Assembly (NCBI RefSeq): GCF_002197845.1
Contig: NZ_NIDE01000004.1
Span: forward strand, 496,001 to 560,000
DNA from: Fimbriiglobus ruber
Lineage (GTDB): Bacteria > Planctomycetota > Planctomycetia > Gemmatales > Gemmataceae
Length of the DNA: 64,000 nt
Direction: 5' to 3'
Shown here: positions 1-64,000 of the stretch, piece by piece
Numbering within the stretch: position 1 is the first letter of the stretch
Layout of the letters: each line of letters starts with the position of its first letter
Translations under genes and position numbers: made by a program
The notes under the pieces: generated by a model
What the model was told of the DNA's origin: nothing
What the model saw: the letters and a program-made list of their open reading frames with translations, nothing else
Database searches by the model: none

Positions 1-2294
1 TCAACCTGACCGGCGACAGCTTCGCCAAGAAAGACAACCACACCAAGGAAATGCTCGACCGTCTGGCGGCCAAGCGGCAACTCGTTTTCTTCTCCAGCAA
101 GGTCGGCAAGGACTACAGCGCGTTCGGGTACATGGACGGCACATGGTTTCAGCTCCGCGGCGTGACCGACCCGGACGGGAAAACGGTGCGGTGGGCGTTC
201 CTCCACTGCGAGCCGTACTTCCGCCGGACGTTCAAGGGGACCACGGACGAACTCAAAACGGTCGTGACCGAGTGCCTGGCCGGCAAGCGAAAGCCGCCCG
301 AGCCGGACGAGAAGGAACCCCCGGGCTACGGGACCAAGCCGGAGAAGCCTGCCGACGGGAAGAACTCGCGGGTCGTGCCTTCCGGATCGGTTCCGGGTGC
401 CGCCTCGCCTGCCCTCTTTGGCGTGATCCCGTCGTTCGTGCTAATCGGTCCGCTGGCGATCATCGCCGCGCTGTTCCCCGGCGTATTCGCACGGCTGGCC
501 GTCGGGATGAAGCGGTGGCGGGCGTTCCTGACCGTGGCGAGTACGAACAGCACCCTCGCCCTGGCTTACTTCTGGCTGCGCTCGTACCTGCCGGACACGT
601 TCTGGTTCAGCGCCCAGGCGTTCGCCATCTACCTACTTGCCGGGACGCTCGTCGGCCTGCTCTGGGCAGGACGTCGTTATCGTCAAGCCGCCGCGCTGGA
701 GCCAGATGTCAGTGCCCCGCCGGCGCGGACCGAAATCCTCGGGTTGCTCGGCGTCACCGCCCTCACCGCGGTTTCCGTCGCCCTGACCGGCTGGTGGGCC
801 GGGTGGGGCGAGGTGATTCAGATGCCGTGGAAGGAGTTCACCGGCATTGGTGTCGGGCTCGCTGCGGCCACGGCTTACGCCCTGTATCGCGCGGCCACGC
901 AACGCATCGACGTGGGCTCGGACAGCAAGCCACTTCCGATCCGCCTCAGTTTGGCCGGCGAAGCTGTGGGCCTCAGTGCGCTGGCCGTCTTTAGCGCGAC
1001 GGTGCTGACGGTAACGTGGCCGCGGGAACACGGGCCGGTCGACCTCGCCGGTGAAGTCGGCGAAGCCGTCTCGACAGAGGGTGACAGTGGGCCGAAACTG
1101 GTCGACGCGAAACTGTTCTTCGAGACGCCCGATTTTCACGAAATCATGTCCTCGGCAAACGTAACGGGGGACAAGATCTATTTCGGCGCCTCCAAAACGA
1201 CTGGGTTCCGAGGTAGTGGGGCGGTCTTCTGCCTTGATCGGGCGACCGGCGCGGAAGCCTGGCGGTTCACGGACGACGGCGGGCTGATGCCGGTCTTCGC
1301 TACCCCGGCCGTGGCCGGCGGGCAGGTCTTTGCCGGGGAGGGGTTGCACACGGACGTCGAGCGCCGCCTCTTCCGGCTCGACGCGGCCACCGGGAAGCCC
1401 TCCTGGCCCGCGCCCGTGGCGACGACGAGCCACACCGAGGGCAGCCCCCGCGTGGCCAACGGGAAGGTCTATTTCTCCGCCGGCGACGACGGCCTGTTCT
1501 GCGTCAACACGGAGACGGGTAAAGAAGCCTGGCACCTCAAAGGCAGCGAGCAAAAGCTACACATCGACACGCCGCCGGCCGTGGCGAAAGGCATGGTCTT
1601 CCTCGGCAGCGGCTACCTCACCTTCGCAATGCTCGGCCTGAACGCCGAGACCGGGGCGGAAGTGTGGCGGACGCCCGCACCGTACCGCTCGTTCGGCGCG
1701 CCGCTCGTGATCGGTGACAAGGTCGTTTACGGCCTCGGCACCGGCAACTTGACGACCGACCTGGCCACCGAATCCGAGCCCGGGATTCCGACGGAGACGA
1801 AGCCGGCCGGCGCGGTCGTCTGCCTCGAAGCGGCGACCGGCAAGGAAGTCTGGCGGTACGACACGCCGAAGTCGGTCCACACGGCCACCGCGGCCGACGC
1901 CCGCACGGTGTACGCCGCGTGCCGCGACGGGTTCGTGTACGCCCTCGATCGCAAGACCGGCAAATTGCGCTGGAAGCGGTCGCTCGGCTCGGCCCTGACG
2001 GCCGGCCCGGCGGTCGCGGCCTACGCGGGCGGTGCGCTCTCGCTCGCCGTGTACGCCGTGTCGAGCGAGGGCTTGGTCGCGTGTCTCTCGCCCGCGGACG
2101 GCAAGGTTCTCTGGACCCGCGACCTCCGCTCCCAAACCGGCCGCGAGGTGCAAGTCCTCTCGACGCCAGTGGTCGTCTCGGGAGACGGTTCGGGCACCAC
2201 CCGCCACGTCTTCATCGGCTCGATGTTGACCAACAAGAACAACGCGGCCAAGACCGCTGCGTTGTTCCGGATCGAAGACACCGTCGGGGAGTAA
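1..2294 (+). CDS. PQQ-like beta-propeller membrane protein (5' truncated)
   Basis: The reading frame is already open at base 3, so the true start lies outside the window. The N-terminal part is soluble. It is followed by a Pro/Lys-rich linker and about six hydrophobic helices between roughly 410 and 1020. The last ~400 residues hold seven PQQ/pyrrolo-quinoline-type blades, each with an Ala/Thr-Gly-Lys-x-x-Trp core (for example ATGAEAWRF, TGKEAWHL, ATGKEVWRY, TGKLRWKR, DGKVLWTR). Such propellers are common in planctomycete extracytoplasmic proteins, either as bound-PQQ dehydrogenases or, more often, as cofactor-free scaffolds. No catalytic dehydrogenase motif is visible, so an enzymatic role is not claimed. 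A 41-bp inverted repeat starts 17 bases after the stop. Confidence 0.85.
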   Translation, partial: NLTGDSFAKKDNHTKEMLDRLAAKRQLVFFSSKVGKDYSAFGYMDGTWFQLRGVTDPDGKTVRWAFLHCEPYFRRTFKGTTDELKTVVTECLAGKRKPPEPDEKEPPGYGTKPEKPADGKNSRVVPSGSVPGAASPALFGVIPSFVLIGPLAIIAALFPGVFARLAVGMKRWRAFLTVASTNSTLALAYFWLRSYLPDTFWFSAQAFAIYLLAGTLVGLLWAGRRYRQAAALEPDVSAPPARTEILGLLGVTALTAVSVALTGWWAGWGEVIQMPWKEFTGIGVGLAAATAYALYRAATQRIDVGSDSKPLPIRLSLAGEAVGLSALAVFSATVLTVTWPREHGPVDLAGEVGEAVSTEGDSGPKLVDAKLFFETPDFHEIMSSANVTGDKIYFGASKTTGFRGSGAVFCLDRATGAEAWRFTDDGGLMPVFATPAVAGGQVFAGEGLHTDVERRLFRLDAATGKPSWPAPVATTSHTEGSPRVANGKVYFSAGDDGLFCVNTETGKEAWHLKGSEQKLHIDTPPAVAKGMVFLGSGYLTFAMLGLNAETGAEVWRTPAPYRSFGAPLVIGDKVVYGLGTGNLTTDLATESEPGIPTETKPAGAVVCLEAATGKEVWRYDTPKSVHTATAADARTVYAACRDGFVYALDRKTGKLRWKRSLGSALTAGPAVAAYAGGALSLAVYAVSSEGLVACLSPADGKVLWTRDLRSQTGREVQVLSTPVVVSGDGSGTTRHVFIGSMLTNKNNAAKTAALFRIEDTVGE

Positions 2295-2311
2295 ATGGGG
2301 AGTCGGCCCCC

Positions 2312-2512
2312 CGGTGTCCCCGGGCTCCCGCCCTCGTTGTACCCCACAAGTCTGCAACGTCTTTCGTAACAAGATGTTGCGGAAACGGCATTCGGAAGGC
2401 CCAAATCCGCTTCGCCGTTCGGAAATCGCTTGTTTTCCAGGCCATTCGGAAGGGGCATTTTCGCCGCTTCCGACTTATGGGGTACAACGAGGGCGGGAGC
2501 CCGGGGACGCCG
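2312..2512. repeat. 41-bp inverted repeat with ~119-nt loop
   Basis: The arms at 2312-2352 and 2472-2512 are reverse complements with two mismatches in 41 bp. Similarity continues a few bases outward through C/G runs. The element fills almost the whole gap between the stop of the propeller gene and the ATG of the DUF296 gene. It could act as a terminator or RNA hairpin, or be a MITE-like insertion. No transposase lies inside it. Confidence 0.85.
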
Positions 2513-2525
2513 GGGGCTGACCGCG

Positions 2526-2948
2526 ATGAAAACGCACGCCTTCCGGCTCTCGCCCGGTCAGGACTTGAAACGCGAACTCGTCGCGTTCGCACAACGGGCG
2601 AAGATCCGGGCCGGGGTCGTGTTGACGTGCGTGGGCAGCCTGAAAACGACCGTACTCCGGTACGCCAACCGCTCCGAAACCGCGACACGCGATGGCCACT
2701 TCGAGATCGTCTCCCTAGTCGGAACGCTCGCCCACGACGGCGCCCACCTGCACCTCTGTGCCACCGACGGGGACGGCACGGCGTTCGGCGGCCATCTGGC
2801 GGACGGCTGTGTGATCTACACCACGGCCGAGGTGGTGGTCGGCGAGTTGGACGGGTGGGTGTTCGCCCGCGAGCCGGACGCTGCGACGGGGTTCCGCGAG
2901 TTGGTCGTTCGCCCGCGAGTTGACGAAGTGGGATCTCGTGGCGGGTGA
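2526..2948 (+). CDS. PPC/DUF296 domain DNA-binding-like protein
   Basis: A 140-residue protein matching the PPC (plants and prokaryotes conserved, DUF296) fold along its whole length. It opens with KTHAFRLSPGQDLKREL, has GVVLTCVGSL in the middle, and then the HDGAHLHLCATDGDGTAFGGHL segment seen in the family with its His cluster and Gly-Gly-His. Bacterial members are small trimeric proteins; in plants the domain is fused to AT-hooks. The ATG at 2526 is chosen because the upstream in-frame sequence is part of the inverted repeat. The molecular function of bacterial stand-alone PPC proteins is not settled. Confidence 0.8.
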   Translation: MKTHAFRLSPGQDLKRELVAFAQRAKIRAGVVLTCVGSLKTTVLRYANRSETATRDGHFEIVSLVGTLAHDGAHLHLCATDGDGTAFGGHLADGCVIYTTAEVVVGELDGWVFAREPDAATGFRELVVRPRVDEVGSRGG

Positions 2949-3072
2949 GTGGGAGGCGGGTTTCCCATAAAATGAAGGACCAGATCGCGGTGATTGATCA
3001 GCCCTGTTCTTTTTCTGTCGGACCGTCACCTCGCCCTCGACAAGTTTACCGATTTCGGGTATTCGTCCGTGT

Positions 3073-4206
3073 ATGACCGCTGACACGAAGTCTAGCCCGA
3101 AGAAGCCGCGCGATTGGGCGCCCCGGTTCTGGGAAGGGTCGGATTTTTTCGCGTGGCTCCGACTACTCGCGCGGAACCGCTTCGCGGTCGAGCCGCCGTA
3201 TTGGTACATCGCGGCCATCGTCTCCGCGATGAGCCTGAACAACACCATTCTGGGCTGGCTCCAACACGGATTGCACGGCCGGCGGATCGCGGAAACGGAC
3301 GTCCCGCACGAACCGTTGTTCGTCCTCGGCCACTGGCGGACCGGAACCACGCTCCTGCACGAACTCCTGATTCTGGACGACCGGTTCACCTCGCCGACTA
3401 CGCACGACTGCTTCATGCCGGCTCACTTCCTGCTGAGTGAGCGACTTTACAAGGACCACCTGGCGTTCCTGATGCCGGAAAAGCGGCCGATGGACAACAT
3501 GCCGGCCGGGTGGGAGCGCCCGCAAGAAGACGAGTTCGCCCTCTGCCTGCTCGGTTCCCCGAGTACGTATTCGGACATCGCGTTCCCGAACCGCCCGCCG
3601 ACCTACCCCCAGGCGCTCGACCTGACCGGTCTCACGCCGCGCGAGCGGGCGGCCTGGAAGCGGACGCTCTACCGCTTCGTGCAAGCACTCGCCTACCGCG
3701 ACCCGCGGCGACAGGTTCTCAAGTCTCCGCCGCACACCGCCCGCGTGCCGGAACTGCTCGAATTGTTCCCGGACGCCAAGTTCGTCCACATCACCCGCGA
3801 CCCGTACACGCTGTTCGCCTCGACGGTGAATCTGTGGACGTCGATGGCGAAGAAGCACGGCTTCCAGACGCCGCGGAACGTCGCGGCCGTGGAGGAGAAG
3901 GTTTACCGCGAGTTCCGCACGATCTACGAGCGCTGGTTCGCCACAAGGCAAATGATCCCGACCGGGCACCTCGTCGAAGTTCGCTACGAAGAGTTGGTCA
4001 AGGACATCGTGGCTGGGGTAAAACGAGTCTACGACGAACTGGGCCTGGATGGCTTCGAGGCCGTGCGGCCGAAGCTCGAAGCCTATGCCGCTCGGAGCAA
4101 GGGGTACGAGACGAACAAGTATCAGCTCACAGACGAGGCCCGGGCGAAGATCACCGCCCGATGGGGCGATCTGATCGCGCGACTGGGGTATCCAGTCAGA
4201 ACATAA
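3073..4206 (+). CDS. PAPS-dependent sulfotransferase family protein
   Basis: A 377-residue protein with both signatures of the sulfotransferase fold. The 5'-phosphosulfate binding loop is LGHWRTGTT (residues 85-93), and the 3'-phosphate binding segment is FVHITRDPYTLFAS (about residue 237 onward). Enzymes of this fold transfer sulfuryl groups from PAPS to a hydroxyl or amine. The acceptor cannot be told from sequence. The N-terminus (WYIAAIVSAMSLNNTIL) is hydrophobic and may associate with the membrane, as in many bacterial Sulfotransfer_3 proteins. The gene stands alone between the DUF296 gene and the DAHP synthase. Confidence 0.85.
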   Translation: MTADTKSSPKKPRDWAPRFWEGSDFFAWLRLLARNRFAVEPPYWYIAAIVSAMSLNNTILGWLQHGLHGRRIAETDVPHEPLFVLGHWRTGTTLLHELLILDDRFTSPTTHDCFMPAHFLLSERLYKDHLAFLMPEKRPMDNMPAGWERPQEDEFALCLLGSPSTYSDIAFPNRPPTYPQALDLTGLTPRERAAWKRTLYRFVQALAYRDPRRQVLKSPPHTARVPELLELFPDAKFVHITRDPYTLFASTVNLWTSMAKKHGFQTPRNVAAVEEKVYREFRTIYERWFATRQMIPTGHLVEVRYEELVKDIVAGVKRVYDELGLDGFEAVRPKLEAYAARSKGYETNKYQLTDEARAKITARWGDLIARLGYPVRT

Positions 4207-4402
4207 GGCGAGTCCGTTCGATCCCCGCCATCCTGAGACGCCTGTTCCACTTCCCGCATTCGTAACTCCCAACGAGTTCCCGCTTTCGGCTTCCGCGCGA
4301 GGGGCGATCGCGCGGCCGGGCTCACGCTTTTAGATAGAGTAAAGGTGTGCCGTGAAGCCCACGCCGCGGCCGCTCTTACGACCGTCCGGAAGATTTTGCC
4401 GT

Positions 4403-5347
4403 ATGTCGCACACCAACGCTTTCCCGCCCCAAGTTCCGCCCGATCGGATCTCGTTGACCGACGACGAGCGAATCGCGGCCGTGGTTCCGCTCCCCCCGCC
4501 CGAACACCTCATCCGCTTTTTTCCGATCCAGGGCACACCGGCGGAGGAACTGGTCGTTCACACGCGGAACAGTGTGCGCGAAATCCTCCGCGGCCGGGAC
4601 GACCGCCTGCTCGTCGTCGTCGGGCCGTGTTCGATCCACGACCCCGTCGCCGCCGTGGAATACGCGAGCCGGTTGGCGGCTGTCCGGACACGATTGGCGG
4701 CCGATCTGGAAGTCGTGATGCGGGTCTACTTCGAGAAGCCGCGCACGACAGTCGGCTGGAAGGGCCTCATCAACGACCCGTACCTCGACGGCACGTTCCG
4801 CATCAACGAAGGGCTCCGCATTGCCCGCGACCTGCTCGTCCGCATCCTCCGCCTCGGCGTCCCCGCCGGGTCCGAGTTTCTGGACACGATTTCCCCGCAG
4901 TACATCGGCGACCTGATCAGTTGGGGGGCGATCGGCGCCCGCACCACCGAATCCCAGGTCCACCGCGAGCTGGCCTCCGGGCTGTCGGCGTCGCTCGGGT
5001 TCAAGAACGGCACCGACGGCAACGTGAAGATCGCCGTGGACGCGATCCTCGCCGCCGGCCAGACGCACCACTTCCTGTCGATCCACAAGAACGGCCAGGT
5101 GGCCGTCGTCGAGACCCGCGGGAACGACTCTTGCCACGTCATCCTGCGGGGCGGGAAGACGCCGAACTACGACGCCGCGAGCGTGAACACCGCGTGTACG
5201 GCCCTGACCGCGGCCGGCTTACCCGACCGGCTCATGATCGACCTGTCGCACGCGAACAGTAGCAAGCAGTACCAGCGACAGCGGGAAGTCGGGGCCGCGG
5301 TTGCCGAGCAGATTGCCGGCGGAGATCACCGGATCGTCGGACGATGA
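4403..5347 (+). CDS. DAHP synthase (class I, AroFGH type), N-terminal part, split
   Basis: First enzyme of the shikimate pathway, condensing phosphoenolpyruvate and erythrose-4-phosphate. The 314-residue frame follows E. coli AroG closely: GPCSIHD with the metal-binding Cys (about residue 76), VMRVYFEKPRTTVGWKGLI, ARTTESQVHRELASGL, GFKNGTDG, and SHANSSKQ with the metal-binding His (about residue 283). It stops after GGDHRIVGR, just where AroG continues with VMVESHLVEG. The rest of the enzyme is present in the next frame (5344-5523). This frame lacks the last two metal ligands (AroG Glu302 and Asp326). An in-frame GTG at 4352 is an alternative start, but the ATG at 4403 is preferred because homology begins after it. 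Confidence 0.9.
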   Translation: MSHTNAFPPQVPPDRISLTDDERIAAVVPLPPPEHLIRFFPIQGTPAEELVVHTRNSVREILRGRDDRLLVVVGPCSIHDPVAAVEYASRLAAVRTRLAADLEVVMRVYFEKPRTTVGWKGLINDPYLDGTFRINEGLRIARDLLVRILRLGVPAGSEFLDTISPQYIGDLISWGAIGARTTESQVHRELASGLSASLGFKNGTDGNVKIAVDAILAAGQTHHFLSIHKNGQVAVVETRGNDSCHVILRGGKTPNYDAASVNTACTALTAAGLPDRLMIDLSHANSSKQYQRQREVGAAVAEQIAGGDHRIVGR

Positions 5348-5523
5348 TCGAGTCTCACCTGGTCGAGGGACGGCAGGAACTCGTCCCCGGCACGCCTCTC
5401 ACCTACGGGCAAAGTATCACCGATGGTTGCCTGGGTTGGGACCAGACGATCGAAGTGCTGGACGTACTCGCGCAAGCGGTTCGTCGCCGACGGTCCGGCG
5501 GGGTGCAACGGCGGGATTTCTGA
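5344..5523 (+). CDS. DAHP synthase C-terminal part in the next frame
   Basis: A 59-codon ORF starting at an ATG that overlaps the TGA of the preceding frame (ATGA, 5344-5347). It begins MIESHLVEG and continues through YGQSITDGCLGW to a basic tail. This matches the last ~50 residues of AroG and contains the Glu and Asp equivalent to metal ligands Glu302 and Asp326. A single base missing just before the ATG would explain the split. Alternatively the ATGA overlap could allow coupled translation of two chains. Which of these applies cannot be decided here. Confidence 0.85.
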   Translation: MIESHLVEGRQELVPGTPLTYGQSITDGCLGWDQTIEVLDVLAQAVRRRRSGGVQRRDF

Positions 5524-6018
5524 CCGGGCGGCCTGAACGATATACGAGCATCGGGGCTTCCGCTTCGGAAATCGGACACGCGACTCGGCACCACAAATGT
5601 GCGGACCGAGTCGTGGTGGGTATGACAGACACGTCGAATGCCGGCCCACGCATATTTAGGGACTGCAAGTTCATTCCACACGTAAGGTGTTAGACAACAA
5701 AGACTTTGCCCCTCCCGACTGCCTCGATAACTGTGGTGATCCGCCGGTCCCAAAACAGGGGTTTCAGCGCAATAAATGCAAAAAATGCTTCGCGTCGGCC
5801 AAGGTCCGGCAGTCGCGGACACGCGCCCGTGCCTAAAACAGGGGTTTCAGCGCAATAAATGCAAAAAATGCACCCAGGCGCCACAAGGAGTTCCACAGGT
5901 TAATTGGAGTGGGTCAACTATCAACTGCCGAACACCTAACCGTTGGCACACGTCGTGCTGCATGATCTTTGTCCGGCCGACGAGGCCGGAATACTCTCCT
6001 GACGTGTGAGAACGAATC
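5524..6018. other. Intergenic stretch with a direct repeat
   Basis: No convincing gene is seen in these ~495 bases. The stretch is AT-richer than its surroundings and holds the two-copy 37-bp direct repeat listed separately. No RNA gene was recognised. Confidence 0.6.
5752..5871. repeat. Two perfect 37-bp direct repeats
   Basis: Copies at 5752-5788 and 5835-5871 are identical over 37 bp and separated by 46 bp. The repeat contains two near-copies of a 9-bp AAATGC-type unit at its end. There are only two copies and no cas gene nearby, so this is not called a CRISPR array. Confidence 0.85.
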
Positions 6019-6540
6019 ATGGACTCCACATCCTGCGTCACAACGGCCGGCGTCTTCACCACTCGCGAGGCGGCTAACCGGGCGATCGCCGAACTCAAAG
6101 CCGCGGGCTACCGGGACGACCAGATCGGGTTGGTCGCGAAGGACACCGGTGGTTCCGAAGAGCACGAGGTCACGGCGTACAAATACGAAATCTACGATAA
6201 CGAAGCGCTGGCGATCGGCGCGGCCTCGGGCGTCACTGGTGCGGTCGGCGGGGCCGTGGTGGCGGCCGGTGTCTTGTCCGGCGCGATTCCAGTCATCGGC
6301 CCGATCCTGGCAATCGGGACACTGGGCACCGTGTTGCTAAACACAGCAGTCGGCGCCGTGAGCATGGGGGTCGTCGGCGCGTTACTCGGCTGGGGCATTC
6401 CCCGCGACGAGGCCAGCTTTTACGAGGACGAAGTCGCGGCCGGCAAATACCTGGTCACGGTCGAGTGCGGGTACGGCGACGACGCCCGCGATCTCCTCGA
6501 ACGGCACGGCGGATACGTCCACGGCAAACGGGCGATGTAA
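6019..6540 (+). CDS. General stress protein 17M-like glycine-zipper membrane protein
   Basis: A 173-residue protein. The N-terminal ~45 residues (TAGVFTTREAANRAIAEL, then AGYRDDQIGLVAKD) match the YflT/general-stress-protein-17M-type alpha/beta module. A long Gly/Ala-rich hydrophobic region follows (about residues 70-125) with repeated G-xxx-G spacing, typical of glycine zippers. The C-terminal part (KYLVTVECG..DDARDLLERHGG) resembles a second copy of the alpha/beta module, as in related two-module proteins. Proteins of this layout are stress-induced in several bacteria. The function is unknown and the stress role is by family only. Confidence 0.7.
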   Translation: MDSTSCVTTAGVFTTREAANRAIAELKAAGYRDDQIGLVAKDTGGSEEHEVTAYKYEIYDNEALAIGAASGVTGAVGGAVVAAGVLSGAIPVIGPILAIGTLGTVLLNTAVGAVSMGVVGALLGWGIPRDEASFYEDEVAAGKYLVTVECGYGDDARDLLERHGGYVHGKRAM

Positions 6541-6648
6541 CGAAGCAACATTTCGATGAGCCAACGAGCCGGGAAATCCCGGCTCGCGGATTTTCACAAG
6601 TCCATTCCTACACGGCCGTTGGTCGTGACAGTACGCAGCATCAGCGGC

Positions 6649-6808
6649 CATTTGGAGTGCGGCGCTTTACCGCCGCTTTTGTTTCGCATTCGGCTCTCCC
6701 CGGGCCACAAGCAGGCCGCCGTTTCCGACATTCATGCCCACGTTGATTGTGTCGCAGTTCTCTTACCAGAAGAAACAAAAGCGGCGGTAAAGTGCCGCAC
6801 TCCAAATG
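6649..6808. repeat. 36-bp inverted repeat, 88-nt loop
   Basis: Arms at 6649-6684 and 6773-6808 are reverse complements with one mismatch. The element sits in the gap between the stress-protein gene and the HAD gene, both on the plus strand. No ORF in the loop is credible. It may be a mobile hairpin element or a structured transcript end. Confidence 0.85.
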
Positions 6809-7000
6809 ACGATCGGTCGAGACGTGTCTATTTTTCAGTGAGAAATGCGGCTTCGATACCTCGCCATTCATAAGCCAACAGTATGTACAGAATGGCGGCC
6901 TGCGGATGCGCGGCGCCGATGCAGTTTCGCGCATGATGTCAGGCTTCACGCTGCATTCTCCCGCGCCGCCTGAGCCCTTTTCCACCGAAGACGACACCCG

Positions 7001-7594
7001 ATGACCTGGACCGCACCTGCCGGCACCGAAGCCCTCATCTTCGACTGCGACGGCACCCTCGCCGACACCATGCCGATCCATTACCAGGCGTGGACCGCCA
7101 TGCTCGACCGGCACGGCATCCCGTTCACCGAGACCCGCTTCTACGAACTCGGCGGCGTCCCCACCGGCCAGATCATTCGAATCCTCTCCGGCGAGACCGG
7201 CGTCCCGGTGAACAACGTGTCCGCGATGGTCCACGAGAAAGAACAACTGTTCTTGGTTCATCTCCAACAGGTCCGCGCGCTCGACGCGGTTGTCCAAATT
7301 GCAAAGGCGTACCGCGGGACGCTGCCGCTTGCCGTCGCGAGTGGGGGCTATCGCGAAACCGTCCACCTCACGCTCGACCATGTCGGCATCCGTGACTGGT
7401 TCCGGGCCGTCGTGTGCGCGGAAGACACCCCGCGACACAAGCCCGAACCCGACGTGTTCCTCGAAGCCGCCCAGCAACTCGGCGCGACCCCCGCGCGGTG
7501 TGTGGTATTTGAAGACACGGACATTGGACTGGAAGCTGCCCGTCGAGCCGGCATGACCGGCGTGGACGTCCGCCCGTGGGTACCGGCTCGGTAG
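7001..7594 (+). CDS. HAD-superfamily phosphatase, beta-phosphoglucomutase-like
   Basis: A 197-residue HAD subfamily IA enzyme. Motif I is DCDGTLAD (residues 15-22) with the nucleophile Asp and the acid/base Asp. A short helical cap follows (residues ~25-85). Motif II is LAVASGG, motif III lies in the HKPEPDVF segment, and motif IV is VVFEDTDIGLEAA. The layout resembles YqaB-type fructose-1-phosphate or 6-phosphogluconate phosphatases and beta-phosphoglucomutases. The substrate is not predictable with confidence. It is convergent with the next gene across a 98-bp gap filled by a hairpin. Confidence 0.85.
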   Translation: MTWTAPAGTEALIFDCDGTLADTMPIHYQAWTAMLDRHGIPFTETRFYELGGVPTGQIIRILSGETGVPVNNVSAMVHEKEQLFLVHLQQVRALDAVVQIAKAYRGTLPLAVASGGYRETVHLTLDHVGIRDWFRAVVCAEDTPRHKPEPDVFLEAAQQLGATPARCVVFEDTDIGLEAARRAGMTGVDVRPWVPAR

Positions 7595-7595
7595 A

Positions 7596-7687
7596 TTTTC
7601 GCCGCAGATGAACGCAGATAAACGCGGATCAGAGAAGAGATCAGAAGATATCATTCTTGTTTGATCTGCGTTCATCTGCGGCGAAAA
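7596..7687. terminator. Perfect 24-bp inverted repeat between convergent genes
   Basis: Arms at 7596-7619 and 7664-7687 are perfect reverse complements separated by 44 nt. The outer ends are TTTT/AAAA, so a transcript of either strand would form a stem followed by U residues. It occupies nearly all of the gap between two convergent stop codons. A bidirectional terminator is the simplest reading. Confidence 0.65.
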
Positions 7688-7692
7688 GTGTG

Positions 7693-8802
7693 TTACTTCG
7701 GTGCGATGGCGCCGGGGATGGGCTTCCCTGCTTGCGGGACAGCCCCGCTGTAATCTTCGCCGAAGGCGGCCGCCAGGGTTGCCGCGATTTGCGTTTGGTC
7801 GATCGGGTCGGTGTCTTTGATTTCGCCCTTGGCCGGCGTGTCCGGGCCGAGGATGGCGGCCCAGAAGAACTCCGCCCCCGCGACGTTCTCCCCGTGACTC
7901 TTCCACCCCACCGGCGCATCCCCGCGGCCGTGGTCAGTGGTCACGATCAGGGTCGTTTTTCCCTTGTATTCGGGCAATTCTTGGGCGCTCTCCCACAGCT
8001 CGCGGAGGAAGCCGTCGTTCTTGTGGGCCGACGCCAGGAGCCGGTCGTATCGGCCGGCGTGCCCCTGGGCGTCCGTCTCGTCGAAGCTGACGAATAACAC
8101 CCGTGGCTTCTTCGCCTTGAGGTAGATCTGGGCGGCCCGGAAGGTGAACGCGTCGTACCGGGTTTCTTCGCCTTCCAGTGCGGTCTCGGCCGTAAGTTTG
8201 TTGAAGAGTTGCACGTCCGGCGTCTCGGGCACGCCCGCCAGTGGCGCGAACCCGGCATTGACGGGGATGCCACTCCGTTTGTCGTTGATGATGTACGGGA
8301 AGACTTCCCACGAACCGAACGCCGCGACCTTGCCGTGAAACGCGGGCTTCTGGTTCAGCCATTCCAGCACGGTCACGTTGCGGTTGTATTTCTTCGCGTT
8401 GCTGTCGACCTTCGGGTCCGGGAAGCCGCAGAGGACTTCGTTGTAGCCGGGGTACGAGAAGTTCAGTTTGTTGGTAACGCGGCCGACGCTGTTCTGGAGT
8501 TTGTTGCCAAAGATCTGGCCGTCTTTCCCGACGGTCCCCCAAAGGAACGGCATGACCGCTTCGCGCCGTGCAGCCGGGGTCTCCCGCCAAAACCGCTCGC
8601 GGCACTGTTTGACTTCGCGGACACCGCCGCGCTCCTTGTTAAGCAAACCTTCGTCTGCCCCGGTGAACACTTCCTGCCACCGGAGCCCGTCGAGCATCAC
8701 GAGGATGACGTTCTCGGTCCGCGGTTTCGGGTCGGCCGCCGGCGCCAGGCCGGCCAAACACGAGAGGACCGCAAAGGTCAGTGCGAAGAAACATCGGCGC
8801 AT
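7693..8802 (-). CDS. Secreted alkaline-phosphatase-family phosphodiesterase
   Basis: A 369-residue protein with a signal peptide (MRRCFFALTFAVLSCLAGL, cleavage after an AxA-like site near residue 23). NVILVMLDGLRWQEVF carries the first metal-binding Asp of the alkaline phosphatase/type I phosphodiesterase superfamily. VLFVSFDETDAQGHAGRYD and TLIVTTDHGRG carry the later Asp/His ligands (the TDHGRG motif is diagnostic). It probably hydrolyses a phospho-ester or related substrate outside the cytoplasm; the substrate is unknown. The gene is monocistronic, facing the HAD gene. Confidence 0.85.
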   Translation of the reverse strand: MRRCFFALTFAVLSCLAGLAPAADPKPRTENVILVMLDGLRWQEVFTGADEGLLNKERGGVREVKQCRERFWRETPAARREAVMPFLWGTVGKDGQIFGNKLQNSVGRVTNKLNFSYPGYNEVLCGFPDPKVDSNAKKYNRNVTVLEWLNQKPAFHGKVAAFGSWEVFPYIINDKRSGIPVNAGFAPLAGVPETPDVQLFNKLTAETALEGEETRYDAFTFRAAQIYLKAKKPRVLFVSFDETDAQGHAGRYDRLLASAHKNDGFLRELWESAQELPEYKGKTTLIVTTDHGRGDAPVGWKSHGENVAGAEFFWAAILGPDTPAKGEIKDTDPIDQTQIAATLAAAFGEDYSGAVPQAGKPIPGAIAPK

Positions 8803-9003
8803 GTCCGCCCTCGAATGTGAAGAGTGTGTGTGACCGGGTAGTGGGGAAAGACGGGAACGAATTACGAACCGGCGGCGGCACGGGCAACCCGCGTGAGCCG
8901 CGTGGTCTATTGGCGGCTGCGGTGAGGGCTTGATTTTCCCGGCGGTTCTCCGCAGATAGCCTCAGTAGCGAACCCGTCTGCACCTTCCACCAAGGACCGG
9001 GCC

Positions 9004-9747
9004 ATGGCACAGGTCGCCGTCATCATCCCGGCCGCGGGCCGCTCGACCCGGTTCGGGGGGCTCGAAAAGAAGCCGTTCGCACCTCTCGACGGCCGACCAG
9101 TGTGGCAGCGGTCGGCCGAACTCTTCTGGTCCCGCCCGGACGTAACGAAAGTCTATCTCGTCGTCAGCCCGGACGACCGTGACGAGTTTCGCCAGCGGTT
9201 CGGGCACCTTCTCGCGTTCAACAACGCCCAACTCGTCTCCGGCGGGGCAGAGCGGTTCGAGTCCGTGGCGAACGCTCTGGCGGTGGTGCCAGAGGAGGTC
9301 GAGTTAGTCGCGGTACACGACGCTGTTCGCCCACTCACACCGCCTGCGCTGGTGGACGCCGTCTTCGCCGCCGCCGCCACGCACGGAGCCGCGCTCCTGG
9401 CGGTTCCGCTGGCCGACACACTCAAGCGCGTCGAAACGGGGTCTACGCAGGTACTGGAGACCGTGCCGCGCGGCGGCCTGTGGCAGGCCCAGACGCCGCA
9501 GGTATTCTGCCGCGATTGGCTCGTCGACGCCTATACTCGCAGGACGACGCTGCCGGGGCCAATCACGGACGACGCACAACTCGTCGAGGCCGCCGGGCAC
9601 CCGGTCCATGTCGTCACCGGCACAGCCCTCAACTTTAAAATCACCACGCAAGACGACCTCGCGCTTGCCGAGACCATCCTCCGCGCCCGTAACGCAAAGC
9701 CCGTCGAACGCCCCAGCCGGGCGTTCGACGACGACGCGAAGTGGTGA
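9004..9747 (+). CDS. ispD: 2-C-methyl-D-erythritol 4-phosphate cytidylyltransferase
   Basis: MEP-pathway enzyme that joins CTP and MEP to give CDP-ME for isoprenoid synthesis. The 247-residue protein starts with the nucleotide-binding signature IIPAAGRSTRFGG followed by the Lys of EKKPF. It has VAVHDAVRPL, the region conserved in IspD, and RGGLWQAQTPQVF near the C-terminal third. The length is normal for the family. A short basic C-terminal extension follows the conserved core. The ATG at 9004 directly precedes the conserved strand. Confidence 0.95.
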   Translation: MAQVAVIIPAAGRSTRFGGLEKKPFAPLDGRPVWQRSAELFWSRPDVTKVYLVVSPDDRDEFRQRFGHLLAFNNAQLVSGGAERFESVANALAVVPEEVELVAVHDAVRPLTPPALVDAVFAAAATHGAALLAVPLADTLKRVETGSTQVLETVPRGGLWQAQTPQVFCRDWLVDAYTRRTTLPGPITDDAQLVEAAGHPVHVVTGTALNFKITTQDDLALAETILRARNAKPVERPSRAFDDDAKW

Positions 9748-9803
9748 ATCCGGGGCACTCCACGATCGCGTGCCCCTGCCCCGCCATCCCAAGGCACTTC
9801 GTC

Positions 9804-11009
9804 ATGAACCGGCTCGTTTACGCCTGCCTGATCGTTCCGCTCGCCATGTCGACGCTCGCCGCCGCGGACGGCCCAATTCTCGACGACATGGACACAATCC
9901 GGTTCGCGCCGCCGAAAGAGAAGGGCACTGCCACACTCGTGGACGGGAAGGTTGGGAAGGCGGTCCGGTTCGACTTCGCGGACGGCTGCCAGAGCACGTT
10001 CTTTACCTCCCGACTCCGAGGTACGCCCGCGTGGGACAAGGTCGCGGGCTTCTCGTTCTGGGTCAAGGGCGACGGGTCGAACCACGGGGGCGGCCTACAG
10101 CTCATCTATGACGACGATTTCGCCGTGCGATTCGATTACCAGTTTTCGATCAAGGGGACCGACTGGCAAAAGGTGACGGTCGCCTGGCACGATCTGGTTC
10201 CGGTGCTGCCCGGGCCGCGATCGGTCCCGCTCGACCCGGCCGGTACGAACAAGCCGTCGAAGATTTCCGCCGTCTGGGTAGGCAAGTGGTGGTACTGGCG
10301 GGACTACGCGGCCCACTCGTTCACACTGGACGATCTGCGCCTTGAAGAGACGATCCCGGCCGACACACAGGACTACAAGCCGACCGGCGACCCGCTGGCC
10401 CGCACCCGCGCGAAACTGAAAGCGGGCCAGTCGCTGACGGTCGTGACGATGGGCGACTCGCTCACCGACACCCGCCACTGGGCCAACCGGACCGTCAACT
10501 GGCCGGCGCTTTTCCAGACGCGGGTCGCCGCCGATTTCAAATCGAAGGTGACGGTCGTGAACCCCGCCATTGGGGGAACGCAACTCCGACAGAATCTGGT
10601 GCTGATCCCACGATGGACGGCCGAGGCGCCCGAACCGGATCTGGTGACGATTTGTTTCGGCGGAAACGACTGGGATTCTGGAATGCGAGGCGAGCAATTC
10701 CGCGCGACCTGTGTCGACGCAATCGACCGCGTCCGGCGGGCGACCAAAGGCAAGGCGGACGTGTTACTCATCACGACCGTCCCGGCTGTCGAGCGGTGGA
10801 CGACAATGGCCGAACTGGCCGGTGCGTGTCGGACGGCCGCCAAGGACCGAAATGCCGGCCTCGCGGACGCCGAGAAAGCCTTCCACGACGCCGGCACAAC
10901 GAGTGGAAAGGAGCAACTGTACGTGGCTGACAAGGTCCACCTCGGGCCGCCCGGGCACACCCTCATGGTCGACAGCGTCCTGCGGGCCGTTGCCCCGGGT
11001 AGTCGTTAG
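9804..11009 (+). CDS. Secreted SGNH/GDSL hydrolase with N-terminal sugar-binding-like domain
   Basis: A 401-residue protein with a signal peptide (MNRLVYACLIVPLAMSTLAA). Residues ~25-190 form a beta-rich region resembling carbohydrate-binding modules (FRLxxWKGDG/FSFWVKGDGSNHGGG-type). The catalytic half follows: block I is VTMGDSLTD with the nucleophile Ser, block II has a Gly in the NPAIGG segment, block III is CFGGNDWD, and the C-terminal DKVHLGPPG carries the catalytic Asp-x-x-His. It is probably an esterase or deacetylase acting on polysaccharide outside the cell. The ATG at 9804 is chosen over the in-frame ATG at 9741, which overlaps ispD and would displace the signal peptide. Confidence 0.8.
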   Translation: MNRLVYACLIVPLAMSTLAAADGPILDDMDTIRFAPPKEKGTATLVDGKVGKAVRFDFADGCQSTFFTSRLRGTPAWDKVAGFSFWVKGDGSNHGGGLQLIYDDDFAVRFDYQFSIKGTDWQKVTVAWHDLVPVLPGPRSVPLDPAGTNKPSKISAVWVGKWWYWRDYAAHSFTLDDLRLEETIPADTQDYKPTGDPLARTRAKLKAGQSLTVVTMGDSLTDTRHWANRTVNWPALFQTRVAADFKSKVTVVNPAIGGTQLRQNLVLIPRWTAEAPEPDLVTICFGGNDWDSGMRGEQFRATCVDAIDRVRRATKGKADVLLITTVPAVERWTTMAELAGACRTAAKDRNAGLADAEKAFHDAGTTSGKEQLYVADKVHLGPPGHTLMVDSVLRAVAPGSR

Positions 11010-11239
11010 CGCGAACGCACCGAACCTTACGTTTCCTGACTCGTGTCGCTCATCATTCCGTGTCGCATGCCGGGCCGATCGGATCATCCGGTCGATCCGG
11101 CTTAACCTCGTTTTCTTACGCGACAGTTATTTTCCACACACACAGCGTCCGCAGTCGGGTAAAGTGGTAGATGACGAGTCACTTCCCCGTGGGACTTCAC
11201 CCCACACGCAGGATCTCATCGCCCAGGAGGAGAACGAAC

Positions 11240-11725
11240 ATGGAACGGCCGGCCATTTTAGACGCGTTCGCGTCGCACGATTTTTTGCGTCGGTTGGACA
11301 ACCGCTGCCTGATGGACCTCGCCAGTGGTGTCCGCCCGTTCGCGGTCGACGCGGGCGGGTATTTGACCCGAAAAGGAGAACACGCGCGGGCTCTTTACCT
11401 CATCCAAACGGGCTCGGTCGCGGTCGAAAGCGACAACGACAGTCCCGCCCCGTTCGAGATGATCGGCGCGGGCGGGGTCGTCGGGTGGTCGTGGTTGGTA
11501 CCGCCGCACCGGTGGCAATACTCTTGCCGAGCCGTCGAACCGGTCCAGGGTCTGATGTTTGACGCCGAATGGCTCCGCGACCGGTGCGAAAAGAACCACG
11601 AACTCGGGTTCCACCTGTTGAAAGAAATGATCGCGAGCATCGCCCGCCAGTTGAGTGGGGAACGGCACGAGGAAAAGGAAGTCGAGGAATACGCGGCGTT
11701 CGCGGTCGGCGAACCGGTGGGATGA
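11240..11725 (+). CDS. Cyclic nucleotide-binding domain protein (Crp/Fnr-like, no HTH)
   Basis: A 161-residue protein consisting of a cNMP-binding jelly roll: YLTRKGEHARALYLIQTGSVAV, then GGVVGWSWLVPPHRW, then the C helix. There is no helix-turn-helix afterwards, so it is not a complete Crp-type regulator. The phosphate-binding cassette Arg is not obvious, so the ligand is uncertain. An excellent Shine-Dalgarno (AGGAGG, about ten bases upstream) selects the ATG at 11240 over an ATG at 11171. Confidence 0.75.
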   Translation: MERPAILDAFASHDFLRRLDNRCLMDLASGVRPFAVDAGGYLTRKGEHARALYLIQTGSVAVESDNDSPAPFEMIGAGGVVGWSWLVPPHRWQYSCRAVEPVQGLMFDAEWLRDRCEKNHELGFHLLKEMIASIARQLSGERHEEKEVEEYAAFAVGEPVG

Positions 11726-11788
11726 CGGGAAACGCCCCGCGGGTGAGGACGGAATACACCCCCGCGGGACGGCCGTTCGGTGCGATGA

Positions 11789-12580
11789 TCAGTTCAGCGG
11801 CAGGTGATCGCGGCCCGGCAGTTGGACCGGGACCAGCGCTCCTTTGCCCCCGTGGACGAGTTTGTACAAATCGTCGGCCCCGACCGGGTGGGGGAGGGCG
11901 AACTGCTCGCCGTACATGAACCCGCAGCGAGCGCCCTGGTAGCCGTTCGCGCAACTGATGAAATGCTTCACTTTCACGAACCGGTCCGCGTCGAACTGCG
12001 ATTCGTACGCGCGGATGGCTTCGAGTTTCTGCTCCATCGTTTCGGAGATGTCGATCACGAACGTGCTGTGAAAGTGCCGTTGTTCGGCGTCCGTCGGCAT
12101 GAGTGCGTAGACCAGGTGCGGGACGCGGTAGGGGGCGGTGTGATCAAACCGCTCGTCCCACTTGGTGAGCTGGGAGTAAAAGCGGGACGCCTCGGCGATG
12201 AGGTGCCCCTGGTGGTGGTCCGGCGACGCGGCCGGCGTCCGCCCGGCGGCGGCGATCAGGAGCGACGGCCGGTAGCGGCGGAGTTCCGTAGCGAGGCGGA
12301 AGCGAGCCTCCGGGCCGTCCATCAGAACGCGGTTCGGAAGCTGAAGGTTCACGCGCACTTGAACCCCGAGTGCAAACCGGGCGGCCTCGGCTTCCTTGAC
12401 CCGCGTTTCGAGACTGCCCCTTGGGGTGGGTTCCCCACTCGTCAGGTCGAAAATGCCGACCTTGTACCCTTGTTTCACCAGTTTGGCGAGCGTACCACCG
12501 CACAGGATCTCAAGGTCGTCCGGGTGCGGCGCGACGGCTACCACGTCGAGTTTATCCACGGTCGCGTTTGAAGTGCTCAT
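11789..12580 (-). CDS. PIG-L/LmbE family deacetylase
   Basis: A 263-residue protein with the zinc-binding AHPDD-type motif (APHPDDLEILCGGTL, residues 17-31) that defines the LmbE/PIG-L family. A second zinc ligand lies in SPDHHQGHLIAEA. Members remove acetyl groups from N-acetylglucosaminyl compounds, including bacillithiol/mycothiol precursors and lipid-linked sugars. The region after residue ~190 (CANGYQGARCGFMYGEQF) is typical of BshB1-like proteins, but no other thiol-biosynthesis gene is nearby, so no symbol is given. Confidence 0.85.
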   Translation of the reverse strand: MSTSNATVDKLDVVAVAPHPDDLEILCGGTLAKLVKQGYKVGIFDLTSGEPTPRGSLETRVKEAEAARFALGVQVRVNLQLPNRVLMDGPEARFRLATELRRYRPSLLIAAAGRTPAASPDHHQGHLIAEASRFYSQLTKWDERFDHTAPYRVPHLVYALMPTDAEQRHFHSTFVIDISETMEQKLEAIRAYESQFDADRFVKVKHFISCANGYQGARCGFMYGEQFALPHPVGADDLYKLVHGGKGALVPVQLPGRDHLPLN

Positions 12581-12607
12581 TTCGTCCCTTCGTGAACTCG
12601 TCTGAGG

Positions 12608-13125
12608 TTAGACACACGCACAAAGCGCACAGTCGAGACAATTAATACAAGTACAGGTGATGTCGCCACAACTCGTACAGTCGTCGCAAGTCGACGATTT
12701 CTTGGAGGTTCCTTTGCCCACATCGTCGTCCGCGAAATCCTCACGTCGCGCATGTAGCCCCAGGAGTTTCGTCGCCAGGTCGAATACGGACCCGAAGGCC
12801 GTAGCCGTCGGTTCTACGTAGTCTCCTAGCGATACCGGCTTCCTCGCAACTTCTAACGCATGGTGGTCTGGCGACCAACCCGGCGAGCGTCTCGCGGCAC
12901 CGCGGCTCGAACGTGGCGACGTACCGTTCCGCCCGCGCGATCGGCCCCCGCAACGCGGCCCGGACGATTCGCGCGGGCACAGACCCATCGTCGCGCACGT
13001 CGTCGTCGAGTTTGGTCGCTGCGGGCATTACGCCGACGGCCGTACCACCGCCCGTGCGAGCAAAGCCGGGCGTAACTTTGTCGGTATTCAAAGGTGTGCG
13101 GGCGGGGGTTGAGAAAGCCGAACAT
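12608..13125 (-). pseudogene. Decayed gene, pieces in three frames (possibly DUF5685-like)
   Basis: Coding-like segments appear in three successive frames on the minus strand. The first is MFGFLNPRPHTFEYRQSYAR starting at 13125. The second is ATKLDDDVRDDGSVPARIVR followed by ALRGPIARAERYVATFEPR. The third is HHALEVARKPVSLGDYVEP followed by TATAFGSVFDLATKLLGL and a Cys-rich end (TCDDCTSC..CINCLDCALC). Together they resemble a planctomycete DUF5685-type protein with a large internal deletion after the first ~22 residues and a frameshift near 12860-12880. The family assignment is from memory of the motif order and is tentative. It lies just outside the left end of the ISNCY element. Confidence 0.5.
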
Positions 13126-13271
13126 GGGCGACCCTGGCGTGAGCGGAACCGGTCCGCGGTATCGTACCCTCGCCCGCCGCCGCGGAAAAAGGCCGCTCTG
13201 TTGAAACACATTAGAAATGTCCGGCCTTAACTCGTTAGAAATGTCCTCCTTGTTCATGCCAAGGAGGACGT

Positions 13272-14609
13272 ATGTCTACCGAGCTACAAGATTGGGGCAT
13301 TCTAGCCATGAGTCAGCGCGAGCGTGACGTTTTGGCGATTCTGAAGGCGGTGGTATCGGGAGATCGGACGGTTACGGAAGCCGCTGGTTTGTTGAAGTTG
13401 AGCGCGCGTCAGGTCCGGCGACTGAAGGGCAAACTGAAGACCCAGGGTGACAGCGCCCTGGTGCATGGCCTTCGAGGTCAGCCGTCGAATCGCTGCCTGG
13501 AAGCCAAGCTGCGAACGCAGGTGCTGGCGGCGTACCGCCAGCGTTACCGCGACTTCGGCCCCACCTTCGCGTGCGAGAAGTTGGCGGAAGAAGGGTTGAA
13601 GGTGGGCGTCGAAACGCTGCGTCGCTGGTTGCTGGCCGAGGGCTTGTGGGAACGCCAACGTCGCCGTGACCCGCATCGCAGTCGTCGGCCGCGACGGGCT
13701 TGTTTGGGCGAGTTGGTGCAGATGGACGCCTCGGTGCATGAGTGGCTGGAGGGTCGCGGCGAGACGATCGTTCTGATCACCATGATCGATGACGCCACCA
13801 GCCGCGTCGAAGCGAAGTTTTACCGGCATGGGAGCGTGGAATCGCACCTGGATTTGTTGGGGGTCTGGCTGCGGAAATACGGCCGACCGCTGGCGGTTTA
13901 CACGGATCGACACAGCATCTTCGAGCCGCACGAGAAGGGACGTCCGCTCGCCGATCCCGACGCGCAAACGCAGTTTGGCCGAGCGCTCGGCGAACTGGCC
14001 ATAGAGTTGATTCGGGCGCACAGTCCCCAGGCGAAGGGACGTGTCGAGCGTTCGTTTGGCACGGCTCAGGATCGGTGGGTCAAGGAACTGCGGTTGGCCA
14101 AGGTCACGACCTGCGAGGACGCCAACGCGTTGTTGGCGAAACTCCTTCCCGACCACAACAAGCGGTTCGCCAAGCCGGCGCGTCAGCCAAACGATGCCCA
14201 TCGACCGTTGGGTCGAGATCACAAGCTGGCGTCGATCCTGTCGATTCAGAGCGAGCGGGTGGTGAGCAACGACTACGTGGTGCGTTTCGCGAATACGTTC
14301 TACCAATTGTTGCCGCCAGCGTACCCGGGAGAGCGTGGCGGCTGGGTGGTGATTGAGCAGAGACTGGATGGGACGCTGCACATTCGGTTCGGGAAGCGTC
14401 ATTTGCCGTACCAGGAGATCACCGTGGGGGCAGCCTTGGGGGCTCTGCCCCCAAACCCCCGGAGTTTAGCGCATCAGCGGCCGATGCCAGTGCGGAGACG
14501 ACGGGACGGGAGCCGGTCAAGGACTCCCGTCCCGCGGGCATGCAGCCGACTGCCGGACGCTCGGGTCGCACTCCTGCGGAGCCCTATCCTTCCGGCGGCG
14601 AGGAGGTAG
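13272..14609 (+). CDS. ISNCY-family transposase with displaced C-terminus
   Basis: A DDE transposase. N-terminal helix-turn-helix modules (SQRERDVLAILKAV; AAGLLKLSARQVRRL) are followed by a catalytic core: VQMDASVHEWLEGRG (first Asp), VYTDRHSIF (second Asp) and GRVERSFG (Glu). The ATG at 13272 follows an AAGGAGG ribosome-binding site. After LPYQEI (about 14420) the frame runs through a short GC-rich palindrome and then a low-complexity Arg-rich tail. The expected family C-terminus (RSYRPAPNHPWRKRL, ending 14668) is present in another frame, so the gene carries a frame disruption around 14430-14460. Confidence 0.8.
   Translation: MSTELQDWGILAMSQRERDVLAILKAVVSGDRTVTEAAGLLKLSARQVRRLKGKLKTQGDSALVHGLRGQPSNRCLEAKLRTQVLAAYRQRYRDFGPTFACEKLAEEGLKVGVETLRRWLLAEGLWERQRRRDPHRSRRPRRACLGELVQMDASVHEWLEGRGETIVLITMIDDATSRVEAKFYRHGSVESHLDLLGVWLRKYGRPLAVYTDRHSIFEPHEKGRPLADPDAQTQFGRALGELAIELIRAHSPQAKGRVERSFGTAQDRWVKELRLAKVTTCEDANALLAKLLPDHNKRFAKPARQPNDAHRPLGRDHKLASILSIQSERVVSNDYVVRFANTFYQLLPPAYPGERGGWVVIEQRLDGTLHIRFGKRHLPYQEITVGAALGALPPNPRSLAHQRPMPVRRRRDGSRSRTPVPRACSRLPDARVALLRSPILPAARR
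14436..14454. repeat. 19-bp GC-rich palindrome inside transposase gene
   Basis: TTGGGGGC-TCT-GCCCCCAA is a perfect 8-bp inverted repeat with a 3-nt loop, flanked by further G and C runs. It sits exactly where the transposase frame changes. An inserted REP-like hairpin is a plausible cause of the frameshift. Confidence 0.6.
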
Positions 14610-14777
14610 ATAACCCGAAGCGATCGTACCGTCCAGCTCCAAATCATCCTTGGCGAAAACGTCTATGATGAGTGGAAATATGTCCCGGGGGGAGGACATT
14701 TCTATTGGGGCCAAACCCCGGACATTTCTAATGGGGCGTGACAGTTCCTCGGGGCTTACCTCTGTTCTTACCACTTC

Positions 14778-15203
14778 ATGTATTACGATGTTTTGTTATC
14801 CGTTTTGCCCCTGGCTGTACTTATCGTCGGAGTGCCCCCGGTACCAACGGCGAGTGGAACGGACTGTGAGCCCAAAGCGATCGCGGCAACATCCGACAAA
14901 GCGGGATGGTGGCTCGCGATCACGTTTTTCTTTCTGCTAGCCTTGCTTGCGGTCGAAAATCGAGCCCCACGCGACACGCGCGACCGCCCGCCCACTGACA
15001 GCGGGCCCGTGGATCCGTTCGGTCTTTCGACACCTATTCCTCTGTATTTACCGTGGGATACGCTTATTTTGCTAGTGTTGTGGGGTTGCTGCGGTACTCT
15101 CCTGCTTGTCCGAAAATGGAACACCGCGCCAGCCTCATGCGAAGCCCTCGTTGCTCAGGTGCCCCAGCCGATTTCCACCGCCAGCCTGAGGTGCGGTCAC
15201 TGA
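14778..15203 (+). CDS. Hypothetical small membrane protein
   Basis: A 141-codon ORF directly right of the IS. Three hydrophobic segments are visible (YYDVLLSVLPLAVLIVGV, WWLAITFFFLLALLAV, LPWDTLILLVLWGCCGTLLL), separated by a polar loop rich in Asp/Arg/Pro. Codon use is unlike the neighbours, with many A/T third positions (TAT, GTT, TTG, TTA, GTA). This suggests transferred or non-coding origin. No family is recognised. It may be a remnant of a larger gene disturbed by the IS. Confidence 0.4.
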   Translation: MYYDVLLSVLPLAVLIVGVPPVPTASGTDCEPKAIAATSDKAGWWLAITFFFLLALLAVENRAPRDTRDRPPTDSGPVDPFGLSTPIPLYLPWDTLILLVLWGCCGTLLLVRKWNTAPASCEALVAQVPQPISTASLRCGH

Positions 15204-15294
15204 GGTTCTTGTTGATTTGTGCCTGTTGCTGGAAGCCCACGAGGCAGATAGGATCAATCGGCGTCCGTCCCGTTTGCCGACCTCGTGGTGCCCG

Positions 15295-16635
15295 ATGCCC
15301 GCTCCTGATCCCCTTGCCGCCCTCCGGGACGCGGCGGCTTTGTCGCCCGACAACCTCCCCCTCCGCCAACACCTGGCCGAATCGTACCGCGGCCTCGGCC
15401 GGTTCGCGGAGGCCGAGCAGGAATACAAGTCCGCCCTCGCCCGCTTCCCCGACCACGCCGTGCTGAAAGTCGGGCTCGCCCAGACCTATTACCAGCAAAG
15501 CAAACCCGGCCCGGCTCTCGTTATCGTCGAAGACTTGCTCAAGCGCCCGAACACTCCGCCGGCCGCCACCCTCCTTCACGCCCGGCTGTTGTTTCAGGCC
15601 GGGGATGTGGACCGGGCCGTGCATCAATACAAGGACGCGATCGCCACCGAGCCGACGCTGGCGGACTCCGAGTTCGCCGGCCGGCTCGGGATCGGGGCAG
15701 ACGAAGAGGAATCGGAAGTCGTCGACGGCCGCCTGCGGGCCGCGGACGGCGACGGCGGGGACGACGTCCCGACCGAAGTGGAGCGGCCGAAGATCACCTT
15801 CACAGACGTCGGCGGGATGGAAGGTGTCAAGGACGAGATCCGGCTCAAGATCATTCACCCGCTCCAGCACGCGGATCTGTACAAGGCTTACGGCAAGGCG
15901 ATCGGCGGCGGCATCCTCATGTACGGCCCCCCGGGTTGCGGGAAGACTCACCTGGCGAGGGCCACGGCCGGGGAGGTGCGGGCCGGGTTCGTGGCCGTCG
16001 GGATCAACGACGTCCTCGACATGTGGATGGGGAACAGCGAGCGGAATCTGCACCAGATCTTCGCCCAGGCCCGGCGGAACAAGCCCTGCGTCCTGTTCTT
16101 CGACGAGGTCGACGCCCTCGCGGCCAGCCGGTCGGACATGCGGCAGAGCGCCGGTCGGATGCTCATCAACCAGTTCCTGTCGGAACTGGACGGCGTCCAG
16201 ACGTCGAACGACGGCATCCTCATCCTGGCGGCGACGAACGCCCCCTGGCACTTGGATTCGGCGTTCCGCCGCCCCGGCCGGTTCGACCGCATCCTGTTCG
16301 TCCCCCCGCCGGACGCGCCGGCGCGGGCCGCCACCCTGCGCATCCTCTGCACCGGGAAGCCGGTGAAGGACATCGACTACGACGCCGTCGCGAAGCGGAC
16401 CGACGGCTTCAGCGGGGCCGACCTGAAAGGGCTGATAGACGTGGCGGTGGAGGCGAAACTGCGGGCGGCCATGAAGACCGGCATCCCGCACCCCCTGACC
16501 ACCGCCGACCTGGCGGCCGCCGCGGGGAAGGTGAAGCCGTCCACTGCCGCGTGGTTCGCGACGGCGAAGAATCACGCGCTTTACGCGAACCAGGGCGGGG
16601 ATTACGACGACGTGCTCAAATATATGAAGCTGTAA
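15295..16635 (+). CDS. TPR-AAA+ ATPase fusion
   Basis: A 446-residue protein. Residues 1-~125 form TPR-like helical pairs (LPLRQHLAESYRGLGRFAEA; LHARLLFQAGDVDRAVHQY). An acidic linker follows, then an AAA+ module of the FtsH/CDC48 class: VGGMEGVKDEIR, Walker A GPPGCGKT (211-218), Walker B VLFFDEVDAL (about 266-275), sensor 1 LAATNAPWHLD, arginine finger segment RRPGRFDR, and FSGADLKGL in the lid. The ATG at 15295 is chosen because TPR similarity begins just after it. Its stop overlaps the start of the next gene (TAATG). It is probably an ATP-driven remodelling factor whose substrate is recruited by the TPRs. Confidence 0.8.
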   Translation: MPAPDPLAALRDAAALSPDNLPLRQHLAESYRGLGRFAEAEQEYKSALARFPDHAVLKVGLAQTYYQQSKPGPALVIVEDLLKRPNTPPAATLLHARLLFQAGDVDRAVHQYKDAIATEPTLADSEFAGRLGIGADEEESEVVDGRLRAADGDGGDDVPTEVERPKITFTDVGGMEGVKDEIRLKIIHPLQHADLYKAYGKAIGGGILMYGPPGCGKTHLARATAGEVRAGFVAVGINDVLDMWMGNSERNLHQIFAQARRNKPCVLFFDEVDALAASRSDMRQSAGRMLINQFLSELDGVQTSNDGILILAATNAPWHLDSAFRRPGRFDRILFVPPPDAPARAATLRILCTGKPVKDIDYDAVAKRTDGFSGADLKGLIDVAVEAKLRAAMKTGIPHPLTTADLAAAAGKVKPSTAAWFATAKNHALYANQGGDYDDVLKYMKL

Positions 16636-17867
16636 TGGACGCGCTGCGTAGGCGAGCCGAGGTGCTGCTGTACGAACTCAATCGCCCAGCGGACGCGGAG
16701 CCGTTGATTCGTGACGCACTGGCTGCCGACCCGAAAAACGCGCACTTACACTGCATGCTCAGTCACAGTCTGAGGTGTAGAAACCGGCCGTGGGCGGCGA
16801 TCCAAGCCGCTCGTGAGGCCGTCGGCTTGTCGCCGGAATGGGCCTACGCTCACTACACACTCGGCATGGCGCGAGTGGCTAATGCGGCCTGGCACGGCGC
16901 CGTTCGCTCGTTTCGGGAAGCCATCCGGTGCAACCCGTCGGACGCCGATTATTATTACTGGCTGGCCGTTTCCCTTCGGGCCGACGGATTCAAGAAGCGT
17001 GCTCAAAAAGTGATCGAGGACGGTCTGCTTGTTGCCCCCGACCATACTCGCTGCCTGAACATCCTGGCCGCCTGCCTGACCGAACGCGGGAAATGCTCCG
17101 AAGCAGTCCGCGTACTGACCCGCTCTCTGGCCATCGATCCGTTGAAAGTCGAAACCCACGTCGGGCTGGGGAAGGTTCTACTTCTGCAATGGAGACTTTT
17201 CCGAGCGGCCTGGCACCTCCAAGCCGCAACGCGGTTGGCCCCGACAGACCAGACGTGCCAACAATGGCTTCGAGACGCCGTGGCCCGTCTCAGTCACCTC
17301 ATCTATTGGCCGGTTTTCGTTCTACTCGTCTTGGCGGTCGGCACTCCGGCGGTATATCTCGACATCTGGCTCCGGCCGGCAGAAACCGACAACGTCGTCT
17401 GTGCGGTCTTTTCCGCGTCGGTGACGCTCGGGCTTCTTGGGTTCCGTCGGCGGTTTCGCGAAGCCGTGACACTGTTCCCCCTCCGACTCGGCCAGGAGGT
17501 CCACACACGGGCCGACCGCCGGTACGCGGTCGCCGGCTTGCTCGCGTATTCCGTCACATTGGCCACGTCGATAACCGTGGCGGCGATGGGTCCGCGATTA
17601 CCGCCGGCCGGGAGTGAACTGTTCCCTTTGTTTGCCGGGTGTACATTTCCACTCGTGCCGGTCCTTGTGTGGTTGGACTGGCGGACACGGCATCCTAATT
17701 TGTCACGGGCCGGGGTGACACTTTTGATCGCCGTCCAGGTCGCCGTGATTATGGCTGCGCTGTTGCCCGTCGCGGGACCAATGCGTGATTTGATGTTCAT
17801 CACTGCTTTTTTTCTGACGTGTATTTTCTGGGTATTACCGCTTGGTGGAAACCTAATTGATGCGTAA
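16635..17867 (+). CDS. TPR protein with six membrane helices
   Basis: A 410-residue protein. Residues 1-~215 are TPR repeats (for example AEPLIRDALAADPKNAHLHC, YAHYTLGMARVANAAWHGAV, LNILAACLTERGKCSEAVRV). The C-terminal half has about six transmembrane segments (around residues 223-243, 255-271, 297-318, 330-350, 358-380, 384-404). The start overlaps the AAA+ stop by one base, so the two genes are probably translationally coupled. It is not a recognised family. The layout suggests a membrane anchor presenting TPRs to the cytoplasm. Confidence 0.75.
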   Translation: MDALRRRAEVLLYELNRPADAEPLIRDALAADPKNAHLHCMLSHSLRCRNRPWAAIQAAREAVGLSPEWAYAHYTLGMARVANAAWHGAVRSFREAIRCNPSDADYYYWLAVSLRADGFKKRAQKVIEDGLLVAPDHTRCLNILAACLTERGKCSEAVRVLTRSLAIDPLKVETHVGLGKVLLLQWRLFRAAWHLQAATRLAPTDQTCQQWLRDAVARLSHLIYWPVFVLLVLAVGTPAVYLDIWLRPAETDNVVCAVFSASVTLGLLGFRRRFREAVTLFPLRLGQEVHTRADRRYAVAGLLAYSVTLATSITVAAMGPRLPPAGSELFPLFAGCTFPLVPVLVWLDWRTRHPNLSRAGVTLLIAVQVAVIMAALLPVAGPMRDLMFITAFFLTCIFWVLPLGGNLIDA

Positions 17868-19136
17868 CCGCGATCTCGACGTGCTCCCGGAGTCATGATG
17901 TCGGCCCACTACGAACGCGCCCTGCTCCTGTTCCAGCAGTCCCGGTACGAGCCGGCCGAGAAGGAACTCCGCCAGGTACTCGCGGCCGACCCGGACGATG
18001 CGGCGGCCCACGCGCTCCTCGCCCTCTGCCTGGTTCAATTGAAACGGTTCGACCCGGCCACGGACGAGGCGGAGCGTGCCGTCGCCGGCGCGCCAGACGT
18101 CCCCTTTTCTCACTACGCCCTGGCGACCGTCCGCTACCACCGCCACCATTACCCGGAAGCCGAGGCGGCCGTCCGCGAGGCGATCCGGCTCGACCCGGCC
18201 GCCGCCGACTACCGCGCGCTACTCGGCGCGATCCTGGCCGACCGGGAGAACTGGCGCGGCGTGTTGGCCGCGGCCAACGCGGGCCTCGAATGCGACCCCG
18301 CGCACGCCGGCTGCAACAACCTGAAGGCGATGGCCCTGGTCAAACTCGGCCGCCGGGTGGAAGCCGGAGAAACGATCGAAGGTGCCCTCGCCCGCGACCC
18401 GGACAACGCCTTCACCCACGCCAACAACGGCTGGGCCATGCTCCACGCGGGCGACCCGACGCGAGCCCTGGTCCACTTCCGGGAAGCCCTGCGCCTCAAC
18501 CCGGATCTGGAGTTCGCCCGCGCCGGGATGATCGAGGCGCTCAAGGCCCGGTACTGGGTTTACCGGCAGATCCTGCGGTATTTCTTGTGGATGAGCCGGC
18601 TCAGTCCCCAGGCTCGGTGGGGCGTCGTCATCGGCCTTCTCGTGGGTCAACAGGCCGCCGCCGCGGTCGCCAAGTCCAATCCCGAACTCGCTCCCTTCCT
18701 GGAACCTTTGTTGATCGCTTACGTGGTGTTCGTCGTGACGACGTGGACGGCGCGGCCGTTGAGTAACCTCGTCTTGCGCCTGAGCCGGTTCGGCCGCCTC
18801 GCGCTATCCCGCGAGCAGCGGGCGACCTCGAATTTGGTGGGGGGATGTGTTCTGGTGTCGCTCGTCGGCGTGGGCATCGGGATCGTGGAGCCGGCGCCTT
18901 ACGACTGGCCCGGGTGGCTGATGGCACTCGCGTTCATGATCCTGTTGCTGCCGCTCGGCTCGATATTCAGTTGCCCGAGCGGGTGGCCGCGGGTGGTCAT
19001 GGTGGTCTACACGCTCGTCATGTTTCTGGTCGCGGTTGCCGGCGTCGGATTGTTCGCGTTCGGGTTTTATCTGGCCGAGCGCGAACCGCAAACCGCGATC
19101 GGTTACATCAGGACCGGGGCGACCGGAACAATTACT

Positions 19137-20416
19137 TCACCCTTTGGCCGCACCCGAAACTCCTTGGCGTGGCCGGATGGTATAGTTCCAACTCGGACAG
19201 GTCTTATGCCGTCGCAAGCGCAACTTCCTCATCTCGTGATCCGTGACCTTCAGGCCCCTCTCATAGTTTCCCCGCAACAACACGGCTTTCACCTGCAAGC
19301 CTGTTTCGGTTCTCGTGTCCTGAATATAGCCCAACAAGATCAACCACGAACGCAAGGGCTTGCCGGCCCAGTTGATGCTGATAAAGCTGAACAGCCGATG
19401 CTCAATCGGGTTCCACTTGGAGCCACCGCGGGGGTAGTGGCACACCGTCACCTCCAGGTTGAAGGCGTCAGCCAGCCGTTCCTGCAACTGACGCTTCCAC
19501 ATCCGAGGCCGACAGCCATTACTGCCACCCGAGTCCGCCAGGATCAGGAGTTTGGTAGCGTCCGGGAAACGACGGCGACCGTGGCTCTTCCACCACGAGA
19601 CAATCGCATCGACCGCAAACTCCGGCGTGTCGGCCGATTCGCCCACGTACACGTAACCGCGGTCGTGTTGTACCAGGTAGATGCCATACGGGGTGGCCCG
19701 GCCCTCGGCGTCACTGAGGAAGTCATAAGCGTTGACCTCGTCCGCCTCGTGGCACCAGGTCTGCCCATCCTGCTGGAAGTTGCCGATCAACTCTTTTTTC
19801 TTGGTATCCACGCTGATGACCGGCCTGCCCGCTTTCAGGAACCGCCGCTTCTGGTGGGCGATGTAGCGGAACTGACGATCCCGATCGGGGTGCGGTGGGC
19901 CGGTAAACCGTTTCCGATTCGCCTTCAACGAGTACTTGAGTTTGTGGAGCAAACGCCGGACGGTCTTGGGGTCGATGGCATGGCCTCGTTGGGCCAGCAG
20001 TTGGCCCAGTCGCTTCAGGCTCAGACGCACCCACCGCTGTTTCGTCATCGGGTCGCCGCCGGTGTCATCGACCAGCAGGGCTACCAGGTCTCGCTCCAGG
20101 ACCGGATCTTTTTTTCCAAGGGCGGGCGGCCCGCTCCAGGGCGGCGGACCCGTCCCGGCGGGAGGTTGGCAAAAGCCGACCCTAACTCTTGGCGTCCCCG
20201 GCGAATGGTCTGGACGTGGAGGCCTGTGATGGAGGATACCAGGCGGTCACCGCCGTGGCCGATGCGCTGGGCTTCCCAGGCCGCCAGCCAGCGTCGCTGT
20301 TGCTCGTTGAGCCGACTGAGGAGCAAGTTGAGTTGTCGGTGGACCTCCTTGTTGGGATGGTCTGTCGCCTGGAGGCAATCAGGACATCGACATTGGTGAA
20401 GCGGGGTAGGGTGCAT
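19137..20416 (-). CDS. ISAzo13-family transposase, two frames joined by -1 slip
   Basis: The first frame (20416 down to 20081) encodes a Zn/Cys-containing start (HQCRCPDCLQ) and a DNA-binding segment (GHGGDRLVSSITGLHVQTIR). It would end shortly after PPLEKKIRSW. The second frame (open to 19137) starts ...DPVLERDLVALLVDD and carries the Rhodopirellula-type DDE core: PVISVDTKKKELIGNF (first Asp), LLILADSGGSNGCR (second Asp) and GGSKWNPIEHRLFS (Glu). The frames meet at A_AAA_AAG (20114-20108), where a -1 slip turns KKI into KKDPV and restores the family sequence. The stop lies inside the left TIR. The start at 20416 (MHPTPLHQ) is a best guess. Confidence 0.75.
20108..20114 (-). other. Putative -1 frameshift heptamer A_AAA_AAG
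   Basis: On the minus strand the zero frame reads GAA AAA AAG, giving the classical slippery sequence A_AAA_AAG used by dnaX and several IS families. A backward slip of one base places GAT as the next codon and enters the catalytic frame. The run is seven A residues followed by G, so an assembly indel in the run is an alternative explanation. Confidence 0.6.
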
Positions 20417-20583
20417 GATGTGGTCTCCAGCTGACGCAACAAGCCATGCAAGTGATTGTAGGGACAAGGGTGAAGTAATTGTTCCGGCCGCCCCGGTGCG
20501 TCGCTCCTTCGCGCGAACAACTGGGTCGGCTTCCTTTCGGCATTCCTGGCCAACAAACTGATGACGGTCCGACCTCGCCTGTA

Positions 20584-20621
20584 GACGGGTCGGCGGAGAC
20601 GGCCGTCTCCGCCGACCCGTC
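20584..20621. terminator. 38-bp perfect palindrome between convergent genes
   Basis: GACGGGTCGGCGGAGAC and its exact complement meet around a GGCC centre, giving a very stable GC stem starting at the TAG of the interrupted TPR gene. It lies between that gene and the convergent membrane protein gene ending at 20642. It lacks a long T tract, so termination is inferred from position and stability. Confidence 0.6.
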
Positions 20622-20641
20622 ACTTCGTTCAACGAATCGAG

Positions 20642-21247
20642 TTACGTGTTCGGCGCCGGCTCGGCCGGCGTCACGACGGCCGGGGCGGCCGGTTTGGGCG
20701 GCCCGCCTTTGCCCGCTTCGGCTTCTTCCTTCGAGAACAGCACCAGGAACGCGCCGGCCCCGACCAGGAGAATCCCCAGGAGCAACTTCCACCCCGGCAT
20801 CTCGAACTCGAAGTGGAACGGCTCGCCCGACTTCGGGTGCCAGAGGGTGCTAATCAGCGTGTTGATGACCGGGGCGAGCCCGAAAATCAGCGGCGCGATG
20901 TAGACCCGGAACGTCGCCGGGTTGAGCCCTTCGGCTTTGGCCGCGTCCACGGCGGCCTTGCTCGCGAACACCACGCAGATCGCGCCGACGGCGCCGGCCA
21001 CGCCGGCCAGACAGGCGAAGGTCAGTCCCGTCGTACTCAGCTTCGGCCACTCTTCCTGCCCGGTCAGGAACAGGATCAGGGGGAACACGACCGCGAGGAC
21101 GAAGTACGCGATCCCGACGCACAGGATGGCCATGAGCCGCGCGTTCGGCTTCCCGCCGAGTTCGGAGCCGCCGTAGAAAATGATCGGGACGTACGTACCC
21201 CACGACAGACCGGCGAGCAGAACGTAGCCCCACCACGGAATATTCAT
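20642..21247 (-). CDS. Five-helix membrane protein, DMT/EamA-like
   Basis: A 201-residue protein with five predicted membrane helices: WWGYVLLAGLSWGTYVPII, MAILCVGIAYFVLAVVFPLI, GLTFACLAGVAGAVGAICVV, VYIAPLIFGLAPVINTLIST, and WKLLLGILLVGAGAFLVLF. A Lys/Pro/Ala-rich cytoplasmic tail follows. Five helices correspond to one half of a drug/metabolite transporter, and the GLSWGTYVP start is reminiscent of sugar/DMT permeases. The match is weak and a transport substrate cannot be named. The start at 21247 was preferred over the in-frame ATG at 21310, which only adds a polar leader. Confidence 0.6.
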   Translation of the reverse strand: MNIPWWGYVLLAGLSWGTYVPIIFYGGSELGGKPNARLMAILCVGIAYFVLAVVFPLILFLTGQEEWPKLSTTGLTFACLAGVAGAVGAICVVFASKAAVDAAKAEGLNPATFRVYIAPLIFGLAPVINTLISTLWHPKSGEPFHFEFEMPGWKLLLGILLVGAGAFLVLFSKEEAEAGKGGPPKPAAPAVVTPAEPAPNT

Positions 21248-21324
21248 CGGACGAGCCTCGGAGACGAGCGGGATCGGTTGGCGTGACAGCCAAGCGGGCG
21301 GCGAACGCAAACAGTGTAGGAACG

Positions 21325-21352
21325 AAAAAAGCCCGCGGACACATCCGCGGGC
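21325..21352 (-). terminator. Rho-independent terminator
   Basis: On the minus strand, a 9-bp GC stem (GCCCGCGGA/TCCGCGGGC, loop of four) is followed by six T residues. It stands downstream of dprA and upstream of the membrane protein gene on the same strand, separating the two transcription units. The plus-strand version has only four T residues. Confidence 0.8.
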
Positions 21353-21454
21353 TTTTCGTGGTCAATGCCCGACAGGAAATCGATCTTGAAAGGAGGGTCG
21401 TGACGGTCAGTTTCCGAGCAGGTAATCGAAGCTCGACGGGTCACGGGCTTCTTT

Positions 21455-22618
21455 TCACACCCGCCGTTCGTACTGGTTGCCCGGCAGGCGGCGAACCACT
21501 TTTCGCATCTCCATTTTCATCAACACCACAACCAACTCGCCGACGGGCACGCCGATCTCGCGGGACAGTTCGTCGACGTGGCGCGGGGTGGCGAGCGCGT
21601 CCCACACTTTCTGTTGCTGCGGGTCGAGGCCGGGCGGCGGGGCCGGCGGACCCGGGCTCGGCGCGTCGAATAGGGTGGGCGCGGGTGCCGGGGCGGGCCG
21701 GTGAGCGGGTTTGCCCGGGTCGAGCGGGGCGATGCCGCGGAGGTCGTCGAGGACGTCGTCGGCCGTGCGGACGAGCCGGGCTCCCTTGCGGATCAGGTCC
21801 AGGCACCCCGCGCTCGGCGCACTGTCGACATTTCCGGGGACCGCGAACACTTCCCGCCCCTGTTCGGCCGCGTGGGTGGCCGTAATCAGCGCCCCGCTCT
21901 TCGCGTTCGCCTCGATCACCACGATCCCGCGGCAGAGGCCGCTGATGATCCGGTTGCGGGCCGGGAACATGCCCGGTTGCGGGGCCACCGTCATCGGGGT
22001 CTCGGTCACGAGTGCGCCGCGGGCGGCCACCTCTTCCGCCAGGTCGGCGTGTTCGGGCGGGTAAATCTTCGACAGCCCGCCTGCCAGAACGGCGATGGTA
22101 CGACCTCCGGCGTCCAGGGCTCCGCGGTGGGCGGCGCCGTCGATCCCCCGGGCCAACCCGGACACCACCGTCCACCCGGCCGCCGCCAACCCGGCCGCGA
22201 TCCGCTCCGCGACCCGCTTGCCGTAACTCGTACACGCCCGCGAGCCGACGATCCCGACCGCGTTCGCGTCGGCCGCGGTCAGCGCGCCGCGGAGGTAGAG
22301 CAACGGCGGGGCGTCGTCGATCGCGGCCAGCCGGGCCGGGTACTCCGGTTCACCGGCGCGAACGACCCGGACCGCGTGGGCGTCGATGAGATCCCACTCC
22401 GGCGTAATGTCGACGTTCCGGAAGGAGGCCGCGAATCGGGCCGCGAGTTTCGCCCCGACGAGCGGGATGGTTTCCAACTGGGGTGCCGTGGCGGCGAGCG
22501 CGGCGGCCGCGGACCCGAAATGTTCGAGGACCGCCCGGGTCAATTTCGGCCCCAGCCCGGGCACCAGCGCGAGCGCGAGGTGGTCGCGCAAGTCGGGTGG
22601 GACGGGGGGCGCGGGCAT
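21455..22618 (-). CDS. dprA: DNA-processing protein DprA
   Basis: A 387-residue protein. It begins with a SAM-like helical N-terminus (LALALVPGLGPKLTRAVLEH). The Rossmann-like DprA core follows: VGIVGSRACTSYGKRVAE, then VVSGLARGIDGAAHRGAL, GGLSKIYPPEH, MFPARNRIISGL and GALITATHAAEQGREVFAVPG. After a Pro-rich linker, a C-terminal winged helix resembles the DprA WH domain (DELSREIGVPVGELVVVL). DprA binds single-stranded DNA and loads RecA during transformation. The ATG at 22618 (MPAPPVPPDL) is preferred over an ATG at 22726, because the extra residues are not conserved-looking. Confidence 0.92.
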   Translation of the reverse strand: MPAPPVPPDLRDHLALALVPGLGPKLTRAVLEHFGSAAAALAATAPQLETIPLVGAKLAARFAASFRNVDITPEWDLIDAHAVRVVRAGEPEYPARLAAIDDAPPLLYLRGALTAADANAVGIVGSRACTSYGKRVAERIAAGLAAAGWTVVSGLARGIDGAAHRGALDAGGRTIAVLAGGLSKIYPPEHADLAEEVAARGALVTETPMTVAPQPGMFPARNRIISGLCRGIVVIEANAKSGALITATHAAEQGREVFAVPGNVDSAPSAGCLDLIRKGARLVRTADDVLDDLRGIAPLDPGKPAHRPAPAPAPTLFDAPSPGPPAPPPGLDPQQQKVWDALATPRHVDELSREIGVPVGELVVVLMKMEMRKVVRRLPGNQYERRV

Positions 22619-23059
22619 GCGATATTTGGGGGGAGTAGACCGCCGGGGAAGAAAAGCGTGGCCTCCGTGCCAGCTATCCCGTTCCTTGGGAGCGGTGATC
22701 TTAGCTCGACCTCCAGCTGGTGGCAACGATTATTTCGACACACCCGTCCGCCGGGCCGCCACCTGTCGTAGAAACCGACACATTTACGACGCTGGCAGCG
22801 CCAGCTGGTGGCGCCGCGGTCTCATTTGACCGCAGCAAAAATCGCCGCGGCTCTCATTTTGCATGACGTAATTTTTTGGTGGGCGATGGTGTTCCTATTC
22901 GTGCGGTTCTTCCGGTTATCGACGGCCCCGGTACGGGTAGCTATTCGCACAGCCCGTGCTTACGATTGACTTTGTGAATTCGACTCTTCCGCGCGGCGGC
23001 CGCGGGCCCCGGGGCTCGTGGGGACCGCCCCGCGTTCCATTCACGCAAGGCGCATCCTG
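22619..23059. other. Intergenic region upstream of dprA and surface protein
   Basis: About 440 bases between divergently transcribed dprA and the first giant surface protein. No gene is recognised. Short imperfect repeats with CAGCTGGTGGC occur near 22712 and 22800, and a GCCGCGG-TCTCATTT motif occurs twice near 22815-22860. The region must hold promoters for both genes, but none can be assigned with confidence. Confidence 0.4.
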
Positions 23060-25936
23060 ATGTCCCGTTCCCGTTCCGGTGCTTCCCGTTCTTCCCTCGG
23101 TTCCCGCCTCCGCTTCGAACGGCTGGAGGATCGCACGACGCCGACCTCGTTCACCGTCTCGAACACCAACGCTACGGGCGCGGGCAGTCTGCAGGACGCG
23201 ATCGCGCAAGCCGACGCGTCGCCGGGGTCGCCGAACGTGATCACGTTCGCACCCTCCCTCGCCGCCCAGACGATCACGCTGACCACCATCGGGGACACCA
23301 CGGCGGGCCCGGCCGCGTTCGTCATCACCTCGACGATCACGATCGAGGGGAGCGGCCAGATTCTGACCCGCGACACGTCGTCGACCGCCTCGGCGTTCCG
23401 CCTGTTCACCGTGACCGGGTCCGGGAACTTGACGCTCGAAAACCTGTCGCTCGAGAACGGCCTCGCCCAGGGCGGGACCGGCGGCGCCGGCGGCGGCGGC
23501 GCGGCCGGCCTCGGGGGGGCGATCTTCAACCAGGGGACGCTGTCGCTCTTCAACGACACGATCGTCGGCAACCAGGCGATCGGCGGGGCGAACACCGGGG
23601 GGAGTAGCGTCGGGGCCGGGGGCGGTCTCGCCGGGCCCGGCGACGCCCTCGGCAACGGCGGCCAGCCGATGGGCGGGAGCGGGCCCGGCGGGTTCGGCGG
23701 GGGCGGCGGGTCGAGCGCGGCCGGTGCCGGCTCGGCCGGCGGGTTCGGCGGGGGCGGCGGGTTCGGTGGCACCCTCGGCGGGGCCGGCGGGTTCGGCGGC
23801 GGGGCGGCCGGGTCCGCCGGGACGGCCGGCGCGGCCGGGTTCGGGGGCGGGGCCGCGGCCGGGCTGGTCGGCGGGGCCGGGGGCGGCCTCGGCGGCGGCA
23901 TCTTCAACGCCGGCGGGACGATCATCGCGGGCAACACGACCCTGTTCAAGAACACCGCCACCGGCGGGAATGGGACCGGGGCCGGGGGCGGCAGCGCGTA
24001 CGGCGGGGGGATTTTCAACCTGGACGGGCAGGTGACGCTGACGAACGTCTCCCTCGTCGGGAACGTCGTCATCGCCGGGGCCGGCAACACCGGCGGGCAG
24101 ATCGGCGGCGGGGAGTTGTACAACCTGTCCGAGAACGTGGGGACTGCCACCGCCGGACAGGCCGCGACGGCCACGGTGGGGAACAGCCTGTTCGCCCTCA
24201 CCGTCACGACCTCGGACGTCGTGAACCGCCAGATCGACGGCACCGCCACGCTCGCGGCGTCCGGCCCGAACCTGTCGACGTTCGCCGTGGTCAACACGAG
24301 CGGCACCACGACCGGCCCGGCGTTCACCGTCAACACGAACCCGCAACTCGGTCCGATCCAGGACAACGGCGGGATGACGCCGACCGTCGCGCTCCTGGCC
24401 GGCAGCCCGGCCATCGACGCCGGGTCGACCGCCCTGCTGACGTCCGCGAACCTAGGGACCAGCCCGCCGTTCTTCGACCAGCGCGGCCCCGGCTACCTCC
24501 GCGTCTCGAACAGCGCCGTCGACCTGGGCGCGTACGAGTACCAACTGCCGGTGGGGATCGCCCCGGTCTCGTTACCGGGCGGCACCGCCGGCACCGCCTA
24601 CGCGCAAACCATCTCGGCTTACGGGCCGGTCGGGACGTACACGTTCGCCGTCACCTCCGGGGCGCTCCCGACGGGCCTGTCGTTGACGACCAAGGGGGCA
24701 CTGAGCGGCACGCCGACGACGACCGGAACGTACGCGTTCACGATCACGGCGACGGACTCCACGGGCGAGGTCGGCAGCCGGCCGTACTCGGTCGCGATCG
24801 GCGCGGCGGGGGCGGCGGTGCCGCCGACGGTGACCGTGCCGCTCCCCCCGCCCCCGCCGGGCGTCCCGCCGACGCCCGCCCCGCCGCCGACCGCGGGTGC
24901 GCCGTCCCCGGTTCTGGTCGGGTCGACCCAGTTCGCGGTCGGGGCCGACGCGGGCGGGGCCCCGCTCGTCGAGTCGTTCAACGCCAACCAGACCCCGGTC
25001 CTCGGGGCGACGTCCGCGTTCGCGTCGTCGTTCACCGGCGGGGCCCGGGTGGTGGCCGCCGACTTCAGCAACGACGGGGTCGACGATATCGCCGTCGGGA
25101 CCGGACCGGGGGTCGCCAACGAGGTGACCATCCTGGACGGCAAGACGGGGGCCGTGATCACCACCTTCCAGCCGTTCGAGGCGACCTTCACCGGCGGCCT
25201 CTTCGTGGCCGCCGGGGACATCACCGGGGACGGCATCCCGGATCTCATCGTGACCCCCGACCAGACCGGCGGGCCGGTCGTCGCCGTGTACGACGGGTCC
25301 AAGCTCATCCAGGGCCTGGCGTCCGGTCAGCCCAACGGCCAGCCGGCCCAGATCAACCGCTTTTTCGGCATCCAGGACCCGAACTTCCGGGGCGGGGCCC
25401 GGGCCGCGGCCGGGGACATCAACGGGGACGGGGTGGCCGACATCGTGGTCTCGGCCGGGTTCGGCGGCGGTCCCCGGATCGCTGGGTTCGACGGCGTCTC
25501 GGTCGCGTCGGGTGCGGCCGACCCGACCAAGCTGTTCGCCGACTTCTTCGCGTTCGAGCCGTCGCTGACGAACGGGGCGTACGTGGCCGTCGGGGACATC
25601 AACGGGGACGGGCACGCGGACGTAATCGCCGGCGGCGGTCCGGGCGGCGGCCCCCGCGTCACGATCTTTGACGGGGCCGACCTGCTGGCGAACACCCAGA
25701 CGCCGATCGCCGACTTCTTCGCCGGGGACACCAGCAACCGGGGCGGGGTGCGGGTGGCCGTCAAGAATCTGGACGGGAGCGCGAACGCGAGTCTGATCGT
25801 CGGGTCCGGGGCCGGAGCCGGGGCGACGGTCACGGCGTACACCGGGAAGGCGATCCTGGCCAACCCGGCGTCGCCGACCGCGGACTTCTCGCTCGACGCC
25901 TTCCCCGGGTTCACCGGCGGCGTCTTCGTCGGGTAA
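23060..25936 (+). CDS. Giant surface protein: beta-helix, Gly-rich stretch, Ig-like, FG-GAP repeats
   Basis: A 958-residue extracellular protein. The N-terminus is basic with RLRFERLEDRTTP, the planctomycete-type leader motif of secreted giant proteins. Residues ~30-470 resemble a polymorphic right-handed beta-helix (SLQDAIAQADASPGSP; LTLENLSLENG; LFNDTIVGN). This region contains a ~110-residue Gly/Ala-rich insert and ends in AYEYQLP, as in choice-of-anchor Q proteins. A putative Ig (He_PIG) domain follows (GTYTFAVTSGALPTGLSL), then a Pro linker. The C-terminal module has FG-GAP/VCBS-like repeats, each with an ANGDG/DINGDG-type Ca2+ loop (DFSNDGVDDIAVG, DITGDGIPDLIV, DINGDGVADIVV, DINGDGHADVIAG). 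An adhesive or structural surface role is likely. Confidence 0.8.
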   Translation: MSRSRSGASRSSLGSRLRFERLEDRTTPTSFTVSNTNATGAGSLQDAIAQADASPGSPNVITFAPSLAAQTITLTTIGDTTAGPAAFVITSTITIEGSGQILTRDTSSTASAFRLFTVTGSGNLTLENLSLENGLAQGGTGGAGGGGAAGLGGAIFNQGTLSLFNDTIVGNQAIGGANTGGSSVGAGGGLAGPGDALGNGGQPMGGSGPGGFGGGGGSSAAGAGSAGGFGGGGGFGGTLGGAGGFGGGAAGSAGTAGAAGFGGGAAAGLVGGAGGGLGGGIFNAGGTIIAGNTTLFKNTATGGNGTGAGGGSAYGGGIFNLDGQVTLTNVSLVGNVVIAGAGNTGGQIGGGELYNLSENVGTATAGQAATATVGNSLFALTVTTSDVVNRQIDGTATLAASGPNLSTFAVVNTSGTTTGPAFTVNTNPQLGPIQDNGGMTPTVALLAGSPAIDAGSTALLTSANLGTSPPFFDQRGPGYLRVSNSAVDLGAYEYQLPVGIAPVSLPGGTAGTAYAQTISAYGPVGTYTFAVTSGALPTGLSLTTKGALSGTPTTTGTYAFTITATDSTGEVGSRPYSVAIGAAGAAVPPTVTVPLPPPPPGVPPTPAPPPTAGAPSPVLVGSTQFAVGADAGGAPLVESFNANQTPVLGATSAFASSFTGGARVVAADFSNDGVDDIAVGTGPGVANEVTILDGKTGAVITTFQPFEATFTGGLFVAAGDITGDGIPDLIVTPDQTGGPVVAVYDGSKLIQGLASGQPNGQPAQINRFFGIQDPNFRGGARAAAGDINGDGVADIVVSAGFGGGPRIAGFDGVSVASGAADPTKLFADFFAFEPSLTNGAYVAVGDINGDGHADVIAGGGPGGGPRVTIFDGADLLANTQTPIADFFAGDTSNRGGVRVAVKNLDGSANASLIVGSGAGAGATVTAYTGKAILANPASPTADFSLDAFPGFTGGVFVG

Positions 25937-26560
25937 CGAAATGGATCACGCCGCAGCCGGTTTTGAACAGTTTCTCAACACCGGCACGCGGCCGGGAGGC
26001 CGCCCAGACCAACGGCGTGACGGCCCCCCGAGTTTTCTTTGGTAGAGCGGCAGTAGATCTAAAACGGTGGCCGGAGGGTCCATCCTCCGCTCACCGCGAC
26101 TCATTTTCAGAAAGAATCAGTTCGCGACGTGTCGGTCAATCCGTATCGGTCCACGCGAATCCTTTCCCCCTCCCGCGGCGAATCCATCGGGTGAGTAGCT
26201 CCGCCCGCCACTTACCCCGAAAGGGTGAAAAATCCACTTGGCGTGTTCGTTGACGGTCCACTTCAATTTTTGAAAAAGTTGCGAGAAGCGGCGAGCGTAC
26301 TGCCTGACCGCTTTTTTTTTCGAGACATGTCGGCCGTTGTTTCTGCCTATTGCTACATGGGAGATGCGCAGAAGCTCACTTTTGTCCACTATTTCTGCCC
26401 TCGGGATTGAGGTTGGCTCTATAGCTTTGAGACGCTGGCACGAATTACGAAGAGCCGAAATAGTGGGCAAAAGTGAGCATCTGCGCAACTCCTGTACCAG
26501 CGAAATAATCTCGCCCGAGCGAGTGTAATCCGTCGCCGCACTTTCTGAAAAGGACCGCCC
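25937..26560. other. Intergenic region between the two surface protein genes
   Basis: No gene is recognised in ~620 bases. It holds the 33-bp inverted repeat listed separately and a run of nine T residues near 26312. GC content is lower than in the flanking genes. Confidence 0.5.
26366..26486. repeat. 33-bp inverted repeat, 55-nt loop
   Basis: Arms at 26366-26398 and 26454-26486 are reverse complements with three mismatches. The element lies about 75 bases upstream of the second surface protein start, so it could be part of its 5' leader. Its sequence is unrelated to the other inverted repeats of the window. Confidence 0.8.
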
Positions 26561-29500
26561 ATGATCCGCTCGATAAAAGCCAAGTTGTATCTGAAGCTTT
26601 TCAATAACCCAAACCGGTCGGTTCGCCGACGAGCCCAAACTTCCATTCTTCGTGCAGAACCGCTCGAGGATCGCTGGCAACCGAACGGCACGGCCTTCGA
26701 TTTCGCTCTCGACATCGGCGGGTCGGGCGCCACCGTGACAGATACGATTACGGCCACGGACTCCTCGGGCGACGTTTACGCCACGGGCAATTTTAAGGGG
26801 ACCGTGAAGTTCGACGCCAGCCACTCCCTGACGAGTTCGGGCGGCAAGAACGCCTTCGTGGCCAAGTATTCATCCACTGGGGCCTTTGACTGGGCCGATG
26901 AACTGGGCACCGGCAGCACCGCCACCGGCAGCTCCGGCGATTCAGGTCATGGCTTCGCGATCGCAGTAGACGGCGAAGGCAACGTCTACACCACGGGGGG
27001 ATTTATTGGCACGGGCTCCTTTTCCGGCACCGGCACCGGCGACGACCTGACCTCCGTGACCAAAGACAGCAGCACAAACGCCTACGTCTCGAAACTGAGT
27101 GCTACCGGGGCCTACGTCTGGGCCGTCGCACTGGGCGGTGGCAACAATAGCGACTATGTCGGAGGTCAGGGGATCGCGGTGGACGGATCGGGTGACGTCT
27201 ATACGACGGGTTATCTCTCAGGCACGGGCTCCTTTTCCGGAACTGGGACTGGGGACAATCTCACAGGAGGCGGGACTGGAGAAACGTATGTCTCAAAGTT
27301 GAGCGAAGCTGGCACCTTCATCTGGTCCGTCGTACTAGGGCAGGGGGCTGAGGGCTCCGACGGTTCTGGTATCGCTGTGGACGCGGCCGGAAATGTCTAC
27401 ACCGCGGGTGGATTTACTGGCACGGGTTCTTTTTCCGGGACAGGCAGCGGTAATGATCTGACCTCGTCGGGCATTGGGGCCGCCTTTGTCTCGAAGCTGA
27501 GCCCCAACGGCGCGTTCGTCTGGGTCGATATCTTGAATAGTGGCGGCTATGTCAGTGACACCCTAGACAGTCTCGCCATGGATGGATCGGACAACCTCTA
27601 CATCACGGGTACTTTTTCCGGTACAGCCTCATTTTCTGGTACGAATAGCGGCGACAACCTGTCAACCACTTCTGGTGACTATAACACCTATGTCACGAAG
27701 TTGAACTCCACTGGCGCCTACGTCTGGGCCCGTGATCTCGGCTACGGCGGCGATGCCGAAGGTCTTGGCATCGCGGTGGACGGATCGGGGGACGTCTTCA
27801 CCACAGGCTATTTCGTTGGCACGGGCGCCTTTCCCGGTAACGGCAGCGGCGTCAGTCTGACCTCAGTTGGTGGCGATAACGCTTATGTCGCAAAGCTCAA
27901 CGCCGCCAGCAACTTCGTGTGGACCGACGATCTCGGTAGCGGTAGCAGCACGCTTGCTTACGGCACCGCGGTGGACGGCTCTGGTGATGTCGACATCACG
28001 GGGCATTTCGCTGGCACGGGTTCCTTTTCCGGCACGGGCAGCGGCGACCCGTTGACATCGGTAGGGACCTCGGATGGGTTTATCACCCGATTGACGCAAA
28101 TCGGTCCGGCGGTGACGATGAACTCGTCAAGCCTGCCCGTCGGCTCCGGTACGTTAACCATCGGTGGCGTTGGTTTTGACCCGACCGGGACCAATACCGT
28201 GACGCTATCTTCGGGCGTCGGGACGGTGACGGCAGTGACCGCGACGTCGTTGACCATCACCTTCAGCACGGCACCGGCGCCCGGGCCGTTGACCGTCGTC
28301 GTCACCACCGACAGCGTCAGTGGCACCCCGGTGGAAGTGGCGACGGTTACACAAACACCTGGCCCGACCGTTACCGGGATCAACCCGGGTAGCGGCACCA
28401 CGGCCGGGGGCAGTGTCGTGACCATTCTGGGGAGTGCGTTCACTGGAGCCACGTCCGTCGATTTCGGGTCGACCGCGGCTTCGGCGTACACGGTCGTTTC
28501 GGACACGCAGATCTCGGCGACCAGCCCTGCCGGGGCGGCCGGCCCGGTAGACGTGACGGTGACAACTCCGGCAGGCGGCTCGTCGATTGTACCCGCGGAC
28601 CAGTTCGTGTATACCGCCCCCGTCGTCACGATCTCCCCGGCGACGCTGCCGAACGGCCAGGCCGGAACGACGTACAGCCAGACCCTGACGGCGACCGGGG
28701 CGGCCGGGCCGTTCACCTTTTCGGTGACCGCCGGGACTCTACCGGCCGGGCTGACGCTGACCCCGACCGGGGTTCTGTCGGGGACGACGACGACGGCCGG
28801 GGCGTCTAACTTCACGGTGACCGCGACTGTCGGAACCGCATCCGGCTCCCAGGCGTACACCCTGGATGTCTCACCGGTCAGCCCACCGCCCCCGGTCTCG
28901 CCGCCCCCGGTCTCGCCGCCCCCGGTCGCGCCCCCGCCCGGCATACCGCCGACGGTTCCTCCCGTTTCGCCACCCCCGGTCTCGCCACCACCTCCGGTCT
29001 CACCACCTCCATCTGGAACTTCATCCTCTGTTTTGGTCGGGTCGACCCAGTTCGCGGTCGGGGCCGACGCCGGCGGGGCTCCGCTCGTCGAGTCGTTCAA
29101 CGCCAACCAGACCCCGGTCCTCGGGGCGACGTCCGCGTTCGCGTCGTCGTTCACCGGCGGGGCCCGGGTCGTGGCCGCCGACTTCAGCAACGACGGGGTC
29201 GACGACATCGCCGTCGGGACCGGCCCGGGGGTTGCCAACGAGGTGACCATTCTGGACGGCAAGACGGGGGCCGTGATCACCACCTTCCAGCCGTTCGAGG
29301 CGACCTTCACCGGCGGCCTCTTCGTGGCCGCCGGGGACATCACCGGGGACGGCATCCCGGATCTCATCGTGACCCCCGACCAGACCGGCGGGCCGGTCGT
29401 CGCCGTGTACGACGGGTCCAAGCTCATCCAGGCCTGGCGTCCGGTCAGCCCAACGGCCAGCCGGCCCAGATCAACCGCTTTTTCGGCATCCAGGACCCGA

Positions 29501-30053
29501 ACTTCCGGGGCGGGGCCCGGGCCGCGGCCGGGGACATCAACGGGGACGGGGTGGCCGACATCGTGGTCTCGGCCGGGTTCGGCGGCGGTCCCCGGATCGC
29601 CGGGTTCGACGGCGTCTCGGTCGCGTCGGGTGCGGCCGACCCGACCAAGCTGTTCGCCGACTTCTTCGCGTTCGAGCCGTCGCTGACGAACGGGGCGTAC
29701 GTGGCCGTCGGGACATCAACGGGGACGGGCACGCGGACGTGATCGCCGGCGGCGGGCCGGGCGGCGGCCCGCGGGTCACGATCTTTGACGGGGCCGCCCT
29801 GCTGGCGAACACCCAGACGCCGATCGCCGACTTCTTCGCCGGGGACACCAGCAACCGGGGCGGGGTGCGGGTGGCCGTCAAGAACCTGGACGGGAGCGCG
29901 AACGCGAGTCTGATCGTCGGGTCCGGGGCGGGGGCCGGGGCGACCGTCACGGCGTACACCGGGAAGGCGATCCTGGCCGACCCGGCGTCGCCGACCGCCG
30001 ACTTCTCGCTCGACGCCTTCCCCGGGTTCACCGGCGGCATCTTCGTCGGGTAG
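26561..30053 (+). pseudogene. Second giant surface protein, broken by two 1-nt deletions
   Basis: The first frame starts at 26561 with a basic leader and ILRAEPLEDRWQPNG. It then has many ~55-residue SBBP-type propeller repeats (AIAVDGEGNVYTTG, GIAVDGSGDVYTTG, GTGSFSGTGTGD), an IPT/TIG domain (GPTVTGINPGSGTTAGGSVV), a putative Ig domain and a Pro-rich linker. The C-terminal FG-GAP module is nearly identical to that of the upstream gene. Compared with that copy, one G is missing at 29431-29432 (GGG to GG) and another at 29710-29712 (GGGG to GGG). The protein therefore runs through three frames (to ~29430, ~29430-29710, ~29710-30053). With both bases restored it would end in FTGGIFVG. True decay or homopolymer assembly error is undecided. 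Confidence 0.75.
29030..30053 (+). repeat. 1-kb duplicated FG-GAP module (partner 24911-25936)
   Basis: From GTTTTGGTCGGGTCGACC to the stop, this segment matches 24911-25936 almost base for base. The length is 1024 versus 1026, exactly accounted for by the two missing G residues. The identity starts abruptly after the Pro-rich linkers and includes silent positions. This indicates recent duplication or gene conversion rather than old common descent. Confidence 0.9.
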
Positions 30054-30135
30054 CCAGCCCCGCCCCGCTCGTCGACAGACGGATCGCCCGCTCGGGCGTG
30101 AGTGGTGCCGCGAGTGTGGGTAGATAGCCAAGAAA

Positions 30136-30206
30136 GACCGGCTGAAGCCGGGATTCCAACCCCAGAGCTTCTGGTCTCGGCGTTGGAGTCCCGGCTTCAG
30201 CCGGTC
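30136..30206. repeat. 25-bp inverted repeat after surface protein gene
   Basis: Arms at 30136-30160 and 30182-30206 are reverse complements with one mismatch and a 21-nt loop. It lies 83 bases past the stop of the second surface protein. A stable GC-rich transcript hairpin is expected. The sequence reads GACCGGCTGAAGCCGGGA in its core and has a short additional partial copy at ~30210. Confidence 0.8.
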
Positions 30207-30376
30207 CGAGAAAGCCGGTCGATGCCCGACCTCTCGCAGGCGGTTCCGGGATTCCCCGGTGCGCACCGTGATCCGTGATGTGTCGTTGTCGGAATCGCCC
30301 GATTGACCACCGAGCGACGGTTATCCTGTACGTATGTTCGCAAGACGTATGGGACACCACTCGGGTGGGAACCCGA

Positions 30377-30720
30377 CAGCCGCCCGGACGAAATTGGGTT
30401 CGTTTGGTAAAAACCGGTGCCGGGGGACCGCGGGAGACAAATCTCAAACTACGGCCAGACGATCGGGAATTGGATTCGTTTGGTAAAAAACGATGCCCAA
30501 GGACCGCGAACGATCAACCTCAGGCCACGATCAGACGACCGGGAATTGGGTTCGTTTGGTAAAAACCGCTCCGGGGGACCACGGACGACCAAACTCAAGC
30601 CGCGGCCAGACGACCGGGAAATGGGTTCGTTTGGTAAAAACCCGCGCCGGGGAACCGCGGGAACTGGGATCGAGGGTTGTGCCCGGACGGAATTGGGTTC
30701 GTTTGGTTAAAGCCGATGCC
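30377..30720. repeat. Tandem repeat, period ~75 bp, about five copies
   Basis: Five units are anchored by AATTGGGTTCGTTTGGTA-type blocks near 30391, 30468, 30544, 30619 and 30690. Spacings are about 77, 76, 75 and 72 bases. The intervening parts (GACGACCGGG..., CCGGGGGACCGCGG...) are also related between units, so the whole ~75-bp unit is repeated with drift. All frames contain stops or low-complexity translation. No cas gene is present. Confidence 0.85.
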
Positions 30721-30775
30721 CCGATCCCAGCCGTCTGCTACGCGGCCCCGCTGCCGCGGTCCGATTACCGAGACG

Positions 30776-31561
30776 TTAGATCTCGGAATAGGCTGCCGGG
30801 GTGAGAATCAGGTTGGTGATCCGGGACACGATCTCCTTGTCGGCGTAGCCGGGAAGGGCTTTCAGCTTCAGCCACTCGGGGTCGCCCCGGAACCGGTCCC
30901 ACGCCGCCTTCCGCCCACCCTCGTCCGGGAACGCTAGAAGGTACGTCAGGTTCGGCATCGCGGCCCCGACCGTCGCCGAGGCGAAGAGGACGGGCGTGAG
31001 ACCGACCCGGCGGAAGATGGCGAGTTCGCCCTTCTCGAACATCTCGACCTTCTTGGCCGCCGCCCGCTCGTTGTGGCTCTCGTACACCCGCAGGTTCAGC
31101 AACCGTGGCTTCGAGGCGTCCGGCACTTCCAGTCGCGGCATCCCGGGGATCGCCGTCAACAGGGAACTCTCGATCCGCTGATAGACTGGGTCGTCGGCCG
31201 TGGCCGCGAGGTACGCCGCGGCCGCCGTTTTATAGTCGTCGTCCGTCGCGAGCCGGGTCGGGAGGCCCGCGACCGTCTCGGCCGTTCGGTGGACGACGAG
31301 AACATACACCTTGAGCAGGTCGTTTTCCGGCGGCGCGGCGAACACCCCGACCGGGCCGGCCCCGTGCCGCTTGGCGGCCGGGATATACGCCTTGCTCAAG
31401 TAGTCGTCGAGGAGCGGTCGTTTGCCGGGCTTGAGCGTGTAAGTCCGCAACTCGTATAACTCGGGCGCGGCCGCTTTCGGGTCGGCGGCGATCCCTAAAG
31501 CGGGGGCGGCGCAAAGGGACGCGGCGGTGGCTCCGACAAACGTGCGGCGGTCCATGTCCAT
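30776..31561 (-). CDS. NIPSNAP family protein with Tat-like leader
   Basis: A 261-residue protein. The N-terminus MDRRTFVGATAASLCAAPAL is a twin-arginine-like export signal with an RRTF core. The mature part holds two dimeric alpha/beta-barrel modules of the NIPSNAP type. The first begins YELRTYTLKPGKRPLLDDYL, the second is LLNLRVYESHNERAAAKKVE. Planctomycetes carry many such secreted NIPSNAP proteins and their function is unknown. An ATG at 31555 is an alternative start. Confidence 0.85.
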   Translation of the reverse strand: MDMDRRTFVGATAASLCAAPALGIAADPKAAAPELYELRTYTLKPGKRPLLDDYLSKAYIPAAKRHGAGPVGVFAAPPENDLLKVYVLVVHRTAETVAGLPTRLATDDDYKTAAAAYLAATADDPVYQRIESSLLTAIPGMPRLEVPDASKPRLLNLRVYESHNERAAAKKVEMFEKGELAIFRRVGLTPVLFASATVGAAMPNLTYLLAFPDEGGRKAAWDRFRGDPEWLKLKALPGYADKEIVSRITNLILTPAAYSEI

Positions 31562-31765
31562 AACCAGCTCCGGCGTCTAGACGGGTGGGATCGGCGGAAC
31601 GCTCATAATGTACGTTCCGGTGGCGTCAGGCGTCCACGATTCGCGACGACTTGTGTCAGCACGAAAGCATTGGCAACCTCCGTTTTTCGCGACGCCCGGA
31701 TGCGTTCGGCCGCCCGCGCGGTATGGTGAACGCGACCAATTCGTAGTTTCCCCGGAGGATTCGAC

Positions 31766-32650
31766 ATGCGACTCGTGAGTTCATTTGCTGTCCTGGCCGT
31801 TCTCGTGACGGTCCACGCCGCGTCGTCAGCCGACGACAAGGCTTACGAGATCAAAGTGAAGAAAACCGCCAAGGGCGACCGGACGGAAAACAACTCGGTG
31901 GAAGAGGGGACGACGGCGTTCGCCATCGAAATCATGGGGCAGGCAAAAAAGAACAACGAGAAAAGGGGGGTCAAGAAAGTTTACACCGAGGAGATCTTGG
32001 AACGCCCGGACGGTGCCAAGATGTCGACCAAATTGCGCCGCGTGTACCAGACGGCCGAAATCACGGAAAAGGGGAAAAAGAAAACCGAGGCGTACGAGGG
32101 CAAAACCGTCCTCATTGAGAAGAAAGGTGAGAAGTACGTGTTTTCCGCGGACGGCGAGAAGCTCGAAGCGGGGGAGGCGGACGACCTCGAAAAAGAGTTC
32201 AACAAGAAGGACGACATCCCGCTCGAAAACGAGGACTTCCTGCCCGGTAAACCGGTCAAACTCAACGAGTCGTGGACCGTGGATATCGACAAAGTCGTCA
32301 AGAGTTTCGAGAACAGCGGGGTATTCACTCTGCGACCCGAGCAGACGAAAGTGACCGGGAAACTCACGAAGGTCTATGAGAAAAACGGCCGGCAGTACGG
32401 ACTGATCACCCTGGACATCGTACTGGCGGTCAAGGAGATGAAGAGCGACGGCAACGAAATCCCGATCAAGGCCGGGAGCACCCTCAAGGCCGTCATCACC
32501 ATCGACGGGTGTATCGACGGGTCGTCGCACAGCGGGGTCGACGACACCGAACTGACGATCGACCTGACCGGCGAGATCCCGAACGGGACGATCGCGATCA
32601 AGGGAAAAGCGAAGATACACAAGACGACGAAGGACCTGGCCGACAAGTAA
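31766..32650 (+). CDS. Secreted hypothetical protein, Lys/Glu-rich
   Basis: A 294-residue protein with a signal peptide (MRLVSSFAVLAVLVTVHAAS, then SADDK). The mature region is unusually rich in Lys and Glu for this genome. It has beta-like segments (YEIKVKKTAKGDRT; NESWTVDIDKVV; YGLITLDIVLAVKEM; LTIDLTGEIPNGTIAIKGKA) resembling lipoprotein-like beta-sandwich proteins of the DUF6263 kind. That resemblance is tentative and no catalytic motif is seen. A strong intrinsic terminator follows the stop. Confidence 0.7.
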   Translation: MRLVSSFAVLAVLVTVHAASSADDKAYEIKVKKTAKGDRTENNSVEEGTTAFAIEIMGQAKKNNEKRGVKKVYTEEILERPDGAKMSTKLRRVYQTAEITEKGKKKTEAYEGKTVLIEKKGEKYVFSADGEKLEAGEADDLEKEFNKKDDIPLENEDFLPGKPVKLNESWTVDIDKVVKSFENSGVFTLRPEQTKVTGKLTKVYEKNGRQYGLITLDIVLAVKEMKSDGNEIPIKAGSTLKAVITIDGCIDGSSHSGVDDTELTIDLTGEIPNGTIAIKGKAKIHKTTKDLADK

Positions 32651-32685
32651 TGTCCCGCCCGTTCCCGAGACTGCCCGAACCCCCG

Positions 32686-32712
32686 GCCCGCGGCTCCCGC
32701 CGCGGGCTTTTT
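32686..32712 (+). terminator. Rho-independent terminator
   Basis: GCCCGCGG-CTCCC-CCGCGGGC-type stem followed by five T residues, 36 bases past the stop of the secreted Lys/Glu-rich protein. Confidence 0.85.
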
Positions 32713-32837
32713 CGTTCGGAAACGGTTGACACCATTTCCCGGGCGGTTATATCTCGCCTTCCATTCGGGCTACCGACCGCGGGGGAAACGACGGCGGCGC
32801 CCGAAGGCGAACACCCGACTAACTACGGACGGACCCG

Positions 32838-33218
32838 ATGTCCGACGCGACGACCCCGGTGGCGGCGCACAAGGATGCGATGCGCCGGTTCGCCGAAGCG
32901 CGGGGCTGGGAACCGTACCACAGCCCGAAGAACCTCGTCATGGCCCTGGCTAGCGAGGTCGGGGAGCTGTGCGACCTGTTCCGCTGGCTGACCCCGGACG
33001 AGTCCCGGCGGGCGGCCGACGACCCGGCCACCCGGACCGCGATCGCCGACGAACTGGCGGACGTGGCCAACATCGTGTTCCTCTTGAGCCTGCATACGGA
33101 CATCGACCTGAGTGACGCCATCCGGGCGAAGTTGACCAAGAACGCAGTGAAATACCCGGTTCCGCCGCAGCCACCGGGGACCGGGGCCGGGGCGGAATCC
33201 GATCGCCCGGGCGGGTAG
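32838..33218 (+). CDS. MazG-like nucleotide pyrophosphohydrolase
   Basis: A 126-residue all-alpha NTP pyrophosphatase of the dCTPase/iMazG type. WEPYHSPKNLVMALASEVGE LCDLFRW-type helices carry the first Glu pair (EVGEL), and TAIADELADVANIVFLLS carries the ExxD metal ligands. Such enzymes hydrolyse non-canonical or excess NTPs to NMP and pyrophosphate. The length matches stand-alone RS21-C6/iMazG proteins. The C-terminal Pro/Gly tail is not conserved in the family. Confidence 0.85.
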   Translation: MSDATTPVAAHKDAMRRFAEARGWEPYHSPKNLVMALASEVGELCDLFRWLTPDESRRAADDPATRTAIADELADVANIVFLLSLHTDIDLSDAIRAKLTKNAVKYPVPPQPPGTGAGAESDRPGG

Positions 33219-33327
33219 TGGCGACCGACGACGGGGGTTTGCCGGGGGGAACGCGCGGGCGGTCGGGGACCGTCCGCTGCGGCCGGCGAAGGGGTTTATC
33301 TGGTGTATCCATAGGGGGGATCGTGTC

Positions 33328-35637
33328 GTGCGAACCCGACGTTTGGTTTTGACCGGGGCGGCCACGGTGGTCGGCAGCGCCGCCATGATTGCCCTCACCG
33401 CCCGGGCGCAGGACGCCCCCGCGGTCAAGTACTACCAGGGGAAGGTTTCCCCGCCGCAGCCGGGCACGATGCTCCCGGCCACGTACGTTCGCACGGACGG
33501 CGGGACGCCCGACCTGGTCCCGGGACCGGGGCCGGTGTTCGGCAACACGGGTCCGGCGTTCGGCCCCGGCGGGCCGGCCGGAGCCGCCGCCCGGGCGGGG
33601 TTCACGACCCCGGTGGTCGCCGGCCCGAACGGTGTCCAGCCGATCCCCGTCTTTCCTCCGGGCACGATCCCACCACCGTCGATCCCGTCGTTCGCCGAAT
33701 CGGTGGCATCCGATGGCGGTGTGCCGCCGGCCACGCCTCCGGGGCTGGGCCGCCCGCCCGCGTTCGTCCCCACGCCGTCGGCGGCCGACGCCGCATCGTC
33801 TTCCGGGGTCGTCCCGGCTGGTGCCACCACCCCGGCGCCGCCGGCCCCGACGGTGACTGTCGAGCGGTATCCCACCGACGCGAAACCGAACTCCTTACCC
33901 GACCCGAAGCCGCTGAGCGCGGCCTTCCCGCGGACGGGCGAATTCCCGCCGGCCAAACCAGGCGACCTGCCGCCGGTTCCCGTTCCGGATAACGTTCCAG
34001 CAGCGCGGTCCGTGGCCGTCCCGCCCCCCGCCGCCCCGGTGCCTGCCTCGACAGAAGGGGCCGCCGCCCAGTTCAAGACAGAAACGGCCCCGCCCCAGCC
34101 GGCTCCACCCACACAACCGGCTCCACTCGCGCAACCGATTTCGCCTGCGCAACCGGCCCCACTGCCGCAACAGGTCCAGTCGTCCGGCCCGCCACTCCCG
34201 GCCCGCCAGGCGCCGACCGTGATCGTCGAAGTCGAGGCTCCCAAGAGCATCGGCGTCGGCCAGCCGCTGGCGTACGAACTCGTGGTCCGCAACACCGGCA
34301 CGACCGGGGTGATGAACCTGCGGATCGAAGACGAACTGCCGATGAAGGCGACCTTCGTCAGCAGCGAGCCGCCGGCCGAAACGTCCGGCGACCGGCTCGC
34401 GTGGTCCCTCGGGGCGCTGGACGCCGGGACCGAAAAACGGATCAAGATTACCGTTAAGCCGTCCGAAGAAGGAGAAATACGGAGCCGCGCGGTCGTCTCG
34501 TTCGCCTCCGCGGTCGACGCCCGCGTCACCATCACCCGCCCCAAGATCGCCCTCGTCCTGACCGCCCCGGACGTGGCCCGGGTCGGGGAAAAGGTTCCGT
34601 TCCAGATCAAGCTGTCGAACACCGGGTCCGGGCTCGCGACCCGCGTCACGCTCCAGGCGAAGTTCAGCGACGGCCTGTCCCACGCCCAGGGGCAGACCAT
34701 CGAGACCGTCCTGGCCGACGTACCCGCCGGCCAGACCAAGACGTTCGACCTGCCCGGGGTGGCGGCCAGCCGGTCCGGGGCTCAGACGTGTACGATCACG
34801 GCGATCGCCGACGGCAACCCGGCGGAGATCGCCCGGGCGGCGGTGACGCTGGTCGAGCCGATGCTGCAAATCAAGCAGACCGGCCCCGCCCGGTGTCACG
34901 TGAAGAACGAGCCGGTCTACCAGATCGAGCTGGCCAACCCGGGCACGGCCGCGACCGACCCGGTCTCGGTGTGGGCGACCCTCCCGCCCGGGTTCGAGTT
35001 CGTCAGCGCGGATTCCGGCGGCGGCTTCTCCGACGCGTCTCATTCCGTCGGCTGGCGGCTGCCCGCGCTCCCGCCGGGGTCGACCAAGGTCGTCGCCCTC
35101 AAGGTTCGGGCCGCGGCCCCGACCGAGGGCGTGATCCGGACCGTGGCCCAAACCGCGGGTACCGCGACCGAGGTGGCCGAGAACGCCGGCGGTGGAGTCG
35201 CCCGGGTCGACCTGAAGACCACGACCACGAAGGGGCTGGAAGCCCGGGCCGAATCGCCGGTGAAAGCCGAAGGCGTGCCGGCGATCCGGTTCGAGGTCGC
35301 CGACCTGGAAGACCCGGTCGAAGTCGGCAAGGAAGCCCTGTACGAAATCCGGGTGATGAACCAGGGAACCGGCCCCTGTACCAACGTGCGGGTCGTGGCC
35401 GAACTGGCCGACGGCACCGTGGCGGTCGGGGCGACCGGGCAGACGAGCGGCCGGGTGAACGGACAGCAACTCGAATTCGACCCGATCCCGATGTTCGCGG
35501 TCAAAGCCGAGGCGATGTACCGCATCCGGGTCAAGGGGACCGTCCCGGGCGACTTCCGGTTCCGCGTCCGACTGGTCTACGACCAGATCAAGACGCCGAT
35601 CGTGAAGGAAGAAAACACGAAGTTCGTGAAAGAGTAA
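33328..35637 (+). CDS. Secreted DUF11-repeat protein with Pro-rich region
   Basis: A 769-residue protein starting at a GTG (33328). An export signal is visible (RRLVLTGAATVVGSAAMIAL, ending near ARAQDA). Residues ~30-290 are Pro/Ala/Thr-rich and probably disordered. Then four DUF11/CARDB-like beta-sandwich repeats follow, each with the N-x-G-T/S core: VRNTGTTGVMNLRIEDELP, LSNTGSGLATRVTLQAKF, LANPGTAATDPVSVWATLP and VMNQGTGPCTNVRVVAEL. DUF11 repeats occur in cell-surface proteins of bacteria and archaea. A structural envelope role is inferred. Confidence 0.85.
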   Translation: MRTRRLVLTGAATVVGSAAMIALTARAQDAPAVKYYQGKVSPPQPGTMLPATYVRTDGGTPDLVPGPGPVFGNTGPAFGPGGPAGAAARAGFTTPVVAGPNGVQPIPVFPPGTIPPPSIPSFAESVASDGGVPPATPPGLGRPPAFVPTPSAADAASSSGVVPAGATTPAPPAPTVTVERYPTDAKPNSLPDPKPLSAAFPRTGEFPPAKPGDLPPVPVPDNVPAARSVAVPPPAAPVPASTEGAAAQFKTETAPPQPAPPTQPAPLAQPISPAQPAPLPQQVQSSGPPLPARQAPTVIVEVEAPKSIGVGQPLAYELVVRNTGTTGVMNLRIEDELPMKATFVSSEPPAETSGDRLAWSLGALDAGTEKRIKITVKPSEEGEIRSRAVVSFASAVDARVTITRPKIALVLTAPDVARVGEKVPFQIKLSNTGSGLATRVTLQAKFSDGLSHAQGQTIETVLADVPAGQTKTFDLPGVAASRSGAQTCTITAIADGNPAEIARAAVTLVEPMLQIKQTGPARCHVKNEPVYQIELANPGTAATDPVSVWATLPPGFEFVSADSGGGFSDASHSVGWRLPALPPGSTKVVALKVRAAAPTEGVIRTVAQTAGTATEVAENAGGGVARVDLKTTTTKGLEARAESPVKAEGVPAIRFEVADLEDPVEVGKEALYEIRVMNQGTGPCTNVRVVAELADGTVAVGATGQTSGRVNGQQLEFDPIPMFAVKAEAMYRIRVKGTVPGDFRFRVRLVYDQIKTPIVKEENTKFVKE

Positions 35638-36048
35638 CGAGTACCCGAGTGCGAGTCGGGAATCCGGGTAACACCCGCGCCGGGGACCACAGCCCGGGCC
35701 GGGGTAACGGGTTCGCGAACCCACACGGGAGAAATCGAGAACGCCTACTCCTTCCGACGACGCGAAGGGTAGAGCCGCAGTCGAGCAACACCCGGGCCGC
35801 ACGCCGTAGGCGGACGGACCGGGTGAGTATGGGGGACCTCCGACCGGTGCGGGTCCGGCCGGAGGTGGTCTTGAGGGGGTTGGGGTGCGTTGGTAGCATC
35901 CGGCCGCTTTGGGGTACGGGGCGACGGAGCCGCGGGTCCGACTCGCGGTCATTCTTCGCCCAGGTGTCCCCGAGTCGTCGGAACGGAACACAATCCGGGC
36001 CGGTCGGCCCACACGGGCCGCCGACGCGGAGGGGGGAGGTTTCCGCAG
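35638..36048. other. Intergenic region before rimI-like gene
   Basis: About 410 bases with no gene recognised. Inverted CCCGG-type motifs (for example ACCCGAGTGCGAGTCGGGA and GGGTAACACCCG) are present, but no clean terminator. A purine-rich GGGGGGAGG ribosome-binding site ends the region. Confidence 0.4.
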
Positions 36049-36588
36049 ATGAGCACAGGACGTGCCCAGCACAAGGAACTGCTCCGAGTCCACATCCGGT
36101 GGATGATCCGCCGGGACATGGCCGAGGTACTTCGTGCCGAGCAACAAAGCTTTGAATACGCCTGGACGGAAGACGACTTCCTCCGCTGCTTACGCCAGCG
36201 GAACTGCATCGGCATGGTGGCCGAGGCGAACGACCGGATCGTCGGGTTCATGATTTACGAGCTGCACAAGAATCGCCTGCACGTACTCAACTTCGCCGTC
36301 GCCCCGGAGCACCGGCGGACACAGATCGGTTCGCAGATGGTCGCCAAGCTGATCGGTAAGCTGTCGAGCCACCGGCGGAACAAGATCACGCTGGCGGTTC
36401 GGGAACGCAACCTCCCGGCCCAGATGTTCTTCCGGGCTCAGGAATTCAAGGCGACGCGCGTTCTTCGCAACTACTACGAAGACAGCGGCGAGGACGCGTT
36501 CCAGATGGAATTCCGGGTCGGCGGGTACGACGAGTCTGAAACGGTCGACGCGCCGAACAACCGGATCGCGCAGTTCGAGGAGAACTAG
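36049..36588 (+). CDS. RimI-like GNAT N-acetyltransferase
   Basis: A 179-residue GNAT protein resembling ribosomal protein S18-alanine acetyltransferase. DMAEVLRAEQQSFEYAWTED is the conserved N-terminal segment. LHVLNFAVAPEHRRTQIGSQ is the acetyl-CoA binding motif A (here R-R-T-Q-I-G-S). VRERNLPAQMFFRAQEFKAT followed by RNYYEDSGEDAFQMEF is the typical RimI C-terminal half. An excellent GGGGGGAGG site precedes the ATG. The acidic C-terminal tail is a lineage extension. The S18 substrate is inferred from family only. Confidence 0.8.
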   Translation: MSTGRAQHKELLRVHIRWMIRRDMAEVLRAEQQSFEYAWTEDDFLRCLRQRNCIGMVAEANDRIVGFMIYELHKNRLHVLNFAVAPEHRRTQIGSQMVAKLIGKLSSHRRNKITLAVRERNLPAQMFFRAQEFKATRVLRNYYEDSGEDAFQMEFRVGGYDESETVDAPNNRIAQFEEN

Positions 36589-36702
36589 GGATCACCGGCG
36601 GGCGGGGGTTGCGCCGGTCCGGCCCGGTCGGACGCCGCTAGGGGGCCGTCCGGCCGGGTCGTGTTCATTTTCGGGTCGGTGGGACTGAACCAGGGAGGCA
36701 CC

Positions 36703-38448
36703 ATGTCCGGAACCTTTCACCGGCGGCGGGTATTGCCGGCAGTCGGGGTGGCGGGCGTCGGCCTGTCGGTGAGCGCGGGCGGGTTGTTCCTGTTCAACGG
36801 GGCACTCGCCGAACCCATCAAGGCCCCGCTCCTTCCCCTGCCCTTATCGGCGCCGAAGGACGAACCCGGTTCGTCCGGGCCCGACGCGGTCGTGCAGACA
36901 GGCGCCTGGATGCCGATTCCGACCACGAAGTCGGCTGACGTACGCCCGCCTGCGACTTTGGTCGCCCTCCCTGTAGCTCCCGTGGCTCCCGCCACCCCCG
37001 CAGTCCCAACAGGCACTACCGCGGTCCCGATCCTGCCCGTGTTGCCGGCCCCGGCCCCGGGTGTGGTTCTGCCCATTCCCACCGTACCAGTTCAGGCGCC
37101 CGCGGTCGCAGACGCGCGGCCCCCGATCCCGCCACTCCCGGCGGCGGTCAAAGTGCCGCCGGCCGAAGAAGTGCTCCCACTCCCGGCTCCCGCGGCCCGC
37201 GTCCCGGACGCCCCGCCGCAGCCCGCGCTGCCGATTCCCGCGGCCCCGGTCCTGATTCCCGCCCCGGCGGCCATCGTGCCGCCGCGCCCGAGTAGTCCGG
37301 AAGCGGCTCCACCACCCAAACTTGCTGCCGTTCCCGTTGAGCCACTTCCCGCACCGCGGCCCGTTGACAAGAGCGTGCCTCCGGCTCTGGCGCCCGCACC
37401 AGCTCTGGTGGCGATCCCCGCGCCGACTCCGGTCCCTGTCATCCCGGCACCCCTTCCCGAGCAGCCCCGGGCGAGCAGCTCACCGCTGATTATCGAGCTT
37501 GCCCCACCGGCGCGACCGGCAAAGTCGGTAGAGCCGGTCAGCCCCGATTCGCTTGCGCGACCCGATTTCAACTTGCGACCGCCCGATCCGCGCCTTAATG
37601 TCAAACCGAGTGGCGAGACGGACTCGCCTTCGCGGTTGGCCGTTACCCCTCTCCCGGTCCCGACCGGGTCGGACGCGGGTACGCCGGCAGCGACCGGGCT
37701 GACGAGGCAGGAACCCGTAGCGGGTACGCCGGTTCGTTCGACCGGGCCGCTTACCGTGCCGTCCGCGCCGTTCCCCGCGAACGCCGTCGGCCCACTGACG
37801 CAGCCGATACCATCGACGACACCCGTCGCACAGGCGACGCCGCCACAGATGCAGGCACCAGGAGACGCACCCATGCCGATTCCGACCCGCCAACTCGTGC
37901 TGTCCGCCGTGTTCGGCGCCGCGCTCGCTACCGCTTCGCCGGCCCGAGCCGAAGATAGCAAACCGGCCCCCGATGCGACCGCCACGAAAGATCTGGCGAA
38001 GAAGATCGACGATCTGAAGGCCGACGTGGCCAAGTTGCAAACGCTGCGAAAGGACTTCGACGATTTCCTCTTCGGTAAGGCGGACGGAAAGACCAGCCTG
38101 GACACCGGCGTTCTCAAGCGCCTCGACGATCTCGAAAAGAGTAGCAACAGTCTGAAAGAATCGCTGACCCGGATCGAGAAACAGCTGGCGGGACTGGGCT
38201 CGAGTACGTCCGCGTTCGGCCCCGGTGGTGTACCGGCTACGTCGCGATCAACGGTTCGTCTCGTAAACGATTACCAGGTCGAGATTTCCCTGATCGTGAA
38301 CGGGAAATCCCACCAGCTCAACCCGGGCGAGACCAAGGCCGTCGAAGTGCCGGCCGGCGAATACACTTACGAACTCCTAGCCGCCGGCGGTCAGGCGGTG
38401 ACGAGCAAGATCAAGGCGGGCGAAACGGTCACGCTCCGCATCCGGTAA
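36703..38448 (+). CDS. Pro-rich envelope protein with internal second signal peptide
   Basis: A 581-residue protein, ATG preceded by AGGGAGG. It starts with an export-like hydrophobic segment (VAGVGLSVSAGGLFLFNGAL), then ~340 residues rich in Pro/Ala/Val. At residue 391 (ATG 37873) a second complete signal-peptide-like segment begins: PIPTRQLVLSAVFGAALATA followed by SPARAEDS. After it come a coiled coil (LAKKIDDLKADVAKLQTLRK) and a small beta domain (VRLVNDYQVEISLIVNGKS ... GETVTLRIR). The second half looks like an independent secreted protein fused to the Pro-rich part, or translated from its own GGAG-preceded start. Confidence 0.7.
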   Translation: MSGTFHRRRVLPAVGVAGVGLSVSAGGLFLFNGALAEPIKAPLLPLPLSAPKDEPGSSGPDAVVQTGAWMPIPTTKSADVRPPATLVALPVAPVAPATPAVPTGTTAVPILPVLPAPAPGVVLPIPTVPVQAPAVADARPPIPPLPAAVKVPPAEEVLPLPAPAARVPDAPPQPALPIPAAPVLIPAPAAIVPPRPSSPEAAPPPKLAAVPVEPLPAPRPVDKSVPPALAPAPALVAIPAPTPVPVIPAPLPEQPRASSSPLIIELAPPARPAKSVEPVSPDSLARPDFNLRPPDPRLNVKPSGETDSPSRLAVTPLPVPTGSDAGTPAATGLTRQEPVAGTPVRSTGPLTVPSAPFPANAVGPLTQPIPSTTPVAQATPPQMQAPGDAPMPIPTRQLVLSAVFGAALATASPARAEDSKPAPDATATKDLAKKIDDLKADVAKLQTLRKDFDDFLFGKADGKTSLDTGVLKRLDDLEKSSNSLKESLTRIEKQLAGLGSSTSAFGPGGVPATSRSTVRLVNDYQVEISLIVNGKSHQLNPGETKAVEVPAGEYTYELLAAGGQAVTSKIKAGETVTLRIR

Positions 38449-38476
38449 GGCGGAACCCAACCCTTCCGCCGCCGCA

Positions 38477-38525
38477 AAGCGAACCCCGGCACCCTGGACG
38501 GGAGCCGGGGTTCGCTTATTTTTTC
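38477..38525 (+). terminator. Rho-independent terminator
   Basis: A 14-bp perfect stem (AAGCGAACCCCGGC / GCCGGGGTTCGCTT, 38477-38490 and 38504-38517) is followed by A and six T residues. It closes the Pro-rich envelope gene and isolates cmk. Confidence 0.9.
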
Positions 38526-38562
38526 ACTGTGTCCGCGGCGGCGTCCGACGAGCGGGTGGGGC

Positions 38563-39237
38563 ATGATTATCACGATCGACGGCTACGCGGGATCGGGAAA
38601 GTCCACGGCCGCGGTCCGCCTCGCGGCCGCGCTGGGCTTTCGCCTGCTCAACACGGGCGCCATGTACCGGGCGACCGCCTACGAACTCGGCCGCCGCGGT
38701 GTCGACATCGACGCGAACCCGCGGGACACGGCGGCCATCGCCTGGATCGTGGCCGACTTCGTGTTCGAGATGACCGAGGCAGCCGTGATCCTCAACGGGG
38801 TGGACGTGACCCCGTTCGTTTACACGGAAGCGATGGGGCGGGCCGCGAGCCGGGTGGGGACGTTCCTCGAGGTTCGCGAGAAACTGAAGGCGGAGCAGCG
38901 GCGGATCGCGGACGACCTGGACGTGGTCTGCGAGGGGCGGGATCAGGGGACGGCTGTTTTCCCGCACGCCCCGGTCAAATTCTTCTTCACCGCGTCCGCC
39001 GAGACCCGCGCCCGCCGGCGGGCGGCTCAGGACGGCGTCGACCTGGCCGCGGACGCGGGCGCGCTTGCCACCCTGATCGACCAGATCGCGGCCCGCGACC
39101 GCCAGGACGAGATACGGCCGATCGACCCGCTCCGCCGGGCCGACGACGCCGAGGCGATCGACACGTCGCACGCCGACCTGGACCAGATTTTGAATCACAT
39201 GATGGAGGTCGTGGCGCGATGTCGCTCACGCCGGTAG
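38563..39237 (+). CDS. cmk: Cytidylate kinase
   Basis: Phosphorylates CMP/dCMP to the diphosphates. The 224-residue protein has the P-loop GYAGSGKST (7-15), the CMP-binding LLNTGAMYRATAYELGRRG, a CMP-kinase insert, CEGRDQGTAVFPHAPVKFF, and the lid region RARRRAAQ. The C-terminal helix overlaps the start of the acyltransferase gene by 19 bp. In the GRDQGT motif, Gln replaces the Ile/Val of GRDIGT seen in E. coli Cmk, a substitution also common in planctomycetes by recollection. Confidence 0.92.
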   Translation: MIITIDGYAGSGKSTAAVRLAAALGFRLLNTGAMYRATAYELGRRGVDIDANPRDTAAIAWIVADFVFEMTEAAVILNGVDVTPFVYTEAMGRAASRVGTFLEVREKLKAEQRRIADDLDVVCEGRDQGTAVFPHAPVKFFFTASAETRARRRAAQDGVDLAADAGALATLIDQIAARDRQDEIRPIDPLRRADDAEAIDTSHADLDQILNHMMEVVARCRSRR

Positions 39238-39890
39238 TGGACTGGGGCTTTTATCAGGCCGCGTATTGGTCGGCGTTCTACGGCTTCACGTTCGGGTGTA
39301 GTCTGCGGTCGATCGGCCGCGAGCACGTCCCGGTCTCGGGCCCCGTGCTGCTGGTCTCCAACCACCAGTCGTTCATCGACCCCGTCCTGGTGGGAGTGTC
39401 GGCCACACGCCAGTTGACATATCTGGCCCGGGACAACCTGTTCCACAACCGGATTCTTGGTCGGATCATTCGGCACTACGGCGCCGTTCCCATCGACCGC
39501 GGCTTTGGCAAGGAAGGGCTGATGGCCGTTCTGAGAGAACTCGACCGCGGGAGCGCGGTGCTCATGTTCCCCGAAGGCGAGCGCTCGCAGACCGGCGCGC
39601 TCCAACCGCTCAAGCCCGGCGTCTCACTCCTGCTCAAGCGGGTGACGTGCCCCATCGTCCCGGTCGGCATCTCCGGGGCGTACGCGGCGTGGCCCCGGCA
39701 GCAGAAATGGCCTTCCTTCGACCCGTTGTTACTCCCAACGACGGGCCGTGCCATCGCGGTCGCCTTCGGCCCGCCGCTCGATCCGTCACAATTCCGGGGT
39801 CGTGACCGAGAGGCGATGCTGGCACCTCTGCAGACATCGATCGCGACGGCTCACGCACACGCCGAACGCATTCGGCGAAAAGTGGTGTGA
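39219..39890 (+). CDS. PlsC-type 1-acylglycerol-3-phosphate acyltransferase
   Basis: A 223-residue membrane-associated acyltransferase. Block I is NHQSFIDPV (His49-x4-Asp54, catalytic). Block II is the RIIRHYGAVPIDRG segment. Block III is MFPEGERSQTG (about residue 123), and block IV is CPIVPVGISGA. It probably makes phosphatidic acid from lysophosphatidic acid. The ATG at 39219 overlaps cmk, an arrangement (cmk-plsC) that recurs in many bacteria and suggests co-transcription. It ends in front of a long hairpin. Confidence 0.88.
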   Translation: MSLTPVVDWGFYQAAYWSAFYGFTFGCSLRSIGREHVPVSGPVLLVSNHQSFIDPVLVGVSATRQLTYLARDNLFHNRILGRIIRHYGAVPIDRGFGKEGLMAVLRELDRGSAVLMFPEGERSQTGALQPLKPGVSLLLKRVTCPIVPVGISGAYAAWPRQQKWPSFDPLLLPTTGRAIAVAFGPPLDPSQFRGRDREAMLAPLQTSIATAHAHAERIRRKVV

Positions 39891-39917
39891 ACGTAAGTTG
39901 CTGTCACAGTGAAGCCA

Positions 39918-40056
39918 AGAATGGCCACAAAGAGGCACAAAAGAGCACAAAAAGAAAGCATTAAACATTCAGCCAAAATCGCAAATTGTCGTCGTCAATC
40001 TCGTCACTGTTCAGTCTTAATTTTTGTGTTTTTTTGTGCCGCTTTGTGGCCATTCT
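39918..40056. terminator. 36-bp inverted repeat between convergent genes
   Basis: Arms at 39918-39953 and 40021-40056 pair with three mismatches. The inner side is A-rich on the left and T-rich on the right (TTTTTGTG). It fills the convergent gap between plsC and the AhpD-like gene. Similar AATGGCCACAAAGAGGCAC repeats are known to me from planctomycete genomes. A bidirectional terminator or a mobile hairpin are both possible. Confidence 0.6.
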
Positions 40057-40064
40057 GCTTTCCG

Positions 40065-40397
40065 TCACGGCGTCTCGGCCCCTTTCGCCAGTTCGTCGCG
40101 CACCCAGGAAAACGCGGCTACACTGGCCGGAAAACCGAGCGTCCCCGCCGCGAGGGCTAACGTCTGGTCGATCTCTTCTTTCGTCACGCCGAATGCCACC
40201 GCCTTGCGCACGGCCGAATGAACCGACCCTTCGCGCATGGTGCCGATTGCCACGGCAAGCTTAACGAGCCGTTGCGTTTTCTCGTCGAACGGGCCGACCT
40301 GCCCGGCGTCCTGAACGAGCCGCCATGCTTCCGCGATCTGGGGGAACTGCCGGGTGAATTCGACGAATGTGTCGGGCGGTTTGGGTAACTTGGCCAT
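40065..40397 (-). CDS. Carboxymuconolactone decarboxylase/AhpD-like protein
   Basis: A 110-residue protein of the CMD/AhpD fold (FDEKTQRLVKLAVAIGTMRE, then GSVHSAVRKAVAFGVTKEE IDQTL-type helices). The AhpD-type Cys-x-x-Cys is absent: at that position is EGSVHSAV. Only the His is kept, so a thiol peroxidase role is unlikely and a decarboxylase/unknown role is left open. The ATG at 40397 (MAKLPKPPD) is preferred to one at 40469 that overlaps the next gene. Confidence 0.8.
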   Translation of the reverse strand: MAKLPKPPDTFVEFTRQFPQIAEAWRLVQDAGQVGPFDEKTQRLVKLAVAIGTMREGSVHSAVRKAVAFGVTKEEIDQTLALAAGTLGFPASVAAFSWVRDELAKGAETP

Positions 40398-40465
40398 GAC
40401 GTGAACCCCTGGCAAGGCGGCCGCCGGGCGAAGCGGCCACTCGGCGTTGAGACAGTCGAGCCGGC

Positions 40466-41398
40466 TCACACGTCGCAGACGCGGATGGCTTCGGCCAACC
40501 CGCCGCGGGGGTCGCGAGTCGGGATGAACTCGTGGCCGACGTACCCGTCGTATTTGACCGCGAGGAGTTTCCGCATGATCGCGGGGAAGTTGATTTCCTG
40601 GGTGTCGTCCAGTTCGCCGCGGCCTGGATTCCCGGCCGTGTGGATGTGGCCGATGACATCTTTATTCTGCTCGATCCGCCGGATCACGTCGCCGTGCATC
40701 GCCTGAATGTGGTAGATGTCGAACAACATTTTCACCCGCGGCGAGCCGACTTTTCGCAAGATCGCCGCGCAGTAATCGACGTCGTCACCTTGGTAGCCGG
40801 GGTGCCCCTTCATCGGGTGCGTGTCGTCGCGGGTGTTGAGGTGTTCCAGGCAGATCGTGACACCTTTTTTCTCGGCAAGGCCAGCCAACTCTTTCAAAGC
40901 CTTGACACATTCCGCGGCACCTTCATCGCGGGAGATTTCGCCGCTCTTGGGGTCGGCCGGATCGCGCCATTTATAGCCGGTAAAAGATATCACATTGGGC
41001 ACACCGGCGGCCGCACATTCGTCGATCCGTTTCTTGGTGGCGGCGATGACATCGGCTTGGTGGGCCGTGTTATTCAGGCCGTACATGAATGGGGTTTTGG
41101 AATAGCCATTCGGGGCGATGGCGCACGTCAGCCCATGCTTTTTCAATACCGGCCAGTGTTCGGGGTCAATAATTTCAATGGACACGCAGCCGAGGTCTTT
41201 TGAAATCTTACACGCGGTCTCCACGTCCCACTTATCGCCGGCCACGTTGAAGCACCAGAACACGACCGAGTGTTTGACGTTGCCTTTGGGGCGAAACGGC
41301 TCGGCGGCGGGGGAGATGTTGGGGAGTGCGGCGGCCGCACCGGCGGCGACGGCGCCCTGAATCGCGGTCCGGCGGGTGGGATTGTCGGGAGAGGTCAC
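40466..41398 (-). CDS. Secreted TIM-barrel isomerase, hydroxypyruvate isomerase-like
   Basis: A 310-residue protein with a twin-arginine-like leader (TRRTAIQGAVAAGAAAALPN). The mature part is a xylose-isomerase-like TIM barrel. GVTICLEHLNTRDDTHPMKG carries the first Glu ligand, VKMLFDIYHIQAMHGDVIRR the Asp/His ligands, GHIHTAGNPGRGELDDTQEI the His and Asp, and YDGYVGHEFIPTRDPRGGL the last Glu. This pattern matches the hydroxypyruvate isomerase (Hyi) branch. The substrate is not certain. The AhpD-like gene follows 68 bases downstream on the same strand. Confidence 0.82.
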   Translation of the reverse strand: MTSPDNPTRRTAIQGAVAAGAAAALPNISPAAEPFRPKGNVKHSVVFWCFNVAGDKWDVETACKISKDLGCVSIEIIDPEHWPVLKKHGLTCAIAPNGYSKTPFMYGLNNTAHQADVIAATKKRIDECAAAGVPNVISFTGYKWRDPADPKSGEISRDEGAAECVKALKELAGLAEKKGVTICLEHLNTRDDTHPMKGHPGYQGDDVDYCAAILRKVGSPRVKMLFDIYHIQAMHGDVIRRIEQNKDVIGHIHTAGNPGRGELDDTQEINFPAIMRKLLAVKYDGYVGHEFIPTRDPRGGLAEAIRVCDV

Positions 41399-41507
41399 GT
41401 GTATGGCTCCGTGAGAACGGGATGAGGGGCAAGACTACGACTGATCAGGTTGACCGATCCGCGGGGTGATGCGACACCCGGCCCGGGTGCCGCGCGAGCC
41501 GGTAACG

Positions 41508-41553
41508 AAAATGGCCCCGGGCGCGGTCGATCGACCGCGCCCGGGGCCATTTT
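41508..41553. terminator. 46-bp perfect palindrome downstream of tRNA-Leu
   Basis: The stem AAAATGGCCCCGGGCGCGGT and its exact complement meet at a CGATCG centre. It lies 44 bases past the 3' end of the tRNA and would place U residues at the end of the stem in either direction. The likely role is termination of the tRNA transcript. Confidence 0.7.
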
Positions 41554-41597
41554 AGCGGTCACACCAGTGCATCAATTGATGTACCGCTGGTGAAGAC

Positions 41598-41680
41598 TGG
41601 GTGAGGCGGGACTCGAACCCGCACACTCTTGCGAGCAAGGGATTTTAAGTCCCTCGTGTCTGCCATTCCACCACTCACCC
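41598..41680 (-). tRNA. tRNA-Leu(UAA)
   Basis: An 83-nt class II tRNA. The acceptor GGGTGAG pairs with CTCACCC. The D loop is GTGGAATGGCAGAC. The anticodon stem GAGGGAC-type / TCCCT encloses the loop CTTAAAA with anticodon TAA. There is a variable arm (TGCTCGCAAGAG), and the T arm GCGGG-TTCGAGT-CCCGC. The CCA end is not encoded. It closely resembles E. coli tRNA-Leu(UAA) in the anticodon and T arms. Confidence 0.95.
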
Positions 41681-41742
41681 GGGCGCACCGGGAATGATGG
41701 TAAATCGCCCGCGCCGCGGCAAGGGGCGATAGCCAGTTCCAA

Positions 41743-42054
41743 TTACTTGGACAGCACTTTGATGAGGGACTGGAGTTGATTCGCGCCGACGCGGTCGATC
41801 AGATCCCGCAATTGGGTGATGTCCCGGACCCCGACGGACGCGTCCGCGCCGCCGGCCTTGGTCGACCCGCCTTGCTTGCGGAGGATGTTGGATTTGTAAG
41901 AGGAAATCATGGTCGTGGGGATTTCGACCCCGTGCTTTTCGTGGATGTGTGACTGGAGTTCTTTCGGGCTAATGTCACCCTTTTCACTCAGGGCTTGTTC
42001 CACCATCTTCATTTTGCTCAGACCGCTCTGAGTTTCCACTTTCGCCTTGGCCAC
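41743..42054 (-). CDS. Small basic protein, HTH-like, planctomycete type
   Basis: A 103-residue protein starting at GTG (42054) after a GGGGG ribosome-binding site. The first ~65 residues are predicted helical: LSKMKMVEQALSEKGDISPK, ELQSHIHEKHGVEIPTTMIS, SYKSNILRKQGG. This resembles a winged-helix/HTH DNA-binding unit. A Gly/Ala linker and a C-terminal helix (DITQLRDLIDRVGANQLQSL) follow. Similar small proteins seem frequent in planctomycetes. No function is known and DNA binding is an inference. Confidence 0.65.
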   Translation of the reverse strand: MAKAKVETQSGLSKMKMVEQALSEKGDISPKELQSHIHEKHGVEIPTTMISSYKSNILRKQGGSTKAGGADASVGVRDITQLRDLIDRVGANQLQSLIKVLSK

Positions 42055-42720
42055 AGCTGCCCCCTATATCGAGGAATATTGGACACCGGACGCGGTCCCT
42101 GCAAAGTCCGGTGAATACATAACAAATACAACACGCGCGGCAGCCCGGGAAGGGGAAAAATGTAAATATGTCAGCGCGCGCCGGATCGAAACCAACACAA
42201 TCGCGCTGCCGGCGTATGACGTGTGAGCCGGCCGAGCCCAATATAATGTACAAAATATCACATATTGCAGCGCATGGATCGTTCTCGCGCCGGCCGACAC
42301 GGACGGGCGATTCCCGGCTCGCCCGTTCGCGCCGCGAGGGCGCGCCGAAACGCCCGATTACAAGGCACTTTCTCCGGCTTTTTTGCCGCCGTTTTCGCCC
42401 GGGAAGGCGCCGCGAGGGGTTGGCGGCTGGTGCCGGCCCGCGCGTGATACCGGACGTTTTTATCGCAGCGCGATATATGCGGTCATGATTGATGCGACTG
42501 CGAAGGGGGCGGGCGGTTACCCTGCCGCGCATCGAAATGAGACACAGTGCAAAGTAAAACATGGCGGCAAATGACGGTGCGGTCCGCCCCGGGCTGGCTG
42601 CCCGTCTGTGCCGAAAAATGTTGAGTGAAGGCGGATGCAAACGAGGTGCGCCTGCGACAACTGATGCGCTGACTGTGATCCTAACGCATGATTGCGCGGC
42701 TCCGCGCCGAGCCGGCCAGG
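42055..42720. other. Long intergenic region with AT-rich patches
   Basis: About 665 bases without a recognisable gene, between the HTH-like gene start and the scpB stop. It contains AT-rich islands (for example ATATAATGTACAAAATATCA at 42240-42260) unusual for this genome. A TATAAT-like hexamer is present on the plus strand, but with no gene downstream and no good -35. Leader or regulatory sequence for the 42054 gene is possible. Confidence 0.4.
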
Positions 42721-43392
42721 TCAGTTCGGGCGGTTGAGGGTTTCCACTTCGGGCAGATCCTTGAGCGTATTCAACCCGAACGATTGGAGAAACTTCTTGG
42801 TCGTTCCGTAGAGTTGGGGGCGGCCCAGAGACTGGTGGCGGCCGGTGATGCGGACCAGCCCTTTTTCCATCAACACGCGCACGACGTCCACGCACGCGAC
42901 GCCGCGCACCTGCTCGACTTCGGCCCGGGTGAGCGGTTGCTTGTACGCGATGACGGCCAGCGTTTCGAGCGCGGCCGGGGTGAGCCGGAGGTCGTGGCCA
43001 GTGCGACGGAGCCGGAGCAGCCAGGGGTGGAAGACCGGGCGGGTCAAGAGTTGATACCCGCCGGCCCGCTCCTCGATCTGGAAGGCGGTCTCGTCCGCGT
43101 CGTAGAGTGCCCGCAGGCGGTCGACGAGCTTCCGCGCCTCGGCCGCGTCCTTCAAGCCCGCGACCTCGGCCACCCGCCGGGCCGCGAGGGGTTCGTCCGC
43201 CAGGAAAAAAGCGGCCTCGACCCGCGCGAGCTTGGCGTCGCGCGCGAGCGGGTCGGCGGACGCCGGCTCGTCCCCGCCGCGCGCACCGAGTCTGAACACG
43301 GCTGGCGGGCGCGTATTACCGGGGCGTTGGGTCGACGGCCGTCGAACGGCCGGGCCGAGAAAGCGAGGAGTGGCACGCATCGGCCACATCAT
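42721..43392 (-). CDS. scpB: Segregation and condensation protein B
   Basis: Part of the SMC-ScpA-ScpB condensin. It has two winged-helix domains: ARVEAAFFLADEPLAARRVA (first) and RLTPAALETLAVIAYKQPLT followed by RAEVEQVRGVACVDVVRVLM (second). The conserved GRPQLYGTTKKFLQSFGL motif lies near the C-terminus. The ATG at 43392 is preferred. An in-frame ATG at 43473 would add 27 residues from sequence of lower GC that looks like promoter. No scpA is adjacent. Confidence 0.88.
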   Translation of the reverse strand: MMWPMRATPRFLGPAVRRPSTQRPGNTRPPAVFRLGARGGDEPASADPLARDAKLARVEAAFFLADEPLAARRVAEVAGLKDAAEARKLVDRLRALYDADETAFQIEERAGGYQLLTRPVFHPWLLRLRRTGHDLRLTPAALETLAVIAYKQPLTRAEVEQVRGVACVDVVRVLMEKGLVRITGRHQSLGRPQLYGTTKKFLQSFGLNTLKDLPEVETLNRPN

Positions 43393-43512
43393 GGCGAGAG
43401 ATGCCGGGTCCGCCAAGGTGAATTCAAAGACATGGCCCGCAGTGTACTGAAAATCTTGAGACTGGTGGCTCATCCGTGCTACGAAGGATCGAGCGATACA
43501 TTTTGATTGGTA

Positions 43513-44913
43513 CTACCCAACCAGCGGCGCGATCGGCGTACCCTTGGACAGCGCGATCGGCCGGCCGACCTGGTCGTGGGTCTCGCCGGCTGGGTCGATG
43601 CCGAGGCAGTGGTAGATCGTCGCGGTGAAGTCGGCGGGGGTGGTCGGGTTCGTGGCGGGGTAGGCGGCGTTCTTGTCCGATTGCCCGTAAACCTGGCCGC
43701 CGCGAATGCCGCCACCCGCGAACAAGACGGAGTAGCAATCCGGCCAGTGTTCGCGGCCGGCATTGCTGCGCGTCACTTTGGGTGACCGGCCGAACTCGGC
43801 GGCGACCACGACCAGCGTTTCGTCCAACTTCCCGGTCTTTTCCAGGTCGGTCATGAGCGCGTGAAATGCCAGGTCGAACGGCGGCACGAGGTCTTCCTTG
43901 TGCGCGGAGAAGTTGTTCCAGTGAGTGTCCCAGGCGAAGCCGTTCTTGCCCTGCGTCCGCTGCCAATTGCACTGAACGAGTCGCGCGCCGGCGTCGAGCA
44001 ACCGCCGCCCGAGCATCACCGACTGGCCGAACAGGTTTCGCCCGTACCGCTCCCGTTCGTCCTTCGCGACGGCCGACAAATCGACGGCCTGCCGCACTTT
44101 CGGCGACGATAGCACTTCCAGCGCCTTGATCTGGTTTTCGTGGATCGCCTGGCTCATCGCCGTGGCGTTCAGCGCGCCGGCCTGGGCGTTCAGTTGGTCG
44201 ACCAGCGAGAGTCGGCGGCGGACCACCCCGGCGTCTTCGTTCGGCGCGAGTGGGAGGTGTTCCAGTTTGAAGGCGTCGTCGTTCGGGTTGCCGCCGGTCA
44301 GGAGCGGGTCGTACTTCCCGCCGAGCGACCCGGCGAACTGCCCTGACCGTCGGCCGCCGGCCACGTCCATCCGGTGCGGGACAAGGGCGAAGGGGAACAT
44401 CGGCCCGGCGCCGGGGGCGAGTTTCGCCACGCACGAGCCCATGTGCGGCATGTCCGCCCGGCTCATCGAGTTCACGTCGCTGACAGACCCGAGGTATGGG
44501 TAGCCGGTGAACATCCAGTACGAGCCGCGGCCGTGGTCGTTGTGCTCGTGGTACATCGTCCGCACCAGCGCGGATTTGTGCATCCACTTCGCAGACAAAG
44601 GTAAAAGATCCGAAAAGCGCACGCCCGGCAGCGACGTTTGGATCGTGCCGAATTCGCCGCGGATGTCGACCGGCGCGTCAGGCTTCGGGTCGAACGTGTC
44701 GAGTTGGGCGGGGCCGCCGGACAGATAGAGGATGATGCAGTTCTTGGCTTTGCCGAAACTGCCAGACTTGGGCGCGGCTTTGGCCGAAGCGGTAGCTCGG
44801 GCGGACGTGAGTAGCGGAAGCGACAGGCCAGCCATCCCCAACCCGCCGACGCGGAGGAGTTCGCGACGGTCCAGCACACCCGAGCGGGCAGAAGTGTTCC
44901 AGAGTGTGAACAT
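43513..44913 (-). CDS. DUF1501 family protein
   Basis: A 466-residue secreted protein of the DUF1501 (sulfatase-like fold) family. The leader is DRRELLRVGGLGMAGLSLPL, a Tat-like start. Conserved segments follow: CIILYLSGGPAQLDTFDPKP, RTMYHEHNDHGRGSYWMFTG, GARLVQCNW, WDTHWNNF, VVVAAEFGRSPKV and REHWPDCYSVLFAGGGIRGG. The protein ends in an Asp/His-containing GIDPAGETHDQVGRP segment. Planctomycetes pair these genes with DUF1549/DUF1553 genes, as here. The true start is 44913 (MFTLWNTSARS); the in-frame ATG at 45009 precedes the leader. Confidence 0.9.
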   Translation of the reverse strand: MFTLWNTSARSGVLDRRELLRVGGLGMAGLSLPLLTSARATASAKAAPKSGSFGKAKNCIILYLSGGPAQLDTFDPKPDAPVDIRGEFGTIQTSLPGVRFSDLLPLSAKWMHKSALVRTMYHEHNDHGRGSYWMFTGYPYLGSVSDVNSMSRADMPHMGSCVAKLAPGAGPMFPFALVPHRMDVAGGRRSGQFAGSLGGKYDPLLTGGNPNDDAFKLEHLPLAPNEDAGVVRRRLSLVDQLNAQAGALNATAMSQAIHENQIKALEVLSSPKVRQAVDLSAVAKDERERYGRNLFGQSVMLGRRLLDAGARLVQCNWQRTQGKNGFAWDTHWNNFSAHKEDLVPPFDLAFHALMTDLEKTGKLDETLVVVAAEFGRSPKVTRSNAGREHWPDCYSVLFAGGGIRGGQVYGQSDKNAAYPATNPTTPADFTATIYHCLGIDPAGETHDQVGRPIALSKGTPIAPLVG

Positions 44914-45083
44914 GGCACCCGGGCCTCGGCGAAAGAGAGTGGTGATCCGGCAGGGGCAAGCAGTTTGGCGGGGCAAAGCAGGCGGGATTTCTTGCATCAA
45001 ATCTGACACGAGTGTACCATTTCTTTCACCTACCGCCAGACCGCGTCCCGATTTTCGCGGACCGCCCCGCCCGCATCCCTCCC

Positions 45084-47540
45084 ATGACCCACCACCTCTC
45101 AGCCCGTGCCCGGATCGTTCTCGGCTTGGCCTGCGCGGTCGGGCTGCTATCGCCGACCGCGAGCCGCGGGCAGGGGTTCATCGAACATATCACGCCGCCC
45201 GTTGTCGAACGCGGGAAGATGACCCGCGTGGCCTTCGTCGGCCGCGACATGGGACACGCACTCGACATCTGGAATTCACTTCCCGCCGGCGCGGTGCGAG
45301 CCAGGCCCGTCGAAAGCCGCGCGGACCGGGCGGTGTTTGATGTGGAAGTAGCCCTCGACGCGCCAGTCGGCGTCTGTGGCGTCCGGGTGGCGACGGTGGA
45401 CGGGTTGAGTAACGCCCATTTGTTTCTCGTGGACGATTTGCCCGTCCAGAATCTCACGGCCAGCGCCACGCCGACAAAAGTCGCGCTCCCGGCAGCCATC
45501 GCGGGGACGTTCCGCGAAGCCACGGTTGATCGCTATCAGATCGACGTGGCCGCCGGCCAGCGCGTCAGCTTCGAGGTCGTCGGCAGCCGGTTCGGGAAGG
45601 ACGCCGACCCACTCGTCACCATCCGCGATTCGCGCGGGGCGATTCAGTGCGAGCACGACAACGATCCCGGGCTCTCCTTTGATTGCCGTTTTGAACACCA
45701 ATTTCGCGCGGCAGGAACCTACACGGTCGAGGTGAACGACGCGCGATTCCGCGGGTCGGAGCATCACCAATACGTGTTGCGAATGGGCCGCTTCCCGGCC
45801 GCACGAGTGGCTGTGCCCTCGGCGGTACGGCCGGGGCCGAACGAACTCCGCCTGCCCGAAATCGGCGGACCGGCGATTTCTTACACGGCCCCCACGGACC
45901 GTTTGACTGGTCCATTCTTCGCCGCGTTGAAGCGGCCGGGTGACGAGGGTTCGACGTGGGTATCGCTAACGACCACGGACGGAGCCGTGACGGTCGCCCG
46001 CGAACGGGATCTGGTCAAGGAGCGGGCGCAAGCCGCCTCGGCGTCGTCCGCGACGACGTTCGCCGTCGCCCTCTCGCCGCTTCGCGTGAATCCCTTCCTC
46101 GGCCTGGACGCCTTCCTGCTCACCGGCCGCGCCCAGGCGACGCCCGCGGTCGTGCCCGGCGTGTTGTGTGGCGTCCTCGCCCGGCCCGGCGAGCGGCACA
46201 CGTTTGCCCTGGAGTTGGCGAAGGGGCAGTCGATTTACGTTCGCAGCGAGGGTCGCGGGCTCCAGTCGCCGGCTGATGTCGAAGTGACCCTAACCGATCG
46301 CGTCGGCCGCGAGTTGCGGAGAAGCACAGACGACCGCGACGACGCGACGAACCTCGAATTCACGGCAAACACGGCCGGGCTTTACGGCCTGACGGTCCAC
46401 GACCAGGCTCGCGACGGCGGCGCGGCGTTCGCTTACCGGATCACGGTCGGCGATCGCCCATTTCCGCCGCTGCTTGTGGCCGAGGTCGAAGGGCTAACGA
46501 TCCCTCGGCAGTCGTACCAGCCCATTCCGATCACTGTGACGCGCGGGGCCGCCCGGGGCACGATCAAGCTCACTCTCCTCGGCGCACCACCCGGACTGAC
46601 CCTCGCTCCGGACGAGATTGGTGAGAAGGACACTGCCATCGTTTGCAAGCTGTCCGCCGGGTCCGAGGCGTCCATCGGCTTACACACGATCCAGATCGTC
46701 GCGGAAACCAAGTTCGAGCCGACCGGCCCCGTGATCCGCACCCTCGTACACACGCGGCCCCTCATCGACCGGCAACTCGTCAACGTCGACCTGATCCCGC
46801 ACGCCCTCCGTGAAGACCAGCGACGGCTGCCACCCGGCCTCGCGTACCGTTTTGCCGTCCAGGTGACGCCGCCCGCGCCGTTCGCGATGGAACTGCCGGA
46901 GCCGGCCGTCACGCTCGCGCGATACCAGCGGGCGGAGTTCCCGATCGTCGTCACGCGCAATCCCGGCTTCGGCGGCCCCGTTCGGTTCACGGCGAAAGGC
47001 GGCCAGATCGCGCCCAAGACCGAGGGGCGGACGCGCGTGTACGCCGAGTTCCCGGATGCGACCACAGCCAGCCCGCGCGTGACCGGCGTAATCGTTTCCA
47101 AAATCCTTGCGAATATCGGCAAGGTCCGCGTCGAGGTGTCCGGGACGGGTGAGAGTGACGGCCGTCGCACCACACTCACCCGCACCTTCGATCTGAACCT
47201 GACGACGGCTTTCACCGTGACGGCAGAGCCGGCCAAGGTCTCGCTGCTCGCGGGGCAGACCGCGAAAGTTCGTATCGTCGTCGAGCGGGTGAAGACGTTC
47301 GACGGGGCCGTGACCGTGAAATGGCAGCCGGTCCCCGGATTGAGCTTCCCGGAGTCGATCACCGTCCCGAAAGGGCAGACCGGAGCGGAGATCGAAGTCC
47401 GGGCGGCCGCGGATGCCGCGCCGGGGCGTTACAACACCCAGGCGCGGGCCGAAGGGCTTGTTGACGGGTTCGAGGAAGATCAGCGCGGCGGAGCGTTTGA
47501 AATAGAAATCCGCAAGCCGGACGAGCCGAAGAAGAAGTGA
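45084..47540 (+). CDS. Secreted pre-peptidase C-terminal (PPC)-type multidomain protein
   Basis: An 818-residue protein with a signal peptide (RARIVLGLACAVGLLSPTAS). Domains: an Ig-like/IPT start (ERGKMTRVAFVGRDMGHALD), a PPC-type beta-sandwich (VDRYQIDVAAGQRVSFEVVG ... DPLVTIRDSRG ... YTVEVNDARFRGSEHHQYVL), a second PPC-like unit (HTFALELAKGQSIYVRS), and several Ig-like repeats to the C-terminus. It precedes the DUF1549/DUF1553 gene by 21 bases and is divergent from DUF1501. This is the recurrent planctomycete surface set. A carbohydrate- or protein-binding role is inferred. Confidence 0.82.
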   Translation: MTHHLSARARIVLGLACAVGLLSPTASRGQGFIEHITPPVVERGKMTRVAFVGRDMGHALDIWNSLPAGAVRARPVESRADRAVFDVEVALDAPVGVCGVRVATVDGLSNAHLFLVDDLPVQNLTASATPTKVALPAAIAGTFREATVDRYQIDVAAGQRVSFEVVGSRFGKDADPLVTIRDSRGAIQCEHDNDPGLSFDCRFEHQFRAAGTYTVEVNDARFRGSEHHQYVLRMGRFPAARVAVPSAVRPGPNELRLPEIGGPAISYTAPTDRLTGPFFAALKRPGDEGSTWVSLTTTDGAVTVARERDLVKERAQAASASSATTFAVALSPLRVNPFLGLDAFLLTGRAQATPAVVPGVLCGVLARPGERHTFALELAKGQSIYVRSEGRGLQSPADVEVTLTDRVGRELRRSTDDRDDATNLEFTANTAGLYGLTVHDQARDGGAAFAYRITVGDRPFPPLLVAEVEGLTIPRQSYQPIPITVTRGAARGTIKLTLLGAPPGLTLAPDEIGEKDTAIVCKLSAGSEASIGLHTIQIVAETKFEPTGPVIRTLVHTRPLIDRQLVNVDLIPHALREDQRRLPPGLAYRFAVQVTPPAPFAMELPEPAVTLARYQRAEFPIVVTRNPGFGGPVRFTAKGGQIAPKTEGRTRVYAEFPDATTASPRVTGVIVSKILANIGKVRVEVSGTGESDGRRTTLTRTFDLNLTTAFTVTAEPAKVSLLAGQTAKVRIVVERVKTFDGAVTVKWQPVPGLSFPESITVPKGQTGAEIEVRAAADAAPGRYNTQARAEGLVDGFEEDQRGGAFEIEIRKPDEPKKK

Positions 47541-47561
47541 TTGAAGGTCGTGCAGAGGGTC

Positions 47562-49766
47562 ATGGTCATGCGCAAGCTCGTGTCGGAAGCGGTCTCTTCG
47601 GGTGCCCGTCGTCACTTCGTCGCCGCCCTTCTCGTTCTTACTTACGCTCCATCTTCGCGCGCCGCGGACGCGGTCGAATTCCGGACGGACGTGATCGCCG
47701 CGCTGTCCCGGGCGGGCTGTAACCAGGGCGCCTGCCACGGGTCGCCGCAGGGCAAGAACGGCTTCCGCCTCAGTCTTCGCGGGTACGACCCGGACGCGGA
47801 TTACGCCACGATCGTTCGCGAGCAAGGCGGCCGGCGTGTCAACACCCAGACGCCGGCCGATAGTCTACTGTTGCTCAAGGGATCCGGCCGCATCCCCCAC
47901 CAGGGCGGCGTCCTCTTCCGGCCCAAAGACGCGGCGTACCAGGCCGTCGCCCGGTGGGTCGCGGAGGGTTGCCCAGATATCCGGTCGGCCGCGCTCACTC
48001 GCCTCGAAATCCTCCCGGCTCCGGGCGCAGCCGCCGGACCGGTGACGCCAGAGCGGCAACTCGTCGCCCGCGCGCACTTCGCTAGCGGCGCGACCCGCGA
48101 CGTGACCGACCTCGCCGTCTTCACGTCGAGCGATCCCGGGCTCGCGCCGGTCACGCCGGGCGGAGTCGTTCGGTTCGCGCGGACCGGCGAAGTCTCGATC
48201 CTGGCACGCTACCTCGACCAGGTCGTCGGCATCCGTCTGACTTACGTGCAACGCGATCCGGCCTACACGTTCACCGGCCCGGCTCCGGCCAACGTCATCG
48301 ACGAGCACGTCTTCGCGAAACAAAAGGCACTCCAACTCAATCCGGCCCCGGTCGCGAGTGACGAGGTGTTCCTCCGCCGCGTTTACCTGGATGCGATTGG
48401 CGCGCTCCCGACACCCGACGAGGCCCGGGCGTTCCTCGATTCGACCGTGCCGGACAAGAGGGCGAAACTGATCGACCGTCTGCTCGACCGCGACGAATAC
48501 GCTGCGTTTTGGGCTCTCAAGTGGGCGGACGTCCTCCGCGGCAGCCCGACGACGATCAGCGACCGCGGCGTCCACAGCTTCCACCGCTATCTGGTCCGCA
48601 CGATCGCTAACGATCGGCCCGTGACCGAATTCGCGCGGGAACTGCTTACCGGTTTAGGTAACACTCTGCACAAGCCGGCGGCCAATTTTTACCGAGTCGC
48701 CCGCACTCCGGAAGAGGCTGCCGAGGCCGCCGCGCAGTTATTCATGGGCGTCCGCGTCCAGTGCGCGAAGTGTCACAACCACCCGTTCGAGTCGATCTCT
48801 CAAACGGACTATTTCGGCCTCGCCGCGTTCTTCGCGCGGGTCCAGTACAAGGGCGCCCAGTTCGGGCTCGACGACGAAATCGTTTACCTTGCACCGGGGC
48901 GGGAAGTGCAACACCCGCGGACGCGGAAGTCGCAGCCACCGGTCGCGTTCGGCACACCTGCGGGGCCGCTCGGGCCGGACGACGACCGCCGCGAGCGGTT
49001 CGCCGACTGGCTGACCGCACCCGGCAACCGCTTCTTCGCGCCGTCGATCGTCAACCGGACGTGGTATCACCTGCTCGGCCGCGGGATCGTCGACCCGGTG
49101 GACGACTTCCGCGACACCAACCCGCCGAGCAACCCCGCTCTCCTCCGCGCCCTGGCCGACGACTTCGAGAAGAACGGATACCGCCTGAAGCCGTTGATCC
49201 GCACGATCTTGAACTCACAGACCTACCAACTTGCGAGTGCCGAGCCCGCCCAGTCGCGATATGCCGCCGACCCGGACCGGTATTTCACCCGGGCCGGCAT
49301 TCGCATGCTCACCGCCGAGCAAATCCTCGACGCCGTCTCATCCGCGACGGGTGTGCCCGAGACGTTCAAAGGTTACCCGCCCGGCACGCGGGCGATTGAA
49401 TTGGCCGAGGGCGGAATCAACCACCCATTCCTACAAGCGTTCTCGAAGCCGGTGCGCGACGCCTCGTGTGAGTGTGCCCGCGAAGATGACCCGTCCCTGC
49501 CCCAAACGCTGCACTTATTGAACAACGCGGGCCTGATTTCCAAGGTGAAATCGCCCGTCGGTCGGGTTGCCGGGTGGGTGAAAGAGGGCAAAGGAACGGC
49601 GTGGGTCGTCGAGCAAATTTACCTGGCTACCCTCAGCCGTCGCCCGACGGCACGTGAGACCGAGTTAGTCGAGAAGCACATCGCCTCGGCCTCCGACTAC
49701 ACGGCCGCGCTGGCTGATCTCCAGTACGCCTTGTTAAATCTCAACGAATTTCTGCTCCGCCATTAG
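47562..49766 (+). CDS. DUF1549 and DUF1553 domain protein
   Basis: A 734-residue protein. After a signal-like start (SSGARRHFVAALLVLTY) comes a cytochrome-like N-terminal segment, AGCNQGACHGSPQGKNGF (C-x3-CH). DUF1549 follows (DEVFLRRVYLDAIGALPTPD; CAKCHNHPFE with a C-x2-CH motif), then DUF1553 (WLTAPGNRFFAPSIVNRTWY; LLGRGIVDPVDDFRDTNPPS; LLNNAGLISKV). Both CxxCH-like motifs could bind haem, but this is unproven. The usual partner DUF1501 is divergent upstream. The ATG at 47562 or 47568 is the start; a TTG at 47541 is possible. Confidence 0.88.
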   Translation: MVMRKLVSEAVSSGARRHFVAALLVLTYAPSSRAADAVEFRTDVIAALSRAGCNQGACHGSPQGKNGFRLSLRGYDPDADYATIVREQGGRRVNTQTPADSLLLLKGSGRIPHQGGVLFRPKDAAYQAVARWVAEGCPDIRSAALTRLEILPAPGAAAGPVTPERQLVARAHFASGATRDVTDLAVFTSSDPGLAPVTPGGVVRFARTGEVSILARYLDQVVGIRLTYVQRDPAYTFTGPAPANVIDEHVFAKQKALQLNPAPVASDEVFLRRVYLDAIGALPTPDEARAFLDSTVPDKRAKLIDRLLDRDEYAAFWALKWADVLRGSPTTISDRGVHSFHRYLVRTIANDRPVTEFARELLTGLGNTLHKPAANFYRVARTPEEAAEAAAQLFMGVRVQCAKCHNHPFESISQTDYFGLAAFFARVQYKGAQFGLDDEIVYLAPGREVQHPRTRKSQPPVAFGTPAGPLGPDDDRRERFADWLTAPGNRFFAPSIVNRTWYHLLGRGIVDPVDDFRDTNPPSNPALLRALADDFEKNGYRLKPLIRTILNSQTYQLASAEPAQSRYAADPDRYFTRAGIRMLTAEQILDAVSSATGVPETFKGYPPGTRAIELAEGGINHPFLQAFSKPVRDASCECAREDDPSLPQTLHLLNNAGLISKVKSPVGRVAGWVKEGKGTAWVVEQIYLATLSRRPTARETELVEKHIASASDYTAALADLQYALLNLNEFLLRH

Positions 49767-49814
49767 AGAGGGTCGGCACCCGCAGTCGCCAGATTGTGCA
49801 GGTGGGTCAAGTGT

Positions 49815-50210
49815 TCACGGGAGGTTCAGTTGCCAGGAGACACCGAAGCGATCGTTGAGCCAGCCGAACTGAGAACTGAAGCCGTAGTTGTTGAGCGGCA
49901 TCAAGACCGCTCCGCCGGCCGAAAGCTGTCGAAATGCGTGGCGTAGTTCAGCCTCGTCTGTGCAATCGACGAACAGCGAGATCGCCGGGGTAAACGTGAA
50001 TGCGTGTTTGACCGGGCTATCGAAGCACCTCAGTGTGTGCCCCGCCAGCGTGAAGTCCGCCCGCTTGACGGTGCCTTCTGCGCCTTGTTCACCCGGGCCG
50101 AAGCGCTCGATCTGTCCGATCACGCTCCCGTTGAACAAGGAAACATAAAGGTTCATGGCTGCCTCCGCTGTCCCTTCGAACATCAGGAACGTGGTGACGG
50201 AGTGCGGCAT
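49815..50210 (-). CDS. VOC family protein (PhnB/3-demethylubiquinone methyltransferase-like)
   Basis: A 131-residue vicinal oxygen chelate protein. VTTFLMFEGTAEAAMNLYVS, LFNGSVIGQIERFG, LAGHTLRCFDS, TPAISLFVDCTDEAEL and YGFSSQFGWLNDRFGVSWQL cover the complete PhnB-like fold. Catalytic metal ligands are not evident, as is usual in this branch. Function unknown. Confidence 0.85.
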   Translation of the reverse strand: MPHSVTTFLMFEGTAEAAMNLYVSLFNGSVIGQIERFGPGEQGAEGTVKRADFTLAGHTLRCFDSPVKHAFTFTPAISLFVDCTDEAELRHAFRQLSAGGAVLMPLNNYGFSSQFGWLNDRFGVSWQLNLP

Positions 50211-50264
50211 GTTGAATTCCTCGAAAGTGGGAAAGTCCTGCCGGGTTGCGGAACGGCTGGTCTG

Positions 50265-51059
50265 TCACTTCTTCTCGGAAAGCAGGTAATCCTTCAATAT
50301 GCAGTCCTTCAACTCGCGAACCCCCTCGGCCACACATTTGGCGTTCAGTTCCGCCCCGGCCGGGTTGGTGTGGGTGTTGTCCGTGCCCGGGGTGAAATAC
50401 TTCGCTTTGACGTCCGCGGGTGTCATCTCGGCGTATCTGCTCATCACGAGCCGGTTCAGGTGAAGGAACGGCACCTTCTCGGCTTTCGCCACCTCTTCAG
50501 ACCACACGACGTAGTTGCTCCGCTCCACAGCCCCCTTCTGTACTTGCTCGCGCGGGCAGTGGGGGATCGGCGATACCAGGATCGGGGTCATGCCCTTCGC
50601 CCGCGCGTCGGCCACGTATTTCCGCAGATACCAGCCGTATGTGTGGACGACTTCTTTTTTCTTGGTGATCGGGTTGTCGATCTCTTTGGTTTCCTCACCG
50701 GTGCCGCGGATGCTGCCGCGGGCGCGGGCCGCGTCGTCGAGCGGGCCACCGTCGTTGTGGCCCATCTGGATCAGGACGAAGTCGCCCGGCTTGCCGGCCG
50801 CGAGGATTTTGTCCCACCGCCCCTCGGTGATGAACGTCCGACTGCTCCGCCCGCCGATGGCGTGGTTCTCGATCTTGATCCGGGTTTTGTCGAAGAGAGC
50901 GATGACCGGATCGCCCCAGCCCCGCTGGCCCTTCGTGCCGTTCTTGACCGTCGAGTCGCCGACGATGAGCAGCGTGGGCACCTTCGCAGCCGGGTCGTCC
51001 GCGGCCGGGCCGGAGGTGGTGAGAAGCATCAGCGCCGCGATGGTGATGAACGCTCGCAT
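50265..51059 (-). CDS. Secreted rhamnogalacturonan acetylesterase-like SGNH hydrolase
   Basis: A 264-residue protein with a signal peptide (MRAFITIAALMLLTTSGPAA). The SGNH blocks are LLIVGDSTVKNG (nucleophile Ser), AIGGRSSRTFI (Gly), IQMGHNDGGPL (Asn) and TPGTDNTHTNPAGAELNA (catalytic Asp and His). It also shows YGWYLRKYVADARAKGMTPI, typical of rhamnogalacturonan acetylesterases (CE12), which deacetylate pectin. The extracellular substrate is inferred from the family. Confidence 0.88.
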   Translation of the reverse strand: MRAFITIAALMLLTTSGPAADDPAAKVPTLLIVGDSTVKNGTKGQRGWGDPVIALFDKTRIKIENHAIGGRSSRTFITEGRWDKILAAGKPGDFVLIQMGHNDGGPLDDAARARGSIRGTGEETKEIDNPITKKKEVVHTYGWYLRKYVADARAKGMTPILVSPIPHCPREQVQKGAVERSNYVVWSEEVAKAEKVPFLHLNRLVMSRYAEMTPADVKAKYFTPGTDNTHTNPAGAELNAKCVAEGVRELKDCILKDYLLSEKK

Positions 51060-51286
51060 GGTCGAACTCCGGACCTGAAAGGTACGACCCCACGGGCGGG
51101 CGAGGCAGCGAGAAGCGATGCCGGACCGCTTTTGATTTCACGACCGAACCGAGGCCAGAAGAATTGTCCGGCTGCCGCATTCTCCGGGACATATGCCCGA
51201 AGTGTCGTCAGGTACCTCGGCGGCGCGGCCGGTCGTCCCAATCGTCGTCGTAGTCATCGTCGTCATCCCACTGCCGGCCAGCAACT

Positions 51287-51841
51287 CTACGCCGCCGGTT
51301 CATTTCGTTTTTTTTCCCGCCAAAGACTGTATTGGCTGCGTCCCAACAACCCGAGCAGGCCGGCGGCGAACATCATGACCGCTAACAGCAGCGCCATCAC
51401 ACCGAGTAAAGCGAAAAGGATTCCGGCGATTGGCGCCATCGCCGGGGCTCCGGCCCGCCCGGGGCCGGGGGGCTGGTTATTGATTTGATTGACGGCCATG
51501 GCGGCGAACAGCGCACCGATACCGAGTACGGCGTAGATCACGGAGAACACGAACGACCCGATACTACTCCACAACGTATCTTTGGCAGTCCCACGGACGG
51601 TTTGGATACCAAGCCACAAAAACAAACCCGATAAAAGACCACTACAACAAACGCTCCCGCCCCCCCTCGTGTTGGGTCCTCCGTCGGCGGCGGCGACCCC
51701 GGACAACACCACGTCGACGACAACCCCGAGCAATCCGAGGCTACCGAACACGATCCAAATAATGCCGGCCACGCGCACGCCGATCGGGAACTTAGGCGGG
51801 GTCCGTGTCGTCTCTCGCTCAAAAAGAAAATCGTCGTTCAT
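51287..51841 (-). CDS. Four-helix membrane protein, paralogue A, frameshifted tail
   Basis: A 184-codon frame with four membrane segments (VRVAGIIWIVFGSLGLLGVV; CCSGLLSGLFLWLGIQT; FVFSVIYAVLGIGALFAAM; AGILFALLGVMALLLAVMMF) and GLLGRSQYSLWREKK. The next gene upstream (51993-52607) encodes a clear paralogue ending in an Asp/Arg-rich tail. Here the frame ends early at a run of eight A residues (plus-strand T run 51308-51315). The same acidic/basic tail (Asp-rich, then RPRRRG) is readable in another frame down to 51208. A one-base change in the run would restore it. Function unknown. Confidence 0.7.
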   Translation of the reverse strand: MNDDFLFERETTRTPPKFPIGVRVAGIIWIVFGSLGLLGVVVDVVLSGVAAADGGPNTRGGGSVCCSGLLSGLFLWLGIQTVRGTAKDTLWSSIGSFVFSVIYAVLGIGALFAAMAVNQINNQPPGPGRAGAPAMAPIAGILFALLGVMALLLAVMMFAAGLLGLLGRSQYSLWREKKRNEPAA

Positions 51842-51992
51842 AGCGTTGTGTTCTGTGACGTAACAGGGTTATCCGTAACACGAGGGTTGCCGGAAACGAC
51901 ACCTTCCGCCCGCGCCCCCCTGGTTTGCTTCCGGCTACCACGACGACGGCCTCATAGTCAGGGGTCTGCTCTGCTGCGGGCGGACACCGCCG

Positions 51993-52607
51993 CTACCGCC
52001 GCGGCCGGTCGTCGTCCTCGTCGTCCTCGTCCCGGCGACGGCGGTCGCGACCCGCCGGCCGCCGGGAACTCAACCCCATGTCCTGCCGCCACTGTTTGTA
52101 CCGGCTCCGTCCCATCAACCCGAGTACACCCGCGACGAGCAACATCAGCCCGAACAAACCCATAATTCCGCCGAACAGCATGATAACCTGTCCGGCCATC
52201 CCGGCCCCGGCGGGTGCCGGGGCACCAGGGGCGGGAGGTTGGTTCCCGAGTTGTCCGAGGGCTACACCGCCAACGACGACAACGACTCCCAGTCCAAGGT
52301 AAAACGCGGCGAAAAGTAGCGAACCGATGCTGTTACCCAAAGTGTCCTTGGCAGTCCCGCGAATGGTCTGAATCCCGACCATGAGAAAGACGACCCCGAA
52401 TATCGCGCCGCACACCGCGCCGCTGGGGCCGCCGGGATTCGCGTTGCCGGCGCCCGCGGCGGCCCCGGCCATCGCGAGATTCGCGACGGCCGAGATCAAG
52501 CCTAACGAGCCGAAGAGGATCCAAATGATTCCGGCCGCGCGCACGCCGGCCGGAAACGACGGTGGCGCGTCCCGTTCCATTTCGTCGTCAAGATAGTCAT
52601 CACTCAT
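51993..52607 (-). CDS. Four-helix membrane protein, paralogue B
   Basis: A 204-residue protein. After an acidic start (SDDYLDDEMERDAPPSFPAG) come four membrane segments (VRAAGIIWILFGSLGLISAV; GAIFGVVFLMVGIQTIRG; LLFAAFYLGLGVVVVVGGVA; AGQVIMLFGGIMGLFGLMLL). The last is followed by GRSRYKQW and a highly charged DRRRRDEDDEDDDRP tail. It is closely related to the downstream gene (GIQTxRGTAKDTL and RAAGIIWILFGSLGL shared), so it is a tandem duplication. The ATG at 52607 fits the paralogue start. The family is unknown. Confidence 0.75.
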   Translation of the reverse strand: MSDDYLDDEMERDAPPSFPAGVRAAGIIWILFGSLGLISAVANLAMAGAAAGAGNANPGGPSGAVCGAIFGVVFLMVGIQTIRGTAKDTLGNSIGSLLFAAFYLGLGVVVVVGGVALGQLGNQPPAPGAPAPAGAGMAGQVIMLFGGIMGLFGLMLLVAGVLGLMGRSRYKQWRQDMGLSSRRPAGRDRRRRDEDDEDDDRPRR

Positions 52608-52745
52608 ACGATTGCACCAATTTTCGGTTTTTAAGGAGTCCGGTGAATGGCCTACTTTGGTCATTCCAAAATCGATTCTCCCGGCTCATTCAGGCCTTTG
52701 AAATTGTAGTGCGGCACGACCGGATAGTTAGGCAGCCAAAGGGAA

Positions 52746-53039
52746 ATGATCTGCCGCGTGGTCGCCGCGTTTTGGTCTGACATGCCGCGAACCGCTCGTT
52801 CGGGACTCCTCACGGACGAGGACGCGATGATGACACCGGATCTGACGCCCGCGGTGAAGGAACTGATTCTCTCGGCCGCCCGTAAAATGACGAGCGTTCG
52901 TCGGGTACACCCGCCTCACCGCGGTCGCGGTGACGCGGCACCTGATGGCTCACGCGCGGAGACCGATTCGCACGTCCCCACGGTCCGCACAGTGTCCGAC
53001 ATCTTGAACCGTCAGCGGTATCGCCTGCGCCATGTCCGC
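52746..53039 (+). pseudogene. Remnant of an ISAzo13-type transposase
   Basis: Two fragments in one frame resemble the N-terminal part of Rhodopirellula-type transposases: LTDEDAMMTPDLTPAVKELI followed by LSAARKM, and after a deletion VPTVRTVSDILNRQRYRLRH. No catalytic region is left. The frame continues into antisense of dnaA, which is not meaningful. Recognition is from motif memory; a profile search would decide. Confidence 0.45.
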
Positions 53040-54572
53040 TTATCGCTGCAATTCGCGCTCAATCCGATCGATCAGGTCTTTCGTGCCCCACTCGCGGTCG
53101 CCGAGGGCCAGGGCTTCGTCCGTCCGGACCCAGCCGCGGACCTTCTTCTCGGCAGCAACAGCGGTGCTGTGGGTTTTTGCCCCAAAGTGCGTGGAGATTT
53201 CGCCGTAGGTCGCGGACGTGTGCTTGCGGGCGAGGTAGATCGCCAGCATGCGGGGGTGGCTCACCGCCCACGATCGGGCCTTGGACTGAAGCGTACCGAC
53301 CGATAGCCGCAATACGGCACATACGGCCACGTCCACCTCGCCCACGGTCACCGCGCGGACGGCGTGGCGCAGCAAGTCGCCTAACGCTTCGCGGGCCAGT
53401 GGCGTATCGACCACCCGGCCGGTCACGCGGGCGAAATGGCGGACACCGTTCACGGCCCCCTCCAATTCGCGGACGTTCCCCTTCAGGTGCTGCGCGAGAA
53501 ACTTGAGTACCTCGTCGGGTATTGCCGGGCCATTCCCGGTGGCCTTCTTCCGCAGGATTTCGAGGCGGGTCGTGGCGTCAGGAGGCAGGAGCCCCCAGAC
53601 CGCGCCGCCGAGGAGACGATCCGCGAGTTCCGGCATCAGCTCCTCTGCCAGCCGCGGGTGACAGTCCATCGTCACCACGACTTGGCGGCCGTCCGCGACA
53701 AGAGCGTCGAACGTGTGCAAGAACTCTTCCTGCGTGGCCCGCTTGGTGGCCAGGAAGTGCAGGTCGTCGAGCAGCAACGCGGAACAGTCGCGGAACTGCC
53801 GGCGGAATGCGGATTGTTTCCCGAACCGGGCGGCCTGCACGAACCTCGTCGTGAACTCCTCGGCCGTCACCAGACAGGGCTTCGAGTCCGGCCAGGTCCG
53901 ACGGAAGCCCGCGTAAGTGCCTTCGAGCAGGTGTGTTTTGCCGGTCCCCACTGGGCCGTGGATGACGAGCGGGTTTGCTCCCTGCCCCGGTTCCTCGACC
54001 ACACTCAACGCCGAGGCGTGGGCGACCCGGTTACTCGGGCCGACGACGAAATCGGCGAGCAGCTTGTACCGCCGGGCGGCCGTCCTTGCGGTCGGTCGGG
54101 GGATTTCCTCAGCCGGTGCGGCGGGGGTGGTCTTCGCCCCCTTCTTGCCACGCGGCGGGGAAGGCGGGAGCGGGGGCGAATCGCCGAACAGGGTTTTGGC
54201 CGGCTTCCTGGCTGGCTCGGCCGGCGACTTGCCGGCCGGCTTCGGGGCGGCCGCCGGTTGCTCGGCGGGCGTCGGCTTCGCCTCGTCGGCTTGCTGGAAC
54301 AGGTCCGCGTCGACGACGAAACTGACGCGGGTTTCCGCCCCGCAGACCTCGCACGCCGCCGCCCGGACGACCTCGCCAAACGTCTGTTCGAGCCAGTCCT
54401 GAAAGTTTGTACTCGCGACACAAACGACGAGATCCCGGCCCGCGAAAACGAAAGCCGTGTGCCGCTGGAACCAGAGTCCGTACCGTGCCGCCCCGATGCG
54501 GGCGACGACGGCGGATTCCAGCTTGCGGGCGAGCGAGTCCGTACCGGTCGGTGAGGGAACACGAGCCGACAC
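53040..54572 (-). CDS. dnaA: Chromosomal replication initiator protein DnaA
   Basis: A 510-residue DnaA-like protein. Domain I is VVARIGAARYGLWFQRHTAF, domain II a Pro/Ala-rich linker (~95-165). Domain III is AAA+ with Walker A GPVGTGKT (206-213), Walker B ALLLDDLHFL (~265-274), sensor and arginine-finger regions (ELADRLLGGAVWGLLPPDAT; LAQHLKGNVRELEGAVNGVR). Domain IV is MLAIYLARKHTSATYGEIST followed by HFGAKTHSTAVAAEKKV. The domain IV signature deviates from the usual DHTTVxxA form (here THSTAVAA). Either it is the main initiator of this lineage or a divergent paralogue. Confidence 0.88.
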   Translation of the reverse strand: MSARVPSPTGTDSLARKLESAVVARIGAARYGLWFQRHTAFVFAGRDLVVCVASTNFQDWLEQTFGEVVRAAACEVCGAETRVSFVVDADLFQQADEAKPTPAEQPAAAPKPAGKSPAEPARKPAKTLFGDSPPLPPSPPRGKKGAKTTPAAPAEEIPRPTARTAARRYKLLADFVVGPSNRVAHASALSVVEEPGQGANPLVIHGPVGTGKTHLLEGTYAGFRRTWPDSKPCLVTAEEFTTRFVQAARFGKQSAFRRQFRDCSALLLDDLHFLATKRATQEEFLHTFDALVADGRQVVVTMDCHPRLAEELMPELADRLLGGAVWGLLPPDATTRLEILRKKATGNGPAIPDEVLKFLAQHLKGNVRELEGAVNGVRHFARVTGRVVDTPLAREALGDLLRHAVRAVTVGEVDVAVCAVLRLSVGTLQSKARSWAVSHPRMLAIYLARKHTSATYGEISTHFGAKTHSTAVAAEKKVRGWVRTDEALALGDREWGTKDLIDRIERELQR

Positions 54573-54875
54573 TTCTACACAACTCCGGGCCGTGAGTACA
54601 CATTTAATCGGGTAACGGCCCGAGGACGGATGAAGCAGATCCGGCGGCCGAAAACGGGGTACTCACAACTTGTCGCGCCAAGCCCCCCGCGCCAAGAGTT
54701 CGGATTTTCCCTCCGCCAGACGGCCGCGGCTTCGGGCGGCGCATCTGTTACCGCCAGGCGCCGCCATCAGGTAAAGTCTGCACGCGACAATCTACCCAAA
54801 CCGCACATCCGGCACGACCCGTCCAATCCGGATGATTTTTCGTGGAAATTATCGGGTAAATGGCTGAGGAAACGC
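54573..54875. other. Region upstream of dnaA
   Basis: About 300 bases without a gene. No TTATCCACA-like box or obvious 13-mer array was found, although AT-rich patches occur near 54838-54860. An origin cannot be supported here. The dnaA promoter should lie within it. Confidence 0.5.
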
Positions 54876-55805
54876 TCATCCGGCGCCGCGCCACCAGAAT
54901 ACGTCTTGCAGATCGTATTGTCGGAACCCGTGCCCCTGGTACAAGCGCAGGGCCGGTTCGTTTCTCGCGTCCGCACTCAAATTCAGGTAGACCGCACCGG
55001 CCAGGGACGCCCGCGCAACGGCGTACCGAAGGAGGTGTTTACCCCACCCACGGTCCCGTGCTCGGGGGATTAACCCGAGATAACTCAGATCCCAGACCCC
55101 GGTGCCGTCTTTGGGGGAAAGGATCACTACGCCGACTGGCCCCCCGTCGCCCGCCTCGACGAGCCACCACGGGGGCGGAGACGGCGCCTCGGTGCGGTAT
55201 TCGGCAACGATCTCGCTCGCCGACCTCGTGCCGTTCAATTCGGGGCAATCCCGGCTATCCTCATACGTGGCCAGGAGCACATCAGCGAACAGGTTCGGCC
55301 CGATGGCGGAATACGTCACAAAGCGAACAGGTGCGTCGAAATTCGGGCGGGCGTCTTCGGGGGTGAGATCCCGAATCAAAAACGCGAGTTGCGTCAAGAA
55401 CCGGAAGCCGACGAGTTCGAGCGCGCGGGCCGGCAATCGCTCCTCGGGCTTGAGGAACGACTGGGCGTATCGGGCGCCGCCCGCGCGGAGTCGGGCGACA
55501 GCCGCCCGCGCGAGGGCGTCTTCCACCGCCCGTTGATTTGGACCCGATACCGCCCGCGGAACCCACACCGACGCCGCGGAGCCCGGGAGATGTTGGACGA
55601 GCATCGCACCCACGAGGACGTCGGCTCCGGGCATGTCGCGTGCGACGAGTAGGCCGGTGGGATCAATTTCTCCGTTGGCGATGAGGGCGAGCGCGCGATC
55701 GACGCGGGCAATCCGGTCGACTGCAGGAAGGTGCGCGAACAATGCCCGGCAAGCGGCCGGGTATTCGGCAGGGCGTGCCGGGGACACAACGACGTTCGAG
55801 GACAT
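54876..55805 (-). CDS. GNAT N-acetyltransferase, tandem-domain type
   Basis: A 309-residue protein. The N-terminal half is a degenerate GNAT unit (EYPAACRALFAHLPAVDRIA ... LVARDMPGADVLVGAMLVQH). The C-terminal half keeps motif A: LSYLGLIPRARDRGWGKHLL (R-x-x-G-x-G), followed by LNLSADARNEPALRLYQGHG FRQYD-type motif B. The tandem layout recalls mycothiol-synthase-like and other two-domain acetyltransferases. The substrate is unknown. Confidence 0.8.
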   Translation of the reverse strand: MSSNVVVSPARPAEYPAACRALFAHLPAVDRIARVDRALALIANGEIDPTGLLVARDMPGADVLVGAMLVQHLPGSAASVWVPRAVSGPNQRAVEDALARAAVARLRAGGARYAQSFLKPEERLPARALELVGFRFLTQLAFLIRDLTPEDARPNFDAPVRFVTYSAIGPNLFADVLLATYEDSRDCPELNGTRSASEIVAEYRTEAPSPPPWWLVEAGDGGPVGVVILSPKDGTGVWDLSYLGLIPRARDRGWGKHLLRYAVARASLAGAVYLNLSADARNEPALRLYQGHGFRQYDLQDVFWWRGAG

Positions 55806-56049
55806 AAACGAAGTTTAACACGGGTCGGCGCGGGCCGCAGTCGCGTGTCACGGATTCGCGCAATTGTCGGCACGATCCAACAGGAAATGTCAGAGAGACA
55901 TCGCGATCTGACGATCATTACGAGTCGCGGAGCAACCCAGGGCGCACAAAATTTGTGTAGTGCAGATTGCGGCTTCGGGAAATCATGTACTCTCTTTCGA
56001 CTTTTGCATACTCACCGGACGGCTGAACCTGTTCTTCGAGGAGATTTCG

Positions 56050-56487
56050 ATGCGGCTCGCGTTCTTCGTCGTGCTCACCCTGATACTTTCGTCCTTGCCG
56101 ATCGCCTGTGGCGACGAGCCCAAGGACGACGACGCCTTTCAGGGCACCTGGCTGCCTTCGACGGCCGAACTCGCGGGCAAGATGTTCCCCGACGAGGTTC
56201 GCAAGACGATCAAGCTGGTGGTCAAGGACGACAAGTACACGGTGACGGTTGGGAAGCAGGTCGATCAGGGAACCGTCAAGCGGAACCCGACGGCGAAGCC
56301 GAAGGAAATCGACATCACGGGCACCGACGGCCCGAACAAGGGCAAGACGATCCTGGGCATCTACGAGTTGGACGGCGACACGTTGCGGGTCTGTTATGAC
56401 CTCGGCGGGAAGAGCCGGCCCACGGAGTTCAAGACCAAGGAAGGAACCCCACTGTTCCTCGTCACCTACAAGCGGGAAAAACCTTGA
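56050..56487 (+). CDS. TIGR03067 domain secreted protein
   Basis: A 145-residue protein with a signal peptide (MRLAFFVVLTLILSSLPIAC) that may be a lipoprotein, as a Cys follows the hydrophobic core. The TIGR03067 pattern is clear: FQGTWLPSTAELAGKMFPDE, IKLVVKDDKYTVTVG, PKEIDITGTDGPNKGKTILG IYELDGDTLRVC-type strand pair and KEGTPLFLVTYKRE at the end. The domain is abundant in Planctomycetes and has no known function. The ATG at 56050 follows GAGGAGAT. Confidence 0.9.
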   Translation: MRLAFFVVLTLILSSLPIACGDEPKDDDAFQGTWLPSTAELAGKMFPDEVRKTIKLVVKDDKYTVTVGKQVDQGTVKRNPTAKPKEIDITGTDGPNKGKTILGIYELDGDTLRVCYDLGGKSRPTEFKTKEGTPLFLVTYKREKP

Positions 56488-56537
56488 AATAGGTTTTCAT
56501 GACGACGCCCCTCAACGGGATTTTTGAAGGGGACCAC

Positions 56538-56870
56538 ATGGCGTTCGACGAAGCTTTGGCTGAGCGCGTCCGCCGTCTCCTGGCGCGGCGGAAGGTGGTC
56601 GAAGAAAAGAAGATGTTCAGCGGGCTCGCGTTCTTGCTCGACGGCCATCTCCTCGTGGGCGTCCGCAAGGACACGCTGCTCGTGCGCGTGGGGTCGGACG
56701 AGGGGGAAGCGGCATTGCTGGAACCCCACGTCAAACCGTTCGAGAGCCGCGGTAAGGTCATGAAAGGGTGGGTGCTGGTCGCCGCCGAAGGTGTTGCGGA
56801 GGACGATCAATTGAAAGAGTGGGCGCGTCGGGCGATTGCGTTCGTCGGCACGCTGCCTGCGAAATCATGA
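56538..56870 (+). CDS. TfoX/Sxy N-terminal domain protein
   Basis: A 110-residue protein with only the N-terminal TfoX domain (ALAERVRRLLARRKVVEEKK MFSGLAFLLDGHLLVGV-type core; KPFESRGKVMKGWVLVAAEG). The DNA-interacting C-terminal TfoX domain of Proteobacteria is absent, so a competence regulator role is unlikely. An AAGGGG ribosome-binding site favours the ATG at 56538 over 56499. It is followed by the long hairpin/direct-repeat element. Confidence 0.85.
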   Translation: MAFDEALAERVRRLLARRKVVEEKKMFSGLAFLLDGHLLVGVRKDTLLVRVGSDEGEAALLEPHVKPFESRGKVMKGWVLVAAEGVAEDDQLKEWARRAIAFVGTLPAKS

Positions 56871-56889
56871 TGTTTGCCACCACCCGCTC

Positions 56890-57101
56890 GCGCTCGGCGC
56901 GGGTCTCCGACCCCGCCGTTCGGCCCGACCGCAGGTCTCCCGTCCCAGGGCGCATCCCCATCTGGTCGGTGCCGTGCAGATGGCGTCGGGCGGGGAGACC
57001 TGCGGTCGCCGAACGGCGGGGTCGGAGACCCGCGCCGAGCGCCGGGGCACACTCGGCCGAACGGCGGGGTCGGAGACCCGCGCCGAGCGCCGGGGCACAC
57101 T
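56890..57101. repeat. Nested hairpin with duplicated right arm, flanked by direct repeats
   Basis: The left arm 56890-56924 pairs with 57008-57042 and equally with a tandem copy 57056-57090 (period 48 bp). Inside, CGACCGCAGGTCTCCC pairs with its complement near 56993, and CCATCTG with CAGATGG, so 56890-57042 folds as an almost continuous long hairpin. Near-identical ~27-bp direct repeats (two mismatches) beginning GCGAAATCATGAT / GCGGAATCATGAT flank the element near 56863 and 57108. The arrangement resembles an insertion with a long target duplication, or a recombination product. Confidence 0.8.
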
Positions 57102-57136
57102 TCCAGCGGAATCATGATTTTTGCCACCACCCTCAA

Positions 57137-58519
57137 TCACGTCTTCTCCCTCCGCTTCTCGATCTCTTCCATCCGCTGCTTGATAACCGCCTCGAACCCG
57201 CGGCCTGTCGGGGTGTAATAGGTCACATCAGCCGGGACGTACTCCTGATCGACCCAGCCGCCCTCGTGGTCGTGGGCGTACTGGTAGCCGGCGCCGTGGC
57301 CGAAGGATTTCGCGCCGTTGTAGTGGGAGTCGCGCAGGTGCTTGGGCACCTGTAGGGTGCGGCCCTCTTTCACGTCCTTCCGGGCGGCCCCGATGGCAAC
57401 GGTGCAGGCGTTCGACTTTGGCGCGGTGGCGAGATAACAGACGGCGTGCGACAGGTTCAGCTGGCACTCGGGCAGCCCGACGCGCTCGACGGCGTCCCAC
57501 GCCGCGTTCGCCACGAGGAGCCCCTGCGGGTCGGCGTTGCCGACGTCTTCGGACGCGAAGATGACCAGGCGCCGGGCGACGAACCGCGGGTCTTCGCCGC
57601 TCTCCAGCATCCGCGCGAGCCAGTAGACGGCCGCCTGCGGGTCGCTCCCGCGGAGGCTCTTGATGAACGCGCTGGCGAGGTCGTAGTGCGAGTCGCCCGT
57701 CGGGTCGAAGTCCATGACCTTCCGCTGAATCGAGTCTTGCGCGAGGGCGAGGTCGTAAACGATCGGGGGCTGGGGTTCGTCCGCCTTGGCGACCGCGGGC
57801 TTTTCGCCCTTTCGTTTCGTGGACGGTGATGGCGACGGACCGAGACTCGACTTCACGCCGATTTCCAGCGCCGTCAGGGCCCGGCGGGCGTCGCCGTCGC
57901 TCACCTCGCACAGGAATGCGAGGGCGTCGTCGGTGACCGTGACGGGGAGGTTGCCCAACCCGCGGTCCTGGTCGGCGAGCGCGCGGCCGATGATCGTTTT
58001 GATGTGGTCCCGCGAAAGCGGCTCGAAGGTGAAAATCTGGCTGCGGCTCAAGAGTGGTGTGTTGATTGAGAAGAACGGGTTCTGCGTGGTCGCGCCGATC
58101 AGGACGATGACCCCGTCTTCGACATCGGGGAGTAGCACGTCTTGTTGGGCCTTGTTGAAGCGGTGGATTTCGTCGAGGAAGAGGGTGGTCTTGGTGCCGT
58201 GGTCTTCGAGCCGCTGCCGGGCCTCGGCCAGGATCTCGCGGACTTCTTTCGTCCCGGCGTTGACGGCGTTCAGCGGCTGGAACCGGCACTTGGTGTGGTG
58301 CGCGATCACGTGCGCGAGGGCGGTCTTACCAGTCCCGGGCGGGCCGTAGAAGACGAGCGACGAGAGCCGGTCGGCCAGGAGCATCCGCCGGAGGAGTTTC
58401 CCTTCCCCGAGGAAGTGCTCCTGCCCGACGTACTCGTCCAGCGTCCGCGGTCGCATTCGCGCGGCGAGCGGGCGGGCGGTCTCGCGGTTGGCTTGGCGGA
58501 GGGAATCGAAGAGATCCAT
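57137..58519 (-). CDS. rarA: Replication-associated recombination protein A (RarA/MgsA)
   Basis: A 460-residue AAA+ ATPase acting at stalled replication forks. LAARMRPRTLDEYVGQEHFL is the family start, Walker A is GPPGTGKT (59-66), Walker B TLFLDEIHRF, sensor 1 VLIGATTQNPFFSI, and the arginine finger is in LLSRSQIFTFEPLS. The C-terminal half (VMDFDPTGDSHYDLASAFIK; SLRGSDPQAAVYWLARMLES; GEDPRFVARRLVIFASEDVG; GPGYQYAHDHEGGW-like segment near the end) is the RarA tetramerisation/DUF module. The ATG at 58519 (MDLFDSLRQ) is chosen; the GTG/ATG at 58555 only adds a polar leader. Confidence 0.92.
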   Translation of the reverse strand: MDLFDSLRQANRETARPLAARMRPRTLDEYVGQEHFLGEGKLLRRMLLADRLSSLVFYGPPGTGKTALAHVIAHHTKCRFQPLNAVNAGTKEVREILAEARQRLEDHGTKTTLFLDEIHRFNKAQQDVLLPDVEDGVIVLIGATTQNPFFSINTPLLSRSQIFTFEPLSRDHIKTIIGRALADQDRGLGNLPVTVTDDALAFLCEVSDGDARRALTALEIGVKSSLGPSPSPSTKRKGEKPAVAKADEPQPPIVYDLALAQDSIQRKVMDFDPTGDSHYDLASAFIKSLRGSDPQAAVYWLARMLESGEDPRFVARRLVIFASEDVGNADPQGLLVANAAWDAVERVGLPECQLNLSHAVCYLATAPKSNACTVAIGAARKDVKEGRTLQVPKHLRDSHYNGAKSFGHGAGYQYAHDHEGGWVDQEYVPADVTYYTPTGRGFEAVIKQRMEEIEKRREKT

Positions 58520-58663
58520 GCGTGCTCCCGGTGAACGACCCGCCAGATCTACCAATCATACCAACGGGAACAAACGCACACTAGTCGGGAGGATCAGAGT
58601 AAGAGATTGTCATTTCTCGCGTGCGCTTTCGGCCCGGACCGCGTCTAGGTATACGGGAGCCAC

Positions 58664-59239
58664 ATGAACGAAAGCGACGCCGAGCTAGTTCTTCGGGCGA
58701 AAAACGGAGACCAAGCCGCCTTCGAAGAGATGGTGCGGCGGACTTCCCGGCTGGTCTACGCGCGCCTTTACCTGGACACCGGCGACGTCCACCGCGCGGA
58801 AGACTTGGTCCAGGAGACCTTCTTCCTCGCGTTCCGCTCGATTCGCAAGTTGGCGAAGCCCGAAGGGTTCCGGGCGTGGCTCCTGACGATCGCCCAGAAC
58901 GTACTGACGGACGCCGTGCGCCGCGACGGCCGGCAGAAGCGGGCCGGTCCCACGGGCGGGGTCGCCGTTCACCTGAGCGTGATCCCGGACGCCGGCCCGG
59001 CACCGGACGCCGGGGCCGAGCGCGAGGAAGTGCGGGAGGGCGTCCTCTCCGCCCTTCGGTCGCTTCCGGAAGAACACCGCCTTCCCCTCACCCTCCGGTA
59101 CATCACCGGGGCCGACTACGACACGATCAGCGCGCAGTTGGGTCTGACCAACGGCGCGCTGCGTGGGTTACTGCACCGCGGGCTCAAGATGCTCCGCGAC
59201 CGCCTGCCGCCCGGCCTCGTTCCCGAAGCCTGCGAGTGA
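58664..59239 (+). CDS. ECF RNA polymerase sigma factor
   Basis: A 191-residue ECF sigma factor. Region 2 is AFEEMVRRTSRLVYARLYLD followed by AEDLVQETFFLAFRSIRKLA. Region 4 is LRSLPEEHRLPLTLRYITGA then YDTISAQLGLTNGALRGLLH, an HTH. No C-terminal extension. The next gene, starting 50 bases downstream on the same strand, is a membrane anti-sigma factor, so the two are probably co-transcribed and autoregulated. A planctomycete-specific ECF group is likely but cannot be fixed here. Confidence 0.92.
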   Translation: MNESDAELVLRAKNGDQAAFEEMVRRTSRLVYARLYLDTGDVHRAEDLVQETFFLAFRSIRKLAKPEGFRAWLLTIAQNVLTDAVRRDGRQKRAGPTGGVAVHLSVIPDAGPAPDAGAEREEVREGVLSALRSLPEEHRLPLTLRYITGADYDTISAQLGLTNGALRGLLHRGLKMLRDRLPPGLVPEACE

Positions 59240-59289
59240 GCGACGCCCGATTTTTGATTCGCCCCGTGACGGCGAGAGAGAGTGAAGCG

Positions 59290-62211
59290 ATGTCCGACCA
59301 CGCATGGGCCCAGGAACAGATCGCCGCGTACGCCGCGGGCGGGCTCGACCCACAAGACGCCGCCCGATTCGACACACACGTCCGGGATTGCGCCGAATGC
59401 GCCGCCGCACTGACCGCAGCCCGCGCGCTGGACCACCGTTTGAACACCGTACTGGCCGACGCCCGCCCCGGGCCGGCCCTGGAGGACCGAATGATTCATG
59501 CACTCCGCGTCCGCTCGATGCGCGACCTCACCCGCCGCGCCTGGCGCCGTCGCCTGACCATCGGCGTGGCCGCGTCCCTCAGTTTGGGATTACTGGGCGG
59601 CGTAGTCCGCAACCTGGGAGAAAAGGGCGAACTGCCGTTCCCGGGGATGGAGGGGATGGAATGGGCTGCGCGATTACCTGGCGATTTGTACGCATCGTCG
59701 GACGGCCGGGTTTATCGCGAAAACCCTAACCAAGCTATTTCGGACATTCAAAGTTTCGGCGAGGTTGCCACCTCGGTCAAACGGGATAAGCAACCCGACT
59801 TAACCAACCCCGACGTCGGTTTAGACTCAGAGCTACCGGCTGCCATCGCGGAAAACAAGACGAAGCAATTGAATATCGACGGAGCGTTCACTGGAGCAAT
59901 CGACGCAGTGGCCATCGCCCCCCAAAGCGCTACCCCCCGAGGCGAAATCCCTAGCCTCAAGACGCACCAAGAATCTTCAGGCATTAAGTCGCGCTCTTCG
60001 GGAACCGTTGCTCTCGAGGGAACTACCAATCGCGGCACTCGGATAAACGAGAATTCCATCGGTAACCTCCCGAGCGCCAACGTTAACGGTTCAATGCCGG
60101 GCGGCGGGACCGTGTTGTGGAGCGACCAAAGCGGATCTCCGAGCGTCCGATATCAAGACTGGTACGCCATTCCCCCGGCCGTTCAACTGTCTGACGGGAC
60201 CATGGCGTTATCGTTTTCCAGGCAGCCGAACGCCTCTTTCGGCTACGTCCCGTTCGTGCCGGGTGCAGATAACAACGGCCGACCGGGTGAGTCTAAAGAA
60301 TTAAACAAGGTGACGCAAAGAGGGGACGCCGATAATCCCGCATCCGGCTCCGGACCCATAAGATGGGGAAAACCGCCGGTCCCGGTCACAGGAAGGCCTT
60401 TAACGAATGATGCGATTAAAGAGCAAGAAAAGCTTTTGGCGGGCGTCGTTCCCGAACCCGCTCCGCAGGTACCCACAACCCCGCCGGCCGCAACCCCGAC
60501 ACCCCCGGCTCCCGCTCCGGAGCAGCGGAAGATCATCATCCGCTCCGGGGAGATGGAGTTTGAAGTCGAGTCGTTCGACGCGGCCACGGCCGTCGTGAGC
60601 CGACTGGTGAACGCGATCAAGAACGGCTCGGTGTCGACCATTAACAGCGAGAAACTCGCGAACGGGAAAATGAAGGGCTCGATCGTCGTCCGCGTGCCGC
60701 CGGAGAGCCTCGATCCCTTCATACTCGACCTGCGCAAAGAACTGACCAAGGGTGGCGAGTTGAAAGGCCAACGGATCGGCAGCCAGGACATTACCAAGGC
60801 CTACACCGACATCGAAAGCCGACTCAAAGCCGCCAAGACGATGGAGCTGCGCTTGCTCCAGATCATCAAGGAAGGCAAGGGCGAGATCAAACAACTCCTG
60901 GAAGCCGAAAAGGAACTTGGCGTCTGGCGGACCAAGATCGAGGAGATGGAAGGCGAGATCCGGTTCTACAACCACCAGGTCGCGCTCAGCACACTGACGA
61001 TCACGGTCGTCGAGAAGGAGATCAAGGCGGCCGCGGGCCTGACCGAGACCGAGCAGGTCAAGGCGGGCGTCGAGGTGGAAGATGTCGACAAGGGTCAGCG
61101 CGACGTACTCGCCGCCGTGGCCGACGCGAAGGGTCGCGTCACCAAGGCCGAGTTGAAGCAGCTTTCCGCCGGCCAGTTCAGCTCGACTTTGAACTTCGAA
61201 GTCGCGCCCGAGGCCGCCGGCCCGCTCCGCGACCGCCTGCGGCAGATCGGCCGCGTCGCCCGCCTGGACATCGACCGCGTCCAGCAGGCGGACGGCCCCC
61301 TGCTCGCCGGCGCCAAGGTCAAGCGGGGCGACACACAGTTCAACGTCCAGCTTTATAACCTGGCCAACGTCGCCCCGCGGGAAACCGTCGTCCTCCAGGT
61401 CGCGGTGGCGAACGTGCCCGAGTCGTACCAGGCCGTCCGCGACGCGGTCGGCACCGCGAAGGGCCGGATCCTCGCGGCCAAGATCGACGAGAACGACCGG
61501 CAAAACGTCACCGCCCAGTTCGATTTCGACGTCCAGCGGGCAGCGGATGCCCCGGTCCGGGCGGCCCTGACGACGACCGGGGAAGTCATCGCCCGGAACG
61601 TCTCCCGCGCCGCCGAAACCGACGCCGTCACCGACACGAAACTGCTGTACCGCGTCACCCTCGTCAGTGCGGCCCGGCTCAAGCCGCGGGAAACGACAAC
61701 GCTGACGGCCGAGGTGCCGGATGTCGACAACGCAGTCGCCGTACTCGGCGCGCAGGTGGCCGAGGTGAAGGGCCGGCAGGTGGATGCGTCGGCGGCCCAC
61801 GAGCGCAGCGGGCACGTGACCGCCCACGTGGTCTACGATGTCCCGCTCGTCGCCGCTGGGGCCCTGGTCGAGCGGATCAAATCGACAGGCACCGTCCGCG
61901 TCCAGCAAACGACCCGTGACCCGCAGGCGGCTGACGGCCAGTTCGCGGTCGCCCGCATCGACGTCTCGCTCTCGAACGCCGACCGGATCGTGGACAAGGA
62001 TGTCGACCTGGGGAAACAGGTTCAGAAGGGCCTTTCGTACAGCGCGTCGGTGCTGTTGGTCAGTGTGACCTGGGTGATCTTCGGCCTCTGCGTCGTGCTA
62101 CCGTGGTTCCTGGTCGGGTGGGGCGGCTACCGCATCCTCCGTCGCCTGTTCCGTTCGAGTACGACGGGTCAGTCGGTATCAGCAATCAGTTCCGCTGGGA
62201 ATAGTCCGTGA
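59290..62211 (+). CDS. Anti-sigma factor fused to DUF4349 and repeat domains
   Basis: A 973-residue membrane protein. Residues 1-55 are an anti-sigma zinc-finger-like unit: HVRDCAECAAAL carries His30, Cys34 and Cys37, the H-x3-C-x2-C pattern. A first membrane helix is at ~90-106 (TIGVAASLSLGLLGGVV). An ~300-residue linker of lower complexity follows. A DUF4349 domain spans ~412-580 (IIIRSGEMEFEVESFDAATA; GELKGQRIGSQDITKAYTDI; coiled coil LLEAEKELGVWRTKIEEMEG). Three repeated beta modules come next, then a C-terminal membrane helix at ~917-947. The neighbouring ECF factor is its likely target. The DUF4349 part would be extracytoplasmic and could sense envelope state. Confidence 0.8.
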   Translation: MSDHAWAQEQIAAYAAGGLDPQDAARFDTHVRDCAECAAALTAARALDHRLNTVLADARPGPALEDRMIHALRVRSMRDLTRRAWRRRLTIGVAASLSLGLLGGVVRNLGEKGELPFPGMEGMEWAARLPGDLYASSDGRVYRENPNQAISDIQSFGEVATSVKRDKQPDLTNPDVGLDSELPAAIAENKTKQLNIDGAFTGAIDAVAIAPQSATPRGEIPSLKTHQESSGIKSRSSGTVALEGTTNRGTRINENSIGNLPSANVNGSMPGGGTVLWSDQSGSPSVRYQDWYAIPPAVQLSDGTMALSFSRQPNASFGYVPFVPGADNNGRPGESKELNKVTQRGDADNPASGSGPIRWGKPPVPVTGRPLTNDAIKEQEKLLAGVVPEPAPQVPTTPPAATPTPPAPAPEQRKIIIRSGEMEFEVESFDAATAVVSRLVNAIKNGSVSTINSEKLANGKMKGSIVVRVPPESLDPFILDLRKELTKGGELKGQRIGSQDITKAYTDIESRLKAAKTMELRLLQIIKEGKGEIKQLLEAEKELGVWRTKIEEMEGEIRFYNHQVALSTLTITVVEKEIKAAAGLTETEQVKAGVEVEDVDKGQRDVLAAVADAKGRVTKAELKQLSAGQFSSTLNFEVAPEAAGPLRDRLRQIGRVARLDIDRVQQADGPLLAGAKVKRGDTQFNVQLYNLANVAPRETVVLQVAVANVPESYQAVRDAVGTAKGRILAAKIDENDRQNVTAQFDFDVQRAADAPVRAALTTTGEVIARNVSRAAETDAVTDTKLLYRVTLVSAARLKPRETTTLTAEVPDVDNAVAVLGAQVAEVKGRQVDASAAHERSGHVTAHVVYDVPLVAAGALVERIKSTGTVRVQQTTRDPQAADGQFAVARIDVSLSNADRIVDKDVDLGKQVQKGLSYSASVLLVSVTWVIFGLCVVLPWFLVGWGGYRILRRLFRSSTTGQSVSAISSAGNSP

Positions 62212-62324
62212 TTGCCGAGACTTGGCTTGGGCAGCGGGAGCATTCTCGCAATTCTGTCGGAGTTTGGCATATAACGTGCCCGTACCGACGAATTGTTTGA
62301 ATCTCCCACTGCCCCGAGAGCCAG

Positions 62325-63506
62325 ATGAAGACGTTTCACTGCGATCACTGCGACCACCTCGTCTTTTTTGAGAACACCCATTGTGTGAAGTGCAACCACG
62401 TCCTCGCTTACCTGCCGGACTTGGGTGTGGTCGGGTCGCTCGATCCCGGGAAGGAGCTGGGCACCTGGACGTCGCCAATCCCCCGCGCCGCCGACCGGAC
62501 TTATCGCCTGTGTGCAAATTACACGGAACACAACGTCTGTAACTGGGCGATCCCGGCGGCCGATCGGCACCCGCTTTGCCAGTCGTGTCGGCTGACGCGC
62601 GTGATCCCCGACCTGTCCGTCGCGAGTCACAAAGAGAGTTGGTACAAGCTGGAAATCGCGAAGCGGCGGCTCGTTTACACGTTGACCGGTTTGGGTCTTC
62701 CCATCCTGAATAAAGTCGACGACCCGGACCGCGGCCTGTCGTTCGAGTTCCTGGCTGACGAGTCCGCCCCCTCGGAACAGGCGGCGGCCGGTGGCGAGCC
62801 GACCGAGGTCAAGCGCGTCTTGACGGGCCACGCCGACGGCGTGATCACGCTCAATATCGCCGAGGCGAACGACGCCGAGCGCGAGAAACGGCGGTTGCAA
62901 CTTCGCGAACCGTTCCGCACGCTATTGGGCCACTTCCGCCACGAGGTCGGCCACTATTACTGGGACCGGCTCATTAACGACGGGAACCGCCTGGACGCCT
63001 TCCGAGCCGCGTTCGGCGACGAGCGGGCCGACTACGGCGAAGCCCTCAAGAAGCACTACGAAACCGGTGCCCCTGTTGATTGGCAAGCCCATTGCGTGAG
63101 CGAGTACGCCACGGCGCACCCGTGGGAGGACTGGGCCGAGACGTGGGCTCACTACCTGCACATGACGGACACGTTGGAGACAGCCGCCTCGTGCGGCGTC
63201 TCGCTCCGCCCCCGTCGCCGCGACGACCCCAGCGTGAAAGCGATTCCGGACCCGATGGCCGCCTCGCCGACGCCGTTCGACAACCTGATGGATAGCTGGT
63301 TTCCCGTGACCTACATGCTGAACAATCTGAACCGCGGCATGGGCCTGCCGGACGGTTACCCCTTCGTGCTTTCGACCCCGGTCATCGAAAAACTGCGGTT
63401 CATTCACGACACGATCGCATCCGTGGAAATCGTATCCTTGGCACCGGCGTCACCTCCGCCGGTCAAAGCGAAACCCGTCGCGACGCCCGTTCCGGCCAAA
63501 GCGTGA
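62325..63506 (+). CDS. Putative zinc-binding metallopeptidase (DUF2248-like)
   Basis: A 393-residue cytosolic-looking protein. Two zinc ribbons open it: CDHCDHLVFFENTHCVKC (C6, C9, C20, C23) and a second Cys set ending HPLCQSCR. The conserved middle (DPDRGLSFEFLADE; VLTGHADGVITLNIAEAND) is followed by the active site HEVGHYYWDRL (HExxH, 206-210) and SEYATAHPWEDWAETWAHYL, which supplies the third ligand region. A Pro/Ala/Val tail ends the protein. This matches the putative zinc-binding peptidase family; the substrate is unknown. Confidence 0.88.
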   Translation: MKTFHCDHCDHLVFFENTHCVKCNHVLAYLPDLGVVGSLDPGKELGTWTSPIPRAADRTYRLCANYTEHNVCNWAIPAADRHPLCQSCRLTRVIPDLSVASHKESWYKLEIAKRRLVYTLTGLGLPILNKVDDPDRGLSFEFLADESAPSEQAAAGGEPTEVKRVLTGHADGVITLNIAEANDAEREKRRLQLREPFRTLLGHFRHEVGHYYWDRLINDGNRLDAFRAAFGDERADYGEALKKHYETGAPVDWQAHCVSEYATAHPWEDWAETWAHYLHMTDTLETAASCGVSLRPRRRDDPSVKAIPDPMAASPTPFDNLMDSWFPVTYMLNNLNRGMGLPDGYPFVLSTPVIEKLRFIHDTIASVEIVSLAPASPPPVKAKPVATPVPAKA

Positions 63507-63600
63507 ATGAAGGGTGGGTGGGTTGGGGATGGATAACAAAAGCCGACGAGTAATGAGCTTTTGCCCACTACTCGCCAGGACATCTTTTTCCAAACGTGTG

Positions 63601-63792
63601 CTACGGCGCTATCGGTGTAGGGCCGTATCCCCATCCCCACGGGATCGTGCCCATCAACAGCAAAACCAACATGACGACAAGAAGCAACGACAAGAGCCCG
63701 GACGGTCGATAACCCCACTGCCGGGAATAGGGGTAGGTCGGCAGGGTGCCGAGTACCAAAATGATTATCACTAACAGAAGTATTGTTCCCAC
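63601..63792 (-). CDS. DUF3309-like small membrane protein
   Basis: A 63-residue peptide: TILLLVIIILVLGTLPTYPY, SRQWGYRPSGLLSLLLVVML, VLLLMGTIPWGWGYGP. Two hydrophobic helices are joined by the P-x-W/Y-x-x-S-x-x-WGY-x-PSG motif typical of DUF3309 proteins. The GTG at 63792 is chosen because an AGGAG site lies just upstream and homologues begin with this segment. An ATG at 63882 adds an unrelated 30 residues. Function unknown. Confidence 0.75.
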   Translation of the reverse strand: MGTILLLVIIILVLGTLPTYPYSRQWGYRPSGLLSLLLVVMLVLLLMGTIPWGWGYGPTPIAP

Positions 63793-64000
63793 GATCCGAC
63801 TCCTGGGAGAGTTCGAAGACTGGTCAAAGAACCTGAAATAAGCGAAGGCAAAGGAGATACCAACTGCGAAACCATTGATCAATTCGATGGCTTGAGGCGT
63901 GAATCAACGAGCTTGGGAAATGAAGTTGGGAAGTCGGTCATGAGGCGGCAGAGGTGCTTCGGCCCAACCGCAAATCTCCCGTCCCGCGGCGCTCGCCGCC
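63793..64000. other. End of window
   Basis: No gene is recognised in the last ~200 bases. They include upstream sequence of the DUF3309 gene and GC-rich sequence CCGTCCCGCGGCGCTCGCC running off the end. Confidence 0.4.

Follow-up and report, generated by a model that had tools for sequence, protein, structure and literature searches.

A 23-bp core shared by dispersed intergenic arrays of Fimbriiglobus ruber is a candidate recognition sequence of a mobile repeat

A five-unit array lies behind a surface-protein gene

The window analysed here is a 64,000-nt stretch of the Fimbriiglobus ruber genome (contig NZ_NIDE01000004.1, positions 496,001 to 560,000), in which a tandem array is flanked on one side by the 3′ end of a surface-protein gene and on the other by a NIPSNAP-family gene on the opposite strand (30776-31561, minus strand), that is, in the convergent gap to which a preliminary description had assigned it. 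That description had read five units of 75 bp, each with a conserved core of about 20 bp. The five units were recovered: TRF detected the array at 30392-30660 (period 76, 80% matches), and a pattern search allowing up to 3 mismatches found five cores in the window, against an expectation of 0 in shuffled sequence. The tandem arrangement stood but a constant period did not, the core-to-core spacing of 76, 76, 75 and 72 bp being neither constant nor always a multiple of 3. Similarly, the block is conserved as described but longer than quoted, spanning 23 bp with sharp edges (AATTGGGTTCGTTTGGTAAAAAC) and extending 3′ past the 16 bp given earlier. Core and remainder are unequally conserved, as had been noted, with 93.5% identity among cores and 69% among spacers (about 54% for shuffled spacers). 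The fourth spacer belongs to a different module from spacers one to three (Table 1).

Table 1 Features of the array and its flanks in the window
Feature	Position	Strand
U1, conserved block upstream of the cores (GACGGTTATCCTGTACGTA); best-conserved part of the leader preceding many core arrays	30316..30334	+
Core 1 (AATTGGGTTCGTTTGGTAAAAAC)	30392..30414	+
Spacer, module A	30415..30467	+
Core 2, single G to A change	30468..30490	+
Spacer, module A	30491..30543	+
Core 3	30544..30566	+
Spacer, module A	30567..30618	+
Core 4, AAATGG start	30619..30641	+
Spacer, module B	30642..30690	+
Core 5, 3′ end degenerate (GGTTAAAGC)	30691..30713	+
3′ end module (CCAGCCGTCTGCTACGCGG...); L186 has it downstream of its core as well	30714..30775	+

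Other repeats were seen in the window. Two adjacent surface-protein genes are nearly identical over their 3′ kilobase (29024-30053 and 24905-25935), of which dozens more paralogous stretches occur across the genome; relative to its neighbour, the copy preceding the array is short of one G near 29430 and of another near 29709; the resulting shift of frame is either a true frameshift or a sequencing error. A 28-bp inverted repeat at 30136-30206 (GACCGGCTGAAGCCGGGATTCCAAC; 93% complementary, 15-nt loop) resembles palindromes at other loci (L151, L317-L319) and thus represents a separate dispersed palindromic repeat. Further along, a perfect 48-bp tandem duplication occupies GC-rich sequence at 57008-57101.

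The core is dispersed between genes across the host genome

The genome-wide search proposed in the preliminary description, performed over 12.36 Mb with a 17-bp pattern and up to 2 mismatches, returned 83 core matches, whereas the reversed pattern gave 0, so the core is not confined to this array. The outcome named there as refuting, a core found only here, thus does not hold. In total, we collected about 99 cores in about 45 clusters, present singly or in arrays of 2-5, with spacings mostly of 72-76 bp and a period of about 73 bp, near 7 helical turns. Their consensus is AAWTGGGTTCGTTTBGYAAAAAC; information per position falls sharply outside these 23 bp, and at one internal position G, T and C all occur but A hardly ever. 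As instances were gathered with a 13-bp seed, conservation within that seed is partly built in, while the strongly conserved positions beyond it (AAW before, AAAAA after) are free of seed bias.

Using a simple codon-usage gene caller, 42 of the 45 clusters were intergenic, and the three single matches inside genes look like chance. Cluster orientation relative to the two neighbouring genes was mixed (17 same/same, 9 opposite/opposite, 8 same/opposite and 8 opposite/same), and clusters lay closer to gene 3′ ends than to 5′ ends (median distance 155 bp versus 331 bp; p = 2e-4). Proximity to 3′ ends together with mixed orientation agrees better with tolerated insertions than with regulatory sites tied to promoters. 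These observations bear on the main rival to a mobile repeat, an array of binding sites for a sequence-specific DNA-binding protein (regulatory, nucleoid or partition-like) whose repeats the host keeps for use. A core conserved without RNA structure between variable flanks, phased near 7 helical turns in this genome, is what such a protein might require; however, neither orientation nor distance to genes is fixed.

Elements are mosaics of a leader, cores, spacer modules and end modules

A conserved leader stands ahead of many arrays, on the strand of the first core; its best part is CGGTTATCCTGTNCGTG (U1), and these arrays run into one of a few end modules. Between the cores, a few spacer families (A, B, C and D) can be told apart, and arrays combine them differently. 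For 36 of the 39 units of multi-unit arrays, the closest spacer was found in another array (mean 0.82, versus 0.62 within the own array), which argues that arrays were mostly not built by local slippage. In some element pairs homology stops at core edges, including the 3′ edge of the core. These comparisons indicate that composite elements have been copied as pre-formed units and reshuffled, with breakpoints at cores.

The same evidence bears on a neutral satellite whose similarity is kept by slippage or gene conversion. Although its units are tandem, as expected of a satellite, spacers resemble those of other arrays more than their neighbours and the core is common to unrelated phyla (see below), so that this reading, which we hold to be very improbable, is already contradicted.

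No inverted core pairs were found within elements of the host genome; a near-palindromic head-to-head pair (TTTGCGAAACGAACTCAATTGGGTTCGTTTCGCAAA) was seen in an Acidobacteriaceae genome (L309, around 2020-2060). Two further dispersed sequences were encountered at the loci inspected: a 21-bp motif (GAGWTGTTGGTAATAGACRGG; L316-L320) recurs across the genome without cores and also after several core arrays, and a 46-bp repeat unrelated to the core (L180, 6414-6459) is present in about 30 copies at about 91% identity genome-wide.

One element is missing from the orthologous site of two congeners

At one locus (L189), an 818-aa gene and tatD stand about 490 bp apart, and an element comprising U1 and three cores lies between them. 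The same gene pair is separated by about 25 bp in one congener (G001) and 82 bp in another (G002), both bins containing the locus. Judged from these gaps, both congeners lack the element at the orthologous site, a comparison that was informative at this one locus and in which the insertion junction was not placed to the base. No target-site duplication was definable for the elements. Among the neighbours of cores, we found no consistently nearby transposase, recombinase or reverse transcriptase (RT), and no shared gene families beyond common ones such as kinases.

Group II introns abut the core at a single nucleotide

At three loci (L168, L186 and L193), a group II intron encoded on the opposite strand meets the 5′ edge of the core with its own 5′ end (RF02005, 62-105 bits), the junction falling at the identical nucleotide in each. 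Over 60 bp on the intron side, the three sequences share 54-56 positions; on the other side they share 15-21 (about 16 expected by chance), indicating three different core loci. Given this arrangement, the intron's 5′ exon corresponds to the core read in reverse complement. One of the three introns (L411, 525-4500, host contig C17) is complete: it has domain V (RF00029) and an RT carrying a maturase domain, the RT being split by a serine-recombinase gene (PF00239 plus PF07508).

We considered whether the core is primarily a group II intron homing site (distal 5′ exon, IBS2 and IBS1), the arrays being intron-related. Three introns or intron fragments at one nucleotide, all opposite to the core, and one intron whose RT has a maturase domain agree with this, and the 23 nt that the core offers upstream of the insertion point suit known group II intron targets in length (PMC2882425). 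Against it, introns occur at only 3 of about 45 loci and at no cores in the other genomes sampled, which makes the intron an unlikely driver, and unoccupied targets would not be selected for the intron's benefit. A candidate EBS pairing of GGGTTTGT with ACGAACCC (8 bp, one G-U) in L412 was not kept in L411 and is suggestive only, being by estimate not beyond chance. We regard a homing site as unlikely as the primary role; the intron probably exploits the core rather than accounting for it.

A separate small RNA was noted during this survey. Acido-Lenti-1 RNA was described from Acidobacteria and Lentisphaerae and reported near group II introns. Matches to it (RF01687) were found at L162 6227-6272, L184 7321-7366 and L289 4260-4305, in the host genome and in the core-rich genome G435, with further similar copies at L318 and L274. 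It is likewise a dispersed repeat (46 nt); in contrast to the core it is a structured RNA, and it has no sequence relation to the core and lies kilobases from cores.

RNA, coding and transposase-linked identities do not fit the core

The preliminary description had also offered a structural RNA, which the folding analysis does not support: z-scores were +0.2 for the unit and about 0 for core and flank, and Rfam 15 covariance models run over the region and the core loci gave no match at the cores themselves. Weak matches to miRNA-named Rfam families belong to the separate inverted repeat at 30136-30206. Hairpins around the core were discarded since, in the host genome, flank complementarity equals that of permuted pairs; strong hairpins at a few foreign loci (L101, L084 and L044) did not generalise, and a G-U hairpin within the core (UUGGG-UUCG-UUUGG) is contradicted by the variable positions. 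A related proposal, that the elements are multi-copy non-coding RNA genes with U1 as promoter and the cores as unstructured motifs bound by protein or RNA, would account for the many elements in which U1 stands ahead of the first core in the same orientation. Nevertheless, structure and Rfam matches at cores are wanting, a scan returned no sigma-70-like promoter at U1 and no clear -35 was visible by eye; we consider such genes improbable, slightly more so than a homing site.

A protein-coding repeat was rejected on the spacing of 76, 76, 75 and 72 bp, the intergenic location of the clusters and variable positions that fit no single frame. Linkage to RAYTs was rejected as Y1 transposases do not track cores: the host genome has 3 Y1 genes, none near cores, its sisters have Y1 genes and no cores, and one genome (G432) has cores and no Y1. 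A CRISPR array is contradicted by spacers that recur between loci in a few families, by variation among cores and by spacings of 28-290 bp elsewhere.

The core alone is shared by scattered genomes of several phyla

Under a strict pattern, only one of 392 genomes of the phylum was positive, namely the host genome. A degenerate pattern detected the core in 2 genomes of the 95 examined in the family (64 and 140 copies) and gave 0 in the other 93; the sister species of the second positive genome is without cores. The two congeners (G001 and G002, both incomplete bins) gave no core match genome-wide. In the sample around a Bryobacterales genome (G443), 1 of 247 genomes carried 23 copies and two carried one each, the rest having none.

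Beyond these, a 16-mer scan over all genomes is by itself near chance (about 120 matches expected, by estimate), and only many-copy genomes were accepted. Exact core copies numbered 82 in CAIQCK (AM-2014_bin-0333), 44 in JAJZOL (MAS4.bin79), 9 each in Phycisphaerales UBA7708 and Geminicoccaceae HKST-UBA17, 7 in an Acidobacteriaceae, 6 in a Bryobacterales, 5 in a Gemmataceae and 5 in a Verrucomicrobia genome, counts that give no estimate of frequency because the eight genomes were picked through the core itself. The reversed control gave 0 in all eight. Taxon names are those of the records, mostly metagenome bins. Searches of plasmid, phage and viral sequences yielded only single core matches, at chance level.

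Foreign cores are again intergenic (122 of 127 sampled in seven genomes), with the same variable positions as in the host; their periods range over 28-290 bp and their flanks differ from those of the host. When cores were masked, host elements and other genomes shared only five stretches of 25-32 bp. The feature shared across genomes is the core and not the whole element, and the core appears to be the only part of the element under strong sequence constraint. Selection on the core, as first proposed, is thus upheld by a core that persists across phyla where its flanks do not.

Degenerate positions that are the same across phyla would also suit a DNA-binding protein. On the other hand, congeners and nearly all relatives lack the core, and periods elsewhere are not helically phased. 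Random orientation, patchy presence, the empty site and core-edge introns together fit the recognition site of a mobile element better than a protein-binding array, which we nonetheless keep as the main rival, with a low but appreciable probability that exceeds that of the other rivals.

A putative mobility system acting on the core

Known systems offer partial likenesses. In integrons, attC recombination sites are repeated directly around variable inserts, and group IIC introns target attC at a fixed point in opposite orientation. Core arrays are likewise direct, with variable inserts and fixed-point, opposite introns; however, the core has neither the RYYYAAC/GTTRRRY pair nor an imperfect palindrome, which speaks against an attC array. 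REP/REPIN sequences with their RAYTs (PMC3733652, PMC3116915) are similarly short, high-copy, intergenic, dispersed, clustered and non-autonomous, whereas the core is asymmetric, with no palindrome and no GTAG/CGTC tag, cores within an array point one way, and RAYTs and cores each occur without the other. MITEs and TIMEs (PMC4133298) are also non-coding mobile repeats, in which only the enzyme-recognised ends are common; unlike in them, no terminal inverted repeats were recognised in the present elements, whose shared core is directly repeated or solitary. Prokaryotic satellites (PMC6749651) too are intergenic tandem repeats with dispersed families, but here only the 23-bp core is conserved, and across phyla. 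In our literature search the core string appeared in no relevant context, the seven papers with one of the strings being unrelated to judge by their titles, and such a repeat was not described.

Dispersal, intergenic placement, patchiness, mosaicism, one orthologous site empty in two congeners, a core common to several phyla and three introns at a fixed point are all shown by sequence comparison. The explanation we favour, with somewhat better than even confidence, is a mobile, non-autonomous repeat in which the 23-bp core acts as recognition sequence for a putative, horizontally patchy, trans-acting machinery. The array in the window would then be one copy of a non-coding dispersed repeat, moved or copied as a composite element in the order leader U1, cores and spacers, end module. 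The core would be the site recognised and joined by a trans-acting mobility system whose distribution is patchy and probably horizontal; the constraint on the core would stem from that system, and tandem units may arise via insertion or recombination at cores. A bolder proposal, which we offer only tentatively and think rather doubtful, is an undescribed class of mobile element or a genome-wide DNA-recognition system, built on a single asymmetric 23-bp direct-repeat core, that has reached several phyla by horizontal transfer. It would have neither terminal inverted repeats nor a known enzyme, and the repeats that contain it would be specific to each genome and otherwise unrelated.

Taken together, a few genomes of unrelated phyla hold a near-constant 23-bp word, in as many as about 140 copies each, and otherwise share nothing, which points to a shared recogniser that has apparently never been named. 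Within the family the word is either abundant or absent, a pattern from which comparative genomics should be able to find the partner gene. The group II introns abutting the core show that at least one retroelement uses it as an insertion site. If the core is a transposition or recombination signal, it would represent a kind of mobile repeat that searches for inverted repeats and palindromes have missed.
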